From the NCBI GenBank assembly GCA_938003835.1, contig CALKXJ010000012.1, forward strand, positions 248,001-312,000: a stretch of DNA of 64,000 nt, read 5' to 3'. Of this stretch, positions 1 to 64,000 are shown piece by piece. Each line of letters begins with the position of its first letter. Within the stretch, counting starts at the first letter, position 1. The DNA comes from an uncultured Bryobacteraceae bacterium. GTDB taxonomy: Bacteria; Acidobacteriota; Terriglobia; Bryobacterales; Bryobacteraceae. The translations under genes were made by a program, and so were the position numbers. The notes beneath the pieces are model-generated. The model saw only the letters and a list, made by a program, of their open reading frames with translations, did not search any database and was not told the origin of the DNA.

Positions 1-587
1 GTGGTCGAGGCACTGATATTGCCGCCCGAGGCGCCCGACGATGAGCCGCCGACGCGACTCGTGGCGGCGCGCATGGCGCTCGAGCCGCTGCGCGGGGCCC
101 CGCTGAAGCCGCCGCCCGAGCCTGTTCCGGTGGAGGTCACCGTGCCCGTCTGGCTCAACCGCGAGGCCGTCGAGGAGCGCGCCACGGTGGAGGTCGAGCC
201 GACCGTGATGGTGGAGTCCGCCTGGATCAGGCTCGCCTGCGCCGACCGCCCGCGACCGCTGCGGCTGCCCTCCAGCCGGGGCACCAGAACGCTGGCGTAC
301 TTTTCGGCCCGGGTAGTGCCGCTCACGCGCAACGTCCGTTCGAGCGCACCCGCCTCCACCTTGAAGACCGGCACTTGAGCGACGGCGCCCGCCGCCTGCT
401 CGCGGGCCGCGCGCTGGCGTCCCCACTGTACGTACAAGCCGATGCCCACCAGCAGGATAGCCGGAACAATCCACCATCGGAGGCGCCGCCGGCGCTGCCG
501 CTCGGGAGCTGGGACCACCTGAGGAGCCGGACGCGGCGCCCGGGGAACGATCTCCGGGACGATAGAAGTTTGCTTTGGCGCTTCCAT
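1..587 (-). CDS. HlyD/RND-type periplasmic adaptor, N-terminal part (runs off the window)
   Basis: The reverse strand is open from an ATG at 587 to the window edge, giving about 195 residues. A proline/arginine-rich cytoplasmic start is followed by one membrane anchor (about residues 37-54, WWIVPAILLVGIGLYVQW). Then comes a beta-strand segment (VPVFKVEAGALERTLRVSG, then KYASVLVPRLEG) typical of the first barrel strand of membrane-fusion adaptors. After that the protein becomes an unusual run rich in Ser, Gly and Thr where the biotinyl-lipoyl domain and hairpin would normally begin. The rest lies outside the window. Likely role: inner-membrane-anchored adaptor of a tripartite exporter; its ATPase or pump is not visible. 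It lies just downstream of rho on the same strand. The family call rests on the anchor and first strands only. Confidence 0.7.
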   Translation of the reverse strand, partial: MEAPKQTSIVPEIVPRAPRPAPQVVPAPERQRRRRLRWWIVPAILLVGIGLYVQWGRQRAAREQAAGAVAQVPVFKVEAGALERTLRVSGTTRAEKYASVLVPRLEGSRSGRGRSAQASLIQADSTITVGSTSTVARSSTASRLSQTGTVTSTGTGSGGGFSGAPRSGSSAMRAATSRVGGSSSGASGGNISAST

Positions 588-675
588 GACGTATTCTCGC
601 CCAGCCCCCGCCTCGGCAGGGGCGCCGGAGGGTTTCTCCCTGCCTTTATGACGAAGTCAGCCTTTTCGAGGTTAT

Positions 676-705
676 CCCGGCGGGCGAGAAATCGCCACCG
701 CCGGG
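676..705 (-). terminator. Stem-loop directly after rho
   Basis: A near-perfect inverted repeat starts a few bases past the rho stop codon: outer arms CCCGGCG/CGCCGGG, inner arms GGCGA/TCGCC, a four-base loop and a two-base bulge. There is no T-run after it, so it is not a classical intrinsic terminator. It may protect the mRNA 3' end or attenuate read-through into the adaptor gene. Confidence 0.4.
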
Positions 706-709
706 CGCC

Positions 710-2115
<1,406 letters not shown>

Positions 2116-2140
<25 letters not shown>

Positions 2141-2682
2141 ATTTCCTTCACTCCTTGGCCGGTGAGGGCCGAGAACGGCACCAGCCGGTCCGCCGCGACG
2201 TGCTCGGTCAAGGCGGCCAGCCCGAGATGCCGTTCCCTCTGGTTCTTCCATTTGTCGATCTTGGTGGCGACGACCAGGTATGGCCGGCCGAAATATTCGA
2301 GCCAGCGCTTCAACTGAAGATCGCTCTCCATCCAGCCGTGGCGGGCGTCCACGAGCAGGAAACACAGTCGCAGCGCCCGCCGGCGCCGCAGGTAGGCTTC
2401 GACGAGGCCCCTCCAGCGCCGCTGCTGATCCGGCGGCACCCGTGCATACCCGTATCCGGGGAAATCGACGAAGTACATGTCGGGCCCGACCCGGTAAAAA
2501 TTGAGCATCTCGGTGCAGCCGGGGGTGGAGCTGGTCCGCGCCAGCTTGCGCCCCCCCAGCAGGGCGTTCAACAGAGTCGACTTGCCGACGTTGCTCCGGC
2601 CGAGAAACGCAAACTCGCGCGCCTGCTCCGGAGGGAACTGGTCGGCACGCGCCGCGCTGCGAACGAATTCCGCTGCCACCAT
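2116..2682 (-). CDS. engB: Ribosome biogenesis GTP-binding protein EngB (YsxC/YihA)
   Basis: A 188-residue TrmE-Era-EngA-EngB-type GTPase needed for large ribosomal subunit assembly. Visible motifs: G1 GRSNVGKST (about residues 29-37), G3 DFPGYG, G4 TKIDK, G5 SAL. The G2 threonine lies in a TSSTPG segment. Length is normal for the family. It sits between lon (upstream) and rho (3' end overlapping by 25 bases), so it is probably co-transcribed in a clpX-lon-engB-rho run. The lon-engB link is conserved in many bacteria. Confidence 0.96.
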
Positions 2683-2734
2683 GTTCCGCCATGTACCCGG
2701 GACGGCGCCCCCCGGGACATTCCGCCGGCCGTCC

Positions 2735-5164
<2,430 letters not shown>

Positions 5165-5187
5165 TTGGTCAAGCTGAGGCTGAGTCG

Positions 5188-5216
5188 AATGTATTTGCCG
5201 AGCCGTCCCCGATCAA
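5188..5216 (-). promoter_or_regulatory. Candidate sigma70-type promoter for lon
   Basis: Reverse-strand TTGATC (5211-5216), a 17-base spacer, then TACATT (5188-5193). The predicted start site lies about 18 bases before the lon ATG. It gives lon its own promoter although clpX lies upstream on the same strand. No HrcA (CIRCE) or sigma32-like site was evident. Confidence 0.4.
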
Positions 5217-5246
5217 ACGGCGCGCCGGCCGGAGTTCCGGGCGTCG

Positions 5247-6515
5247 TCAGCCGGCCTTCTCGAGAAGCGCCAGGTTGATCTTCCGGGCCATGACCATCTC
5301 CTTGGTCACCACGAACTCGCGAATCTTCTTGTATGAGGGGAGATAGTACATCAGCTCCAGCATGAGATCCTCGAGGATGGTGCGCAGGCCCCTCGCCCCG
5401 ACCTTGCGCTCCATGGCCAAGGCCGCGATCGCCTCGAGGGAGTCCTCCGTAAATCTCAGTTTAACATTTTCGAACTCGAAGAGTTTCTGGTACTGCCGGA
5501 TGATGGCGTTCTTGGGCTTGACCAGAATCTGCACCAGCGCGTCCTTGTCCAGATCCTCGAGCACCGCAATCACCGGCAGCCGTCCGATGAATTCGGGAAT
5601 GAAGCCCGCCTTGATCAGGTCGACCGGCTGCACCTTCTCGAGCAGGTTCAGATCGCGCCGCCCGCTCGCTGACGCCTTGCGCTCCTGCGAATCCTTGTCG
5701 TTGATGAAGCCGATCGAGGACTGGCCGATGCGCCGGCTGATGATCTTCTCCAGCCCCACGAAAGCGCCCCCGCAGATGAACAGGATGTTCGTGGTGTCCA
5801 CCGGCGTGAACTCTTGGTGCGGGTGCTTGCGCCCGCCCTGCGGCGGCACGTTGGCGATCGTGCCCTCGAGAATTTTCAGAAGCGCCTGTTGCACGCCCTC
5901 GCCCGAGACGTCGCGCGTGATCGAGGGATTCTCGTCCTTGCGGCCGATCTTGTCGATCTCGTCGATGTAGATGATGCCCTGCTGGCAGCGCTGCACGTCC
6001 CAGTCGGAGTTCTGCAACAGCCGCAGGATGATGTTCTCGACGTCCTCGCCCACATAGCCCGCCTCGGTGAGCGTGGTGGCATCGACGATGGCGAACGGCA
6101 CATCGAGAAACCGCGCCAGCGTCTGCGCCAGCAGCGTCTTGCCGGTGCCCGTCGGCCCGATCAACAGGATGTTGCTTTTCGACAGCTCGACGTCGCTCGA
6201 GCGCTGCCGGTTCAGATGAATGCGCTTGTAATGGTTGTAAACGGCGACGGCCAGCTTCTTTTTCACCGACTCCTGGCCGATGACATACTGATCCAGGTAG
6301 TCCTTGATCTCAAGCGGCTTCGGAAGCTTGAAGGCTCCGCCGGGCGCGTGCTCGGGCCGATCGTCCTCCAGAATCGAGTTGCAGACGGCGATGCACTCGT
6401 CGCAGATGTAGGCCCGCGGGTATTCCCCGGGGGAAGAAATCAACTTGCCGACGGCGTCTTGAGTCTTATGGCAAAACGAGCAGCGTAAGGTATCGTCAAA
6501 CCCCGATCGTCTCAA
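5247..6515 (-). CDS. clpX: ATP-dependent Clp protease ATP-binding subunit ClpX
   Basis: AAA+ unfoldase of 422 residues that feeds substrates to ClpP. The N-terminal zinc-binding domain has Cys12, Cys15, Cys38 and Cys41. Walker A is GPTGTGKT (about 120-127), the pore loop GYVG follows TTLTEA, and Walker B is [13 protein letters not shown]. The C-terminal sensor-2 region [13 protein letters not shown] is intact. The start is a TTG preceded by a G-rich stretch; no ATG occurs before the zinc finger. ClpP, usually encoded just upstream, is not next to it, and tig lies 26 kb away. Confidence 0.97.
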
Positions 6516-6609
6516 GCCCTACCCCCGCCGGATTCTTGCGCCTCGCCACGGTGATCCGGATCCATCTTCATTATCCCCCGAACCGGGATGAAGAAGCAAT
6601 CGCCGCCTC

Positions 6610-9600
6610 TCAGTCACCCGCCTCGGAGCCGACCCATCGCCGGACGCCGACGGCCAGGGCCGCGCGTGCCTCAAAGACAAGGCTGAATAGCGACGGCACC
6701 ACGACCAGAGTGAAGACGGCCGACACCAGCAGGCCGCCCACCACCACGCTGCCCAGCCCGCGATAGAATTCCGAGCCCGGGCCCGGAAACAACACGAGCG
6801 GCAGCATGCCGAAGACACTGGTCAGCACGCTCATGAAAATCGGCCGGACCCGGCTCGCCGTGGCCAGCCGCACCGCCTGGCGTGGCGGCAGGCCCTCGCC
6901 CCGGATATGCCGGAGCGATTGATGCACGATCAGGATGGCGTTGTTCACCACCGTCCCCAGCAGGATCACGAAGCCGAGCATCGTCAGGATATCGAGCGCC
7001 TGATAGGCGAGCAAACGGTTCACCGCCGCCAGGCCAAGAAAGCCTCCCGCCGCCGCCAGCGGCACGCTGAACAGAATCACCAGCGGATAGAGGAAGCTCT
7101 CAAACAGCGCGGCCATGAGCAGGTACGTGATGGCGACGGCGAGCGCGAAATTCCATTTGAACGCCTCGTAGGTCTGGCTCAATTTGTCCGCCGTTCCGCT
7201 CAGGTGCGCCCGGTAGAGACCGCCCAGCTTGCCGGCCGTGCGCATCGGCTCGAGAATCTCGGATTGGATCGTCTCCATCGCCGCCTGAAGCGGCATCCGC
7301 TCCGCCGGAGCCACCTGGATGGTGATGACGCGCTGGCGCTCGCGATGCCGGATGCTAACCGGGCCGCGCGTTTCCTCGATGCGCGCCACCGAGTCCAGGG
7401 TGATCAGCCGGCCGTCGGCAGTGGCGATCGGCATCTGGCCGAGCAGGTGCGTGCGGTGGCGGAAGCCGGGTTCGGCCATCACCTTGATGTCGATCTTGCG
7501 CCCCTCGTGCTGATACTCGCTGGCCTTGGCGCCGTCCACCAGGGCGCTCACCGTAAAGCCGAGATCCCGGTTGGAGATGCCGGCCTCGGCCGCGCGCCGC
7601 CGGTCGGCAATCACCCGCACTTCCGGGCTGCCCAGATCCAGGCTCGGAATCGGCCGCGCCTGCGCGCCCGGCAGCTTGGCCAGCACTTCGCCGTAGATCT
7701 CCCGGCCCAGCTCCACCAGCCGCTCGATCTCCGGGCCGGTGACGTCGATCTCGATGCGCCGCCCCTGGCCGCCCTCGAAGATCCCGACCTGGCTGACGAA
7801 GCCGATGGCGCCGGGAATGGTCGCGTTCACCTTTTGGAACTCGGCGATCAGCTCTCGCGCGCGGTCGGGCTGGCGCGAACCGGCGCCCAGGAAACACCGG
7901 TCCGGCATGGCGATGAAGAAGAACGATTCGATGCCGCCTCCCGGCAGATGCGCCGTCGCCTCCGGCGGCCCCTCCCAAAGATGGGAAAGCTTCTCGGTGT
8001 AGCGGTGGCGCAGGGCGGCCACCTCCTCGAGGTTATAGCCCGGCGAGGGAAGCACGGCGCCGAACAGGAAGTTGTGATTGCCGGTGGGCAGGTACTCGGC
8101 CTTCGGCATCAGGGCGAGGCTGAGCCAGACTGCGGCGGCCGTCAGGGCCGCCACCACCGCCACACGCCGCAGCACGCCCTCGCCGAGCCAGCCCACCAGC
8201 GCCGTCACGCCCGCACTGAAGCGCCGGCCCAGCGTCGTCAGGCCGAAGCGGCGGGCTCGCACCGGCGCCGGTTCCGCGTGCAGAATCTTCGCCGACAGGC
8301 TCGGGATTACCGTGATCGCCACCAGCAGACTCAACCCGACGGCGCAACTGAGCCCGACGGCGATGTCGCGGAACAGTTGCCCGGCCTCCTCCTCGACGAA
8401 GAGGACCGGCACGAAGACGGCGATCGTCGTCAGCGTGCTCGCCAGGACCGCGCCCCAGACCTCGACCGTTCCGTCGTATGCCGCCTGCCGGCGCGGCTTG
8501 CCCATCTGCCGGTGCCGGTAGATGTTCTCGAGCACCACAATCGAGTTGTCCACCACCATGCCGACCGCGAAGGCCAGCGCCGCCAGGCTGACGACGTTGA
8601 GCGAGCGGTCGAACCACAGCATCAGCAGGAAGGTCCCGACCAGGCTCACCGGCATGGCCACGGCGATCACCAGCGTGCTCGTCAGGCTCCGGAGAAAGAC
8701 GAGCAGCACCAGCACCGCCAGCGTGCCGCCCACAACCAGACTTTGCCGCAGCAGCCCGAGCGAGCGGCGAATATATTCGGTCTCGTCGTAGACCTGAGTG
8801 AGGCGCAGGCCGCGCGCGGCGAGCACCTCCCGGTTGAGCCGCTCCACAGCCGCCTTGAGCCCGGCCATCACCTGAAGCACGTTCTCGCCCGGCTGCTTGA
8901 CCGTGTTCAGGGCGATCATGCTCTCGCCCTTGAAAAAGGCCCGCGCCGTCGGCTTGCGATAGCCGAGTTCGACGCGCGCGACGTCGCGCACGTAAATGGG
9001 CACGCCGCCCGAGACCGCGATCACCACGTCGGCGATCTCCTCGGGCGAGGTGTATTCGCCGACCGTTCGCACCACGTACCGGCGCTTGCCCTCGGAGAAA
9101 TCGCCCCCGCTGAAGTTGCGATTTTCCCGTTCGAGCGCCGCTCCCAACTGGTTCAACGTCACCCGGCGCGCCGCCAGGCGAGCCGGATCGACGATGACGT
9201 GCATCTCGGTGTACTGGCCCCCGTAGAGGTTCACCGCACCCACCCCCGGCACGCGCTCCAGCTCAGGCTTGACAAAATCCTCGACGAAGTCCTGAAGCCT
9301 GGCCACATCGCCCGCGAACGGTTTCTCCCCGGCGGCATGCAGGACGAACCAGGCGATGGCGCTCGCGTCGCTCGAGCCGGCATAGAGCACCGGTTTTCGC
9401 GCCTCGGAGGGGTAGTCGGGAACCTGCTGAAGCGCGTTGGCCACCTTGATGAGGGCCGCGCTCTCATCCGTGCCAAGCCGGAACGCCAGATTGACCGTGG
9501 CGAAATTGTCCGAGGCCGTGCTCTCCATACGCCGCAGGCCCTCGACCGCCTTGAGCTGCTCTTCCTGCTCCTGGACGATCTCACGCTCGATCTCCGCAGG

Positions 9601-9765
9601 ACTGGCCCCCGGCCAGAAGGTGGAGACGGTTACGTAGGGTTCGTCCACCGTGGGCGTCAATTGCACGGGAATGCGGCGCAGCGCCAGCCCCCCGAACAGC
9701 GCCAGCAGAATGACGCCGACCGCGGTGGTCACCGGATAGCGGATCGAGTGCTCGACCAGCTTCAT
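6610..9765 (-). CDS. RND-family efflux transporter permease (AcrB/HAE-like)
   Basis: Inner-membrane proton-driven pump of 1051 residues with the 12-TM duplicated RND layout. TM1 (about 12-30) precedes a large periplasmic loop (YVTVSTFWPGASPAEIE); a TM2-6 cluster lies around 330-540, a second periplasmic loop follows TM7, and the C-terminal TM cluster includes GMLPLVLFPGPGSEFYRGLG. The TM4 proton-relay region reads GMVVDNSIVVLENIY, with one Asp rather than the Asp-Asp pair of AcrB. It overlaps the adaptor gene by four bases (ATGA), so pump and adaptor are made together. No outer-membrane channel is encoded beside them. Substrate unknown. Confidence 0.9.
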   Translation of the reverse strand: MKLVEHSIRYPVTTAVGVILLALFGGLALRRIPVQLTPTVDEPYVTVSTFWPGASPAEIEREIVQEQEEQLKAVEGLRRMESTASDNFATVNLAFRLGTDESAALIKVANALQQVPDYPSEARKPVLYAGSSDASAIAWFVLHAAGEKPFAGDVARLQDFVEDFVKPELERVPGVGAVNLYGGQYTEMHVIVDPARLAARRVTLNQLGAALERENRNFSGGDFSEGKRRYVVRTVGEYTSPEEIADVVIAVSGGVPIYVRDVARVELGYRKPTARAFFKGESMIALNTVKQPGENVLQVMAGLKAAVERLNREVLAARGLRLTQVYDETEYIRRSLGLLRQSLVVGGTLAVLVLLVFLRSLTSTLVIAVAMPVSLVGTFLLMLWFDRSLNVVSLAALAFAVGMVVDNSIVVLENIYRHRQMGKPRRQAAYDGTVEVWGAVLASTLTTIAVFVPVLFVEEEAGQLFRDIAVGLSCAVGLSLLVAITVIPSLSAKILHAEPAPVRARRFGLTTLGRRFSAGVTALVGWLGEGVLRRVAVVAALTAAAVWLSLALMPKAEYLPTGNHNFLFGAVLPSPGYNLEEVAALRHRYTEKLSHLWEGPPEATAHLPGGGIESFFFIAMPDRCFLGAGSRQPDRARELIAEFQKVNATIPGAIGFVSQVGIFEGGQGRRIEIDVTGPEIERLVELGREIYGEVLAKLPGAQARPIPSLDLGSPEVRVIADRRRAAEAGISNRDLGFTVSALVDGAKASEYQHEGRKIDIKVMAEPGFRHRTHLLGQMPIATADGRLITLDSVARIEETRGPVSIRHRERQRVITIQVAPAERMPLQAAMETIQSEILEPMRTAGKLGGLYRAHLSGTADKLSQTYEAFKWNFALAVAITYLLMAALFESFLYPLVILFSVPLAAAGGFLGLAAVNRLLAYQALDILTMLGFVILLGTVVNNAILIVHQSLRHIRGEGLPPRQAVRLATASRVRPIFMSVLTSVFGMLPLVLFPGPGSEFYRGLGSVVVGGLLVSAVFTLVVVPSLFSLVFEARAALAVGVRRWVGSEAGD

Positions 9766-10838
9766 GGCAGCGGATAATCGACGCGCTCGCCGGCGACCCT
9801 CTGGCCCGGGCGGAGCCGCTCGTTGCCGCGCGTGATCACTTTCTGGCCCGGCGCGACGGCCCCGTTCACCTCCGTCCAGGCGCCGACCGCGGCGCCCGTC
9901 GACACCTGAACCGCCTTGGCCGTGCCATCCCCGTCGAGCACGTAGACACGAAGCTCAGCCCCCTCGCGCACCACTGCGTCCTTGGGAACGATCGTCGCCA
10001 GCCGCGGTCCTTCGCCGGTTTCAAAGACCCCGTCCAGCTCCACCTGCGCCAGCATGCCTGCGGCGATCCGGCCCGCCTCATTGCGAATGCGCACCCGCAC
10101 GGGAAAGGTGCGCGCCTGCGGCTCGGCGCGGGGGATGACCGCGCTCACCCGTCCGCGCACAAAGCTTCCGGGAAACGCATCCAGGGTCAGCCGGGCTAGA
10201 GCGCCCTCGCGAACCGTCCGGTAATAGCGTTCCGGCACGTTCACCACGACGTCCAGCTCCTCGAGCGATAGCACTTCCGCCACCGGATCGCCCACCTTGA
10301 GCCACTCGCCCACCTCGGTGTGCCGGCTGATCACGATGCCGTCGAAAGGCGCCCGGATCGAGCAGCGCTCCCGCTCGTAGCGGATCCGGTCGATCTCGGC
10401 GCGCAGATTGTCGATCCGGCCTTGCCAGGCGCGGAATTCATACAGCGCATCGTCAAGCTGCTGGCGGCTGAAAACGCCGGAGGCCGACAGCTCCCGCGCG
10501 CGCTCAAAGTTGCGTTCCGCCAGCTTCTGGCGCGCCTCGGCCTCCTCGAGCTGGGCCTGTGCCGCCCGCTGGCTGAGTTCCAGACTGCGCTCGCTGAGCC
10601 GCGCCAGCAAGTCGCCTTTCTTGACGCGCTCGCCCTCGCGGACCGGAACTTCCGTGACTAGGCCGGCGATTTCGCTCGCCACACGGCTGATCAAGGATGC
10701 CTCGACCGAGCCGGGCAAGCTCAGGCGGCGGTGGACCCGATACTGTCTCGCCTCGGTGAAACCCACCGGAGTGGCGGCTGGCTGCGCTGCGGCAACGGGC
10801 AGGAGCCAGAAGAGCGCGAGCGTTAGGCGAACCAACAT
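9762..10838 (-). CDS. RND efflux periplasmic adaptor (membrane fusion protein)
   Basis: Partner of the overlapping RND pump. The chosen ATG (10838) begins an ideal signal peptide, MLVRLTLALFWLLPVAAAQ; an ATG at 10862 would add eight unhelpful residues. The barrel strand SLPGSVEASLISRVASEIAG leads into the lipoyl half-motif GLVTEVPVREGERVKKGDLLA, then a coiled-coil hairpin (about 95-150), the returning lipoyl half (CSIRAPFDGIVISRHTEVGEWLKVGDP), beta-barrel and membrane-proximal domains. About 358 residues, normal for the family. No lipobox, so it is periplasmic rather than lipid-anchored. Confidence 0.9.
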   Translation of the reverse strand: MLVRLTLALFWLLPVAAAQPAATPVGFTEARQYRVHRRLSLPGSVEASLISRVASEIAGLVTEVPVREGERVKKGDLLARLSERSLELSQRAAQAQLEEAEARQKLAERNFERARELSASGVFSRQQLDDALYEFRAWQGRIDNLRAEIDRIRYERERCSIRAPFDGIVISRHTEVGEWLKVGDPVAEVLSLEELDVVVNVPERYYRTVREGALARLTLDAFPGSFVRGRVSAVIPRAEPQARTFPVRVRIRNEAGRIAAGMLAQVELDGVFETGEGPRLATIVPKDAVVREGAELRVYVLDGDGTAKAVQVSTGAAVGAWTEVNGAVAPGQKVITRGNERLRPGQRVAGERVDYPLP

Positions 10839-10960
10839 GGGCGAACAGACCGATCCCGGCATCCGGGCCGGCCTGGCGCGATCCTCCTCCTTAGCTTACA
10901 CCCGGCCGGCAGCCGCGGGAGGCGCTCGCGCGGTGCGCCGGCCCGGTCCCCCTCGCCTGA

Positions 10961-10966
10961 TACAAT
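10961..10966 (+). promoter_or_regulatory. TACAAT -10 element before the GNAT gene
   Basis: TACAAT preceded by GA lies 15 bases before the ATG at 10982, so the leader would be under 10 bases. No Shine-Dalgarno is present (the gap is C-rich) and no convincing -35 is seen. The remaining divergent gap (10839-10981) shows nothing else clear. Confidence 0.4.
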
Positions 10967-10981
10967 CGTGTCCCGACCCCC

Positions 10982-11911
10982 ATGCCCTTCGAAGTCCGCC
11001 CGATGAGCCCCGACGACCGCGCCGAGGTCGCCTCGCTGATCCAGGTCTCGCTCAATTTCTGGTACCGCCTCCACGGCCGCCCCCCGATCTTCTCCGGCGA
11101 CCCGATGGCCGCCGACGTGTTTTTCGAGGTCTATCACGCTCTGGAACCCGGTTGCGGCATCGTCGCCCAAGATACCGCCTCCGGCCTGCTCGCCGGCTCC
11201 TGCTTCTTCCATCCCCGCCCGCACCACGTCGGCCTCGGGATTATGAACGTCCATCCCAACTACTTCGGCACAGGCGCTGGCAGCGCCTTGCTTCGTTACA
11301 TCATCGGGCTGGCCGAGCAGGAAGCCAAGCCCGTGCGCCTGACCTCGAGCGCGCTGAACCTGGATTCCTTCTCCCTCTACACGCGCCACGGCTTCGTGCC
11401 GCGCCAGGTCTTCCAAGACATGGTGCTCGTGGTTCCCGCCGGCGGCTTGAGCGATGCCCAGACCGGCGCCGCGCGCGTGCGCGACGCTACCCTTCACGAC
11501 GTCGCCGCCATGGCTCAGCTCGAGGTGGCCGTCAGCGGCATCAGCCGGGAACTCGATTATCGCTTCGCGATCGAAAACCCCCTGGGCTGTTTCCACGCCT
11601 CCGTCTACGAAGCGGAATCCCGCTCGATCGACGGCTTCGTTCTCTCCTGCACCCACCGCTCCTTCCAGATGGTGGGTCCGTGCGTGGCCCGCTCGGAGAG
11701 GGAAGCTGAGGCGCTGATTCTGGGCGAACTGGACCGCTTCTTCCGGGGCCGGCCGGCCCTGTTTCTGCTGCCGGCAGACCAGGCGGCTCTGGTGGCGCGG
11801 ATGTACGACCGCGGGGCGCGCAACGTCGAGCTGCACCTGTGTCAGGTGCGCGGCTCCTTCAAGCCTTTCGCCGGCGTCAGCACGCCCGCCTTCCTTCCGG
11901 AGACCGGATAG
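10982..11911 (+). CDS. GNAT-family N-acetyltransferase, tandem-domain
   Basis: A 309-residue protein with an N-terminal GNAT domain (about 1-150). Its acetyl-CoA loop is VHPNYFGTGAGSALLRYI and strand 6/7 is LNLDSFSLYTRHGF. A second, more diverged GNAT-like half (about 160-309) lacks a clear acetyl-CoA loop and may be structural. Substrate cannot be read from sequence. It faces the HD-GYP gene and the two overlap tail to tail by 70 bases (11842-11911), so its last 23 codons are antisense to that gene's end. A -10 lies 15 bases before the ATG, with no ribosome-binding site. Confidence 0.8.
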   Translation: MPFEVRPMSPDDRAEVASLIQVSLNFWYRLHGRPPIFSGDPMAADVFFEVYHALEPGCGIVAQDTASGLLAGSCFFHPRPHHVGLGIMNVHPNYFGTGAGSALLRYIIGLAEQEAKPVRLTSSALNLDSFSLYTRHGFVPRQVFQDMVLVVPAGGLSDAQTGAARVRDATLHDVAAMAQLEVAVSGISRELDYRFAIENPLGCFHASVYEAESRSIDGFVLSCTHRSFQMVGPCVARSEREAEALILGELDRFFRGRPALFLLPADQAALVARMYDRGARNVELHLCQVRGSFKPFAGVSTPAFLPETG

Positions 11912-13185
11912 ACGCAGAGCCCGGGCAGCTTCCCTTCCCCTATCCTCAGATCGCCGAGGATGCCCCGGCGCAGATTCTCGAGCGAGGCCGAGATGGGCGT
12001 CGGCTCGGGAACGAAGACGCCGTCCAGGCACACGTCACGGAAGATCGCCACCAGCTCCGGGTCCCGCCAGCCGCGGCGCGCCTCCTGTTCGAGCACGCCG
12101 AGCGCCTCCACCTGCGACATGGCGCCCTTGTAGGGCCGCTCCGTCGTCAGCGCGTCATAGATGTCCGCCAACTGGAGAATCCGGGCGAGCAGGGGAATGC
12201 TCTCTCCTCGCAGGCCGTCCGGATAGCCCGAGCCATCCCAGCGCTCATGATGGTGCCGGATGATCGGCAGCACCGCGGCCAGCGTCCTCATCGGACGGCA
12301 GATCTCCTCGCCGACGATGGGGTGCTGCCGCATCTGCTCCCACTCCTCCCCGGTCAGCGGGCCCGGCTTGAACAGAATCGCGTCGGGGATGGCGACCTTG
12401 CCGATGTCGTGCAGGTATCCGCCGCGATAAAGCGCCACCAGCTCGTCGGCCCCGAGGCCGAGCGCCCTGCCGAGGGCGACGCTGAAGGCCGCCAGGCGCT
12501 GGCAGTGCCCGTGTGTGTAGCGGTCCCGCGCCTCGATCGATTGCGCCAGGGCGAACAGGATCGCCTCGGCCTCCTCCAGCGTATCGAGCGCCGCTTTCTG
12601 CCGCAGCATGGCCCGCACCCGCGTGCGCACGAGCTGGGGATGCAGCGGCTTCGCCAGCAGATCATCGGCCCCCGAGTTTAGGCCCAAGATCTCGTGCTCG
12701 ACGCCGGGAACGCTCGTCACCATCAGCACCGGCACGAGCATCGTTCGGCGGTCGGACTTCAGGCGGGCACAGAGCTCGATGCCATCCATGTCGGGAAGCA
12801 TCATCTCGAGGATGATCAGGTCCACGCTCTCGCGTTCGAGGATGGCCAGGGCCTCGGAAGCCCGCGAGGCCTCCAGAAAAACGCAGCCCTCCTGGCGGAG
12901 CATGGAGCGCAGTACCATGCGGTTGCTGGCCGCTCCGTCGACGATCAACACTTTGGGCCGCCAAGCCCCGGCGAGCACCTCCGGGTGCCAGTCGACCAGG
13001 ACCCGCGTGCCCGCCGCCGTGTGTTCCAAGCCTCTCCCGGGACTCGCGCGCTCATCGGGCGCTTTCGCCATGTCAGAATCGGCGCTCTCCTTGACGCTCG
13101 CGCGGCATTGGGCCGCATCCGCCTCCTGCCCTCTTATCGGACGAAACTCGCCCGAATCGAAACGGGCCGCGTCTTGCGCCATCAA
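11842..13185 (-). CDS. Degenerate receiver domain + HD-GYP (cyclic-di-GMP phosphodiesterase type)
   Basis: 447 residues: a disordered N-terminus (1-75), a receiver domain (about 78-195) and an HD-GYP domain (about 205-400). HD-GYP residues are intact: HD at 259-260 (YLHDIGKVAIPD), HHHE at 311-314 and GYP in GSGYPDGL. These bind metals and hydrolyse c-di-GMP. In the receiver, the phospho-acceptor position is Glu127 (LIILEMMLPDMDG) instead of Asp, and the acidic pair is DG instead of DD; Thr157 and Lys179 remain. The domain therefore probably cannot be phosphorylated and may be locked active or sense something else. Start is TTG (13185) or ATG (13182), after AGGAG located inside the end of the transglycosylase gene. 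Last gene of the envelope operon. Confidence 0.92.
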   Translation of the reverse strand: MMAQDAARFDSGEFRPIRGQEADAAQCRASVKESADSDMAKAPDERASPGRGLEHTAAGTRVLVDWHPEVLAGAWRPKVLIVDGAASNRMVLRSMLRQEGCVFLEASRASEALAILERESVDLIILEMMLPDMDGIELCARLKSDRRTMLVPVLMVTSVPGVEHEILGLNSGADDLLAKPLHPQLVRTRVRAMLRQKAALDTLEEAEAILFALAQSIEARDRYTHGHCQRLAAFSVALGRALGLGADELVALYRGGYLHDIGKVAIPDAILFKPGPLTGEEWEQMRQHPIVGEEICRPMRTLAAVLPIIRHHHERWDGSGYPDGLRGESIPLLARILQLADIYDALTTERPYKGAMSQVEALGVLEQEARRGWRDPELVAIFRDVCLDGVFVPEPTPISASLENLRRGILGDLRIGEGKLPGLCVYPVSGRKAGVLTPAKGLKEPRT

Positions 13186-13187
13186 AA

Positions 13188-13838
13188 TTACTGCTCCTGG
13201 CGATCAAGCCGCTCGAGAATGTCGGCGACGTAGTTCAGCGTCTCTGGAATCGGCGGCAGGCCCTGGAATCGGTCCACCCGCGCCGGCCCGGCATTATAGG
13301 CGCCCAGCGCCAGCGTGATGTCGCCCTGGTACCGCTCGAGCAACTGGCTCAGGAAGCGTGCCCCTGCGGCGATGTTCTCCTTCGGATCGAACGGGTCGTT
13401 GACGCCCAGCTCGGCCGCCGTCTCCGGCATCAACTGCATCAGCCCCTGCGCGCCTTTTCGCGAGACGGCGCAGGGACGAAAGCCCGACTCCCGGTCGATG
13501 ATCGCCCGCAACAGCTCTGGCGTGACCCCCTCACGCCGGGCGACCTCTTCGATGTAGTCCTTGAGCTCGTGCGGGGGAATCGGCAGACAGTCTCCGCCGC
13601 CCGGCTCCGAGTCGGCCTCCGGGGCCGGACCTGCCCACGGCACGGTGAACCAGTCCGAGCCGGAGGGCGCGGCCGAGGAGGACACCTGCATTCGAACCGA
13701 TTCCTTCTGGCGGGCGATCGCGGCCTCCATCATCGCGCGCGCAGCCTGGTAGGGATCGGGCGGATCTCCACCCAGCGCAGGGCCGGCGATCAGCCATCCG
13801 AGCAGAACAGGTCCGGCGCGTCGCACCAACCTCTTCAT
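13188..13838 (-). CDS. Lytic transglycosylase (Slt-type, GH23-like)
   Basis: Exported 216-residue enzyme predicted to cleave peptidoglycan glycan strands. Signal peptide about 1-23, a linker rich in Ser/Pro/Gly, then the SLT fold (about 90-205). Catalytic Glu117 lies in IIDRESGF, followed by GAQGLMQLMPETAAELG and ALGAYNAGPARVDRF, the three hallmark motifs. A lone Cys (about 84) is not in a lipobox. It starts 38 bases after the glycoside-hydrolase-like gene ends, and its stop overlaps the ribosome-binding site of the HD-GYP gene. In this operon it could open peptidoglycan for an envelope-spanning apparatus; that is inference. Confidence 0.9.
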   Translation of the reverse strand: MKRLVRRAGPVLLGWLIAGPALGGDPPDPYQAARAMMEAAIARQKESVRMQVSSSAAPSGSDWFTVPWAGPAPEADSEPGGGDCLPIPPHELKDYIEEVARREGVTPELLRAIIDRESGFRPCAVSRKGAQGLMQLMPETAAELGVNDPFDPKENIAAGARFLSQLLERYQGDITLALGAYNAGPARVDRFQGLPPIPETLNYVADILERLDRQEQ

Positions 13839-13876
13839 CGGACGGCCGGGCGTTCGGCTTGAGGGTCTTAGGAAGG

Positions 13877-15928
13877 CTAACGGGCAGCCGAAGCCTGCCA
13901 GGCCTCCAGGCTCACCAGGTGCTGCCCACGCGGCAGGAAGAGAATGACTCGGTCGCCGTCCTCGAGAAGGCGCACCCCCGCCGGCTCGCCGTCGATCTCC
14001 ACATGCGCCGGGCGCCGCCCGAGCACGGCGATGGCGCGCGAGTCGCTCTCATAGGCGAACTCCAGCCCTCCAGGCGTCACCGCCGCGCTGCGTAGCTCGC
14101 CGTTGAAGTCCAGCAACACGAGCGGCGGCATCTCCCCGGCCGGCTCGAGGGCGTGTGCGCCCCCGGGGAGCCAGACCGTCTCTCCGTCGAAGAAGGGCCA
14201 CAGGCGCCCGTTGAGCTTGGCCGCCCCCCGCCAGGGCACGCCCACACCGAAACGCGACTCCACCACCAGGCGGTTCTGGGCCTGCGCCACCCGCCGCACC
14301 GCCGCCATCGCCGAGGGCAGCAGCCCCAGGTCGGCCGCCAGGATAGAGTGCTCGGCGTAGACCGCGACGCGGGCGAAGGCTTGCGAGGCGACGTGCAGCA
14401 GCTGGTAAAGTTCGATCCCCGTCTGTTGCCGCGTCGGGTAGACGTCCTGATAGCGCTCGACGATGTTGATGTCGATCGCCAGCTTCTCGGCATGCGGCGT
14501 CAGCGGCTCGTAACGCCGCGCGATCTCCAGATACCGTTTCGGCCCCAGATGCCAGACCGTCGCGGGATCCTCGATGAGGAACGTGAAGCGATGGCGGTCG
14601 AGCAGCGGCAGAAGCGCGGCGGCGTCAGCGCCGATCAGATCGCGCATCCGGGTGTCGAAACGGTCATCGACGTGCGTCAGCACCAGATCGAGGTGCGGCT
14701 TGCGGCTCCGTGCCCGCTCGATCTCGGCGATCCACTCCTGCTGCATCTGCCGCGCCAGATGAGCCCGGTAGTCGAGAAACTGCCGCAATCCTTCCGGGTT
14801 CTTCGAGTGATGCCGCGGCGAGCCGGCGCGGAACAGCTCGAGCGGATCAAAGCCCGCAGCCGCCTGAAAATCTCGCCGCACGTCCTCGTTCATCGGGGTG
14901 AACCGCGCCGGATTCTCGTGCCCCTCGAGCGATTCGAAATAGAGCTCGGCCAGGTTGACTCCGTCCCAATCGAAACGGTCGATCAGCTCGTGGATCCCGC
15001 GCGCGACCGCGGCGTAGCAGTCGCGGTTGGCCAGGTTCATCAGCTTGCGCCAGTCGAGAAACGCGTCCTGGAGCACGGCCGTCTTCTCGCGCCAGTGGGG
15101 ATGCGCGTTCCAGAAGGCTTCGCTCACGTGCGGCAGCTCGAGCCAGGCGTAAACCAGGATCGCCTGCCGGTGACAGGCCTCGATCAGTGCGCGCAGCCAG
15201 GCGTCGCGCTGCGCCTCCGGCTCGAAGTAGTGCCAGGCGGCGACCTGAAGGGCATGGATGCCGGCCCGCCGCCACCGCCTGGCGAAATAGTCCAGATCGA
15301 CGCGGCTGCGGTAAGGCCCATCGAAGAAGGCCCACAGCCGCCGGGAGCGGAACGGAGGTTCGAAGCCCAGGTCCCGCAATGCATGAAACAGATACGGGAA
15401 GCGCTCATAGCCGTGCTCGCCGGGGGTCACGACAACCCAGAGAACGCCCCCGGCGCCCAGCCGGAGGCCGGCCACGAGCGGCGAGCCGCTCCAGCGCTCT
15501 TTGGCGAAGACGCGCGCCCCTTCGGGCAACGCAAAGACGGGCAGTTCGAGCTGCCGCTCCCAGATGATGCCCAGCTTGGGATCGTGCACGTCGAGGACGT
15601 TGCGCACGGGTACGCGCTGCCCGGTCGGCCGGAAGCCGAAAGCCGCAGCCAGCTCCGTGTCTCCTTCGAGCACCAGGATGGCGCCCCGCTCGATCCGCTC
15701 CCGCCATGCCGGCGCCAGCTCAGCGCCCCCGGTGCGGACGACGAAGACGCCGGAATGCCCCCCGGCCTCCGGCATCAGCCCGAGCGCGGAAAAGATTTCG
15801 GGCCAGGGTCCCGGTTCGTCGCCGGCCACGTGATAGAAGAAGGTCGGCCGCGGTGCGGGCGTCTCCGCGGCGACGGCGACGGCTCCGGCCAGCACCGGCG
15901 CGAGCAGAAGGCTACCGGCTGAACGCAT
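13877..15928 (-). CDS. Exported glycoside-hydrolase-like TIM-barrel protein
   Basis: 683 residues with a signal peptide (1-21). The N-terminal part (about 25-185) resembles a Rossmann/flavodoxin-like or glutamine-amidotransferase-like domain (GVFVVRTGGAEL, GAILVLEGDTELAA). The central part (about 195-480) looks like the TIM barrel of glycoside-hydrolase-like families: LDYFARRWRRAGIHALQVAAWH, ILVYAWLELP, FDWDGVNLAELYFE, DLVLTHVDDRFD. The C-terminal part (about 540-683) is beta-rich. The order resembles the hydrolase halves of exopolysaccharide proteins such as PelA and PgaB, but I cannot assign it to a named family. It overlaps the end of the TPR/beta-barrel gene by 17 bases. Likely role: processing of an exported glycan (inferred). 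Confidence 0.6.
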   Translation of the reverse strand: MRSAGSLLLAPVLAGAVAVAAETPAPRPTFFYHVAGDEPGPWPEIFSALGLMPEAGGHSGVFVVRTGGAELAPAWRERIERGAILVLEGDTELAAAFGFRPTGQRVPVRNVLDVHDPKLGIIWERQLELPVFALPEGARVFAKERWSGSPLVAGLRLGAGGVLWVVVTPGEHGYERFPYLFHALRDLGFEPPFRSRRLWAFFDGPYRSRVDLDYFARRWRRAGIHALQVAAWHYFEPEAQRDAWLRALIEACHRQAILVYAWLELPHVSEAFWNAHPHWREKTAVLQDAFLDWRKLMNLANRDCYAAVARGIHELIDRFDWDGVNLAELYFESLEGHENPARFTPMNEDVRRDFQAAAGFDPLELFRAGSPRHHSKNPEGLRQFLDYRAHLARQMQQEWIAEIERARSRKPHLDLVLTHVDDRFDTRMRDLIGADAAALLPLLDRHRFTFLIEDPATVWHLGPKRYLEIARRYEPLTPHAEKLAIDINIVERYQDVYPTRQQTGIELYQLLHVASQAFARVAVYAEHSILAADLGLLPSAMAAVRRVAQAQNRLVVESRFGVGVPWRGAAKLNGRLWPFFDGETVWLPGGAHALEPAGEMPPLVLLDFNGELRSAAVTPGGLEFAYESDSRAIAVLGRRPAHVEIDGEPAGVRLLEDGDRVILFLPRGQHLVSLEAWQASAAR

Positions 15929-17945
15929 ACCACATTCCTCCCCGCAGGTCGTAATAATCGCGCCCGCGCGGATGGCCTTCGATCAGGTAACGACCGCGAA
16001 GCGCATCCACGGTAAAGAACATCGAGCGCGGCATCGACTTCCAGCGAAAGCGAAAGCCCGGGCCGGATTCGACGAAGTTCGCCCAGATCTGCCGCTTGGA
16101 ATCCACCGTCAGGTTGCCGTTCCAGTAGAGCTGCGTCTCCAGGCCCCCAACGGCCGCCGCCACCGGAAGGGTGTAGCCGAAGCGGTTGCGAAAGCTGCCC
16201 AGCACGGTGTTGGAAAACCGGCTCATGAAGACCGCGTCGAGGAAGCTGTCAAAGAACGGCCCGGGGGATTCCCCGCCCAGGAAGTTTCCCCAGCCGCGGC
16301 CGACCGAGAAGCCGCCCCGATAGTCCGGCGCCATGCGCCCCGGGCGGTCGCGCCGGTTCAAATAACTGACATCGGAGCCGGCCTCGGCCCAGGCGAACAT
16401 CCCCTTCCAGAGCTTGGTGCGGATGCCCACGCCGAAGATGAACGAGCTTTCCGAGAGATATTGCGGCACCACCGAGCCGACCGTCTGGCGCGCGTCGCCG
16501 GTAAAGCGCACGGATATGTATGGCAGCAGGGGAACCCGGCCCAGGCTGACTTCGGTCTTCACCTGCGCGTAGGCGAACAGGTCGCGCCAGCGGGTCGAAT
16601 ACAACGGCAGCGACCAGAATGTCGTGCGAAGGCGCGCCAGCGACGGCCGCAGGGTCCGGTAGGAGCGCTCGGCCTGCTCGGCAATCGACGGATCCGGGCT
16701 GCGCCGCGCCAGGTCGAACCACAGGAGCGCCTCCTCATCCCGGCGTAACAGATTGTAAGTCTGCCCCAGCTTGAGCATCACTTCGAAATCCACCGGATCG
16801 TTCAGGTGTGCAATGGTGAAATACTTCATCGCGTCTTTGAGATAACCGGCCTGGTAGCTCTTCTCGGCCAGCACCTTGGCCTCGACCGAGACCTTCTTGG
16901 GCGGAGTTTCCGGCGGTCGCTTCAAGCTCTGGGGCAGGTGCAGGACCTGGCGAACCCGATCGGCCAGCTCCTCGTTGCCGGAGGCGAGCACGCGCTCGAG
17001 CAGCCGCCTGGCGCCCTCGTAGTCCTTCCGCCCCAGGTGCAGGAATCCTAACTGCGCCACCGAGAGCAGGTCGTCCGGCGCCGCCTCGACGATGCGGCGG
17101 AACTCCTCTTCGGCCGCCTCCCGGTTGCCCATCGCCAGGTGCAGGTAAGCCAGCTCCCGGCGCAGATCGACGTTGGTGGGATCGAGTTCCAGGGCACGCT
17201 CGAACTCGTAGACATAAGGGTAGCGCGCGTCGAGCAACGCCCGCGCCTCTTCGGCGACGCGCGGCTCGGCGCCGCGCGAGGCGGCCAGCAGCGCCGCATG
17301 GGCCTGCTCGGCGCGCCCCAACTGCTGGAGAATGCGCCCCATGTCGAGCAGAAGGCGCCGCCGGTCGGGACGCAGCCGCCAGGCGTACTGATAGTGCTGG
17401 AGCGCCAACTCGAGCTCGTCGCGCTGCTCGGCCAGCCGGGCCAGCTCCCAGTGCGCGCTGAAGTTGTTCGGATCCATCTCCACTACGCGCTTCCACCGGG
17501 CGATGCCCTCCCGGAGCGGGCGGTCGACGTTCTCGAAGGCTTGCTCCGCCGTCCGCCGCGCGTCGCCTTCTCCGGTGCGGCGAACGCGGTCGAAGATCCG
17601 CCGCGCCATCGCCTCCTGGCGCGTTTCAAAACACAGGAACGCGTACTCGAGCGCCACGTGGTGGTCGCTCGGATCGAGCCTCATCGCCTCGCCGAACTCG
17701 TCGCGGGCGGCCTCGTTCTCTCCGATCTTGAGCAGCGTGTAGGCCAGGTCCTTCCGAATGGAGGCGCGGTCTGGCGCCGCTTCGACGGCCTGGCGGAAAG
17801 CGGCGACGGCCGCATCATAATCCTTCACCCGCAGGGCGGCGTAGGCCTCCTCCAGGTGGGCATAGGCGGAGTCCTGCTCCACCACAACCGCCGGCGCACG
17901 CGCCGCCAGCACCGCAGCGAGAAACAGAGATTGGGCACTACGCAT
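15912..17945 (-). CDS. TPR protein with C-terminal outer-membrane beta-barrel-like domain
   Basis: 677 residues. Signal peptide about 1-18, then roughly ten TPR repeats (about 25-430; for example SAYAHLEEAYAALRVKDYD and AHWELARLAEQRDELELAL). The C-terminal 230 residues are rich in alternating aromatic strands (PYISVRFTGDARQTV, FAWAEAGSDVSYLNR, GLETQLYWNGNLTVD) and end in MWYAFSR, as in an outer-membrane barrel. This TPR-then-barrel plan resembles PgaA (poly-GlcNAc export) and NfrA. First gene of a four-gene operon with a glycosidase-like protein, lytic transglycosylase and HD-GYP protein. No glycosyltransferase or synthase lies next to it. Confidence 0.7.
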   Translation of the reverse strand: MRSAQSLFLAAVLAARAPAVVVEQDSAYAHLEEAYAALRVKDYDAAVAAFRQAVEAAPDRASIRKDLAYTLLKIGENEAARDEFGEAMRLDPSDHHVALEYAFLCFETRQEAMARRIFDRVRRTGEGDARRTAEQAFENVDRPLREGIARWKRVVEMDPNNFSAHWELARLAEQRDELELALQHYQYAWRLRPDRRRLLLDMGRILQQLGRAEQAHAALLAASRGAEPRVAEEARALLDARYPYVYEFERALELDPTNVDLRRELAYLHLAMGNREAAEEEFRRIVEAAPDDLLSVAQLGFLHLGRKDYEGARRLLERVLASGNEELADRVRQVLHLPQSLKRPPETPPKKVSVEAKVLAEKSYQAGYLKDAMKYFTIAHLNDPVDFEVMLKLGQTYNLLRRDEEALLWFDLARRSPDPSIAEQAERSYRTLRPSLARLRTTFWSLPLYSTRWRDLFAYAQVKTEVSLGRVPLLPYISVRFTGDARQTVGSVVPQYLSESSFIFGVGIRTKLWKGMFAWAEAGSDVSYLNRRDRPGRMAPDYRGGFSVGRGWGNFLGGESPGPFFDSFLDAVFMSRFSNTVLGSFRNRFGYTLPVAAAVGGLETQLYWNGNLTVDSKRQIWANFVESGPGFRFRWKSMPRSMFFTVDALRGRYLIEGHPRGRDYYDLRGGMWYAFSR

Positions 17946-17951
17946 TTGGCT

Positions 17952-17966
17952 ATCCCTCTAGGGGAT
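17952..17966 (-). promoter_or_regulatory. Small hairpin covering the operon's ribosome-binding site
   Basis: The inverted repeat ATCCC-CTAGA-GGGAT ends six bases before the ATG at 17945. The Shine-Dalgarno AGAGGGA forms its loop and 3' arm, so the 5-bp stem would hide it. It could be an RNA switch or a short operator; the stem is weak. Confidence 0.3.
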
Positions 17967-18041
17967 CTGTCCTAGTAGTGCCGCGGAGAGGGAAAACTCG
18001 CAGGCGAGTTGCGAACCGGGCCGACGCCGACTGAGGCAGCC

Positions 18042-18278
18042 TTACTCGGCCGAGCTCGCAGCCTTCTTCGTCTTGGGACGGCGGGCCTTGGTCCGGTTCG
18101 GCGGCTGGCGGTCGATCTTCTTCAGGTTCGGGACAACAATCGAGGAAATGAACTTCTTCTGTCCGTGGTCATCGAAGTGAATGACCACATACTCGTCATC
18201 GCAGGAAACGACGGTGCCGCAGCCGAATTTCGGGTGTTCGATCTGTGCGTTCTGAGCGAATGGCGGCTTGGGGGCCAT
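18042..18278 (-). CDS. Small stand-alone Tudor/SH3-like protein (UvrD/PcrA C-terminal-like)
   Basis: 78 residues. Residues 10-52 (IEHPKFGCGTVVSCDDEYV, then VIHFDDHGQKKF and VVPNLKKI) match the small beta-barrel at the C-terminus of UvrD/PcrA helicases, which contacts RNA polymerase. No helicase is attached here. The tail (about 55-78) is strongly basic (RTKARRPKTKKA) and could bind nucleic acid. A clear sigma70-like promoter and AGAGG ribosome-binding site precede it. Function unknown; RNA-polymerase or nucleic-acid binding is inference. Confidence 0.7.
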   Translation of the reverse strand: MAPKPPFAQNAQIEHPKFGCGTVVSCDDEYVVIHFDDHGQKKFISSIVVPNLKKIDRQPPNRTKARRPKTKKAASSAE

Positions 18279-18301
18279 GAAAGGGTGCCTCTTTGTTTTT
18301 T

Positions 18302-18331
18302 ATTGTAGCAATTTGCCGCAGCCTGTGTCTA
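18302..18331 (-). promoter_or_regulatory. Sigma70-type promoter of the small Tudor-like gene
   Basis: Reverse-strand TAGACA (18326-18331), an 18-base spacer, then TACAAT (18302-18307), in a locally A/T-rich stretch. Transcription should start about 18 bases before the ATG, leaving room for the AGAGG ribosome-binding site. One of the best -35/-10 pairs in the window. Confidence 0.6.
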
Positions 18332-18353
18332 ATTGGCCCCCGCCGCCGAAATC

Positions 18354-19952
18354 TCAACTCCGGCCCGCGACTTTCTTGCGGCGCCGCCGGTCCCCTCCCC
18401 TTCCCGGAACGATCGGCTCGCTCGGGACCGCCCACCGGCCCAGGTGGTAAGTCCTCCGGTAGCCGGCCGTCAGATTGGCGATCTCGACGGTGACGACTCC
18501 GCCGGCGCTGCAAGAGTAAGACTCCTCGATCTCCTGGCTCCAGGCTCCGTCCCAGCGCGCAATCGGCGCCGCCGTCAGGTCGCTCGCATCCCGTAAGGCG
18601 GGGTCAAAGGGGAACAGGATCTCGTCCCAGATCGTGATATCTCCAAGCGGGCGGCCGTCTTCGGCCCGGTGACTGCATTCGAGATACCGGAAGTGTCCGA
18701 CGTTATGCGCCGGGCGGTAGCGCCGCGACACCTTCAGGCTCGCCTCGCCCGCGGCCGGCAGGGGTGTCCCCTTGGCGAACAGGGGATCGAAGACGATCGT
18801 GCGGCCGCAGTCGGCCTCGCGCCAGACGCCGAAGTAACGGGTAAAGGTGTCGCGCAGGACGTAGCCGGCCTGCTCGTCGGCCTGGATCGCCAGGCCGATG
18901 GCGGTTGCCGAATACATGTAAGTGGAGCGTTTCACCCGCCGGCCGAAGACCTCGCGCAAAGCGCGCGGCACCAGCGGCAGCTCGCTCGCTCCCCCCGTAA
19001 CATAGAGTAAGTCCGGTTCCGCCTGGTGTGTTTCGAGCAGGTCCTTGACGGCGTGCACCGTTTCCTCGACCAGCGGGCGGCAGCGCTCATAGAAGGCGTC
19101 CACGCTGATCGTCACCGGCTCCCAGCTCGGTTCCAGCACGCCGAGATCGACGGCGATGCGCCGGGTGTTCGGGTGCAAGGCTTCCTTCTTCAGGCGGCAC
19201 TCTTCGTGGAGCCGAAACCACTGCGCCTGGGTGAGCGCCTCGCGCTCCTCAGCGCCGATGCCGGCCTCCTCGAGCGCCATCTCGGCCAGCACGTTGTCGA
19301 AATCATCGCCGCCGAGCGTGGGAATCCCCTCGGAGGCGATCACAGAGAACTGGCGCTCCTCGGTGCTGACCAGCGAGGCATCGAAGGTGCCTCCGCCCAG
19401 ATCGTAAACCAGCAGCAGCCCCTTGCCGCGCGCCGGGAGCTTGCCTTGGTTGGCGTGGACGAACTCGATCGCCGCCGCAGAGGGTTCATTGAGCAGGCCC
19501 AGCACTTCGAAACCCGCGCGGCGAAACCCTTCAACGGTCAGGAACCGCTGATTGCCGTTGGCGTTGGCGGGCACGCCGAGCATCACCTCGAGCGGCTCTC
19601 CGCCCGGCGCCTCGAGCGTCGAGCGCTCCAGCAGCGCCGCCTTCAGCGAAGCCGCCAGCTCGGTAAGCAGCTCGAGCATCCGCAGGCGCTCGCCGGCGAT
19701 CTCCAGGATCGTATGCGGCCCGGCATCCTCCAAATATCGCTTCAGCGACCGGATGATGGTCCAGCCCTCTTCCTGCTGGCTCTCCCAGGCCTCCCAGCCG
19801 TAACGCCGCTCGGGGCCGCGCACGGCCACCAGCGGCGGATACCAGCTCGTGCGCTCGCCTTGCGGCGTCTCGAAGCTGATGACCGGATAGTTGCCGCGGT
19901 CGACGAGCGCCACGACGATCCGCGTCGTGCCGAAGTCGATCCCCAACCTCAT
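18354..19952 (-). CDS. Hsp70/DnaK-family ATPase with reduced C-terminus
   Basis: 532 residues. The actin-like nucleotide-binding domain covers about 1-370: phosphate-1 LGIDFGTTRIVVALV, phosphate-2 LLLVYDLGGGTFDASL, adenosine motif LLYVTGGASELPLVPRAL, and NEPSAAAIEF. A beta-rich substrate-binding-like part (about 385-510) follows, but the alpha-helical lid of DnaK is missing. The protein ends in a basic tail (RGGDRRRRKK). It is therefore a specialised Hsp70, not the housekeeping DnaK. Upstream on the same strand, 34 bases away, is a SlyD-like isomerase, so the two probably form a folding pair. No DnaJ or GrpE is visible in the window. Confidence 0.85.
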   Translation of the reverse strand: MRLGIDFGTTRIVVALVDRGNYPVISFETPQGERTSWYPPLVAVRGPERRYGWEAWESQQEEGWTIIRSLKRYLEDAGPHTILEIAGERLRMLELLTELAASLKAALLERSTLEAPGGEPLEVMLGVPANANGNQRFLTVEGFRRAGFEVLGLLNEPSAAAIEFVHANQGKLPARGKGLLLVYDLGGGTFDASLVSTEERQFSVIASEGIPTLGGDDFDNVLAEMALEEAGIGAEEREALTQAQWFRLHEECRLKKEALHPNTRRIAVDLGVLEPSWEPVTISVDAFYERCRPLVEETVHAVKDLLETHQAEPDLLYVTGGASELPLVPRALREVFGRRVKRSTYMYSATAIGLAIQADEQAGYVLRDTFTRYFGVWREADCGRTIVFDPLFAKGTPLPAAGEASLKVSRRYRPAHNVGHFRYLECSHRAEDGRPLGDITIWDEILFPFDPALRDASDLTAAPIARWDGAWSQEIEESYSCSAGGVVTVEIANLTAGYRRTYHLGRWAVPSEPIVPGRGGDRRRRKKVAGRS

Positions 19953-19986
19953 GGGAACGCCTCGCCTCGGTGGAGGCCCTGCCGGC

Positions 19987-20448
19987 TCACGCCTCCACGA
20001 GTTCGACCAGCTCGACCTCCATGGTCAGCTCCTTCCCTGCCAGGGGGTGGTTGCCATCGATGGTTACCGTCGTCTGGGTGAGCCCCGTGACGCGGACGTC
20101 AGACTCATGCCCGTCGGCGTGCCGGACGCGCAAGGAGGTTCCGATCTCCAGTTCCAGCTCCGGCGGGACCATGCTCCGGTCGAGCGTCGCCGTCATCTCC
20201 TCGTGGTAGGGGCCGAATGCCTTTTCGGGCGCAATCTTGAAGGTACGCGATTCGCCGACCTTCATTCCCAGCACCCCCTCCTGAAGTCCTGGAATAATTT
20301 GGGATTCTCCGACCACGAATTCGAGCGGTTCGCGGTGGCGCGTGGTGGCGAAAATCGTATCGTCCTCCAAGCGGCAGGTGTAATGAATCCGGACCGTATC
20401 CCCCGGCTTGACAGCGGGGACGGCATCCGGTTGCAAGTTAGGTTCCAT
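19987..20448 (-). CDS. FKBP-type peptidyl-prolyl isomerase (SlyD-like)
   Basis: 153 residues from the ATG at 20448 (GGGGA upstream). An ATG at 20481 would add 11 residues but has no ribosome-binding site. The FKBP core is split as in SlyD: VKPGDTVRIHYTCRLEDD, FVVGESQIIPGLQEGVLGMK, then the insert-in-flap chaperone domain (about 75-125; AFGPYHEEM, LRVRHADGHESDVRV), then NHPLAGKELTMEVELVE. The metal-binding His-rich tail of E. coli SlyD is absent. Cytoplasmic, as no signal peptide is seen. Probably co-transcribed with the Hsp70-like gene. Confidence 0.92.
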   Translation of the reverse strand: MEPNLQPDAVPAVKPGDTVRIHYTCRLEDDTIFATTRHREPLEFVVGESQIIPGLQEGVLGMKVGESRTFKIAPEKAFGPYHEEMTATLDRSMVPPELELEIGTSLRVRHADGHESDVRVTGLTQTTVTIDGNHPLAGKELTMEVELVELVEA

Positions 20449-20552
20449 GATTCCCCATCTTCCCAGCCCGAGGTGGTTCATGTCAAAGAGGAGATGTAGA
20501 AAATCCAGATCCGAATGGGGTAAGCTGGTCGCGAAACCATCATCTGGCCGTG

Positions 20553-21395
20553 ATGCCGATCGCCCGGAGCGCGTTTTTTCTGGTAGCGGTTGCCTCCGCC
20601 GCCTGGCCGGCTGCGGACGCCTATGTCGCCGAAATCGAGGCCTGGCGCCGCGAGCGGGAAAAGCGACTTGCCGCCGACGACGGCTGGCTGACCGTGGCCG
20701 GCCTATTCTGGCTCAAGGAGGGGCCGAACAGCTTCGGCACGGACCCTTCCTGCGACATCGTGCTGCCGGCGGGCTCGGCCCCGCCACGCGCCGGCCTCTT
20801 CGAGCACTCGGGCGGGCGGACCCTCCTGCGGTGGGCGGACCGGCCCGCCGAGCCGGTTGAGATGCGGCCGGACGAGACCATCGTCCCCTTCGGAGATCTC
20901 AGTTTCCAGGTCATCCGGCGCGGTAGCCGCTACGGCGTCCGCTTACGCGACAAGAACAGCCGTTACCGCAGGGAGTTTGCCGGCCTGAAGTGGTACCCGG
21001 TCAAGGCGGCCTGGCGCGTCACCGCCCGCCTCGTCCCCTACCCGGAGCCGCGCAAGCTGCGGGTCGGCTCGACCATCGGAGAGCCGCAAGAGTTCGATGC
21101 GCCGGGGTATCTCGACTTCGAACTTGAAGGCCGGCGCCTGCGGCTCGAGCCCGCGCAAGCGGGCGGGGAACTCTTCATCCTCTTTCGGGACCTGACCAGT
21201 GGAAAGACCACGTACCCGGCGGGGCGGTTCCTCTACGCTTCCCCCGCCAACGACGGCACGGTCGTGCTCGACTTCAACAAGGCTTACAATCCGCCCTGCG
21301 CCTTCACGCCCTACACCACCTGTCCGCTTCCGCCCAGGCAGAACCACCTTCCGGTGGCCATCGAAGCCGGCGAGCAGTTCCACCCCGGGCCATGA
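20553..21395 (+). CDS. DUF1684 family exported protein
   Basis: About 280 residues with a signal peptide (ending near AAWPAADA). The family's hallmark segments are all present: DGWLTVAGLFWLKEGPNSFG, DPSCDIVLPAGSAP, FRDLTSGKTTYPAGRFLY and DFNKAYNPPCAFTPYTTCPL followed by PVAIEAGE. Biochemical function of DUF1684 is not established. The start is the ATG at 20553 (a GTG at 20550 is equally possible). It diverges from the SlyD-like gene; the promoter was not identified. Confidence 0.88.
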   Translation: MPIARSAFFLVAVASAAWPAADAYVAEIEAWRREREKRLAADDGWLTVAGLFWLKEGPNSFGTDPSCDIVLPAGSAPPRAGLFEHSGGRTLLRWADRPAEPVEMRPDETIVPFGDLSFQVIRRGSRYGVRLRDKNSRYRREFAGLKWYPVKAAWRVTARLVPYPEPRKLRVGSTIGEPQEFDAPGYLDFELEGRRLRLEPAQAGGELFILFRDLTSGKTTYPAGRFLYASPANDGTVVLDFNKAYNPPCAFTPYTTCPLPPRQNHLPVAIEAGEQFHPGP

Positions 21396-21475
21396 GGCGC
21401 GCCGGGGCCGTTTCCGCCTTTTGCGCTTGAATCACGCGCCGCAACTGTGGTAGCAGTCTAGGACCAGGAGGCACC

Positions 21476-22312
21476 ATGGTTCCCGCATCCTTTCCCTCGT
21501 CCGCCCGCGCCGCCATCTGCCTGTGTGTGGCCCTCGCCCTGATCTCCTGCGCCAGCGGTCCGGCGCCGAATACGCCACCCTGGTTCTGGCAGGCCGCACA
21601 GGACACCTACCGGACGGGCGACTACCTGAAAGCGATCGATCATCTGGAGCCGCTGATCGCCCCCGGCGGAGAGTTCACCGAACGCGCCCAGCCCTTCCGG
21701 CTGGTGTTGACCGCCGGCCTCGCCCGCGGCTACATCGACCTGGCCGAGGCTTTCGAGGCCGGCGCGCGCATGAATGAGAAAGCCGCCACCGAGTTCCGGC
21801 GCCGGATGAACGTCTACCGCAGCCAGGCAAACCGCCGCGCCATGACCTTCGCCGAAAGCTTCCTCGCCTTCGAGAAGACCGGCCCCGGTGCGACGATACC
21901 CATCGCCTTTCCCTACCCGAGCGGGAACCCCCTCCCGGTGGCGGAGCTGACGAAAGCCGGGCAAGGCATTGCCCTCTCGGAGACCGAGCTCGCCACTGCC
22001 GAGCGGCGCTCCATCGAACGCGCGATCCTGATGGCGGCCTGTGCCGCCGTCGGCGCCGAGGAAGACACGGCGAAAGCCCAACAGATCTTCTCGGGCCAGA
22101 ATGTCACGGTTCCCAAGGAGACGTTTCTGCTCGCCATGGCCAAGCAGCTCCACGCGCTGTCTCAGTTGTACGCGCCCGCCAAGATGAACGAGCCGGACAA
22201 GTTCAAACTGTTGAATGAGAGGGCCCTTGAAGCGCTCAAGAGCGTGCCGGAGACTCCCGAGCAGAAGGCGCTAATGGAGAAGATCGACAAGGCCTTAAAG
22301 CCGAAAGGCTGA
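21476..22312 (+). CDS. Predicted lipoprotein with alpha-helical repeats
   Basis: 278 residues. The signal peptide ends in a lipobox (ALISC, Cys about 25), so the protein should be lipid-anchored. The mature part is helical and TPR-like (TYRTGDYLKAIDHLEPLI; RLVLTAGLARGYIDLAEAFE) with no catalytic motif I recognise. A strong AGGAGG ribosome-binding site precedes the ATG. It ends 11 bases from the convergent GT39 gene. Confidence 0.75.
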   Translation: MVPASFPSSARAAICLCVALALISCASGPAPNTPPWFWQAAQDTYRTGDYLKAIDHLEPLIAPGGEFTERAQPFRLVLTAGLARGYIDLAEAFEAGARMNEKAATEFRRRMNVYRSQANRRAMTFAESFLAFEKTGPGATIPIAFPYPSGNPLPVAELTKAGQGIALSETELATAERRSIERAILMAACAAVGAEEDTAKAQQIFSGQNVTVPKETFLLAMAKQLHALSQLYAPAKMNEPDKFKLLNERALEALKSVPETPEQKALMEKIDKALKPKG

Positions 22313-22323
22313 GCCGACCTCCG

Positions 22324-23763
22324 TCAGGGCTGTACGGCCTCGAGCGCCGCCGGGGAGCCGGGCGCCTGGACGACGCGGTAGGGCAAGGCACGCTCCTCGC
22401 AGGGGGGCAGAGGCGTCACGGCGTAATAGTTCAGGCCGTAGCGCCAGCTCCGGTGAACGGCATCCACGCACACCTGCCCGCGCACGGCTTCGATCTGGCG
22501 CCAGAGCGCGCGCACGGAGACTTCGCGGTCCAGCACCGGGAAGACAGTCAGCTTCAGGAAGAAGACCCCGGCCGCGACGCCGGCGGCGAGCGCCGCCACG
22601 GCATGGTCGCGTTTGCTCGTGCGCTCCAGCCACCAGACCAGTGCAGCCAGAAGCAGGACCACGACCGACGGAGTGAGCGGCAAACCCGGCCACCCGGCCC
22701 TGGAGAGGCCTACACGCAGGGCTTCCGGCAGCACCGCCGCGGCCCACGGCGCGAAGATCAACAAAACGGCGCATGCCGCCAGGGCGGCGCGGAGCCGGGG
22801 CGCTTCGGCCGCCGCCAGTCCCAGCAGGGTGCAGAGTGGCGGAAACAAGGGCAGCAGGTAGCCGGGCAGCTTGTTGGTGGCCGCGGAGAAGAAGACGAAG
22901 CCGAAGACGACGCTGGCGAGCAGCCATTGGCGGCGGGGGTCGCTTAAATGGCGGCGGAATCCGTGCGCCAGAAGCGGAGTCCAGGGAACCAGCCCCGCCG
23001 CCAGCACCGGAACGTAGAACCAGAACGGCTGCACGTGTTGGATCGTCTCGCTGGCAAAGCGCTCCAGGTGATGCCTCCAGAAAAACTCCTCGAGGAACGC
23101 CCGGCCGTGGCGGAGCGTACAGGCCACATACCACGGCCCGGCGCAAACCAGAGCGGCGGCGCCATAGAGGGAAAGCGCCCGCAGCCGGCGCCGCCCGAAC
23201 CAAGCGAGAGGGACCGCCAGGGCCACCGGCACCAATCCTTTCGTCAGCGCCGCCAGCCCCAGCAGGATGCCGGCCACGGCGGCCGCCTTGCGGCTACCCG
23301 TGCGGAGCCAATCGAAGCTGACAAGCAGCGAGGCCGAGTAGGCGGCGGCCAGCGCGAGATCCATGACCGCCAGGTGGCTGAAGGCCACCCAGCCGGCGCT
23401 GGTGGCCAGCATTGCGGTGGCGTACCAGGAGGCGCGGGCGCCGAATTCGCGCTCCAGCCGGCGCTGGAAGAAGACGAGAAAGGCCACGCTGAGGAGAGCC
23501 ACCGGCAGGCGGGGCGCAAGTTCCTCGCTTAGGCCCGCACGGAAGCCGAGGGCGGCCATCCAGTAAACCAGCGGCGGCTTCTCGAACCACGGCTCTCCCC
23601 ACAACCGTGGCGTGATCCAGTCGCCGGAGAGAGCCATCTCGCGGCCGATGGCGGCATAGCGCGGCTCGTCGGGCCCGAGCATGCCCACCTCGCTCAGGCC
23701 GAAAAAGTACAGCAGGTAGACCAGGACGCCGGCGGAGGCCGCCGCGAGGCCGGAGCGCAACAC
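22324..23763 (-). CDS. GT39/ArnT-like membrane glycosyltransferase
   Basis: 479-residue multi-pass protein of the protein O-mannosyltransferase/ArnT superfamily, which moves sugar from a polyprenyl-phosphate donor onto lipid or protein in the periplasm. The catalytic first loop carries the acidic motif GPDEPRYA followed by REMALSGDWITPRL and EKPPLVYW. The second conserved part HHLERF lies about residue 240. About 11-12 hydrophobic helices are visible, with a short soluble C-terminus. Acceptor and donor are unknown. The start is a GTG at 23763 with GGAGGG directly before it; a TTG three bases later is an alternative. Confidence 0.85.
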   Translation of the reverse strand: MLRSGLAAASAGVLVYLLYFFGLSEVGMLGPDEPRYAAIGREMALSGDWITPRLWGEPWFEKPPLVYWMAALGFRAGLSEELAPRLPVALLSVAFLVFFQRRLEREFGARASWYATAMLATSAGWVAFSHLAVMDLALAAAYSASLLVSFDWLRTGSRKAAAVAGILLGLAALTKGLVPVALAVPLAWFGRRRLRALSLYGAAALVCAGPWYVACTLRHGRAFLEEFFWRHHLERFASETIQHVQPFWFYVPVLAAGLVPWTPLLAHGFRRHLSDPRRQWLLASVVFGFVFFSAATNKLPGYLLPLFPPLCTLLGLAAAEAPRLRAALAACAVLLIFAPWAAAVLPEALRVGLSRAGWPGLPLTPSVVVLLLAALVWWLERTSKRDHAVAALAAGVAAGVFFLKLTVFPVLDREVSVRALWRQIEAVRGQVCVDAVHRSWRYGLNYYAVTPLPPCEERALPYRVVQAPGSPAALEAVQP

Positions 23764-23773
23764 CCCTCCAGCG

Positions 23774-23779
23774 TATAAT
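23774..23779 (+). promoter_or_regulatory. Consensus -10 (TATAAT) in the divergent region
   Basis: A perfect TATAAT lies 56 bases before the UxaA-family ATG, in the 72-base gap between two divergent genes. No good -35 is visible. Because ATTATA on the other strand is also AT-rich, it could serve the GT39 gene as well. Confidence 0.4.
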
Positions 23780-23835
23780 GGCCACAGGGGCGAAAGCCTG
23801 CCGCCGGCCCGGTCGCCGTTGCCGGGCCGCCTCGT

Positions 23836-25371
23836 ATGAATCCGTTACCGCTCGTTCGACTTCCCACCTCGACCAACGCCGTCATCCGGCTGCATGAGGC
23901 CGACAACGTGGTTGTGGCCCGCGTGCCGCTGGCGCGCGGCTTTGAGTTCCGCGTCGGCGACGTCTCCACCACCGTCCGCGAACCGGTGCCGCCTGGGCAC
24001 AAGGTGGCGATTGCGCCCATTCGGGAAGGCGAGCCGGTGCGCCGCTGGGGGCAGATGATCGGCCGCGCCAGCCGCCCGATCGAGCCCGGCGAGCACGTGC
24101 ACGTGCACAACCTCGCTTATGAGGAGCGCGCGATCGATTACGAGTTCCCGGCCGGGGAGCTTCCCCTGCCCCGGAGCTCCGCTGCGGCGCCCACCTTCCT
24201 CGGCTATCTTCGCGAGGACGGCCGTGCGGGCACGCGCAACTACATCGCCATTGTCGCGGCGAGCAACTGCGCCTCCTACGCCGTGCTGATGGCTGCGAGA
24301 GGCTTCGAGAACGAGGAGCTTCCTCCGGAGGTCGACAGCGTGGCCGCCTTCCCGATCGAGGGCGGTTGCGGCATCGCCATCGGACCCGACACGGAGCAGC
24401 TCGAGCGGACGCTCGCCGGCGTGATGCTGCATCCGAACGTGGCTGGGGCGGTGCTGGTCGGACTGGGCTGCGAAGTGAATCAGGTGGAGCGCTATGCCTC
24501 GGAAGCGGTGCGCAACGGCCGCCTGGCTCTCCTCACGTTGCAAGGCACAGGGGGCACGCGCGCCGCCGTCGAGGCGACGCGTCGCGAGGTCTGGAAGATG
24601 ATCGAGCGTGCGGCGGCCGACCGTCGGGTGGAACTGCCTGCCTCCAAGCTCGTTCTCGGCCTCCAATGCGGCGGCTCGGACTCCTTCTCGGGCATCACCG
24701 CCAACCCCGCGCTCGGCCACTGCTCGGACCTGCTGGTCGCCTGCGGGGGAACGACGGTTCTGGCGGAGACGCCGGAGACTTTCGGCGCCGAGCACCTTCT
24801 GGTGAAACGCTCGCGCAGCCGCGCCGTCGCGGAACGCTACCTCAGCTTCGTCAACTCCTACCGGGCCTACCTCGGCCGCTTCGACAGCACCTTCGACGAC
24901 AATCCCAGCCCGGGCAACAAGGACGGCGGCTTGACCACCATTCTGGAGAAATCCCTGGGCGCCGTCATCAAAGCCGGCACCACGCCGCTGATGGACGCCC
25001 TCGCGTACGCCGAGGCGATCCGCACCCCGGGCTTCGTCTTTATGAACACGCCGGGTTACGACCCGGTTTCGCTGGCCGGATTGGCCGCCGGCGGCGCCAA
25101 CATCTTCGCTTTCACCACCGGCCGCGGCAGCGCCACCGGCTTCCCCACCGTGCCGGTCATCAAGATCTGCTCGAACAGTCACACCTTTCACCGCATGCGG
25201 GAGGACATGGACATCAATGCCGGTCGCATTGCCGATGGCGAAGCCACCGTCGAAGAAGTCGGCCGGGAGATCTTCGAGCTGCTGCTGCGCGTCGCCTCCG
25301 GCGAGCGAACCGCCGCGGAGCGCCTCGGCCATAACGAGTTCGTGCCCTGGCGCATCGGGCCAGTGCTCTAA
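23836..25371 (+). CDS. UxaA-family sugar-acid dehydratase (altronate/galactarate dehydratase-like)
   Basis: 511 residues, normal length for the family. The N-terminal SAF domain (about 1-100) covers VVVARVPLARGFEFRVGD and IEPGEHVHVHNL. The catalytic part opens with EDGRAGTRNYIAIVAASNC (the family's DGRxGTRN signature), then GGCGIAIGPDTEQLERTL, GLQCGGSDSFSGITANPALG and SHTFHRMREDMDINAG. These iron-dependent enzymes dehydrate sugar acids to 2-keto-3-deoxy acids. Substrate (altronate, galactarate or another) cannot be fixed from sequence, and no catabolic partners lie next to it. Confidence 0.87.
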   Translation: MNPLPLVRLPTSTNAVIRLHEADNVVVARVPLARGFEFRVGDVSTTVREPVPPGHKVAIAPIREGEPVRRWGQMIGRASRPIEPGEHVHVHNLAYEERAIDYEFPAGELPLPRSSAAAPTFLGYLREDGRAGTRNYIAIVAASNCASYAVLMAARGFENEELPPEVDSVAAFPIEGGCGIAIGPDTEQLERTLAGVMLHPNVAGAVLVGLGCEVNQVERYASEAVRNGRLALLTLQGTGGTRAAVEATRREVWKMIERAAADRRVELPASKLVLGLQCGGSDSFSGITANPALGHCSDLLVACGGTTVLAETPETFGAEHLLVKRSRSRAVAERYLSFVNSYRAYLGRFDSTFDDNPSPGNKDGGLTTILEKSLGAVIKAGTTPLMDALAYAEAIRTPGFVFMNTPGYDPVSLAGLAAGGANIFAFTTGRGSATGFPTVPVIKICSNSHTFHRMREDMDINAGRIADGEATVEEVGREIFELLLRVASGERTAAERLGHNEFVPWRIGPVL

Positions 25372-25380
25372 GTCATCGGA

Positions 25381-25386
25381 TACGAT
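25381..25386 (+). promoter_or_regulatory. TACGAT -10 eight bases before the DsbA-like start
   Basis: GATACGAT lies 8 bases upstream of the ATG at 25395, with no Shine-Dalgarno between them. The predicted transcript starts at or next to the start codon (leaderless). Confidence 0.45.
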
Positions 25387-25394
25387 AGAAGCAA

Positions 25395-26309
25395 ATGCGC
25401 TTGCTTCCGGCTTTCCTGCTTCTGGGTTCGCTCGCCTTTGCCGCCGGCACACCCAAGTCCGCCCTGGATAAAGCGACGCTTGAGGCCTACATCCGTCACC
25501 TGTTCCTCTGGGGGCCGCAAATCCAGGTGACCATCTCCGATCCCAAGCCTTCGGAGCTACCCGGGCTGCTCGCGGTGCGCGTCCGGGCGGCCGCAGGCGG
25601 CGCTTCGCAGGAGCAGGACCTATATGTCTCGAAAGACGGCCGGAAGATCGTCCGCGCTCTCATCTACGACGTCAACCGGAGCCCGTTCGAGCAGGAACTG
25701 GCCAAGCTCACCACGGAAGGCCAGCCCGCCCTGGGCCCGCCGGGGGCGGCGGTTTCCATCGTGGTATTCAGTGATTTCCAGTGCGGCTTCTGCGCCCAGG
25801 AAGCCCGGATGCTGCGCGAGAACCTGCCGAAGGCCTACCCCGAGCAGGTCCGTCTCTACTTCAAAGACCTGCCGCTCGATCAGATCCACCCCTGGGCCCG
25901 GCTGGCCGCCATCGCCGGCCGATGCGTCTACCGCCAATCGGAAGAGGCCTTCTGGAGCTATCACGACTGGGTTTTTGCTAACCAGGCGCAGCTCGATCTC
26001 AAGAACTTCAAAACCAGGTTTCTCGAATTCGCAAAAAGCAATGGCAAGCTGGATGACTTCCAGCTGGCCGGCTGCCTGGACAAGCGCCTGACCGAGGCGG
26101 AAGTGAACCGCTCGGTCGCCGAGGCGCAGGCGCTGCAAGTGAATGCGACGCCGACGCTGTTTATCAACGGCCGCCGCATCAGCGCGCAGATTCCCTGGGA
26201 GAACCTCAAGCAGGTGATCGATTTCGAGCTGGACTATCAGAAGAGCGCGCAGGCGAGCAGCGAGGACTGCTGTGCGGTGAAGCTGCCGGTGCCGGTCGAG
26301 CCGAAGTGA
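25395..26309 (+). CDS. DsbA-like thioredoxin-fold protein, exported
   Basis: 304 residues with a signal peptide (1-17). The N-terminal alpha/beta domain (about 25-105) resembles the dimerisation domain of DsbC/G-like proteins. The DsbA-type thioredoxin fold (about 115-285) contains the active site FQCGFCAQ and the cis-Pro loop NATPTLFINGRR. The helical insert holds Cys residues that may be regulatory (GRCVY, AGCLDK), and the tail has a CC pair. Predicted role: thiol-disulfide exchange in the periplasm. An apparent -10 sits 8 bases before the ATG. The M28 peptidase follows 16 bases later. Confidence 0.85.
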   Translation: MRLLPAFLLLGSLAFAAGTPKSALDKATLEAYIRHLFLWGPQIQVTISDPKPSELPGLLAVRVRAAAGGASQEQDLYVSKDGRKIVRALIYDVNRSPFEQELAKLTTEGQPALGPPGAAVSIVVFSDFQCGFCAQEARMLRENLPKAYPEQVRLYFKDLPLDQIHPWARLAAIAGRCVYRQSEEAFWSYHDWVFANQAQLDLKNFKTRFLEFAKSNGKLDDFQLAGCLDKRLTEAEVNRSVAEAQALQVNATPTLFINGRRISAQIPWENLKQVIDFELDYQKSAQASSEDCCAVKLPVPVEPK

Positions 26310-26325
26310 ACTCGGAGGGGCTGGG

Positions 26326-28173
26326 ATGAGACGTTGGGCGAGAAGGCACGCACTCTTTGTCACGGCGCTCGTTGCGCTCCTTTGCCTTCAGGGCGTTGCC
26401 GCGCCGCCGGCCAGGCCTCAGCTTGACCCGGACCGTTATCTTGAGCACGTCAAGTTTTTGGCCTCCCCGGAACTCAAAGGCCGGGGCACCGGCATGCCCG
26501 AGCTCGACCGGGCTGCCGACTACATTGCTCGCCAGTTCGAATCGATCGGCCTCGAGCCGGTGGGCCCGTCCGGGTACTTTCAGCCGTTCGAAGTGACGGT
26601 CAACGCCGAACTCGGCCCGGCGAACCGGCTCAGCTACCGGCTGCACGGCGCCCGGCACACTCTGAAGGCCGGCGCGGATTTCCTTCCTTTGAACTTCTCC
26701 GCAGCCGGGCGCTTCTCCGGGCCGGTGGTCTTTGCCGGCTACGGCATCACCGCCCGCGAGTACAACTACGACGACTACGCCGCGATCGACGTCAAGGACA
26801 AGCTCGTCGTCGTGCTGCGCCACGAACCGCAGGAGTTCGACGAAACGAGCGTTTTCGCCGGCAAGGTCTATACCGAGCATGCCCAGCTTTCGAGCAAAGC
26901 CGTCAACGCGAAGATGCACGGCGCGCGCGGCGTGATCTTCGTCAACGACATCGGCAATCACAACAACGAGGACGGGGAACTGGAGAAGTTCCAGCGGACG
27001 GTCGGGCCTGCCAGTGTCGGCATCCCGTTCGTCCATGTCAGAGCCAAAGCTCTCGAACCGTGGTTTGAGGCGGCGGGCAAAAAGCTCGTCGAGCTCCAGG
27101 CGGCCATCGACAAGGATTTGACCCCGCAAAGCTTCGCCTTCCCTGCTTCGCTCGACGTCGAACTCGAAGTCGACGTGCGCCGCCAGGCGCGCACCGTGCG
27201 CAACGTGGCGGGGTATTTGCCCGGCCTCACACCCGAGTACATCGTCGTCGGCGCGCACTACGACCACCTCGGCCTCGGGGAACAGTTTTCGATGGCGCCT
27301 TCGGAGGCGGGCACGCCCCATCCGGGCGCCGACGACAACGCCTCCGGCACGGCAGGCATCATCGAGCTCGCCCGCTGGTTTGCCGCACAACCCCAGCCCC
27401 GCCGCGGCATTCTGTTTCTGGCCTTTGCCGGCGAGGAGCTCGGCCTGCTCGGCTCCAGCCATTATGTCAACCACCCTTTGCTGCCGCTCGAGCGTGCGGT
27501 GGCCATGATCAACCTGGACATGATCGGGCGGATGCGCGATTCCAAGGTCTACGTGGGGGGGTTGGGAACCGGCTCGACGTTCCGGGCAACGCTCGAGCCG
27601 CTGTTTGCCGAATCCGGCCTCCAGGTGGAGTTCTCCGACACGACCGGCTACGGCTCAAGCGACCACACCTCCTTCACCGCGCGGGAGGTCCCCGTCCTGT
27701 TCTTCTTCTCCGGCCTGCATGGCGACTATCACCGGCCGAGCGACACCTGGGAGAAGATCGACGCTCCGGCCACGGCGAAGCTGCTCGGGCTGGTGGCCCA
27801 GGTCATCTCCCGGCTGAGCGACGGCGCTGAGAAGCCCCAGTTCGTCCGTCTGGCTGAACCCCATCGCGGCCAGGCGGGCACGCCGGCGGGCTCCGGCGGC
27901 GCCGGCTACGGCGCCTATTTCGGCAGCGTGCCCGATTTCGCTGAAGTCTCCAAAGGGGTCCGTTTCGCCGACGTGCGGGAAGGCTCGCCGGCCGCCAAGG
28001 CGGGCCTGCGACGGGGCGACATCCTGATCGAGTTCGACGGCAGGCCGATCGACAACCTGTACGACTTCACCTATGCCCTGCGCGGCAAACGGCCTGGCGA
28101 CGAGGTGACGGTGCGGGTCCTGCGCGACGGCGCGCCGGTGGAGGCCAGAGTGCGGCTCGAGCAACGCCGATAA
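26326..28173 (+). CDS. M28-family zinc aminopeptidase with PA and PDZ domains
   Basis: 615 residues. Signal peptide about 1-27; protease-associated domain about 120-250; M28 catalytic domain about 290-500; PDZ domain about 530-610 (GSPAAKAGLRRGDILIEFDG). Zinc ligands and catalytic residues are in place: His in GAHYDHLG, Asp in GADDNASG, catalytic Glu-Glu in GEELGLLGS, Asp in NLDMIGRM and His in SSDHTSF. It should be an exported aminopeptidase. Strong GGAGGGG ribosome-binding site. The PA-M28-PDZ order occurs in related exported peptidases. Confidence 0.93.
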   Translation: MRRWARRHALFVTALVALLCLQGVAAPPARPQLDPDRYLEHVKFLASPELKGRGTGMPELDRAADYIARQFESIGLEPVGPSGYFQPFEVTVNAELGPANRLSYRLHGARHTLKAGADFLPLNFSAAGRFSGPVVFAGYGITAREYNYDDYAAIDVKDKLVVVLRHEPQEFDETSVFAGKVYTEHAQLSSKAVNAKMHGARGVIFVNDIGNHNNEDGELEKFQRTVGPASVGIPFVHVRAKALEPWFEAAGKKLVELQAAIDKDLTPQSFAFPASLDVELEVDVRRQARTVRNVAGYLPGLTPEYIVVGAHYDHLGLGEQFSMAPSEAGTPHPGADDNASGTAGIIELARWFAAQPQPRRGILFLAFAGEELGLLGSSHYVNHPLLPLERAVAMINLDMIGRMRDSKVYVGGLGTGSTFRATLEPLFAESGLQVEFSDTTGYGSSDHTSFTAREVPVLFFFSGLHGDYHRPSDTWEKIDAPATAKLLGLVAQVISRLSDGAEKPQFVRLAEPHRGQAGTPAGSGGAGYGAYFGSVPDFAEVSKGVRFADVREGSPAAKAGLRRGDILIEFDGRPIDNLYDFTYALRGKRPGDEVTVRVLRDGAPVEARVRLEQRR

Positions 28174-28213
28174 GTTTTGCGCCGCAGGCCGCCGATAAGA
28201 TGATGAAGAGGAA

Positions 28214-28831
28214 ATGTCCGGCGGCGTAACCCCTTGTCCAAAAACCTGGATCCTGCCCCCGCTGATTCTCCACCCTTTCTCCGACGCCACCGGCCCCAGC
28301 CAGTTGGTCGAGAGCTCGCGGGCGAGCCTCGTCCTGCATGGGCTGCTGCCGGGCGGAGACGCCACTCCCGAACAGCTCGAGGAAAAGTTGCTTGCCGGTC
28401 GCTACTGCGAACTGCGCATGCTCTTCTACATTGGCAAGGACCTGTTTCGATGGATCGAACAGTGCCTGGATTTCATCGACCACCGGGCCGAGTTGCGGCA
28501 ACGGGGCTATCGCCTGCAAAGCCTGGCCGCGTATCTCGTCTATGAGCCACCGCAAGGCGTCCGCGACAAGCTGCGCCGCTGGGGTGTGGCCGACTACCGC
28601 GGCATATTCTCCCGTGCCCTGGGCCTGAAATCGGTTTTCGAAGAGCTGCCCGCCCGGGACGAGCTGGCGCGCGACTTCTTGCGCTATTACTACAAGTACG
28701 CTGACCATCTCTTTGCCGCGCTCTTGGCTCTGGCGCGCTATCAGGAGATCGATCCCTCGGAGTTCGATTTCGCCCTTTATGCCTCCGGCGAATATGCCCG
28801 GATGCTGGAGCGCGAGTGGGCGGAGGAGTAG
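28214..28831 (+). CDS. Hypothetical protein, helical
   Basis: 205 residues, no signal peptide or membrane helix. The opening WILPPLILHPFSD, then EELLAGRYC-like helices (CELRMLFYIGKDLFRWIEQ) and a helical C-terminus (DFLRYYYKYADHLFAALL). It is rich in Leu, Tyr and Arg and has no catalytic motif I recognise. A GAGGA lies very close to the ATG (two bases). Composition and codon use match its neighbours. Function unknown. Confidence 0.7.
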   Translation: MSGGVTPCPKTWILPPLILHPFSDATGPSQLVESSRASLVLHGLLPGGDATPEQLEEKLLAGRYCELRMLFYIGKDLFRWIEQCLDFIDHRAELRQRGYRLQSLAAYLVYEPPQGVRDKLRRWGVADYRGIFSRALGLKSVFEELPARDELARDFLRYYYKYADHLFAALLALARYQEIDPSEFDFALYASGEYARMLEREWAEE

Positions 28832-28888
28832 TTTCCCCCCCGCGCCGGATCGAGCCAGAGCCCGCCGCCCTCTCGCCCGGGGAACCGT

Positions 28889-28894
28889 TATAAT
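28889..28894 (+). promoter_or_regulatory. Consensus TATAAT six bases before the LarA-like start
   Basis: GTTATAAT ends six bases before the ATG at 28901, so +1 would fall on or next to the A of the start codon. No Shine-Dalgarno and no consensus -35. One of the clearest leaderless candidates in the window. Confidence 0.5.
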
Positions 28895-28900
28895 TCCTGC

Positions 28901-30202
28901 ATGCAGTTTCCCCGCATCCTGCTTGTCCGCCAGCACTTCCCTGACCGGAGCCTCGCCGATGTGGCCGGCGCCGTGCAAGCCGAGCTTCAGTGTTCGGGCT
29001 TGGCCGAGCGCCTCCGGCCGGGATCTTCGATCGCCATCGGCGTCGGCAGCCGGGGCATTGCCAACATCGCCGTCATCACGCGTGCGGTGGTGGACTACTG
29101 GAAGACGAGGGGGATGAAGCCGTTCATCTTTCCTGCCATGGGCAGCCACGGCGCCGCTACGGCCGAGGGGCAGGCTCGCGTGCTGGCGCACTTCGGCATC
29201 CGGGAAGCCACAATGGAGTGTCCAATCCGCTCGCAACTCGAGGTGGTCGACACCGGCCGGACCGAGGAAGGCATCGAGACCTACGTCGACCGGCTGGCTT
29301 GGCAAAGCGACGCCATCATGCTGGTGAGCCGCGTGAAGTGGCACACCGACTTCGAGGGCGAGATCGAAAGCGGCCTGTTCAAGATGATGGCGATCGGCTT
29401 GGGCAAGTTCGCCGGCGCGGCCAAGTATCATACCCACGCCTACAAGCTGGGCCTGGAGCGGGTCATTCTCTCGGTGGGCCGGCACCTGCTACGGACGGGG
29501 AAGATCCTGGGCGGGCTGGCGATCCTCGAGGACGCCTATCACCAGACGGCGCTGGTGGCCGCGGTGGGCGCCGAGGAGATGGAAGCGCGTGAACGCGAGC
29601 TGCTGGCGCTGGTCAAAAGCTGGATGGGCCGCATTCCGCTGGAGGCGCTGGACATCCTGGTCGTGGACGAGCTCGGCAAGAACATCAGCGGTGCGGGCAT
29701 GGACACCAAGGTGATCAACCGCTGCGAGGGCGGCCCGCCCAACCCCTGGCCGTATGCGCCGAAGATCGAGCGGATCTTCGTGCGCTCGCTCAGCCCGCTC
29801 TCCTACGGCAGCGCCGTCGGCATGGGGATGGCCGACGTGGTCACCGACCGCTTTGTCGAGGCGATCGACTGGGAGCCGACCATCGTCAACGCGCTTACGG
29901 CCTCCAGCTTCGCCACCATGCGCCTGCCGGTCCACTTTCCGACCGACCGGGAGTGCCTCGAGCGGCTCTGGCCCACCGTCGGCAAGTTCGACCCGCTCGA
30001 GGTCACTCTCGGCTGGATCCGCAACACCCTGGTTTTGGACCGGCTGGTGCTCAGCGAGAACCTCCGGCCCGAAATCGAGCGGCACCCGCAACTGGAAATC
30101 CTCGGCCCGCCGCGCGAGCTTGAGTTCGATGCGGAGGGGAATCTGGTCGAGCTGCTGGAGGCGCGCAACGGCTGGGAGCAGCTCGCCGCCTCGCCCGCCT
30201 AG
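28901..30202 (+). CDS. LarA-like nickel-pincer-type isomerase homologue (DUF2088)
   Basis: 433 residues related to lactate racemase LarA. The N-terminal domain contains IGVGSRGIANIAVITRAVVD and FIFPAMGSHGAATAEGQARV. Candidate catalytic or cofactor residues are His83 (MGSHG), His148 (VKWHTDFEGEIESG), Lys161 or Lys169, and His177 (AAKYHTHAYKLG), in the order of the LarA catalytic/nickel-ligand set. Such enzymes epimerise 2-hydroxy acids with a nickel-pincer nucleotide made by LarB, LarC and LarE, none of which are in this window. Substrate unknown. Whether this branch binds the cofactor is inference. Confidence 0.75.
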   Translation: MQFPRILLVRQHFPDRSLADVAGAVQAELQCSGLAERLRPGSSIAIGVGSRGIANIAVITRAVVDYWKTRGMKPFIFPAMGSHGAATAEGQARVLAHFGIREATMECPIRSQLEVVDTGRTEEGIETYVDRLAWQSDAIMLVSRVKWHTDFEGEIESGLFKMMAIGLGKFAGAAKYHTHAYKLGLERVILSVGRHLLRTGKILGGLAILEDAYHQTALVAAVGAEEMEARERELLALVKSWMGRIPLEALDILVVDELGKNISGAGMDTKVINRCEGGPPNPWPYAPKIERIFVRSLSPLSYGSAVGMGMADVVTDRFVEAIDWEPTIVNALTASSFATMRLPVHFPTDRECLERLWPTVGKFDPLEVTLGWIRNTLVLDRLVLSENLRPEIERHPQLEILGPPRELEFDAEGNLVELLEARNGWEQLAASPA

Positions 30203-30215
30203 GCCGCCTTCCCGA

Positions 30216-30407
30216 TCAGGAGCCGCTCGACGCGTTCGTGGTCAACACACTGGACACCGCACTGAAAGCGTTTTGGATGGCCCCGCTCAGTGAGTTCATC
30301 GCCGCTACCGCCGCCAAGGCGATCGCGCCGGCAAGAAGCGCATACTCGATCAGGTCCTGGCCGCGCGTATCCTTCCAGAATTTCCAACTCAGGATCAAAC
30401 GCATCAT
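30216..30407 (-). CDS. Flp/Fap-type pilin subunit, orphan
   Basis: 63 residues from the ATG at 30407 (a second ATG follows at once; AGGAG upstream). The pattern is that of Flp pilins: a short basic leader, Gly just before the processing site (DTRG/QDLIEYALLAGAI) with Glu at position +5, then one hydrophobic helix and a small tail. It should be cut by a TadV-type prepilin peptidase and assembled into tight-adherence pili. No tad/cpa assembly genes are in the window, so it is an orphan here. The open frame extends upstream to 30500, but that part does not look like leader sequence. Confidence 0.85.
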   Translation of the reverse strand: MMRLILSWKFWKDTRGQDLIEYALLAGAIALAAVAAMNSLSGAIQNAFSAVSSVLTTNASSGS

Positions 30408-30578
30408 AGTTTTGCTCTCTCCTCTCCCTGCTTTCTCAGCTTTCTTTTCGAGTTCTTCACTCGCTATGGCCAGTTTCGGGCAACGGCGATTTCCGAACAA
30501 TTCATGGGATCACTGAGTTGGCGCGAGGGGAAAACCTGCCGCCGGACCGGGAAAATCCGGTCCGGCGCCGGGCTTGGC

Positions 30579-30932
30579 TCACTGCTTGCCGATGCCCAGC
30601 AGCAGGATTCCGAGCAGGATGAGACCGAGCCCCAGAAACTTGTTCCGGGTGAGGGGCTCGCCGAAAAACAGGCGGGACCAGAACAAAGTAAAAACGTAGC
30701 CAAGCGAAACCATCGGATAGAGGATCGACAGCTCGCCTTTGCGAATCCCCATCAGGTAGAAAATCGAGGAAAACAGAAACAGCCCGACGCCCGCGGCCAG
30801 GCGCCAGTTCAGGATGAGCGTCCGGGGATCACGATGCAGGCGCCCGGCGCCCGATTTGAGAAAGACCGCCCCGAAGGAGCCCACGAAGGCCGCCGTGAAG
30901 ACCAGCAGGATCGAAGACAGCGGCGTCGTCAC
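30579..30932 (-). CDS. EmrE/ArnF-like small membrane transporter subunit B
   Basis: 117 residues, four predicted helices (about 5-24, 40-61, 68-86, 96-113), as in small-multidrug-resistance/ArnEF proteins. Conserved-type segments: GSFGAVFLKSGAG, GELSILYPMVSLGYVFT and LGLGLILLGILLLGIG. The GTG start overlaps the TGA of the partner gene (GTGA), so both subunits are translationally coupled and likely pair. ArnEF flips aminoarabinose-lipid; other pairs export drugs. Substrate unknown. Confidence 0.8.
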   Translation of the reverse strand: MTTPLSSILLVFTAAFVGSFGAVFLKSGAGRLHRDPRTLILNWRLAAGVGLFLFSSIFYLMGIRKGELSILYPMVSLGYVFTLFWSRLFFGEPLTRNKFLGLGLILLGILLLGIGKQ

Positions 30933-31318
30933 GGGTTCGCGTTCCTGCCCAGCACGGTCACGCCGGCCATGATCGCCGCCACGCCCAGAATCTTGAAGGC
31001 GTTGAGCGGCTCCCGGAAGAGCATCACCGAGAGCGCCGTCACCCAGACGTAGGTCAGCGAGACGACGGGATAGAGCACGGAAAGCTGGCCGTCGCGCAAC
31101 GCCAGCACGAGCAGCGCCGTGCTCAGCCCGTAGAGGCTGTAGCCGGCGAGCAGGGTGACGCTGGTGAGGATGGCGTAAAGATTGGGACTGGCCAGCACGG
31201 CCGAGCCGATCTTCATCAACACCTGGGCCGCCGCGCCCAGTACGGTGCAGCCGAAGACCAGCGCCACGCACTGGCGATGGCTGAATCGAAACGATCCGGT
31301 TGCGCACTCGGTACCCAT
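30929..31318 (-). CDS. EmrE/ArnE-like small membrane transporter subunit A
   Basis: 129 residues from the ATG at 31318 (GGGAG upstream; a GTG at 31336 is the longer alternative). Four helices, with LGAAAQVLMKIGSAVL, GQLSVLYPVVSLTYVWVTA and LNAFKILGVAAIMAGVTVLG closely mirroring subunit B. The shared S-LYP-VSL-YV motif shows the two arose by duplication. Together they would form a heterodimer with eight helices, as ArnE-ArnF does. The upstream gap to 31413 of the next gene shows no clear terminator. Confidence 0.82.
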   Translation of the reverse strand: MGTECATGSFRFSHRQCVALVFGCTVLGAAAQVLMKIGSAVLASPNLYAILTSVTLLAGYSLYGLSTALLVLALRDGQLSVLYPVVSLTYVWVTALSVMLFREPLNAFKILGVAAIMAGVTVLGRNANP

Positions 31319-31413
31319 CAATTGCCGCTCCCTCACCCTCTCTCTTCGTCCACTCCTCTTAGCCTACCATCGAGCCGCCCAGGACCCGCTTCGCTCTATC
31401 TTGCCGGACTGTC

Positions 31414-32403
31414 TCAGGGTAGCGCGGGCGACCTCCTGCGGCCCGGAGGGCGGCCCTCCTTGGGCGGCTTCGGGCCGGCCGGGCCGGGAATCTGGAAGAC
31501 GCCGCCCGGGGCCGTCGGCAGCTCTTCGACCGGCCTGGCGGTCTCGGGCTCCTCCGGCTCGGCCACCTCCTCTTGCTCTTCCTCGGCGACCTCGACCGGC
31601 GGCGGGGCGCAGGCGCCCACCTCGACTTGGAAGGTGGACACGACAATCCACTCCTCACCACGCCGCCGCTCGATGCGCCAGGCGCCGCCCGCCGCCTCCT
31701 CGGCGAGCCGCCAGTTCGGATCCGGTTCGACCGGCTTGCGGACCTTCATCGGGATAGGGCTCGCGCTGACCTCGCGGATCATCCAGTCCGCTCCGCCCGT
31801 CATCGTCTCGTAGCGCTCCCAGCGCGCCCCGGTCTCCGAAGCGCGCACCCGGTCGATCAGCACGGTGCCGCTGCGGGCATCGTCGAAGGAGAATTCCTCG
31901 ATGACCCCGATCCGGGTCTCGCCGAAGATGCCCCGCCGCCGCCAGTGCTTGCCGCCGTCGGTGGTGAGCAAGAAGAAGGGATCGCGCGGCGGCACCGTGA
32001 GGATATGACCGGAAACCCAGCCGGTTTTGGCGTCGTGGAAGTAGATCTGATCGAGGCCCGCCCCGCGAATCCGGGGATGGACCTCGGTCCAGCTCGCGCC
32101 GCCATCCTCGCTCGCGAGCAGAATCGAGTACATCGTCGTGGCGCGGTTGTGCAGGTTGCCGGCCAGGAAAATCTTATCTTCGACGCCGCGCACCGCCGCC
32201 AGTTGCAGGTAGACCGGGCAGGGCTCCGTGACGGTGCAGGGCGTCTCGAACATCGCCCAGTCGTCGGGCGAACAGGCGAAGGGCAGCCGCAGGGGTTCGC
32301 CGGTCCAGCGCAACACGGCTGCCTGCTCGGCGCCGGCGGCCGGCCCCTGTGCCCCGGCGGCGCCGCCGGCCATCAGGAGCGCGATGGCGATGCCGTGCCA
32401 CAT
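31414..32403 (-). CDS. Exported beta-propeller (BNR/Ycf48-like) protein with charged tail
   Basis: 329 residues. Signal peptide about 1-18. The body has BNR/Asp-box repeats: LASEDGGASWTEVHP and LTTDGGKHWRRRG, and a propeller-type GWVSGHI strand. From about residue 265 the chain turns into an acidic Glu/Pro stretch (VEVAEEEQEEVAEPEEP) and a Pro/Arg tail. Asp-box propellers often bind or assemble partner proteins in the envelope. Exact function unknown. A TACAAT -10 lies 12 bases before the ATG, again without a ribosome-binding site. Confidence 0.72.
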   Translation of the reverse strand: MWHGIAIALLMAGGAAGAQGPAAGAEQAAVLRWTGEPLRLPFACSPDDWAMFETPCTVTEPCPVYLQLAAVRGVEDKIFLAGNLHNRATTMYSILLASEDGGASWTEVHPRIRGAGLDQIYFHDAKTGWVSGHILTVPPRDPFFLLTTDGGKHWRRRGIFGETRIGVIEEFSFDDARSGTVLIDRVRASETGARWERYETMTGGADWMIREVSASPIPMKVRKPVEPDPNWRLAEEAAGGAWRIERRRGEEWIVVSTFQVEVGACAPPPVEVAEEEQEEVAEPEEPETARPVEELPTAPGGVFQIPGPAGPKPPKEGRPPGRRRSPALP

Positions 32404-32415
32404 GCCGCACTTTGA

Positions 32416-32421
32416 ATTGTA
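32416..32421 (-). promoter_or_regulatory. TACAAT -10 before the beta-propeller gene
   Basis: Reverse-strand ACTACAAT, 12 bases before the ATG at 32403. The leader would be about five bases. It lies in the 56-base gap after tig, so the gene can be transcribed apart from metK-ahcY-tig. Confidence 0.4.
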
Positions 32422-32459
32422 GTCTCTCCGGCGAGGGCCGGCGAGGCGGTTGGAAACGG

Positions 32460-33728
32460 CTAGGCGGCCGGCACCTTGCGCGCCTGCTCGAACAAGAAGT
32501 TGAGCGTCTTGTCAATGCGGATGCGCGAGGCCAGGCGCCGGAGCTGGCCCTCCTGCTCCAGCCGCTTGCGCACCGCCGGCACCGGCTCGCGCCGCTGCCG
32601 GGCGATGCGTTGAATCTCGCGGTCCAGCTCCTCGTAGGTGGTCTCGATCGCCTCGCGGTCGGCGATGCGCTCCAGAATCATCGAAGCCTTGACCTCGCGC
32701 CGGGCGCGCTCGCCCTGAGCCTGGCGCACCTTGTCCCAGTCCAGCCGGATGCTGCGCGGATCGACGCCCTGCGCCACCAGCTCCCGCATGCGCTGCTCGA
32801 CGTTGGCCTCCATCTGGCGCTCGACGAAGACCTCCGGCACGGGGAAGTCGTGCAGGTCGACCAGCTTGTCGATCAGCTCGTTCTTGGCGCGCTGCTGGGC
32901 GAGCAGTTCGCGTTCGGCGAGCAGGGACTTGCGCACCTCCTCGCGCAGCTCGGCCAGGTCCTGGTAGTCGCCCAGGTCCTTGGCGAATTCGTCGTTGAGC
33001 TCCGGCAGCTCCTTGCGCCGAATCGCCTTGAGCTGGACGCGGAAGCGGACGCGCTTGCCGGCCAGCCGCGGCTCGCCGTAATCCTCCGGATAGGCGACGT
33101 CGAACTCCTTCTCCTCGCCCGGGGCGACCCCGCGGAGATTCTCGGTGAAATCGGGCAGCGTGTCCGGATCGCCCAGATGGAGCAGCAGATCCTCCTGGCG
33201 GATCGGCTTGCCCTCGACTCCCGCGACGCTCTCCAGCCGCACCAACGCGTAGTCGCCGTCGGCGGCCGGCCGCGGATCGACGTTGACGTAGTCGGCCTTC
33301 TGCTCGCGCAGCTCCTCGAGCCTTTGGTCGATATCCTCCTCGGTAACCTCGGGCTCGCTGTAGCTGACCGTAAGGCCCCGGTACTCTTGCAGTTCGAACT
33401 CCGGGATGACCTCGAATTCGGCCCGGAACCGCAGCGGCTTGCCGGGCTCGAATTCCAGATCATGGATGTCCGGCTCGCCGACCAGAGGCAGGTTGGCCTT
33501 TTCGACCTCCTGGCGCAGAAATTTCGGCACCAGCGCCTCGAGCACCTCCTGCCGCACCTCGGCGGCAAAGCGCGACCGGATGATGCCGGCCGGCACCTTG
33601 CCGGGCCGGAACCCCGGGAGGCGGACCTTCTCGCGCAGCGCCTCCACGACGCGTTCGGTTTCCCGTTCAACCTCCTCGACGGGAACCGTGACGTCCAAGC
33701 TATACCTGCAACCTTCGATGAGCCCCAA
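32460..33728 (-). CDS. tig: Trigger factor (ribosome-associated chaperone and PPIase)
   Basis: 422 residues from a TTG start (GAGG eight bases before). An in-frame run continues upstream without a plausible alternative. The N-terminal ribosome-binding domain carries the signature GFRPGKVP (about 39-46), the FKBP-like PPIase domain lies about 150-235 (DGDYALVRLESVAG, DYGEPRLAGKRVRF), and the helical chaperone arms cover the rest. It binds nascent chains at the exit tunnel. The start lies 35 bases inside the 3' end of ahcY (ahcY ends at 33764). Unusually, it is not next to clpP-clpX. Confidence 0.95.
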   Translation of the reverse strand: MGLIEGCRYSLDVTVPVEEVERETERVVEALREKVRLPGFRPGKVPAGIIRSRFAAEVRQEVLEALVPKFLRQEVEKANLPLVGEPDIHDLEFEPGKPLRFRAEFEVIPEFELQEYRGLTVSYSEPEVTEEDIDQRLEELREQKADYVNVDPRPAADGDYALVRLESVAGVEGKPIRQEDLLLHLGDPDTLPDFTENLRGVAPGEEKEFDVAYPEDYGEPRLAGKRVRFRVQLKAIRRKELPELNDEFAKDLGDYQDLAELREEVRKSLLAERELLAQQRAKNELIDKLVDLHDFPVPEVFVERQMEANVEQRMRELVAQGVDPRSIRLDWDKVRQAQGERARREVKASMILERIADREAIETTYEELDREIQRIARQRREPVPAVRKRLEQEGQLRRLASRIRIDKTLNFLFEQARKVPAA

Positions 33729-33763
33729 TGTGCTTGCCTCGGTCCCGGCGGCGGCTGGCCCGA

Positions 33764-35068
<1,305 letters not shown>

Positions 35069-35083
35069 TCAACTGATGAAGCT

Positions 35084-36250
35084 TTAGGCGAGCGTGGCCG
35101 CTACGCCCACGCCGGCGTCCTGGCGGAGCGCCTCGGCCTTGTCGGTCGCCTCCCAGGTGAAGGTCTCCTCCGTGCGCCCGAAGTGCCCGTAGGCGGCCGT
35201 CTTGCGGAAAATGGGACGCCGCAGCTTCAGGTGGTCGATCATGCCACGGGGCGTAAGCGGGAAGTGGGCGCGGACAAGCTCGATCAGGCGCTCTTCGTCG
35301 ACGCGCCCGGTGCCGTAGGTGTTGACGTTGACCGAAACCGGGTCGGCCACGCCGATGGCATAGGCCAGCTGAACCTCGCAGCGATCGGCCAGACCGGCGG
35401 CGACGATGTTCTTGGCCACGTAGCGGGCCATGTAGCAGGCCGAGCGATCCACCTTGGTCGGGTCCTTGCCCGAGAAGGCGCCGCCGCCGTGCCGTCCCAT
35501 GCCGCCGTAGGTGTCCACGATGATCTTCCGGCCCGTCAGGCCGGTGTCGCCATGCGGGCCGCCGATGACGAAGCGGCCGGTCGGATTGATGTGATACCGG
35601 GTCCGGGAGTCGACCATCGCGGGCGGTACCACCGCCTCGATCACCTGCCTCTTGATCTCCGCGCGAAGCTCTTCGGTGGAGACATCTTCGTCGTGCTGCG
35701 CCGAAACCACCACCGCGTCGATTCGCTTCGGCTGGCCGTCCTCGTATTCGACGCTGACCTGGGACTTGCCGTCGGGCCGGAGGAAGGGCAGGATTCCTTC
35801 GCGCCGGGCCTCGGCCAGCCGCCGCACCAGCTTGTGCGCCAGCATGATCGGCAGCGGCATCAGCTCCTCGGTCTCGCGGCAGGCGTAGCCAAACATCATG
35901 CCCTGGTCGCCCGCGCCGCCGGTATCGACGCCCATGGCGATGTCCGGCGACTGAGCCTGGATGGCGTTGAGGATCCCGCAAGTCTTGGCGTCAAAGCCGT
36001 AAGCGGCGTCCGTGTAACCGATGCTGGCGATGACGCCGCGGGCAATGGCCGGCACGTCGACATAGGTCTTGGTCGTGATCTCGCCCGCCACCAGGCAGAT
36101 GCCGGTGGTCACGAGCACTTCGCAGGCCACCCGGCCCATCGGGTCATCCTTGAGCACCGCATCGAGCACGGCGTCGGAGATCTGGTCGGCGATCTTGTCC
36201 GGGTGCCCCTCCGTGACCGACTCCGACGTGAAAATGTATTTTCGGCTCAC
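35084..36250 (-). CDS. metK: S-adenosylmethionine synthetase
   Basis: Makes SAM from methionine and ATP. 388 residues, typical length. Motifs: [21 protein letters not shown] (N-terminal ATP/metal site) is followed by [33 protein letters not shown] and [17 protein letters not shown], the methionine- and phosphate-binding loops. The GTG start is preceded by GGAGG ten bases upstream. First gene of metK-ahcY-tig. Its 198-base upstream gap, shared with the divergent URO-D-family gene, showed no SAM riboswitch I could recognise. Confidence 0.97.
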
Positions 36251-36448
36251 GCTCCGTTAGCCTCCGCAATTGGATTCGAGGGTGCCTTTCGCCTCACGTT
36301 CCGAATGAGCTTCGCGCCGAACCGCAGCGCCAGAACTCAAGATCAGCGGCCAGACACCCGCGGGGAACCAATCTTCCAGTTTATCGGAGCCGGCCGGAGG
36401 CGTCAAACGCGCCGGAATCGGTCATACTGGGTGCTCGGAGGTTCCGAG

Positions 36449-37480
36449 ATGACCGGCTACGAACGGATCCGCGCGGCGATTGCCGGTGAGTGGCCCGACA
36501 GGGTCCCGGTGATGCTGCACAACTTCATGATGGCGGCGCGCGAGGCGGGGATCCCGATGGCCGAGTTCCGTCGTAACCCGCAGGCGCTGGCGCGGGCGTT
36601 CATCGAGTCGGCCGAGCGTTACGGCGTCGATGGCATCCTCGTCGATGTGGACACGGCCACGCTGGCGGGCGCCGTGGGCGTGCCGGTCGATTTTCCGGAG
36701 GATGCGCCGGCGCGGGTGGCGGGCGCCCGGCTGGGGGATCTCGCGGAAGTGGCCGAACTCGAGCCGCCGCGCGTCGCCGACTACTGGGGCGTGCAGGTGT
36801 GGGTGGAAGGGGTGCGCCTGCTGCGGAACCATTTCGGCGATGAGCTCTTCCTCCGCGGCAACTGCGACCAGGCACCCTATTCGCTCGCCTCCGCCATGCG
36901 CTCGCTCGAGGCCTGGATGCTCGACCTCACCGACCCCCACCTCCATGAGGCCGCGCACCGCCTGCTCGAGTACTGCCTCGAGGCCTCGCGCCAGTTCCTC
37001 GAGCTCGTCGCCGCCGCCGGCGCTCACATGCTCTCCAACGGCGACAGCCCGGCCGGGCCCGAGCTGGTCTCGCCCCGGATCTACCGCCAATTCGCCCTGC
37101 CCTACGAGAAGCGCCTCGTCGATGAAGCGCACCGGCTCGGCCTACCCTACTTCCTCCACATCTGCGGCCGGACCGACCCGATTCTCGAGGACATGATCTT
37201 GACCGGCGCCGACGGCCTGGAGCTCGATCATAAGACCGACGCCCGCCGCGCGCACGCTCTGCTCAAAGACCGGGCGGTCTTCATCGGCAATCTGGACCCG
37301 AGCGCGGTTCTCGCTTACGGGACGCCCGCCGTGGTCGAAGCCGAGACGCGGCGCCTGGTCGAGCTCTTCGCCGACACGCCGCGTTTCATCCTCAACGCCG
37401 GCTGTGCGATCGCCCCGGAGACTCCGGCGGAAAACATCCGGGCCATGATCCGGGCGGCGCGCCAGTTCTCTCGGGGCTGA
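36449..37480 (+). CDS. URO-D/MtaA-family (corrinoid methyltransferase-like) protein
   Basis: 343 residues of the uroporphyrinogen-decarboxylase superfamily. It does not look like HemE. Instead it has the zinc-site pattern of methylcobamide:thiol methyltransferases (MtaA, CmuA): His237 and Cys239 in YFLHICGRTDPI, and Cys319 in FILNAGCAIAPETPAENI. Also present: LFLRGNCDQAPYSLASAM and NGDSPAGPELVSPRIYRQFA. Such enzymes transfer methyl groups between a corrinoid and a thiol. It is divergent from metK-ahcY. ATG preceded by GGAGG (eight bases). No corrinoid protein lies next to it, so acceptor and donor are unknown. Confidence 0.8.
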   Translation: MTGYERIRAAIAGEWPDRVPVMLHNFMMAAREAGIPMAEFRRNPQALARAFIESAERYGVDGILVDVDTATLAGAVGVPVDFPEDAPARVAGARLGDLAEVAELEPPRVADYWGVQVWVEGVRLLRNHFGDELFLRGNCDQAPYSLASAMRSLEAWMLDLTDPHLHEAAHRLLEYCLEASRQFLELVAAAGAHMLSNGDSPAGPELVSPRIYRQFALPYEKRLVDEAHRLGLPYFLHICGRTDPILEDMILTGADGLELDHKTDARRAHALLKDRAVFIGNLDPSAVLAYGTPAVVEAETRRLVELFADTPRFILNAGCAIAPETPAENIRAMIRAARQFSRG

Positions 37481-37503
37481 TTCGTCACCAAGAGGCAGGG
37501 GGC

Positions 37504-39105
37504 TCAGGCCTGCCAGAGGATGCCCTCGAGGGTGTCGCCGTTGTTCTCCTCCGAGACGAGGTGCAGGCTGAGGCGCGGTTGGGCGGACAGCGCCTCCAGC
37601 TCGAAGCGCAACAAGTTGTCACCGCTTCGAAGCTCGACCGGCTGGCGGAACTGCGCGACGCGGTAGCGCGTGTCGTTTTCCAGGGCGACGACCTTCTGGC
37701 CGTTCAGCTCGAGCGTCAGCCTCCCGTCGACTCCGATCCACAGGAAGCCCTTGCGCGAGTCGCGAGCCCGAACCGTAACCGCGGCGGCCAGCCGACTGCC
37801 CGGCGCGACGCTTTGGGGCAGCCAGCGGGCGAACTCGAGCGTGTCGGTCGGCGAGTGGACGCGCTGCCAGGCTTCTACGGGGCGCTCCGGCTCCGCGCTA
37901 ATGCGCCAGGCGCGGTTGCCACGGCCATACCACAGGCGCGGCTTGGCCCAGCGCCGCCGCAGGGTGAGCGGATCATCCCCGTCCACCGTAACCCGGCTCA
38001 ACTCCATCTCGCCCATGAGTCGTGCCCGGGCCAGATGCAGGAATTCCATGTCCCAAGGATGGAAACCGATCAGGTGGGCCGCCAGAGCATCGCAGGCCAC
38101 CGCGTCCTCGCCGGCGATGATCGCGTTGGTCCGGACCATCTGGTCCGGCCGGCCGATGTCGTGCTCGGAGTACTGGAGGCCGCGTATGGCATCGATCACC
38201 GCATAGTCGGGCGGGTGGAACGCCGCCAGATCGACGATGAACGGATCGATGCGGAAGTCCACCGAGTGCTCTTTGTGGAGCAGGAGGTTGGAAAAGCCCT
38301 CCGGCGGTGCGTAGGCGATGCGGGGCGCCGTGCCCACGTAATTTTTCAGGCAGCAGGTGATCCCGCACTGGTTGTGGACCTTAAGCACAGGGATGCTGAT
38401 GAGGAAGTCGCACTGCGTGATGGTGTTGGTGACGTAGTAGGCGGGCTGGGAGGAGAAGGCCCCGGCGCCGTTCGGCGCTCGCGGCACCTCGATCCGCCTC
38501 AGGCGGCCGTCCTGGCCCCGCACCGCGTCGTAGGCCAGGTCGACGTAGTCGAAGGTCTTGTCCGGGAAGCGCCGGGCTGTCTCCCGGATCATGTCTCCCA
38601 GGGTTCCGGAGAAGCCATTCCACTCCTTGTCGCCCCAGTCGAAGGTCAGCGCGTCGACGCGACGGCCGTTCTGCATGATGACCGCCGTGGTCGCCGGGTC
38701 GTTGAGCCCGCGGTAGCTGCCCCCTTCGGCGATGGTGATGCGCCGGGCCCGCGACCGTGAGGCGACGTACTCGAGCACGGCCTTGAGTACACGCATGTCG
38801 GTGATGTCGCCCGTGCGGTAGGCCCGGCGCGGCCGCAGCGAGACGATGTTCGGCTTCAGCACCACCCAGGCGCCCGGCTTGATCTTGGCCTCGAGACTTC
38901 CGGCGCGGGGACGGCCGTAGGAGATGGCGCGCCACACCATGTCCCGCACCTGCTCGTAGTCGAGCTCGGTTTCAGGCGAGGCGGGGCGCCTCAGTTGCCT
39001 GTGGTCGGAGCGCACCAGGCCGAGGCGCGGTTTCGGCCCGGCAAGCGCAGGCGCCGGCAGCCCGGCGCCGCAGGCCAGCAGGGAGCGACGAGTCAGGCAT
39101 CCCAT
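37504..39105 (-). CDS. DUF362 family protein with twin-arginine signal
   Basis: 533 residues. The N-terminus TRRSLLACGAGLPAPALA looks like a twin-arginine or lipoprotein-like signal. The DUF362 core (about 75-370) includes GAWVVLKPNIVS, ITIAEGGSYRGLNDP, SIPVLKVHNQCGITCCLKNYVG and AIIAGEDAVACDALAAHLIG. The Cys-rich motif around CGITCC is reminiscent of DUF362 proteins that can bind iron-sulfur clusters, but no ferredoxin domain is attached. The C-terminal 150 residues are a beta-sandwich-like module. Role unknown. It has a TATAGT -10 eight bases before its ATG. Confidence 0.82.
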   Translation of the reverse strand: MGCLTRRSLLACGAGLPAPALAGPKPRLGLVRSDHRQLRRPASPETELDYEQVRDMVWRAISYGRPRAGSLEAKIKPGAWVVLKPNIVSLRPRRAYRTGDITDMRVLKAVLEYVASRSRARRITIAEGGSYRGLNDPATTAVIMQNGRRVDALTFDWGDKEWNGFSGTLGDMIRETARRFPDKTFDYVDLAYDAVRGQDGRLRRIEVPRAPNGAGAFSSQPAYYVTNTITQCDFLISIPVLKVHNQCGITCCLKNYVGTAPRIAYAPPEGFSNLLLHKEHSVDFRIDPFIVDLAAFHPPDYAVIDAIRGLQYSEHDIGRPDQMVRTNAIIAGEDAVACDALAAHLIGFHPWDMEFLHLARARLMGEMELSRVTVDGDDPLTLRRRWAKPRLWYGRGNRAWRISAEPERPVEAWQRVHSPTDTLEFARWLPQSVAPGSRLAAAVTVRARDSRKGFLWIGVDGRLTLELNGQKVVALENDTRYRVAQFRQPVELRSGDNLLRFELEALSAQPRLSLHLVSEENNGDTLEGILWQA

Positions 39106-39113
39106 ATCCGACG

Positions 39114-39119
39114 ACTATA
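39114..39119 (-). promoter_or_regulatory. TATAGT -10 eight bases before the DUF362 start
   Basis: Reverse-strand GATATAGT ends eight bases before the ATG at 39105, with no Shine-Dalgarno between. Fits a leaderless transcript. Confidence 0.45.
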
Positions 39120-39128
39120 TCTGAAATG

Positions 39129-39144
39129 CCGCGCTGGGGCGCGG
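39129..39144 (-). terminator. Small GC hairpin just after the EAL gene
   Basis: Perfect 6-bp stem CCGCGC/GCGCGG with a four-base loop begins a few bases beyond the EAL stop and is followed by CATTTC, not a clear T-run. It may weakly separate this gene from the DUF362 promoter that follows. Confidence 0.3.
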
Positions 39145-39148
39145 TGAC

Positions 39149-40873
39149 TCAGCGGCGGGCACGGTGTCGGGCCAGGAACCGCCGCACCGTCGCCAACGCC
39201 ATGGGCCGCCCGAGCAGGTGGCCTTGCACCAGATCGAAGCCGGCGCGCCGGGCCAGCTCGAACTGTGCGGCCGTTTCCACGCCCTCGGCGACGGTCGTCA
39301 GGCCGAGACCGCGGGCGAGCGCGACGATGCCGTGCAGCAGCCGGACCGCGGGTTCCGGCGCATCGGTCGGCCGCAGGAAGGAGCGGTCCACTTTCAGGGC
39401 ATCGGCGGGGAGCCGGTCGAGGTAGGCAAGCGAGGAGTAGCCCGTGCCAAAGTCATCGATCGAGATGCGGACCCCTAGCCGCCGAATCTCGGCCATCGCT
39501 GCAATGGAGGACGGCAGATCGCGCATGAGCGCACTCTCGGTGACCTCGAGTTCGAGCAGGCCGGGATCGAGCGCCGTCTGGCGCAACGTGGCCGCGACCA
39601 GCTCCGCAAAGCCCGGCTCGGCAAGGTGCACGGCCGAGACGTTCACTGCCAGCCGGAGGGGGCGCTTCCGGCCCTTCTGCCAGCCCGCCGCCAAGCGACA
39701 GGCGCGCTCCAGCACCCGGGCGCCGATGGGGGCGATCAGGCCGGTCTCCTCGGCCACGCGGATGAACGGCTCCGCCGAGACGAGCTTGCCGGAAGGATGT
39801 CGCCAGGCCAGCAGCGCCTCCAGTCCGTAAAGCTCGCCGGCCACCGTCAGAATCGGCTGGAACCGCAGCTCGAGCTCCTCGTTGTCGAGCGCCTTGCGCA
39901 CGGCGCCCTCGAACTCCACCAGAGCGGGCGCCAGGCGCGCTCCGCTGGTGCGAAGCTCCGCGATGCGCGCACCCAGATTGGAGCGGCCGGCACGGGCGTG
40001 CGCCGCCGCCGAGCGGCTCCGCCCGAAGGCGATCAATCCGACCGGCATGCCCTGCTCGAACAGCAGATGCGTCGTGACCTCGAGCGGGAGGGGCCGGTCG
40101 TCCTTGGTGCGGAATTCGAGTTCGAAGCTCTGCGGCCCGCTTCCGCCGAAGTGGATCAGGGCCATCTGCCGCGCCTTCTCCTCGTCGGCGGAACTCACCA
40201 GGGAAGCGACGGATCGGCCCAACAGCTCTTCCCGCTGATAGCCGAGCAGGCGCTCCGCGACGCTGTTGGCCGCGGTGATCTCGCCCTTGAGGTTCTGCGT
40301 GTAGATCAGATCGGCAGTGTTGTCAAACAGGGCGCGGAAGCGGTGCTGCACCGGGTGCAGCCCGCTCTCGGATGCCGGGCCGACGCCCGAGGCAATCCAG
40401 CCGACGATCTCCCCAAGAAGCGCCGCCAGCTCTGCCAGCGGAGCAAGATCGGCGCTCTGCCAGCGGTTTGGCTGGTAGTCGAGCACGCTCAACCAGCCGA
40501 TGGTTTCCGCCGCCGGTCCGCGGAGGGGCACCGAGCCGCAGGAGCGCAACTTCCTGCCGCCGGCGATGAGCGGACAGCCTTCAAATTGGGGGTCGCTCTG
40601 AAGATCGGCGATCACCAGCGGCTCGGCCGCAGCCGCCGTGCGCCGGCAACAGACCAGCTCCGCCTCCGCCCAGTTTGCGACATCTCCGAGGCAGGCCCGC
40701 GCCCAGCGAAACCGCGGATCGGTGAACTCGGCCAGCACGACCGGTGCGGAAAGAAGGCGCGCGGCAAGGTGCAGCAAACGGGCAACGACGGCCGCAGGAC
40801 GGAAGGCCGCCTGCCGCCCCGAGCCCTCCACAACGGGAGCTAGAGGCGTCGGTTCACAGCCGGGGAGCATCAA
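39149..40873 (-). CDS. GAF-PAS-EAL protein (c-di-GMP phosphodiesterase)
   Basis: 574 residues: a GAF-like sensor (about 25-165), PAS (about 170-290, LFDNTADLIYTQNLKGEI) and EAL (about 320-565). The EAL catalytic set is intact: GLEALLAWRHP (EAL), LAVNVSAVHL, LEVTESALM, SIDDFGTGYSSLAYL, LKVDRSFL, VAEGVET and QGHLLGRP. No GGDEF domain, so it should only hydrolyse c-di-GMP, to pGpG. Cytoplasmic; the sensor ligand is unknown. Start TTG (40873) or ATG (40870) after AAGGAG. With the HD-GYP protein at 11.8 kb it is the second c-di-GMP hydrolase here; no cyclase is in the window. Confidence 0.93.
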   Translation of the reverse strand: MMLPGCEPTPLAPVVEGSGRQAAFRPAAVVARLLHLAARLLSAPVVLAEFTDPRFRWARACLGDVANWAEAELVCCRRTAAAAEPLVIADLQSDPQFEGCPLIAGGRKLRSCGSVPLRGPAAETIGWLSVLDYQPNRWQSADLAPLAELAALLGEIVGWIASGVGPASESGLHPVQHRFRALFDNTADLIYTQNLKGEITAANSVAERLLGYQREELLGRSVASLVSSADEEKARQMALIHFGGSGPQSFELEFRTKDDRPLPLEVTTHLLFEQGMPVGLIAFGRSRSAAAHARAGRSNLGARIAELRTSGARLAPALVEFEGAVRKALDNEELELRFQPILTVAGELYGLEALLAWRHPSGKLVSAEPFIRVAEETGLIAPIGARVLERACRLAAGWQKGRKRPLRLAVNVSAVHLAEPGFAELVAATLRQTALDPGLLELEVTESALMRDLPSSIAAMAEIRRLGVRISIDDFGTGYSSLAYLDRLPADALKVDRSFLRPTDAPEPAVRLLHGIVALARGLGLTTVAEGVETAAQFELARRAGFDLVQGHLLGRPMALATVRRFLARHRARR

Positions 40874-40945
40874 AAGGGCTCCTTGGCCCGCGTACTCTCA
40901 TTCTATGCCAGCGAGGCCAGATCGCGGACACCGGTTCCGCAGCCC

Positions 40946-42637
40946 TCATTCGGAATCGAGAGGCCGGAAGCGCACCTCCAGCATCTGAAGCCGCTCCAGG
41001 TGCCGGCGAAGGCGCCGGAGGAAGTCCGCGTAGTCCCGCCCGGGCTTGCCGGTCCAGGTGACCTCGGCGAGCGCCACCAGGCGTGGAAAGGCCATGTATT
41101 CCAGATGCTCCGGCGTGGGGATGTACTCGGTCCAAAGCTGGCCCTGGGCGCCCAGGATCCGACGCGCCTCCTCCGGGGTGAGCTCGGTCGGGATGGGATC
41201 GAACTCGAAGACGGTCTCAAGCGGCAGGAACCCTCCGATCGCCAGCGGCTCGGAAGGATCCTTCGACTGGTAGTAGTCGAAATAGGTGTGCGTGGTCGGC
41301 GCCATCACGACGTCATGGCCGGCGCGCGCGGCCGCGATGGCGCCCTTCACTCCCCGCCACGACATGACCACGGCTCCCGGGGGCGCCCCACCCTCGAGGA
41401 TCTCGTCCCAGCCGACCAGGCGGCGGCCGCGCGAGCGCAGAAAGTCGTTCATGCGCCCGATGAACCAGCCGTGCAGCTCGACCTCGCTCTTAAAACCGAG
41501 CTTGCGCATGAGCGCCTGCGCGTAAGGGCTCGCCTTCCATTGATCGGTCGGCACCTCATCGCCGCCGATGTGGATGTACTCGCTCGGAAACAGCTCGATC
41601 ACCTCGGCGAGAACATTCTGTAGGAAGGTGATGGTCTCCTCGCGCAGGTTGAAGATGTTCTTGTGGACGCCCCAGCGGGTGGAGACCTCGAGCTTTTCGC
41701 GCGTGTTGCCGAGCTCCGGGTAGCTGGCGATGGCCGCCTGGGCGTGGCCTGGCATCTCGATCTCCGGAACCAGGTTCACGTGGCGGCGCCGGGCGTAGTC
41801 GACCATCTGCCGGATCTCTTCCTGCGTGTAGAAGCCCCCATGCGGCTTCCCGTCGAAGCCGCGCGCCTCGCGCTCGTGACCCAGGCGCGTCTCGCGCCGC
41901 ATGGAGCCGATCTCGGTCAGCTTCGGATAACGCTTGATTTCGATGCGCCAGCCCTGATCGTCGGTGAGATGAAGCTGGAGCGTGTTCATCTTGTGCACGG
42001 CGAGCAGATCGATGAACTTCAGAATGGTCTCGCGCGGCATGAAGTGGCGCGCCACGTCGATCAGTGCGCCGCGCCAAACGAAACGGGGCCGGTCCTCGAT
42101 CCGGACACACGGCGCCGTCCAGGAGACGCCGGCCTGCCTCTCGTCGGCATAAATGGCCGGTGGAAACAACTGGCGCAGCGTCTGGGCGCCATAGAAGACC
42201 CCGGCCGGCGCCAGGGCGCGGATCAGCACCCGGCGGCGGCTCACCTCCAGCACATAGCCTTCCGGCCCCAGCCGCTCGAGCGAGCCGTCGAGCTGCAGCG
42301 CGATGCTGTTATCCCGCTCCTCGGCGCGCTCTTCGACAACCAGAGAGTAGCCGGTGGCCGGCTGTAGCATCTCGGCGAGCAGGCGTCCGGTGTCGCTGGA
42401 TTTCTCGTCGGTGAGAATGGCCGTGTCGGCTCGCAGGGTGAAGGTTCCCCTCTCGGTCTCCATGCGCGAGGGCGCGGGGATGAGATTCAGTTCCGTCTCG
42501 GCAGGCTTACGGCAGGCGGTCAGCGCCAGTCCCACCACCAAAGGGAGAATCAGGCTCCTCGCTTTCTTCCAGGGGCACCTGGCGGATCCGGACGCCGGCC
42601 TCCGCGAACAGGATTTCGACGTTCTTGAAGTGATCAT
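40946..42637 (-). CDS. GH20 beta-N-acetylhexosaminidase, lipoprotein
   Basis: Removes terminal GlcNAc/GalNAc. The N-terminal alpha/beta domain (GH20b) is about 50-155 and the catalytic TIM barrel about 160-550. The catalytic Asp-Glu pair is in YIHIGGDEVP, with upstream LQLHLTDDQGWRIEI and LVPEIEMPGHAQAAIASYPE. A lipobox (VGLALTAC) lies behind the hydrophobic stretch SLILPLVVG, so it is a lipid-anchored exported enzyme. The start is uncertain: the ATG at 42637 makes a long basic leader and overlaps dCMP deaminase by 131 bases; only TTG/GTG/CTG codons lie closer to the signal peptide. Substrate could be cell-wall or exopolysaccharide GlcNAc. Confidence 0.88.
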   Translation of the reverse strand: MITSRTSKSCSRRPASGSARCPWKKARSLILPLVVGLALTACRKPAETELNLIPAPSRMETERGTFTLRADTAILTDEKSSDTGRLLAEMLQPATGYSLVVEERAEERDNSIALQLDGSLERLGPEGYVLEVSRRRVLIRALAPAGVFYGAQTLRQLFPPAIYADERQAGVSWTAPCVRIEDRPRFVWRGALIDVARHFMPRETILKFIDLLAVHKMNTLQLHLTDDQGWRIEIKRYPKLTEIGSMRRETRLGHEREARGFDGKPHGGFYTQEEIRQMVDYARRRHVNLVPEIEMPGHAQAAIASYPELGNTREKLEVSTRWGVHKNIFNLREETITFLQNVLAEVIELFPSEYIHIGGDEVPTDQWKASPYAQALMRKLGFKSEVELHGWFIGRMNDFLRSRGRRLVGWDEILEGGAPPGAVVMSWRGVKGAIAAARAGHDVVMAPTTHTYFDYYQSKDPSEPLAIGGFLPLETVFEFDPIPTELTPEEARRILGAQGQLWTEYIPTPEHLEYMAFPRLVALAEVTWTGKPGRDYADFLRRLRRHLERLQMLEVRFRPLDSE

Positions 42638-43043
42638 TGTAGTATTCGCTCGAGTATTGCTGCATCCGCTCCCGCGAGATCACCACCTCCTTGATGCCCG
42701 CCTGCACGATGGCGCGGGCGCAGTCCATGCAAGGCATGATCTCGACGTAGATCGAACAGCCCTCGGTGGAGGTGCCGGCCCGGGCGGCATTGTAGATGGC
42801 GTTGCGCTCGGCATGCTCCATCCAGAGGTACTTGGTGGGCCGTTCCAGCCGCTCCGGGACGTCGTCGCGGATGCCACGGGGAAACGAGTTGTAGCCGGTC
42901 GAACGGATCTCGTGCGCCGGCCCGACAATGACGCAGCCGATCTGCGTGTTGGGGTCTTTGCTGCGCGACGCCACGTGGCGGCAGATGCGGAGATAGTAGG
43001 CGTCCCAGCTTGGAACCTTGCGCGGCGCCGTCGGATTGCTCAT
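42507..43043 (-). CDS. dCMP deaminase family protein
   Basis: 178 residues of the zinc cytidine-deaminase superfamily, converting dCMP to dUMP for dTTP synthesis (or a related ComEB-type deaminase). Zinc and proton-shuttle motifs: MEHAERNAIYNAA and EIMPCMDCARAIV. The usual fold ends around VEILFAEAGVRIRQV; the last 25 residues (Glu/Gly/Pro-rich) are extra and lie over the GH20 signal region. It overlaps the penicillin acylase gene by four bases (ATGA), so the two are translationally coupled although their functions are unrelated. Confidence 0.9.
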   Translation of the reverse strand: MSNPTAPRKVPSWDAYYLRICRHVASRSKDPNTQIGCVIVGPAHEIRSTGYNSFPRGIRDDVPERLERPTKYLWMEHAERNAIYNAARAGTSTEGCSIYVEIMPCMDCARAIVQAGIKEVVISRERMQQYSSEYYNDHFKNVEILFAEAGVRIRQVPLEESEEPDSPFGGGTGADRLP

Positions 43044-45787
43044 GGCGAGCCGGCCCCTCCGGCAAGATGAATTCTCACCCGGTTGCTCATTCTTCCCTCA
43101 ACACCGATCCAGACGTCGACCTCCCCGCGCCCGGCGAGCGAGCTTGCGAGCGGCGCGTTCACCTGGTCGAGGCCGGGGTAGATCCCCTGCGGCCCGGCAT
43201 AGAGCGCCTCCAGGACGGTGTCGTCGACACAGACCTTGACGGCGCCCGCCGCAGCGTGCTTGCGGATCCCGTGACCGTACAGGACCAGATAGCACCGCTC
43301 GTTTTCCGGACCGAGCGCCACCGGCGCCGCGACCCAGCGTTCTAGCCCCTCATGGTAGACCGCGAGCGGCTCCCAGCGCTCGGCGCCCTCGCCGCTGATG
43401 CGCAACAGGTGGCCGGCCGCCGGACCGCGACCGGAACCGTCGGCCGAAAGAAGCCGCGGGGCGAGAATATCGTAAGGCTCGACCACGAGCTGGCGCCGGG
43501 AGGCGGCGATCGCCTCCACCGCGCTTCGCGACAACGGCGCCGGCCGGGTGCCGCCGGCCGCCCACAGCGCCATTTGATCGGCGCGGTGCGGACTCTCCGG
43601 ATCTTCCGAAACGCCCGGCGGCAGCACGGCGCGCGAGCTGTCGGGATCCGCCAGGTCGACGATTTGCGTGTAGGAGTTGCCCTTCTGCGACCAGATGGTG
43701 CCCACCTGGCCACAGGAAAGCGGCGGGGACTCGAGCGCCAGGCGGCCTCCGAGCGGCGGCAGGCGCAGCGGCCCGTTCTCCTGATAGGGCATGACATGGA
43801 TCTCGCGCGAGACTCCGTCGCGCGGCGGAGGAGCTCCGCCACGCCCGTCGGCGAAACTCTTCGCCGCGGTACGCAGCCAGGCGAGCAGGTACTCGCGCAC
43901 CTCGGCGTCCTGCGGCACCGCCGTGGTATGACCGTACTGCTCGGCCAGAAGGCGCGCCAGGTGGGTGATGCCGCCTTCGCCGCCTCCCAAGCGCCGGCCG
44001 AGCGGCGAAGCGCGATACGGTGCAAGCAAGGCGCCGGCCAGGGCCATCGCCGCCGGATAAGAGTTTTGATCGGCGCGATAGCGCAGGTCCCATTCGCCAA
44101 GCGCCTCGAGCAGCCGCGCCAGCGCCTCGTCGCCCCGCGCCGCCTCCACGGCCAGCCGCCGGGCGATGGGAAACAGGGCCGCCACCACCGAGTGCACGTC
44201 GTCGCGGTGCACCTGGGTCTCGAAACTCTCCGGCGAAAACAGAGCCGTGGCGCTCAATAGCTGCACCAGCCGCCAGGAACGCGAAGAGTGGCCCGTGCCG
44301 CCGGTGGCAATCCCGAGGTCATGCGGATACCAGGAACCCACCGGCAGGTTATTGGCATGAGCGATGAAGCCGCTTTCCGGGTTGAGCATCCAGGGCAGCT
44401 CTTCGAGCGGCACGCGTCCGGTTGCCTCGTGCTCGCCTGTCCATCCCTCGAGCGCCATGCGGCGCGTCCATCGGGTCCGGGGCGCATGAAGCAAGGTCTG
44501 ATAGCCGATGTTGCCGTGAACGTCGGCGTAGACGATGTGCAGGCCGGGGCTGTAATACCACTGCATGGCGTCCCGGAACTGATGCCAGTCGCCGGCGCCC
44601 ATCATCCCGAGCAGGCCGGCGAGCGACGTCTGGCCGTCCTCGATCTGGCGGACGTGACTCACAAAGGCCTCCCCCTCCGGCCGCAGGCTTGCCAGGTCAT
44701 CGAAGACGAACCCGTGCCGTGAGCGGCGGGCGCTAATCGCCACCGGCGGGCTATCCTTCACCTCGATGATCTCCTTGCGGACCTCGAACGGCTCGATCCG
44801 GTCGCGGTAGAGGTAGCCGGCGCCGCCCGGCGCCAGTTTTTCGATAAAGGTGACCGTCGCGGCAGCCCCCAGCGCCGAGGCGCCCCAGGCGAGGAAGCGG
44901 TTGAAGCCGACCAGTAGCGCGGGTGAGCCGGCTACGCCGATGCCGCGCACATCGAACCGCCCACCACTCACGTGAAACTCGTACCAGAGGGGCGGATTGT
45001 TCACCGGGGTTTGCGGATCGCTTTCGAGCAGGGGTTTCCCCGTCACGGAACGCGACCCGGAGACGGCCCAGGCGTGACTGAAACGCAACAGCTCGTCGGG
45101 CAGGCTGCGGAACCAGAAGCCAGGGGTGGGCGGGGTGGCCTTGAGCCGGGCGTAGAGCTCCCCGTGCCTGGCCATTTCAGACTCCGGCACCACCGCCGCC
45201 CAGTCGTCGATGATCATCCCCGGCTGCCGCAGCGCTTCCTCCTCGCCAAGGCGGGCCGCCAGCTCCCGGAATTCACGATAAAGGCGCACGGCGCTCTCGT
45301 CGTACAGGGTGTCGAACAGTTCCGCCACCGCCATCCAGGCGCAGACGCAGTCGCCCGCCGTCCACGGCTCAGGCAGCAGGCCGAGCGGGGCAAACCTCCG
45401 GCGCACTCGCTCCGGGTTGGCGCGCGCGAAGGCGTTCACTCCGGCCGCGTAGGCCTCGAGATGGGACCGCAGATCGGCGGGCAGCCTCGCCGCCGCCTCG
45501 TCACAGTAAGGGCCGATGCCGGCAATACGAAACTTCCGGTCTGAGGCCACCCAGTCACGGCCGAAGATCTCCGCCAGCCGCCCCCGCGCTCGACGGCGGA
45601 ACAGCTCCATCTGGAGCAGCCGGTCTTCGGCGCAAGCGTACCCCGCGCCGAAGAAGGCGCCGGCCTCGGTATCCGCGAAGAGGTGGGGGATGCCCCAGCG
45701 GTCCCGAACGAGCTCGACACGCTCCGCCGCCACGGCCGGGCACGAGCTCCCGACAGCGAGCAGAATGAGAGCGCCAATGCGGGTCAC
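43040..45787 (-). CDS. Penicillin acylase family (Ntn hydrolase) protein
   Basis: 915 residues with a signal peptide (about 1-20, ends PAVAA). These enzymes are made as a precursor, cut once by autoprocessing, and hydrolyse amides such as acyl-homoserine lactones or beta-lactam side chains. Candidate nucleophile is Ser237 at the new N-terminus (RF/SHAWAVSGSRSVTGKP); typical family members read SNNWAVSG here. The oxyanion segment LLVGFNRFLAWGAS follows. Alpha chain about 21-235, beta chain about 237-915. Substrate unknown. GTG start; the -10 (TAGACT) lies 12 bases upstream. Confidence 0.9.
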   Translation of the reverse strand: MTRIGALILLAVGSSCPAVAAERVELVRDRWGIPHLFADTEAGAFFGAGYACAEDRLLQMELFRRRARGRLAEIFGRDWVASDRKFRIAGIGPYCDEAAARLPADLRSHLEAYAAGVNAFARANPERVRRRFAPLGLLPEPWTAGDCVCAWMAVAELFDTLYDESAVRLYREFRELAARLGEEEALRQPGMIIDDWAAVVPESEMARHGELYARLKATPPTPGFWFRSLPDELLRFSHAWAVSGSRSVTGKPLLESDPQTPVNNPPLWYEFHVSGGRFDVRGIGVAGSPALLVGFNRFLAWGASALGAAATVTFIEKLAPGGAGYLYRDRIEPFEVRKEIIEVKDSPPVAISARRSRHGFVFDDLASLRPEGEAFVSHVRQIEDGQTSLAGLLGMMGAGDWHQFRDAMQWYYSPGLHIVYADVHGNIGYQTLLHAPRTRWTRRMALEGWTGEHEATGRVPLEELPWMLNPESGFIAHANNLPVGSWYPHDLGIATGGTGHSSRSWRLVQLLSATALFSPESFETQVHRDDVHSVVAALFPIARRLAVEAARGDEALARLLEALGEWDLRYRADQNSYPAAMALAGALLAPYRASPLGRRLGGGEGGITHLARLLAEQYGHTTAVPQDAEVREYLLAWLRTAAKSFADGRGGAPPPRDGVSREIHVMPYQENGPLRLPPLGGRLALESPPLSCGQVGTIWSQKGNSYTQIVDLADPDSSRAVLPPGVSEDPESPHRADQMALWAAGGTRPAPLSRSAVEAIAASRRQLVVEPYDILAPRLLSADGSGRGPAAGHLLRISGEGAERWEPLAVYHEGLERWVAAPVALGPENERCYLVLYGHGIRKHAAAGAVKVCVDDTVLEALYAGPQGIYPGLDQVNAPLASSLAGRGEVDVWIGVEGRMSNRVRIHLAGGAGSP

Positions 45788-45799
45788 GGCAGCAAGTCC

Positions 45800-45805
45800 A
45801 GTCTA
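45800..45805 (-). promoter_or_regulatory. TAGACT -10 before the penicillin acylase gene
   Basis: Reverse-strand ACTAGACT, 12 bases before the GTG at 45787, in a 58-base divergent gap. Gives a leader of about five bases and no Shine-Dalgarno. Confidence 0.35.
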
Positions 45806-45845
45806 GTGGAAATCGACCGGGCGCATCTGCCACACTCGAATTTCC

Positions 45846-46622
45846 ATGAGGGGTGGCGTGTCTGCCAGGGGCAGTTTTCTGCTCATGCTGGCGCTCTCGT
45901 GCAGCGGGGCGGCGGGCGCCTCGTTGCCGGAGGCCGGCTCGCCGCTGGTGCTCCACTACCGTGCCGAGTGGCGCCTGATGCATGCCGGCGACGTCACGCT
46001 GCGCTTTCACCATGAACCCGGCACGAACCGCACCGGGCGCGCCGAGCTCGAGCTGAAGACGCGCGGCTTTGCCGCGGCCCTTTACAAGGTAGATAACCGT
46101 TACACGGTGCTCTTCGATGAGGGCTTTTGCGCCTCCTCTTACGACTACCTGGTGCACGAGCGGAGCAAGCGCCGCCAGATCCGCGTCCGCTATCAGGAGC
46201 CCGCGGGCAAGGCCAGCTACGTCGAGTATGACCCCGTCAGGGACAAAGTCGTCGAGACCCGGACGATCGATGTGCCCGAGTGCGTCCATGACGAACTGGC
46301 TGCGCTCGCCCGCCTTCGCACCATGGACGTGGTCCCGCCGGCGAGCGTCGAATTGCCGGTGAGCAACGGCAAGAAGGCGGCCTTGGCGCGCGTGGAGGCG
46401 CAACGCAGGGAGCGCATCGAGACGCCGAGCGGCGTCTACGACACCATCCGCTACGAAGCCTTTCTCTTCAAAAACGTGCTCTACCGGCGCAACGCGCGGC
46501 TCTTCGTCTGGCTCACCGACGACGAGCACCGCCTGCCGGTGCAGATTCGCATTCAGATGCCCTTCTTCATCGGGACCGTGACGTTGCAACTTGCCGGGCC
46601 ACCACAAGAGGAAACGACGTGA
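45846..46622 (+). CDS. DUF3108 family exported protein
   Basis: 258 residues with a signal peptide (about 1-25). The body is beta-rich as expected for DUF3108 (LHYRAEWRLMHAGDVTLRF, ETPSGVYDTIRYEAFLF, RLFVWLTDDEHRLPVQIRIQ and FFIGTVTLQL). Many family members are periplasmic; function is not established. It overlaps the SGNH-hydrolase gene by four bases (GTGA), suggesting co-translation. No ribosome-binding site precedes its ATG. Confidence 0.85.
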   Translation: MRGGVSARGSFLLMLALSCSGAAGASLPEAGSPLVLHYRAEWRLMHAGDVTLRFHHEPGTNRTGRAELELKTRGFAAALYKVDNRYTVLFDEGFCASSYDYLVHERSKRRQIRVRYQEPAGKASYVEYDPVRDKVVETRTIDVPECVHDELAALARLRTMDVVPPASVELPVSNGKKAALARVEAQRRERIETPSGVYDTIRYEAFLFKNVLYRRNARLFVWLTDDEHRLPVQIRIQMPFFIGTVTLQLAGPPQEETT

Positions 46623-47710
46623 AAAGCCGATCGAAACTGTTCCCGCTCGCATCCCTGATCCTGCTGGCCTCCTCCGGCACGAGCGCCCAGCAGGAGGCGC
46701 TCATCAAAGCCCCGGAACTCATTCCGTTCCTCGAGCGCGTCGTCCAGTTGATGGAATCGACCACGATCACCGTGCCCGGGCTGGCGCGCGCAGCCGAGCC
46801 GGTGCTCGAGAACACCCGCCAGGCCCTGGCCGAACTCAAGAGCGGTTACAACCCGTTCGATGCCCGCCAGACCTATCAGTTCCTGAGCCACGTGCGGGCC
46901 TATCAGGCGCTGGCCGACTCGATCCCGAAGCCCTACCCCTTCCCCGTCGAGGCCTTGCGGCAGTTCGCCGAGCTGAGAGAGGCCTCCGAGCGCCTGGAGA
47001 GCCATTTCCGGGCCGTGCTGGATCGGGTCGAGGCGATGCTCCGCGAGCCCGACCGGGATAATCTGGCCCGGTACGCCGAGGATAACAAGAAAATCGGCCC
47101 GCCGCAGCCGAACCGCCCCCGGGTGGTCTTCCTCGGCGACTCGATCACCGACGGCTGGCGCCTCAACGAGTATTTCCCCGAACGGGATTTCATCAACCGC
47201 GGCATCAGCGGGCAGATCACCGGTCAGATGCTGGGCCGCATGAAGGCCGACGTGCTCGATCTGAAGCCTGCCGCCATGGTGGTGCTCGCCGGAACGAATG
47301 ACATCGCCCGGGGCGTGCCGCTCAAGATCATCCAGGACAACCTCGCGATGATGGCCGAGCTGGCCGCCGGGCGCGGCATCAAGGTGATCCTGGCCTCGGT
47401 GCTGCCCGTGCACAACTACAACAAGGATCAGGATCCCCGCTGGGAGCGCACGCGCCTGCGGCCGCTCAAGACGATCATCGAGCTCAACGACTGGATCCGG
47501 GACTTCGCCAAACGCCACGCTCACGTCTACCTGGACTACTACTCCGCGATGGTGGACGCCAACGGCTATCTGCGCCAGGAGCTGGCCGATGACGGCCTGC
47601 ACCCGAACGCCGCCGGCTACCGGGTGATGGCGCCGCTGGTGGAGCAGGCCATCGCGCAGGCGGTTCGCCCGGCAGAGCCACGGCAGCGCCGCCGTCTTCC
47701 GTTCTTCTAG
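46619..47710 (+). CDS. SGNH/GDSL hydrolase, exported
   Basis: 363 residues. Signal peptide about 1-23 and a helical N-terminal domain (about 25-160) of unknown role. The SGNH domain (about 165-355) has all four blocks: I FLGDSITDGW (Ser175), II NRGISGQIT, III VVLAGTNDIARG, V DDGLHPNAAGY (Asp-His). Probably a carbohydrate or lipid esterase in the periplasm. The GTG start overlaps the DUF3108 stop. Its TAG stop interlocks with the stop of the convergent ABC gene in a single CTAG (47707-47710). Confidence 0.9.
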   Translation: MKSRSKLFPLASLILLASSGTSAQQEALIKAPELIPFLERVVQLMESTTITVPGLARAAEPVLENTRQALAELKSGYNPFDARQTYQFLSHVRAYQALADSIPKPYPFPVEALRQFAELREASERLESHFRAVLDRVEAMLREPDRDNLARYAEDNKKIGPPQPNRPRVVFLGDSITDGWRLNEYFPERDFINRGISGQITGQMLGRMKADVLDLKPAAMVVLAGTNDIARGVPLKIIQDNLAMMAELAAGRGIKVILASVLPVHNYNKDQDPRWERTRLRPLKTIIELNDWIRDFAKRHAHVYLDYYSAMVDANGYLRQELADDGLHPNAAGYRVMAPLVEQAIAQAVRPAEPRQRRRLPFF

Positions 47711-48408
47711 GTCTGATCGAGGTTGTCGAATTCGACGATCCGCCCGTCGCGCATGTGGACGATCCGGTCGGCGTAGGCGGCCGCCTCCGGATTGTGGGTG
47801 ATCATGAGGATGGTCTGCCCAAGGCGTTTGTTGAGGTCGCGCAGCAGCGTGAGCACGGCCTCCGAGTTCCGGCTGTCGAGGTTGCCCGTCGGTTCGTCGG
47901 CCAGCAGAATCGCCGGGTGGTTGACCAGGGCACGGGCGATCGCCACCCGCTGCTGTTCGCCGCCCGAGAGCGCGCTGGGCTTGTGATGGAGCCGGTGGGC
48001 GATGCCGAGCAGCTCCAGAATCTGGCGGAAATCGCCGTCGAGCTCCGGCGAGCCCCGCGCGATGTGGCGCGCGATGGCGATGTTGTCATAAGCCGTCAGC
48101 GTCGGCAGCAAGTTGTACTTCTGAAAGACGAAGCCCACCTCGCGCTTGCGCATCTCGGTGCGCTCGGCGTCGCTCATGCGGGCCACATCCCTGCCGTTGA
48201 CCACCACCGAGCCCGAGGTCGGCGGCGTCAGCCCCCCGATGATGTGAAACAGGGTCGACTTGCCCGAGCCCGAAGGGCCCACCACCGCCAGAAACTCTCC
48301 GCGCTCGACGTCCAGATTCACCCCGCGCAGCGCGGGCACGTCCACTTCGCCCACATGGTAGACCTTCTTCAGGTCCCGGATCCGGATGATGGTCGAGGCC
48401 TCACTCAT
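47707..48408 (-). CDS. ABC transporter ATP-binding protein (LolD/MacB-type)
   Basis: 233 residues. Walker A GPSGSGKST, signature LSGGEQQRVAIARAL, Walker B ILLADEPTGNLDS and the H-loop MITHNPEAA are all present. This branch works with FtsX/MacB-fold permeases in mechanotransmission rather than ordinary transport. The permease gene lies directly upstream and overlaps it by eight bases, so the pair forms one transporter. Substrate unknown; no adaptor (HlyD) gene follows. Confidence 0.95.
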   Translation of the reverse strand: MSEASTIIRIRDLKKVYHVGEVDVPALRGVNLDVERGEFLAVVGPSGSGKSTLFHIIGGLTPPTSGSVVVNGRDVARMSDAERTEMRKREVGFVFQKYNLLPTLTAYDNIAIARHIARGSPELDGDFRQILELLGIAHRLHHKPSALSGGEQQRVAIARALVNHPAILLADEPTGNLDSRNSEAVLTLLRDLNKRLGQTILMITHNPEAAAYADRIVHMRDGRIVEFDNLDQT

Positions 48409-49495
48409 AGGCGAGGGCCTCGATGGCGTCCTGGCGGGCGGCCTTCCAGCCGGGATAGGCGGCGCCGATCAGCGCCCCGGCGAGCGCGATTCCGGTCGCG
48501 ATCGGCCACCACTCGGGAACCGTTTTCTGCGTCAGCGAGGCGGGAATGAAGGTCATCACCGCCCAGCGCGTGCCGAAGCTCAGCACAATGCCGAGCAGGG
48601 AGCCGGCCAAAGTGAGCAGCGCCGTCTCGCGCAGCAGGATGTTGAGGATGTAAGCGGGCGAGGCGCCGAGCGACTTCAGGATCCCCACCTCGCGCGTGCG
48701 CTCGAGCACCGCCGTGTACAGCGACAGGAAGACCACCAGAAAGCCCACCACCACCGACAGGCCGATGATGACGTGAATGAAGGCCCGCAGGCCGGGCACG
48801 TTGCTTACCGAAAACAGCGAGGTGAACTCCTCGATCGAGTAGATCTGGTAGTCCTTGAGCTGGGCCTTGAGCGAATCGATCACCTTTTGCGTGTTGGCCG
48901 GATCGTCGAGCTTCAAATAGGCCTGGGTGAGCTTGCCGGTGTTGCCCGTCAGTTCCTGAAGCGTGCGGAGCGGCACGATCAGGCGCGCCAGCTTGCCCGG
49001 CTCGACCACGCCCCGCACATACCAGTCGCGGTTCATGATCCGGATCGTCTGGCCAACGCGAATGTTCTCCTGGCGGGCGTAGCGCTCGTCGACGATGATG
49101 TCGTCGGGACCCTGGAACGGCCCGCCCTCGAGGAACTTGAACCCGCCGCACATGCGCGAGAACTCTTCGAAATCCAGACCCGTCACCGTGTTGACGCCGC
49201 CGATCGGGTGAGCCACCGAGCCGGTGGCGATCACCACGTGCGGTTGCTTGCGGAAAAACTCCAGGATCTTCTCCGGCATCGGGGCCGAGCTCAGCCCGAT
49301 CACGGCGGAGCCCGGCGGCCGGACCCAGATGTCGGCGCCCGCGCCGCGCGCCCGCCGGGCCGAGTCTTCCAGCATGCCTTCGCTCAGACCCACCACGGTC
49401 AGCATCATCGTGACCTCGACGCCGATGGCCAGGATGCTCAATGCGGTGCGGACGGGACGGTGCTTCAAGTTTTCAAGGACGAGTTTATTCAGCAA
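48401..49495 (-). CDS. ABC transporter permease (FtsX/MacB fold)
   Basis: 364 residues: TM1 (about 17-37, TALSILAIGVEVTMMLTVV), a periplasmic MacB_PCD domain (about 45-245) and the C-terminal three-TM FtsX domain (GFLVVFLSLYTAVLERTREVG). The coupling helix ERTREVGILKSLGAS contacts the ATPase encoded next. The TTG start lacks a convincing ribosome-binding site, so the true start could differ by a few residues. Works with the following ATP-binding protein. Confidence 0.92.
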   Translation of the reverse strand: MLNKLVLENLKHRPVRTALSILAIGVEVTMMLTVVGLSEGMLEDSARRARGAGADIWVRPPGSAVIGLSSAPMPEKILEFFRKQPHVVIATGSVAHPIGGVNTVTGLDFEEFSRMCGGFKFLEGGPFQGPDDIIVDERYARQENIRVGQTIRIMNRDWYVRGVVEPGKLARLIVPLRTLQELTGNTGKLTQAYLKLDDPANTQKVIDSLKAQLKDYQIYSIEEFTSLFSVSNVPGLRAFIHVIIGLSVVVGFLVVFLSLYTAVLERTREVGILKSLGASPAYILNILLRETALLTLAGSLLGIVLSFGTRWAVMTFIPASLTQKTVPEWWPIATGIALAGALIGAAYPGWKAARQDAIEALAYE

Positions 49496-49587
49496 ATCGG
49501 GTGCTCGCGGGAACTACTCTTTCATCGTAGCGGAAAAACCGCCGGCACCCGGTGCTGTTTCAACGCGCCGGTCCGGCGCCGGCAGGA

Positions 49588-49593
49588 TAGACT
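49588..49593 (+). promoter_or_regulatory. TAGACT -10 eight bases before a GTG start
   Basis: GATAGACT ends eight bases before the GTG at 49602, no Shine-Dalgarno between. Supports the small membrane-protein gene and a leaderless transcript. Confidence 0.4.
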
Positions 49594-49601
49594 GAAGGGT
49601 C

Positions 49602-49907
49602 GTGGTGACGCGGTTTCTGATTCTGCGCCTGGTGCTCGGCCTGATGTGCATCGCCTTCGCCCATTTTCTCGGCCGTTCGATCCGGCGCGGACCGCAGCCG
49701 GGCCGCCGGGGTCTCGGACCGACAAGCTGGGCCTTGCGGACCTTGCTGGCCGGAGCGGCGATCACCTGGCAGGTCGGCATCGACACGCTCGCCGCGGCGG
49801 TCTACGGGCTGGCTCTGGCCGCGGCGGCCGCCGGCTATTCTCTGGCAGGCAAGCCGCCCAAGCCGCCCGAGGATCTCACCCGGCAGATGTTTCCCGACAA
49901 GGACTGA
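49602..49907 (+). CDS. Small two-helix membrane protein
   Basis: 101 residues, GTG start. Two hydrophobic stretches (about 7-24 and 45-82, rich in Ala/Leu) flank a Gly/Arg/Pro loop; the short tail KPPKPPEDLTRQMFPDKD is cytoplasmic or periplasmic. No family recognised. The separate -10 element and codon-position composition like its neighbours favour a real gene; it diverges from the ABC permease and ends seven bases before the convergent hemQ stop. Confidence 0.55.
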   Translation: MVTRFLILRLVLGLMCIAFAHFLGRSIRRGPQPGRRGLGPTSWALRTLLAGAAITWQVGIDTLAAAVYGLALAAAAAGYSLAGKPPKPPEDLTRQMFPDKD

Positions 49908-49914
49908 CGGCCGC

Positions 49915-50769
49915 TCAGCGGACCAGCAGGGATGCCAGCTCCGGGGCCGCCACGCGCCGGCCGACGTAGAACGGCCCGAACAGCGCGTAGACGGCGCTGG
50001 CCTCGTCGAAGCGCATCTCGTAAATCAGCCTCTTGAAGACGAGCGGGTCGTCGGCGAACAGATCCACGCCCCACTCCCAGTCATCCAGGCCGATCGAGCC
50101 GGAGATGATCTGCTTGACCTGGTCGGCGTACTTGCGTCCGGCCTCGCCGTGCTCGTGCATCATGCGGCGCCGCTCCCCGATCGAGACCTCGTACCAGTTC
50201 TTGGACTCGCCCCGCCGCCGGTCCATCGGATAGAAGCAGATGAAGCGGCGCGGGGGGATCTCCGGCCATAGGCGCGGCGCCATGGCGCGCTGCTGGCGCT
50301 CGAGCGTCTCCTCGACCTCCCGGACCCATTCCTCGGAGCCCGGCGTGACGCCGCGGTCGGCCAGAGCGGCGTACAGCCGCACGCTCGACTCATACAGGCT
50401 CAGCTCGACGACCGAGACAAATGAGCTGACCGGTTCCAGAAAGTCGAACAGCCGCAGGTTGGCCAGCTCGAGCTCGGCGGCGTGAAGTTCGTCGAAGCTG
50501 CGGCGGAAGTGCACGAGCATCAGATCCGCCTTGTGCCCCAGAATCTGATAGAGCGCGCTCTGGCGCTCGCCGGGCGGCTCCAGGGCTCCTAACCAGCCGG
50601 CCGCTTCGTGTGCGATCTCGCGGCGCATCTCAGCCGCCAGAGCCTTCCACTCGCTCCAGCGCAGGCGCAGCATCTGATGCAGGAGGCTTGCGCCCTCAAG
50701 CGTCAGCGGGACCGCGGGATTGGTCGGAAGCACCTTGGGGGCAGGCATCCCCGCACTTGTCTCTGCCAT
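49915..50769 (-). CDS. hemQ: HemQ: coproheme decarboxylase (chlorite-dismutase family)
   Basis: 284 residues with about 30 extra at the N-terminus. This family member decarboxylates coproheme to heme b in the coproporphyrin-dependent pathway. Visible: the catalytic-Tyr segment CFYPMDRRR with NWYE after it, the proximal His in RRMMHEHGEAGRKYADQV, and the signature SIGLDDWEWGVDLFADDP then YEMRFDEASAVYALFGPFYVG. The chlorite-dismutase distal Arg-type pocket was not seen. A TACAAT -10 sits eight bases before the ATG. No other heme gene is adjacent. Confidence 0.92.
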   Translation of the reverse strand: MAETSAGMPAPKVLPTNPAVPLTLEGASLLHQMLRLRWSEWKALAAEMRREIAHEAAGWLGALEPPGERQSALYQILGHKADLMLVHFRRSFDELHAAELELANLRLFDFLEPVSSFVSVVELSLYESSVRLYAALADRGVTPGSEEWVREVEETLERQQRAMAPRLWPEIPPRRFICFYPMDRRRGESKNWYEVSIGERRRMMHEHGEAGRKYADQVKQIISGSIGLDDWEWGVDLFADDPLVFKRLIYEMRFDEASAVYALFGPFYVGRRVAAPELASLLVR

Positions 50770-50777
50770 TAAGACTC

Positions 50778-50783
50778 ATTGTA
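50778..50783 (-). promoter_or_regulatory. TACAAT -10 eight bases before the hemQ start
   Basis: Reverse-strand GCTACAAT ends eight bases before the ATG at 50769, with no Shine-Dalgarno. A leaderless hemQ mRNA is predicted. Confidence 0.45.
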
Positions 50784-50814
50784 GCCCGCCCTCGCCCGCC
50801 GGCCCCGCTCGGCA

Positions 50815-51597
50815 CTATCGCAGGCGCCATTCGCGGCAGTGCACGCGTGCCGCGCTGCCGCGCACGGCGAGCGCGCCGACAAACTCCGGCGCGGGCTCGA
50901 GCGGATACAACCACCAGCGGCCGGACTCGCTGGGGGTGAACGGCGTCTCGAGGATGCGTGCCTCGCGGGCTGCGAGCGACACAGAAAAGCGGTTCAGGCC
51001 GAACGGCAGACCCTCGCCCCAGGCTTTGAGCAGCGCTTCCTTGCGGGTCCAGCAGCGGAAGAAGGCGCGCACCCGCTCCGCTTGCGGTATTGCCCGCAGC
51101 GCCGCGGCTTCCTTGGGGGAGAAGAACCGCCCGGCAATGCCCTCGACGTCAATGTCCTCCCGGACGCGCTCGACGTCCACGCCTACCGGGCGGCGCCAGG
51201 CTACGGCGTAGAGGGCCAGCCCGTGCGAATGGGCTAGGTTGAACTCCAGGCCGGCCCCGGCGTCCTCGAGCGCCGGCTTGCCCTTGGCCGAATAGCGAAA
51301 GCGCAGCGCCTCCGGAGGCGCTCCCCGATAGGCGGCCAAAATCTGGCGGAGCAGGCCCCGGGCGGCGACGAACCGCTCGCGATCCCGCTCGAGGACGAAC
51401 CGCCCGGCGCGCGCGCGTTCTTCGGCGGCGAGAGTTCGCTCGAGGCGGGCCAGCTCCTCCGCGGCCAGATCCAGCGCGGCGCACCAGACGTCGATGCCCT
51501 CTTCGCCGCGGATGGCTTGCTCCGGGCCGGCCGCCGGCCACAGGATTACCGGACGGGCCCGAGTGCCGCCTTTACTCGAGAGCCGTTCCCTGGCCAC
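50815..51597 (-). CDS. 4'-phosphopantetheinyl transferase (Sfp-type)
   Basis: 260 residues. Transfers phosphopantetheine from CoA to a carrier-protein serine. Hallmarks: RRPVGVDVERVREDID (Mg-binding Asp and Glu), FFSPKEAAALRAI and FFRCWTRKEALLKAWGEGL (the W-x-x-K-E-A-x-x-K core). The N-terminal half pairs with the C-terminal half in the pseudo-dimer typical of Sfp-type rather than AcpS-type enzymes. No polyketide or peptide synthetase is in the window. It overlaps the 3' end of the small coiled-coil gene by 26 bases. Confidence 0.92.
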   Translation of the reverse strand: MARERLSSKGGTRARPVILWPAAGPEQAIRGEEGIDVWCAALDLAAEELARLERTLAAEERARAGRFVLERDRERFVAARGLLRQILAAYRGAPPEALRFRYSAKGKPALEDAGAGLEFNLAHSHGLALYAVAWRRPVGVDVERVREDIDVEGIAGRFFSPKEAAALRAIPQAERVRAFFRCWTRKEALLKAWGEGLPFGLNRFSVSLAAREARILETPFTPSESGRWWLYPLEPAPEFVGALAVRGSAARVHCREWRLR

Positions 51598-51877
51598 GCT
51601 CCGTCGCCGCGGAAGCCCGCTCCTCGAGAAGAAGCCGGCGGAGCAACCGCAGGTCGTTCAGGATGCGCCGGCTGCGTTTGATGTGAAACTCCAGCCGGCT
51701 CAGGTTGTGGGCCACCAGGCGCAGGGCCTGTTCGCGGCGTTCGGCCCGGTTGCGCACGGCGCGCTCGATGTCGGCATCGACCTCCTGGCGGACCTCTCCG
51801 ATGGTCTCGAGCAGCAGTTCGATGTATTGATGGGTGTCCTCGATGCTATCGAAGGGCGTCTCCGGCCGGTAGGACAT
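51572..51877 (-). CDS. Small coiled-coil protein
   Basis: 101 residues, strongly helical with heptad-like leucines and many Arg/Glu pairs (HQYIELLLETIGEVRQEVD; LVAHNLSRLEFHIKRSRRIL). No enzyme motif, signal or membrane helix. A consensus TATAAT lies 24 bases before the ATG. Its 3' end overlaps the PPTase gene by 26 bases, and the pair is likely co-expressed. Function unknown. Confidence 0.65.
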   Translation of the reverse strand: MSYRPETPFDSIEDTHQYIELLLETIGEVRQEVDADIERAVRNRAERREQALRLVAHNLSRLEFHIKRSRRILNDLRLLRRLLLEERASAATERGQGTALE

Positions 51878-51901
51878 AGGCGCCGTAGTGCGGCTGATGC
51901 G

Positions 51902-51907
51902 ATTATA
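51902..51907 (-). promoter_or_regulatory. TATAAT -10 of the coiled-coil/PPTase pair
   Basis: Reverse-strand consensus TATAAT, 24 bases before the ATG at 51877; the -35 is poor. The leader would be under 20 bases, leaving room for a ribosome-binding site, though none is obvious. Confidence 0.4.
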
Positions 51908-51972
51908 GCCGTTTTTCGCCCGAGTGGAACTTCGGCTTGGGTTCCTCTAGGATAGCGAGGCGGAGACCTGTT

Positions 51973-53553
51973 TTGAGAATCTCGCGCTCGCTGGCGATTC
52001 CCCCGTTCGCGCTGGCGCTCCTGCTGGCGCAGTTCCGCGAATCGGGCCTCGAGGAGCTCTCCGCGCGCCTGGAGCTGGCCACGCGCCCCGAAATGCCCGT
52101 GCGCGTCTACCTGTTCAAGGACGGCCGGCCCTTCCGGCTGAGCCCGGTCCAGGCGCTGCTTCCGCTGCGCGTCGACACCTTCTATCGCGAGCGAATCTGG
52201 TACGCCGGTGCCGCCCCGGAGACCCTGGAGGTCACCTGCCGCGACTTCTCCCACTTCATTCTCCTTGCCGGGCGCGGCACGTTCCACCTGCCGGCCGGCC
52301 AGTACCGGCTGGAGGCCTTTCGCGGACTGTTCTATGTGCCGGCGACGGCGGAGTTCGAACTCAAGGCCGGCGAGAGCCGCCGCGTCGAACTCGCGATGGA
52401 GAACTGGGCGGGCGAGGAGGCCGACCGGTGGCTGGCCGGTGACGACCACATCCACCTCACGCGCGCCCCGGCCGATGACAACGTCCTGCTCGGCTGGCTC
52501 GAGGCGGAGGATCTCGAGGTGGCGAACTTCCTCCAGCTCCAGCGGCAGATGGACGCCGCCGTGCAGTACGCCTTCGGCGAAGAGGGCCAGGCACGGCGCG
52601 GGCGGTACGTCATCCGGCCGGGCCACGAATCGCGGAGCGAGTTTTACGGCCACGTCAACATCCTCGGCCCGCGCCGGCTCATCCGCCCGCTGAGCGTCGG
52701 CTCGATGTACGCCAATTCGCCCGAAGCCTGGCCGCAGCCGGCCGTGCTGTTCGCCGAGGCCCGCAAGCTCGGCGCCACGGTCGGCTACGCGCACCTGGAC
52801 GGCGGCATGAAGCATTCGACGCTGCTCATGGATCTGGCGCTCGGCACGATCGACTTTATCGAGGTCTTCCAGTTCGGCGTGCTGAAGACCGAGCCCTGGT
52901 ACGAGCTGCTGAACGCCGGCTTCCGCGTCACCGGCATCGCCGGCTCGGATTTCCCGGTGGGGCTCAACCGGCCCGAGGAGTGGCCTCGGCTGGTGCCCTT
53001 GCTCGGGCCGGAGCGGACGCTCGTGCGCTCGCGCGGCGGCTCGCCTTACCAGGACTGGGCCGAAGGCGTGCGCCGTGGCGAGGCCATGGTCACGAACGGG
53101 CCGCTGGTGCTCCTCGAGGCGGACCCTGCGCGCTCCGCCGTCAAGGCCGTGGCGCGCTACTGGCGGCCGCTCGAGGCGCTCGAGATCGTCCGCAACGGCG
53201 AGGTCGTAGCCAGGGCCGAAGGCGACGCCAAGCGAACGGCGCTCGAGCTTGCCGCCAGCGTCGACTGCCCGGAAAGCTGCTGGGTGGCGGCCCGGGCGCG
53301 GGCGACGCACCAGGCCGGGGAGCCGGAGCTTCAGGGGCATACGCACGTGGTCTGGTGGCTGCGCGACGGGCGCGAGGTGAATGCGGGCGGGGCCCGCGAG
53401 CGCCTGGCGGCGCGCTGGGCCGCCGAGATCGAGTATTATCGCTCTGCCGGCCTGCGCTTCCCCGACGAGACGAAGCGGCGCGAGTTCTTCGAGGCGGCCG
53501 AGCGGGCCCTGGCCCGGCTGCGCGAGCCCGTCTGGAGGCGGCATGCCGATTGA
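51973..53553 (+). CDS. CehA/McbA-family metallohydrolase, exported
   Basis: 526 residues from the TTG at 51973 (GGAG seven bases before), which begins a clean signal peptide (RISRSLAIPPFALALLLAQ); the TTG at 51937 would add 12 residues. The metal site typical of PHP-related CehA/McbA proteins is visible: GDDHIHLTRAP, GYAHLDGGMKH and GIAGSDFPVGLN. A beta-sandwich N-terminal part (about 30-150) precedes it. The C-terminal part is beta-rich and ends in a charged helix. It overlaps the GNAT gene by 11 bases. Substrate unknown. Confidence 0.85.
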   Translation: MRISRSLAIPPFALALLLAQFRESGLEELSARLELATRPEMPVRVYLFKDGRPFRLSPVQALLPLRVDTFYRERIWYAGAAPETLEVTCRDFSHFILLAGRGTFHLPAGQYRLEAFRGLFYVPATAEFELKAGESRRVELAMENWAGEEADRWLAGDDHIHLTRAPADDNVLLGWLEAEDLEVANFLQLQRQMDAAVQYAFGEEGQARRGRYVIRPGHESRSEFYGHVNILGPRRLIRPLSVGSMYANSPEAWPQPAVLFAEARKLGATVGYAHLDGGMKHSTLLMDLALGTIDFIEVFQFGVLKTEPWYELLNAGFRVTGIAGSDFPVGLNRPEEWPRLVPLLGPERTLVRSRGGSPYQDWAEGVRRGEAMVTNGPLVLLEADPARSAVKAVARYWRPLEALEIVRNGEVVARAEGDAKRTALELAASVDCPESCWVAARARATHQAGEPELQGHTHVVWWLRDGREVNAGGARERLAARWAAEIEYYRSAGLRFPDETKRREFFEAAERALARLREPVWRRHAD

Positions 53554-54358
53554 GCAGCCGCGGGCGGCTTTGCTGGACTATCAAATCGTCGAACGCAACC
53601 TGCGGCGCTCGCTCGAGTGCTATGCGCTGGCCACCGGGCGGGGAGAGATCCGGCGCATGCCCGGCGTGCTGATCGCCAGCGCCAACACCTCGACGCCCGT
53701 CTTCAACTCGGCTGCCCTCACCGGGCCGCCCGTCACCGACCCGGTGGAGCTCGATCGCCGGCTGATGATCGCCAAGGTCTTCTTCGAGGCGCGCGGCCTC
53801 GCCTGGTGTTTCTGGCTGTGCCAGGAGCTGCTCGAGCCGGCCGTACGCGCCCGCGCCCGAGCAGTCTTCGAGCGACGGCGCCTCTATCTCGCCTCGGAGT
53901 GCCCGGGAATGCTGGCCGAGGGCGTTCCTCCATTGGGGCGGCCCCTGCCGCCGCTGGAATGCCGGCGCGTGGCGGGCGCGCGTGAGCGGCGCGATTTCTC
54001 GCTCATCACGGCCGCCAGCTTCCGGCTCCCCCCCGAGGCGACGCGCGAGATCTACGAGCCGGAGCGGATCTGGGAATCCGGCTTTGTCGCCTGGGTGGGG
54101 TATCTGGAGGGCCGGGCGGTGGGGACGGTGGCCACCGTGAGCGTCGAAGACGCCATCGGCCTCTACAGCGTGGCCACGCTGCCCGAGTTTCGCGGCCGCG
54201 GCATTGGCGAGGCCCTGGTCCGCCATGCGGTGGAGCAGGCGCGGGCCGAGACGGGACTTGAGCGGGTTGTCTTGCAGTCCAGCCGCGAGGGCGAGCCGCT
54301 GTACCGGCGCTTAGGCTTTCGCCCAGTAAGCCGTTTTGCTATTTTCCTTTCGGACTGA
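53543..54358 (+). CDS. GNAT-family N-acetyltransferase
   Basis: 271 residues from the ATG at 53543 with GGAGG five bases upstream. The N-terminal 110 residues are a helical, GNAT-like half of uncertain role. The active GNAT fold is C-terminal (about 160-271): GLYSVATLPEFRGRGIGEAL holds the acetyl-CoA loop (RGRGIG) and LQSSREGEPLYRRLGF the strand-5/7 region. Cytoplasmic; substrate unknown. The neighbouring RNA methyltransferase starts one base after its stop codon. Confidence 0.85.
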   Translation: MPIEQPRAALLDYQIVERNLRRSLECYALATGRGEIRRMPGVLIASANTSTPVFNSAALTGPPVTDPVELDRRLMIAKVFFEARGLAWCFWLCQELLEPAVRARARAVFERRRLYLASECPGMLAEGVPPLGRPLPPLECRRVAGARERRDFSLITAASFRLPPEATREIYEPERIWESGFVAWVGYLEGRAVGTVATVSVEDAIGLYSVATLPEFRGRGIGEALVRHAVEQARAETGLERVVLQSSREGEPLYRRLGFRPVSRFAIFLSD

Positions 54359-54359
54359 G

Positions 54360-54923
54360 ATGGAGCGGCTTCCCTTCCGGGCGACCGCCGCTGCGGCGCG
54401 CTACGACGGCGTCAAGCCGCTGCCGGTCACTGCGGTGGCGGAAAACTTCCGGAGCCTGTACAACGTGGGCGCGCTGTTTCGCGCCGCCGACGGCGCCGGC
54501 GTCGAGCGGCTGGTGCTGGTGGGCATCACCGGCCGGCCTCCGGACCGCGGCATCGCCAAGACGGCGCTCGGCGCCGAGGAGCACGTGGCCTGGGAATATG
54601 CCGCAGAGGTGGCCGAGCCGCTCGAGCGGCTGCGGGCGCAGGGCTACGAAATCGCCGCCGTCGAGACCGGGCGGCATGCCGTCGATCTGTTCGACTGGGC
54701 GCCCCGCTTCCCGGTGTGTGTGATCTTCGGCAACGAACTTTCGGGCGTGAGCGAGGCGGCGCTCGAGCGCGCCGACGTCCAAGTGGCGATCCCGATGCTG
54801 GGCTTCAAGGATTCGCTCAATGTCGCCACCGCCGCCGGGGTGGTGCTGTACGAGCTGCTGCGGAAACATCGGCGGGCGGTGGAGAAGCGCCCGCCCCTCA
54901 GCGCCCGCGGCCGGCGCCGGTGA
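54360..54923 (+). CDS. SpoU/TrmH-family RNA 2'-O-methyltransferase
   Basis: 187 residues (ATG at 54360). SPOUT knot enzyme using SAM. Motif 1 AENFRSLYNVGALFRAADG, motif 2 VCVIFGNELSGVSE, motif 3 VAIPMLGFKDSLNVATAAGV then VVLYELLRKH. It lacks an N-terminal RNA-binding domain, resembling the smaller TrmL/TrmH-type enzymes acting on tRNA; exact nucleotide cannot be read. Its last 26 bases overlap the convergent JAMM gene. Confidence 0.9.
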   Translation: MERLPFRATAAAARYDGVKPLPVTAVAENFRSLYNVGALFRAADGAGVERLVLVGITGRPPDRGIAKTALGAEEHVAWEYAAEVAEPLERLRAQGYEIAAVETGRHAVDLFDWAPRFPVCVIFGNELSGVSEAALERADVQVAIPMLGFKDSLNVATAAGVVLYELLRKHRRAVEKRPPLSARGRRR

Positions 54924-56115
54924 GACGCCGTTCGAGCTCCTGGATCTCCAGGCGAAGCCTTTTGGACCGGGCGATTTCGCGCTCGAGCTCGAGGCGCAAC
55001 AGGCCGATTTCGCGCTCCAGGCGGTCCACCTCAGCCGGGTCCTCGGCCGCAGGCGGCGGCCCGGGCGGCTCGCCGAGGAACCGCGTGCTGCCTTGAACCG
55101 GCGGCCCGCTCCGGCGCACCAGCTCCAAGTGAAACGCAACCTCGCCCGTGCGCCGGTAATATGTCAGGCTCCCGTTCCCCAGCTCCTCCGGCGACAGTTC
55201 AATGACGCGGCGCTCGCCGCCGTCTTCGATGGTGAGGGTCGCGCGGGAGGCGTCCCGGAGCAAGGCGGCCGAGCGGTCCCATTCGAGCACCAGCGCATCG
55301 GCCGACGGGCGGACGTCGAGGGCGATCGCGGCAGGCTGCGGCTGGGGGAGCAGGAGTGGTATGGCGACGAATGCTACCGCGCCGAGCAGGAAGGCCGCCG
55401 CCAGCGCAACGAGCAGGCTGCGCCGCATCGCCAGGCGCAGCGCGCCATGCGGGGAAGCCGCTCCCGGCTCGGGGGGCGGGGGCAGAGACGGCGCCTGCTC
55501 GCTTCTTGCCGGCGGCGCAGGGGGTGGCGCCGGGGCGAGCGAGGCCGGATCGAAGCCGACCGGCTGGGGCCGCAAGCCCGGCTCGATCACAAACTCCCGG
55601 TAAGAGCTCTCGGCGAGAATGGCGCCGTTCGGTTCGCGAAAGAAAAAGCCGGCACGAGCCGGCTCCTTGGGGTGCGGCTTCACCACCAGGGCCACCTGCC
55701 AAGGAGCGGGGAAGAACCGGTTGTAAACATCCAGGTCCGACTTCGTCAGGCAGATACCGTCGCGGGTGTGCGTGTGGAACCAGCCAAGCACCTCAAGGCC
55801 GCCCGGCGCCGGCTCTGATGCCAGGGAGCCGAGCAGTTGCCGGAGGGCCGCCTCGTCGTTGGCGGAGAGTTCGAAGCCGGGGCCGCGGGCGTGTTCGCAG
55901 GAAATCGGGCGCCAGTCGGTGATCGTCAGCTCGTCGCCCTCGCGCGTGCCGAGCAGCACGCCTCCGATCTCGAGACCGCGCCGGGGCACCTTCTCGAGCC
56001 CTTCCCGGGCCGCCCTGCCGATCGAGGCCAGAACCTCGGCAGCCGCGCGAATGCGGATCGGGCGGCCTTCCACGCTCCAGACGAATGTGCCCTCCGGCGC
56101 GGTCTCCTCAGGCAT
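54898..56115 (-). CDS. Membrane-anchored JAMM/MPN-domain protein with coiled-coil tail
   Basis: 405 residues: N-terminal JAB1/MPN metallopeptidase-type domain (about 20-170), a Pro/Ala-rich linker (about 180-225), one TM helix (about 229-251), a beta-rich segment (about 265-355) and a C-terminal coiled coil (about 365-400). The zinc-site pattern is visible: Glu49 (LEIGGVLLG), His114 and His116 (GWFHTHTRDG), Thr124 where Ser is usual, and Asp127. Spacing matches JAMM enzymes such as AMSH. Orientation suggests a cytoplasmic MPN domain. No ubiquitin-like, E1-like or E2-like gene is near. Protease or peptidase activity is inference. Confidence 0.82.
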   Translation of the reverse strand: MPEETAPEGTFVWSVEGRPIRIRAAAEVLASIGRAAREGLEKVPRRGLEIGGVLLGTREGDELTITDWRPISCEHARGPGFELSANDEAALRQLLGSLASEPAPGGLEVLGWFHTHTRDGICLTKSDLDVYNRFFPAPWQVALVVKPHPKEPARAGFFFREPNGAILAESSYREFVIEPGLRPQPVGFDPASLAPAPPPAPPARSEQAPSLPPPPEPGAASPHGALRLAMRRSLLVALAAAFLLGAVAFVAIPLLLPQPQPAAIALDVRPSADALVLEWDRSAALLRDASRATLTIEDGGERRVIELSPEELGNGSLTYYRRTGEVAFHLELVRRSGPPVQGSTRFLGEPPGPPPAAEDPAEVDRLEREIGLLRLELEREIARSKRLRLEIQELERRLTGAGRGR

Positions 56116-56178
56116 GGGCGTTTGCTTTCAGTTTCCTACACCGTTCTCGGGATGGCAACATCAGAAGTAGGTAGAGGA

Positions 56179-57429
<1,251 letters not shown>

Positions 57430-57432
57430 ACC

Positions 57433-58683
57433 ATGCGCATCACGCCCGGTGAAAACGTCCGCATGGCGGTCCAGGCCGTCTGGACGCACAAGTTTCGCTC
57501 GGCGCTGACGATCGTCGGCATCGTCATCGGCATCACCACGGTGGTGAGCGTCTCTTCGCTTTTGACCGGGGTGCGCAAGGGCATTTTCACCTTCTTTGAG
57601 GAGTTCGGCCCGGACAACATCTTCATGAACCGCGTCAGCGGCGACCCGAACGCCCCGGGGCGCCTCTCCGAGCGCAAGCGCCGGCCGCTGCGGCCGGAAT
57701 ACGCCGAGGCGATCAAGCGGCTGGCCCCCTCGGTCGAAGAGACCGCCGTGCAGCTTTACATCCCCTCGATCGTGGGCGACCGCCCGATCACGGCGCGCGT
57801 TCGCGGCTTTGAATCGGCCAACGTGAACCTGGTGGGCCACAGCGTGACGAGCTTCATCATCCAGCCGCGCGAGCTCGCCGAAGGGAGGCTGTTTACCGCG
57901 GCCGAGGCGGCCCGGGGCGACCGGGTGGCGCTGCTCGGCGCGAGCCTCGCCCAGGCGCTGTTTCCCACCGGAAGCGCCGTCGGCCAGACCGTCATCGTCG
58001 ACGGCGCCGAGTACCGCATCCTGGGGGTGTTCGCCCCGGCCAAGGGCGGCTTTTTCGGCGAGAACGGGCTGGACTTCCAGATCTCGATCCCGCTGCGGAC
58101 CGCGCAACTGCGCTATCCGCAGGCGGACCGTTACATCATCGTGGCCAAGGCGGCGCCGGGGCGGCGCGAGGACGCCTTCGAGGAGGTCCGCACGATCACC
58201 CGCCGGTTGCGGAACGTACCGCCTGATGCCCCCGATGACTTTTCGCTCACCACGCCGGATCAGATCATCTCCCGGTTGGACAGCATCACGCGGATGGTCT
58301 ATCTGGCCACGATCGCGCTCTCGGCCCTGGGTCTGCTCGTGGGCGGCATCGGCGTAATGAACATCATGCTGGTGAGCGTCACCGAGAGGACGCGCGAAAT
58401 CGGCATTCGCAAGGCGATGGGCGCCCGGCGGGTGGATATCGTCTTCCAGTTCCTGATGGAGGCGGTCTCGCTCACCGGCGTCGGAGGGCTGCTGGGAATT
58501 GCCGTCGCCCTGCTGGTAACCCTGCTCGTGGGGACGCTCGTGCCCGCGCTGCCCTCGGAGGTGCCGCCCTGGGCATTGGCCTCAGGATTGCTCGTCTCGG
58601 TGGCAGTCGGTCTATTTTTCGGCGTCTGGCCGGCGGTGAAGGCCGCCCGGCTCGACCCGGTGGTGGCGCTCCGCTATGAGTGA
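57433..58683 (+). CDS. ABC transporter permease, MacB-like (second of a pair)
   Basis: 416 residues, starting three bases after the first permease. TM1 TIVGIVIGITTVVSVSSLL, a MacB_PCD domain (DNIFMNRVSGDPN, VVGDRPITARVRGFES-like region), then FtsX TMs with MNIMLVSVTERTREIGIRKAMG. It resembles its neighbour closely in length and layout, suggesting gene duplication. The ATP-binding subunit is not seen nearby and may lie outside the window. Confidence 0.92.
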   Translation: MRITPGENVRMAVQAVWTHKFRSALTIVGIVIGITTVVSVSSLLTGVRKGIFTFFEEFGPDNIFMNRVSGDPNAPGRLSERKRRPLRPEYAEAIKRLAPSVEETAVQLYIPSIVGDRPITARVRGFESANVNLVGHSVTSFIIQPRELAEGRLFTAAEAARGDRVALLGASLAQALFPTGSAVGQTVIVDGAEYRILGVFAPAKGGFFGENGLDFQISIPLRTAQLRYPQADRYIIVAKAAPGRREDAFEEVRTITRRLRNVPPDAPDDFSLTTPDQIISRLDSITRMVYLATIALSALGLLVGGIGVMNIMLVSVTERTREIGIRKAMGARRVDIVFQFLMEAVSLTGVGGLLGIAVALLVTLLVGTLVPALPSEVPPWALASGLLVSVAVGLFFGVWPAVKAARLDPVVALRYE

Positions 58684-58698
58684 GCCCACCCCGCCGGC

Positions 58699-58899
58699 TC
58701 AGGCCCTCCCTATGGCCCGGATCAGCCGCGCGGGCAAAGTAACGAGGCTCCAGACAAGATCGAGCACCGCGCCGACGGCGATTCCGATGAGACGAAAGGG
58801 CAGGAGCAGGAGCCAGATGAGCGGGTAGGCGAGGAGCGCCACGATGGCCAGCGGCCAGCACAGAACCAGCAGAATCAGCCAGAGTAGGAATTTCACCAC
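58699..58899 (-). CDS. Small hydrophobic membrane protein
   Basis: 66 residues, nearly all hydrophobic (MVKFLLWLILLVLCWPLAIV, then further Leu/Ile-rich helices), with Arg near the C-terminus. GTG start after AGAGGAA. Two or three membrane segments; no family recognised. Convergent with the second permease, 15 bases apart. Confidence 0.55.
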   Translation of the reverse strand: MVKFLLWLILLVLCWPLAIVALLAYPLIWLLLLPFRLIGIAVGAVLDLVWSLVTLPARLIRAIGRA

Positions 58900-58957
58900 G
58901 GCGGCTTTCCTCTTTTCCCAATACGCGCGCCGCGCGAAAAACGTTCTTGAATTCGGG

Positions 58958-59362
58958 CTAAGGTTTTTCGGCAGGCCGGAGCTCGAGTTCGGTCTCCTCC
59001 TGGCAGCACTGGCACCTGCCCGGCGTGTAGGTGCGAATGGCGCAGACTTCGCACCAGTAGCTGATGAGCAGGCGCCGGTTGCCCTCGACGACGTACATGG
59101 ACTTCAGATGAATCGGACCGACCTCGAAGCGGTCCGGAGCCTGAAGCCTGCCCAAAACCTCCAGCCGGCGGCCGTGGAGCCGCGGATCGGCCAGCACGCT
59201 CCGGGTGGCCGCGTCTCCTTCGAGCCGGATCAACACTCCGGTCGGGGTCTTGAGCACCGGCCGGCCGCCTTCGACTTCGAGCGTGCCCGCCAGCGTCTGG
59301 GGCAGCTCGGCCCCCGGCGCCGCCGCCGCCGCGAGAAGCAAAAGCATCGTCCTTCGCTGCAT
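58958..59362 (-). CDS. Exported protein with a four-cysteine zinc-ribbon-like tail
   Basis: 134 residues. Signal peptide about 1-18 (LLLLAAAAAPGA). A beta-rich domain with OB-like strands (LAGTLEVEGGRPVLKTPTGV, RLEVLGRLQAPDRFEVGPIH) follows, then a Cys4 cluster SYWCEVCAIRTYTPGRCQCC that looks like a rubredoxin/zinc-ribbon site. Such clusters are less usual in exported proteins. GAGGGAG lies just before the ATG. Function unknown. Its start and that of mqnA are almost back to back. Confidence 0.65.
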   Translation of the reverse strand: MQRRTMLLLLAAAAAPGAELPQTLAGTLEVEGGRPVLKTPTGVLIRLEGDAATRSVLADPRLHGRRLEVLGRLQAPDRFEVGPIHLKSMYVVEGNRRLLISYWCEVCAIRTYTPGRCQCCQEETELELRPAEKP

Positions 59363-59399
59363 CTCCCTCGTTTAGATGCGTAACGAACCTGGAAAGAAC

Positions 59400-60236
59400 A
59401 TGCGAAAGATTCCTTCCTCGAGTTCCGGCGCGCCGACAACGGGAAACTCCCGTCCCCGGGTCTGCGCCGTCAGCTTCCTGAACACGGTGCCTCTGGTCTG
59501 GGGAATGCTCCACGGGGCGCAGCGGGGACGCTTCGAGCTCTCCTTCGCCGTGCCATCGGAATGCGCCGACCGGCTCAAAGAGGGTGCGGCGGACATCGGC
59601 ATCGTGCCGGTGGTCGAGCTGGCGCGGCTCGATCTTGAAGTGATCGAAGGGACGGGGATCGCCTGCCGGGGGCCGGCGCGCAGCGTGCTGCTGGTAAGCC
59701 GCAAGCCGATGCGCGAGATCCGGACTCTGGCCGCCGACACGAGTTCGCGCACTTCGGTGGCGCTGGCACGAATCCTGCTGGCCGAACGCTACAGTGTCCT
59801 GCCGGAGCTGCGCCCCATGGCGCCCAGACTGGCCCGGATGCTCGAGACCGCCGACGCCGCGGTGCTGATCGGAGATCCGGCGCTGCACGTGGACCCGGAG
59901 CGCTCGCCTTTCGAGGTCTGGGACCTGGGCGCGGCCTGGGTGGAGCTGACCGGCAAGCCCATGGTCTTTGCCGTCTGGGCCGGACACCGGCGGCTTGCCC
60001 CGGCCCGGCTGGCCCCCGATTTCACCGCCAGTTGCCGCTTCGGGCAGGAGCGCCTGGATGAGATCGTCCGAGCCGAGTCGGCGCGGCGGAGGCTGGCGCC
60101 GGAGCTGGTTCGTGACTACCTTACCCGGAACGTGGTGCTCGAATTGGGCCAGAATGAATACGAGGGGTTGAAGCTCTTCCTCGAACAAGCGGCCGCCCTG
60201 GAGGCCGGATTCGCCGGCAGGACAGATCGCAGATGA
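59400..60236 (+). CDS. mqnA: Chorismate dehydratase MqnA (futalosine menaquinone pathway)
   Basis: 278 residues from the ATG at 59400 (GGAAAG upstream; an ATG at 59376 is also in frame). First step of the futalosine route: dehydrates chorismate to 3-enolpyruvylbenzoate. Periplasmic-binding-protein-like fold, with the family's opening VCAVSFLNTVPLV, PSECADRLKEGAADIGIVPV and RPVSSRTSVAL-like central part (DTSSRTSVALARIL), plus IGDPALHVDP and FAVWAGHR. It overlaps mqnC by four bases (ATGA). mqnB, mqnD and mqnE are not in the window. Confidence 0.93.
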   Translation: MRKIPSSSSGAPTTGNSRPRVCAVSFLNTVPLVWGMLHGAQRGRFELSFAVPSECADRLKEGAADIGIVPVVELARLDLEVIEGTGIACRGPARSVLLVSRKPMREIRTLAADTSSRTSVALARILLAERYSVLPELRPMAPRLARMLETADAAVLIGDPALHVDPERSPFEVWDLGAAWVELTGKPMVFAVWAGHRRLAPARLAPDFTASCRFGQERLDEIVRAESARRRLAPELVRDYLTRNVVLELGQNEYEGLKLFLEQAAALEAGFAGRTDRR

Positions 60237-61267
60237 TCACGCGCGAGCAAGCCATTGAACTTTTCGAGAGCGACGATCTGATTGGCATCGGCATGGCCGC
60301 CGACGCCGTACGCCGGCGCTTGCACCCGGAGGGCGTGGTCACCTACATTATCGACCGCAACATCAATTACACGAACTTCTGCACCGAGTACTGCACCTTC
60401 TGCGCTTTCTACCGTCCACTCGGCCACCCCGAGGGCTACATCCTGCCCAGGGAGGCGATCTTCGCCAAGATCGAGGAGACGATCGCGCTCGGGGGCACCG
60501 GAATCCTCATGCAGGGCGGCCTGCATCCGGACCTCAAGATCGACTGGTACGAGGATCTGCTCCGCTCGATCAAGGACCGGTTTCCCCACGTCTGGCTGCA
60601 CTGTTTCTCGGCGCCCGAAATCCTGAACATCGCCGAGGTGAGCGGGCTTTCGCTCCGGGATACCATCGCCCGGCTGCACGACGCGGGTCTCGATTCGATT
60701 CCCGGCGGCGGGGCCGAGATCCTGGACGATGAAGTCCGCCACCGCATCAGCCGGCTGAAGTGCAACACCGAGGAATGGCTGGCGGTGCACCGGACGGCGC
60801 ACGAGCTCGGGCTGCGCACGACGGCAACGATGATGTTCGGCTGCGGCGAGACCATCGAGCAGCGGATGAACCATCTCGAGCGCGTCCGGAGGCTTCAGGA
60901 GGAGACCGGCGGCTTCACCGCCTTCATTCCCTGGACCTTCCAGCCGGAGAACACCTCTCTGGGCCGGACGGTGAAGGAGGAGGCGACCGCCGTCGAGTAT
61001 CTGAAGACGCTGGCCATCTCACGCATTTATCTGGAAAACATCCCGAATGTTCAGGCCTCCTGGGTCACCCAGGGCCTGAAGACCTGCCAGATCGGCCTCC
61101 GCTTTGGCGCCAACGACGTGGGAAGCATCATGATCGAAGAAAACGTCGTCTCGGCCGCCGGGGCGCGCAATCAGGCCTCCGAGGAGGAGCTGAGGAGGAT
61201 CATCCGGGACGCGGGCTTCATCCCCAGGCAGCGGGATACGCTCTACCGGACGTATTTTCTGGCCTGA
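60233..61267 (+). CDS. mqnC: Cyclic dehypoxanthinyl futalosine synthase MqnC (radical SAM)
   Basis: 344 residues. Uses a 4Fe-4S cluster and SAM to cyclise dehypoxanthinyl futalosine. The CX3CX2C cluster motif is at Cys50, Cys54 and Cys57 (NFCTEYCTFCAFY), followed by the GGTGILMQGGLHP strand and the MqnC-specific YLENIPNVQASWVTQGL and GANDVGSIMIEENVVSAAG. Length and both ends match the family. Coupled to mqnA by a four-base overlap. Confidence 0.96.
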   Translation: MITREQAIELFESDDLIGIGMAADAVRRRLHPEGVVTYIIDRNINYTNFCTEYCTFCAFYRPLGHPEGYILPREAIFAKIEETIALGGTGILMQGGLHPDLKIDWYEDLLRSIKDRFPHVWLHCFSAPEILNIAEVSGLSLRDTIARLHDAGLDSIPGGGAEILDDEVRHRISRLKCNTEEWLAVHRTAHELGLRTTATMMFGCGETIEQRMNHLERVRRLQEETGGFTAFIPWTFQPENTSLGRTVKEEATAVEYLKTLAISRIYLENIPNVQASWVTQGLKTCQIGLRFGANDVGSIMIEENVVSAAGARNQASEEELRRIIRDAGFIPRQRDTLYRTYFLA

Positions 61268-61288
61268 GCCGGCGCGGCTGGGCGGGTC

Positions 61289-61636
61289 TTATTTCTTGAC
61301 GGCGGTCCAGCTCCCTTCGCCCATGTCGCCGAACCGGGCGGTGCCCTTCATCCGCGTGGGGCTCTCGATGGTGCCCGAGTAGCGGACGGTGAACTTCCGG
61401 CCCTCGTAGGAGGCCTCAAACTCGAATTCGATCTGGTCGCCCTTGACCGTGCCGGTCACGTCGGCTTTGCCGAGCAGGCCGGTGTAAGTGCCGGTGAGCT
61501 TTTCCCCTTCCTGCTGGAAGACAAACGTGGGATTGCCGGTGCCAGCCGGGGTCTCCACGGTGAATTGCCACGAGCCGGAAACATCGGCGGCGGCGAGCAC
61601 GGCTCCAACGAGCAAGGCAACGGCTCCGATCCGCAT
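61289..61636 (-). CDS. Small exported beta-barrel-like protein
   Basis: 115 residues: signal peptide about 1-17 (ending LAAADVSG), then a compact all-beta protein (GSWQFTVETPAGTGNPTF, KLTGTYTGLLGKADVTGTVK, FTVRYSGTIESPTRMKGTAR). The G-x-W start and repeated strand pattern are lipocalin-like. A TAGAAT -10 lies seven bases before the ATG. No catalytic motif. Confidence 0.7.
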   Translation of the reverse strand: MRIGAVALLVGAVLAAADVSGSWQFTVETPAGTGNPTFVFQQEGEKLTGTYTGLLGKADVTGTVKGDQIEFEFEASYEGRKFTVRYSGTIESPTRMKGTARFGDMGEGSWTAVKK

Positions 61637-61643
61637 GGGCGGA

Positions 61644-61649
61644 ATTCTA
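61644..61649 (-). promoter_or_regulatory. TAGAAT -10 seven bases before a start codon
   Basis: Reverse-strand GCTAGAAT ends seven bases before the ATG at 61636; no Shine-Dalgarno. Another leaderless candidate. Confidence 0.45.
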
Positions 61650-61657
61650 GCACAATC

Positions 61658-62320
61658 CTACGGCCAGTAGGCGAACTTCCCCCAGCCGATCACATAGGCC
61701 GCGAGCACCGCATTGGTGACGGCGTGAGCGAAGATGCAGTCGGCCAGGCTTCGCGTGCGGATCATCCACCAGTTGTAGGCGGCGCCGGCGGCCAGGCCCA
61801 CGTCCCAGTACGGCCCGTGCTCGGAGGCGAACAGAACGGCGGTGATCCAGAACGACGTCCGCGTGTAAGTTCCAGGCGCTACCTTTTCAAAGTCCGGGTT
61901 CACCAGCCAGCGCAACAGCCAGCCGCGCCAGAACAACTCCTCGAGCACGGGCACCAGCACGACAGCCTGGAGCGTGCGGAGCAGGAGGAAGAGCGCACCG
62001 GCATCGGCCGGATCACGGAGCGAGGGGATCGTGCCGGTAATCGGGTTTTCGAAGAGCCAGTGGCGGCGGTAGTCCGGCCAGAGGAGATCCGGCGCGATCC
62101 AGACGAGGAAAACGGCTGCCCCGAGCAGGAGGCCCCCTACGGGCCGGCGGGGTCGGAGTTCGATGACGCGGCGCGAGAAGAGCGCCAGCACGGCCGCCGT
62201 GACCGTAAGGCGAACTGCCAGACCGGCCGTTCCGGGCAAGCGGTCGCCCAAGGCCAGGAAGGCGAGAAAGACAACGAATCCGGCGACGTAGGAGACCGCC
62301 GGATGCCGCGTGATGCTCAT
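61658..62320 (-). CDS. CPBP-family intramembrane protease (CAAX protease-related)
   Basis: 220 residues, about seven TM helices. Glutamate-type intramembrane protease motifs: EELFWRGWLLRWLV (the EExxxR core), FASEHGPYWDVGLAAG, and IFAHAVTNAVLA. It resembles the CAAX-prenyl-protease-related proteins linked to exosortase/PEP-CTERM sorting systems. It starts 14 bases after the TPR gene ends, so the two are co-transcribed. Substrate unknown. Confidence 0.85.
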   Translation of the reverse strand: MSITRHPAVSYVAGFVVFLAFLALGDRLPGTAGLAVRLTVTAAVLALFSRRVIELRPRRPVGGLLLGAAVFLVWIAPDLLWPDYRRHWLFENPITGTIPSLRDPADAGALFLLLRTLQAVVLVPVLEELFWRGWLLRWLVNPDFEKVAPGTYTRTSFWITAVLFASEHGPYWDVGLAAGAAYNWWMIRTRSLADCIFAHAVTNAVLAAYVIGWGKFAYWP

Positions 62321-62334
62321 CCCGCTTGTGCGCC

Positions 62335-64000
62335 TCAGCCGGCCAGCCTGGCCAGCAGCTCCCGGATACGCGCCTCTTCCTGCGCGGAGGGCTTGCTGCG
62401 GAGAGCGGCCTCCAGTTGTCGCCGCGCCCGCTCGCCCTCTCCCTTCTGATAGAGAGCCACGGCGAAATGGTATCGCCAGGAAGCGTTGTCGGGCTGTTTG
62501 GCGACCAGCTCCTCGAGAATCGTGATGGCGCTGTCGTTCAGGTTCTTCTTGACGTAGACCCAGGCGAGGGTATCGGCGATGTCGAGGTTATGCGGGGCGC
62601 GGCTGCGAGCGCGCTGCGCCAGCGTCAGGGCCCGGTCCAGATCCTCGCCGCTTTCGGCCAGCAGGTAGGCCAGGTTGTTCAACGCGATGGGATGGTCCGG
62701 ACTCAGATCGAGGGTGCGCTGGTAGTAGTGCGCGGCCGTCCGCGGATCCCCCCGGACCTGGAGCGTCATGGCCAGCAACAGGCTGGCGGCAGGATCCTGC
62801 GGGGCGAGCTCCACGGCGCGCTCGAAGTGCCGCTGCGCCTCCTCGAGCTTCTGCTGCTCCATGTAGACGCGGCCCAGCTCGCGGTGGGCCGCCCCGTCAT
62901 TGGGCTGGCGGGAGAGCACGAAGCTCCATTCCCGCGCGGCGCGGTCGAAATCGCGCATCCGGGCGGCCACGTTGGCCATCGCGCGCCGCCAGTCCAGATC
63001 GTCACCCTCGGCGCGAATCCTTGCCTCGAGAATGGCCGCGGCGCGATCGCGGCGCCCGCGCGCCATCTCGACTTCCACCAGACCGAAGACCGAGCGGCGA
63101 TCCGACGGGCTGGCCTCCCCCAGCCGGCTAAGCCACCGCTCCGCCTCGTCGTACTTCTTTTCGGCGAAGTTGAGCATGGCGAGCTGAAACATCGCTTCGC
63201 CGGCTTGAGGGGCCCGCCGCAGTATCTCCTCCAAACCCTTCCGCGCCAGGTCCAGCTTGCCGAGCTGAAGCCAGGCGACCGACTGGATCAGCTTGGCGCG
63301 CAGGTCGTCGGGACGCAGCGCAAGAATCTCGTCGGCTACCGCCAGCGCCTGGGCATAGTCCTGTTTGAGCAGGTGCGCCCGCGCCAGGCCGTACCGCGGC
63401 TGGAGATAGTCCGGGCGGCGGCGGATCGCCTCCTGATATTCGACGATCGCCCGGTCGGAATTGCCCTTGGCCAGGTACGTCTCAGCGAGGTTGAAACGGA
63501 CCACCGCATTGTCGGGCATCGCCGAGAGGGCCGCCTCGAAGTCCTGAATGGCGGCATCCAACTCCTTGGGATCCCCGCCGCGAAGCCGCAAGGCGCCGCG
63601 CATGGCCCGCGCCTGATTGTCCTTGGGGTTCTCCTTGAGCAGCCGCTCGACCAGCTCGAAGGCTTCGCCGACCTTGCCTTGAAAGGCCAGCGCCTCCACT
63701 ATCTTCCGCTCGAAATCGACGCGTTGCTTGGGGGCGATCTCGGCGCCTTTGCGGTATGTCTCGAGCGCGTACTCGAACTGGGCGGTGCGCATGTAGAAGT
63801 CGCCCACGGCCGAATAGACCTCCGGCTGGGGCTGCGGCTGCCCGAGCAGGCGCTTGAGGATCTCCTCCATCCGCGCGCGGTCGCCGACGACGTGGTAGTG
63901 CCCCGCCAGTTGCAGCCAGAAATCGGTCTGGGCAGGATTTTCGGAGCACTTGGCGCGCAGGATCTCCTCGGCCTGGCGGGTCCGGCCGTCGCGCATGTAG
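62335..64000 (-). CDS. Large TPR-repeat protein (5' end beyond the window)
   Basis: At least 555 residues, open to the window edge; the ATG at 63996 is internal (repeats already running). About 14-15 TPR units throughout (FRFNLAETYLAKGNSDRA-like, LGRVYMEQQKLEEAQRHFER, ALNNLAYLLAESGEDLDRAL). The spacing and length resemble the TPR proteins of exosortase/PEP-CTERM loci, and a CAAX-protease-related gene follows. No peptidase or membrane signal is visible in this part; a signal or lipobox may lie upstream of the window. Confidence 0.85.
   Translation of the reverse strand, partial: YMRDGRTRQAEEILRAKCSENPAQTDFWLQLAGHYHVVGDRARMEEILKRLLGQPQPQPEVYSAVGDFYMRTAQFEYALETYRKGAEIAPKQRVDFERKIVEALAFQGKVGEAFELVERLLKENPKDNQARAMRGALRLRGGDPKELDAAIQDFEAALSAMPDNAVVRFNLAETYLAKGNSDRAIVEYQEAIRRRPDYLQPRYGLARAHLLKQDYAQALAVADEILALRPDDLRAKLIQSVAWLQLGKLDLARKGLEEILRRAPQAGEAMFQLAMLNFAEKKYDEAERWLSRLGEASPSDRRSVFGLVEVEMARGRRDRAAAILEARIRAEGDDLDWRRAMANVAARMRDFDRAAREWSFVLSRQPNDGAAHRELGRVYMEQQKLEEAQRHFERAVELAPQDPAASLLLAMTLQVRGDPRTAAHYYQRTLDLSPDHPIALNNLAYLLAESGEDLDRALTLAQRARSRAPHNLDIADTLAWVYVKKNLNDSAITILEELVAKQPDNASWRYHFAVALYQKGEGERARRQLEAALRSKPSAQEEARIRELLARLAG

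Follow-up and report, generated by a model that had tools for sequence, protein, structure and literature searches.

A conserved channel and hydrolase gene pair in Bryobacteraceae as the probable outer half of a dispersed Nfr-type exopolysaccharide system

On one strand of a contig from an uncultured Bryobacteraceae bacterium, a gene for a TPR/beta-barrel protein is followed by genes for a glycosidase-like protein, a lytic transglycosylase and an HD-GYP protein. This arrangement raises the question of whether the four genes act as one envelope machine, as proposed in an earlier note on this DNA, and of which polymer and which synthase they could serve. Our analysis narrows the candidate machine to the first two genes, which most likely serve a surface sugar polymer, one as its outer-membrane channel and the other as the matching enzyme that cuts it.

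Gene layout and conservation of the first two genes

ORF calling in the window (the whole 64,000-nucleotide stretch of DNA that was analysed) places four open reading frames on the minus strand. The first (15912-17945, 677 aa) encodes a TPR and beta-barrel outer-membrane protein, the proposed export channel, and the second (13877-15928, 683 aa) a glycosidase-like protein, the proposed periplasmic polymer hydrolase. The third (13188-13838, 216 aa) carries an SLT domain according to Pfam and an ESGF motif, as a lytic transglycosylase, and the fourth (11842-13185, 447 aa) combines a receiver with an HD domain in Pfam, retains HD and GYP motifs, and could provide a c-di-GMP input. The first two frames overlap by 17 bases and the gaps that follow measure 38 and 2 bases; the last would be 5 bases if translation of the HD-GYP gene began one codon later, at an ATG (LMAQ...). 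Codon-position GC is consistent with a genuine gene in all four cases and, together with the frames themselves, bears out the layout given in the earlier note. Within the overlap (15912-15928) the channel gene stops and the hydrolase gene starts, with GGGGAGGA immediately upstream of the hydrolase ATG. The transcript may be longer than the four genes, since three further genes upstream (18042-18278, 18354-19952 and 19987-20481) share the strand and are separated by short gaps of 96, 75 and 34 bases; a scan for promoters and terminators performed no better than on shuffled sequences.

Co-occurrence was analyzed in 61 genomes, comprising the source genome and 60 relatives. The glycosidase is encoded in 41 of these and a strong channel homologue, as read by eye, in 42; the two genes are adjacent in 39 of the 41 glycosidase genomes, and lie on different contigs in the two exceptions (G014 and G057). 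A second set of loci, the best 80 of 265 confirmed, gave a similar picture: both genes were called in 70 loci and were adjacent in every one of them, the exact 17-base overlap being present in 41. In the remaining ten, the simple caller had missed one gene, the contig ended, or there was no adjoining channel call (L157 and L169). The 80 named loci overlap with another set of 46 fetched loci of the pair, 18 of the 80 sharing sequence with it; among the 62 outside that overlap both genes were called in 55, of which 33 have the 17-base overlap. Because it recurs in 41 of 70 loci, the overlap is not a matter of chance. As a side observation, JAHCHE010000044.1 (73% match, Bryobacteraceae) has sequence in common with contig C39 of a genome of the same family, G033.

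The other two genes behave differently from the pair. No transglycosylase was recognised in the 46 loci or in the 80 named loci, many of which end within a few kilobases, so that one lying further away would have escaped notice; G033, which is the closest relative, has its best homologue (61%) on contig C1 and the pair on C39. Used as a second query, the transglycosylase found homologues in 60 of the 61 genomes, and its presence is therefore uninformative about the pair. A gene 61-62% identical to the HD-GYP gene is found near the pair in two of the 80 named loci (L174 and L182), with weaker matches (31-45%) in three more (L161, L070 and L083). Thus, while the channel and hydrolase genes are kept together across relatives, the other two genes adjoin them locally and are not conserved with them, and the four-gene machine has to be rejected: only the first two genes are a conserved unit. 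An unrelated gene of the window, a GNAT gene (10982-11911) taken as the one control, occurs in five of the 61 genomes, including all three of genus g43, and so departs from the co-occurrence pattern.

Predicted folds of the channel and the hydrolase

Pfam recognises TPR repeats in the channel protein, and its structural model (pLDDT 91.5) shows a TPR superhelix followed by a C-terminal domain of 12 strands. The superhelix (residues 28-436; 16638-17864, minus strand) comprises 23 helices of at least four residues each after a signal helix, and the predicted barrel takes up residues 437-677 (15915-16637, minus strand); as the pTM is 0.49, it is uncertain how the two parts are positioned with respect to each other. 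The barrel of the window protein has no Pfam match at E up to 1, and across its family we obtained single weak Pfam matches in three of 40 members and no PDB sequence match. NfrA_C (PF13283) matched none of the 40 members at E up to 1, while positive controls matched, and the PgaA porin model TIGR03939 scored 29.9 bits on the channel against a cut-off of 366.65, its best stretch (249-325) falling in the TPR part only. By sequence, the barrel showed no link to NfrA, PgaA or BcsC. In two fold searches with the whole channel model, the matches listed, at most 50 in each, were TPR, designed-repeat and other helical-repeat proteins, so that the barrel part was barely tested, and aligning slices of the barrel or the TIM domain with individual E. 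coli sequences by hhalign yielded no match, an insensitive comparison that also missed three NfrA_C proteins. The best reading of the sequence comparisons is that the channel lies outside the NfrA and PgaA families and represents a new outer-membrane channel family.

The hydrolase has sub-threshold Pfam matches only (GHL10, 16.0 against a gathering cut-off of 27.9; GHL6, 15.7 against 35). Among the 59 members of its family, however, GHL10 is matched in 48 and GHL6 in 49 at E up to 0.5, with best E-values of 8.5e-09 and 1.5e-06, and the label 'glycosidase-like' is therefore correct. Its model (pLDDT 90.3) shows an N-terminal alpha/beta domain, a TIM barrel (residues 195-545; 14294-15346, minus strand) and a C-terminal beta domain. 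Ranked by E-value, Foldseek put GH66 dextranases on top, with poor superposition. The top VIA-align match was the GH153 domain of PgaB (4p7l, Z 25.8, rmsd 3.8, 318 aligned, residues 195-544): four C-terminal (GH-domain) entries of E. coli PgaB lead at Z 25.1-25.8, followed by Bordetella PgaB at 24.2, with which the first non-PgaB row, a GH42 enzyme at Z 23.7, is tied by the rule of the tool. Two longer, full-length E. coli PgaB entries (Z 22.8 and 22.5) stand among GH42 rows; later neighbours are GH42 enzymes and beta-amylases, and Cwp19 of C. difficile is also among the matches (5oq3, Z 21.0).

By motif alignment rather than superposition, Glu328 (motif DGVNLAE; codon at 14945-14947, minus strand) takes the place of the HD pair of PgaB, whose Asp is described as the proposed catalytic acid, D474 in Bordetella (PMC5933820). 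The residue is invariant in all 59 rows of the hydrolase alignment (A3) and is kept in four of the five DUF2334 fusions (seven in all, see below) that were aligned. Neither a sequence match to PgaB/GH153 nor, by Pfam, a deacetylase domain was found in the protein. These predictions, a TPR and 12-strand fold for one protein and the PgaB GH153 fold for the other, lend support to several earlier proposals for the locus, namely an outer-membrane channel with a TPR scaffold whose barrel falls outside named families (here, by sequence, those of PgaA and NfrA), a glycan hydrolase, and a Pga-like division of labour. On the model, the hydrolase is best read as PgaB-like, with a probable role on a surface polymer.

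Synthase and WecB genes elsewhere in the genome and in the phylum

That no synthase stands next to the pair, as the earlier note had pointed out, is true locally, but an NfrB-type synthase is encoded elsewhere in the same genome; the synthase is missing from the locus most likely because the polymer-making genes lie elsewhere. This NfrB-like protein (contig C8, 470981-472492; 602 aa by our own call) retains the DAED, TED and QxxRW (QRSRW) motifs and an MshEN domain. It scores 415.9 bits on the NfrB model PRK11234, below the cut-off of 1170, and exceeds the cut-offs of PRK14716.1-3 (513.4 against 409) and MshEN (42.7 against 23.1).

An NfrB-type profile matched 40 of the 61 genomes, once in each except G017, where the match is in two pieces. 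Synthase and channel are both present in 39 genomes and both absent in 18; three have the channel only (G009, G019 and G021, 87-91% complete, which carry the pair) and one the synthase only (G003, which has WecB as well and lacks the pair). The synthase therefore occurs in 39 of 42 channel genomes versus one of 19 without the channel, a concordance of 57 in 61 (Fisher p 1.8e-11, in a test that ignores shared ancestry). WecB, the non-hydrolysing UDP-GlcNAc 2-epimerase, scores above cut-off in 41 of the 61 genomes: together with the channel in 38, without it in three (G003, G058 and G060), while 16 genomes have neither and four have the channel only (G010, G016, G022 and G026, the last being 99% complete). 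The source genome has two WecB genes above cut-off, on C2 and C1. In family f3 the same three of 18 genomes (G044, G049 and G053) carry channel, hydrolase, synthase and WecB; the genus of G049, g43, also includes G048 and G050, which have none of the four. The G049 contigs that bear these genes have a GC of 0.60-0.62, like control contigs of that genome, which in this weak test speaks weakly against contamination as their source.

The genes are dispersed. In the source genome the pair lies on contig C12, the synthase on C8 and WecB on C2; in G008, an assembly of two contigs, a single contig carries all of them: the pair (2.79 Mb), the synthase (4.80 Mb) and WecB (4.84 and 5.28 Mb). Since the three are unlinked, no operon ties them together. 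Among 20 synthase loci fetched, the commonest neighbour family recurred in six, and in 12 WecB loci, with WecB called in ten, the recurring neighbours recognised by eye were Clp-like and IF-1-like.

In 297 genomes of the phylum, a profile of the barrel gave five matches, three of them family members. The other two, in distant Acidobacteriota (G261 and G350), are each followed directly by an NfrB-type synthase, which in G350 has 605 aa and in G261 is a 1114-aa protein that combines an NfrB GT2 and a WecB domain with a c-di-GMP motif of MshEN type. The closer channel genes fetched from outside the family (L091, L097, L098, L102 and L104) adjoin the hydrolase, except that the one in G057 has neither hydrolase nor synthase beside it. 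The glycosidase profile matched ten of the 297 genomes, the same three family members and seven others (L189-L195), whose long proteins have the glycosidase as their C-terminal half. DUF2334 was assigned by Pfam to both of the fusions scanned and to a similar G037 protein, and all seven N-terminal halves can be aligned with one another. A GT2 gene directly follows the fusion in five (L189, L191, L193, L194 and L195), the contigs of the other two ending within 0.6 kb; in the one GT2 scanned, the best NCBIfam match was PgaC, below cut-off. WecB, named by Pfam and NCBIfam in L191 only, adjoins the fusion in four loci (L189, L191, L193 and L195) and lies 2.2 kb away in L194.

Eight genomes of the phylum sample have the synthase without this barrel, and all eight have a TPR or barrel gene beside it; PF13283 identifies three of these channels as true NfrA, and another four are members of a small-barrel family seen in three of the fusion loci as well. 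WecB lies in the fetched stretch in six of the eight, the other two contigs measuring 6-7 kb, and DUF2334 in three. A profile of the PgaC-like GT2 from the fusion loci gave no strong match in the source genome and a high score only in G037 (595 bits, the next best among the 61 genomes being 199.7), and a PgaC-like synthase was rejected as partner of the pair. The search for the DUF2334 module found it in one of the 61 genomes (again G037) and not in the source genome; as the hydrolase protein has no deacetylase domain either, no local deacetylase was found.

A dispersed Nfr-type pathway and its alternatives

In E. coli, NfrBA-YbcH is described as making the NGR glycan together with WecB (PMC8669472, PMC8669469), with ManNAc as the proposed sugar (PMC8669472). 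Common to that system and the genes analysed here are an MshEN-containing GT2 synthase, WecB and a channel built of TPR repeats and an outer-membrane barrel, and the channel relatives in G261 and G350 adjoin NfrB. In contrast to E. coli, the barrel has no NfrA_C match, a TIM-barrel hydrolase stands in place of YbcH (DUF4434), for which we found no convincing solved relative, and synthase, WecB and channel are unlinked. With PgaA-PgaB of the PNAG system, as described in PMC5933820, the pair has in common a TPR-barrel protein co-encoded with a periplasmic hydrolase of PgaB GH153 fold; it differs in that a deacetylase domain is lacking, the barrel does not match that of PgaA, the hydrolase and PgaB do not match in sequence, and the synthase is of another type. 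The Acidobacteriota fusions contain the same hydrolase family, with features of their own, namely the DUF2334 half, a C-terminal membrane helix by eye, the PgaC-like GT2 in five of seven and the small barrel in three of seven, and no relative of the TPR-barrel protein was seen in the stretches fetched around them. The system would work like an Nfr or Pga system, outside the NfrA and PgaA channel families and without the deacetylase of PgaB. Our literature searches found no published description of the channel-hydrolase pair.

Taken together, these results suggest a model in which the pair is, with good probability, the export and trimming outer half of a dispersed, synthase-dependent exopolysaccharide machine of Nfr type. 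The NfrB-like MshEN glycosyltransferase on C8 would polymerise an amino-sugar polymer and extrude it across the inner membrane under c-di-GMP control, probably supplied with UDP-ManNAc by the WecB epimerase on C2 (another copy lies on C1). The TPR domain could hold the polymer or its partners in the periplasm, the C-terminal barrel would be the way out through the outer membrane, and the co-translated TIM-barrel hydrolase would trim or clear the polymer in the periplasm, much as PgaB does with its GH domain. In this lineage only, the product of the HD-GYP gene may reduce the c-di-GMP available to the synthase. Polymerisation by an NfrB-like synthase, export through the TPR-barrel protein and PgaB-like trimming make up the simplest account that fits all of the observations. 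What the analysis shows directly is the gene pair, the predicted folds, the co-occurrence and the motifs of the synthase, while export, hydrolysis, the sugar and the control by c-di-GMP are inferred. As to the sugar, WecB, by analogy with E. coli NGR, and the NfrB-WecB fusion suggest ManNAc, which may not be general because WecB is absent in four of the 42 channel genomes.

The PgaB entries at the top of the hydrolase fold comparison also bring to mind a Pga-like system, in which the pair would export and trim poly-GlcNAc made by another GT2, independently of the NfrB-like enzyme; hydrolase relatives do occur as fusions with a DUF2334 half next to a GT2, which in the one scanned has PgaC as its best, below-cut-off match. 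This seems unlikely to us, given that both the DUF2334 module and a high-scoring PgaC-like GT2 are confined to a single genome of the sample, which is not the source genome, and that the two distant relatives of the channel adjoin NfrB instead. We consider it quite improbable that the pair takes up and digests external polysaccharides as a nutrient, its co-occurrence with NfrB and WecB reflecting the shared ancestry of a soil lineage. The GH42 enzymes and beta-amylases that come next among the fold neighbours would agree with such a role, as would Fisher tests uncorrected for phylogeny. A TPR domain joined to a barrel is, however, typical of export channels and not of TonB-type uptake, two barrel relatives adjoin synthases, and genus g43 contains one genome with all four genes and two with none, with no compositional sign of contamination in a weak test.

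In the least probable account, the substrate of the hydrolase is peptidoglycan or some other glycan of the envelope, and the enzyme would join the transglycosylase in opening the wall, to make way for a surface protein or a channel of unrelated function. Cwp19, which has peptidoglycan activity in C. difficile, is among its fold matches and a lytic transglycosylase is the next gene, yet that gene is not conserved with the pair, and hydrolase relatives show linkage to GT2 and WecB. An Nfr-type export and trimming role for the pair therefore remains our preferred reading. Only tentatively would we extend it to a conserved ManNAc-based polymer of this Acidobacteriota family, made by a dispersed Nfr-type pathway with a channel of a new barrel family translation-coupled to a PgaB-like hydrolase.

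Overall, the absence of a synthase beside the channel does not make the channel an orphan. The 2021 Nfr papers describe the sugar as proposed and homologues in other Gram-negatives as sporadic (PMC8669472, PMC8669469). Nfr parts are found here in another phylum and in several arrangements: an NfrB-WecB fusion, NfrB beside a true NfrA or a small barrel, and NfrB unlinked from a new TPR-barrel channel with its PgaB-like hydrolase. These arrangements offer direct tests of the Nfr sugar, and, if this reading is true, the NfrB-MshEN-WecB fusion of G261 would speak for the proposed polymerisation of ManNAc by Nfr systems. They also name a candidate surface polymer for soil bacteria known here mainly from metagenome assemblies.

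Genes around the pair and the receiver of the HD-GYP protein

Ahead of the pair formed by the TPR-barrel and glycosidase-like genes, and separated by short gaps, lie three further minus-strand genes (window 18042-20481), encoding a 78-aa protein, an Hsp70-like protein and an FKBP-like protein, the latter two assigned by eye. The 78-aa gene also falls inside the fetched stretch in 5 of the 80 named loci, which are the best 80 of 265 confirmed. In the receiver domain of the nearby HD-GYP protein (window 11842-13185, minus strand), inspection by eye of the motif DLIILEMMLPD places Glu at the position expected for the phosphorylated Asp, and because of this replacement the receiver may escape phosphorylation.

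Fusion proteins in related loci

Seven loci (L189-L195) encode proteins of ∼1300–1660 aa in which an N-terminal DUF2334 part, named by Pfam in the two scanned, is joined to the glycosidase family (for example, L191:9854-13729). A PgaC-like GT2 adjoins the fusion in five of the seven, and WecB is found near it in 5/7. One genome, G037 (contigs C749/C326 and C230/C200), carries both the TPR-barrel and glycosidase pair and a DUF2334-glycosidase fusion with its GT2.

A different fusion is encoded in the distant Acidobacteriota genome G261. There, directly after a TPR-barrel gene, lies a gene whose single protein product joins three elements: a GT2 of NfrB type, a c-di-GMP motif of MshEN type and an epimerase domain of WecB (L223:9582-12926).

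Small outer-membrane-like proteins

A family of ∼250-aa outer-membrane-like proteins is common to NfrB loci (L285, L289, L290 and L291) and DUF2334-glycosidase loci (L191, L193 and L195), with ∼34–41% identity between the two sets; no Pfam family matched in the three members scanned (L191, L195 and L285). In two genomes, a gene for a 208-aa signal-peptide protein, which by eye looks like a small outer-membrane barrel, directly follows the glycosidase gene of the pair (L170, which has sequence in common with L066, and L145).
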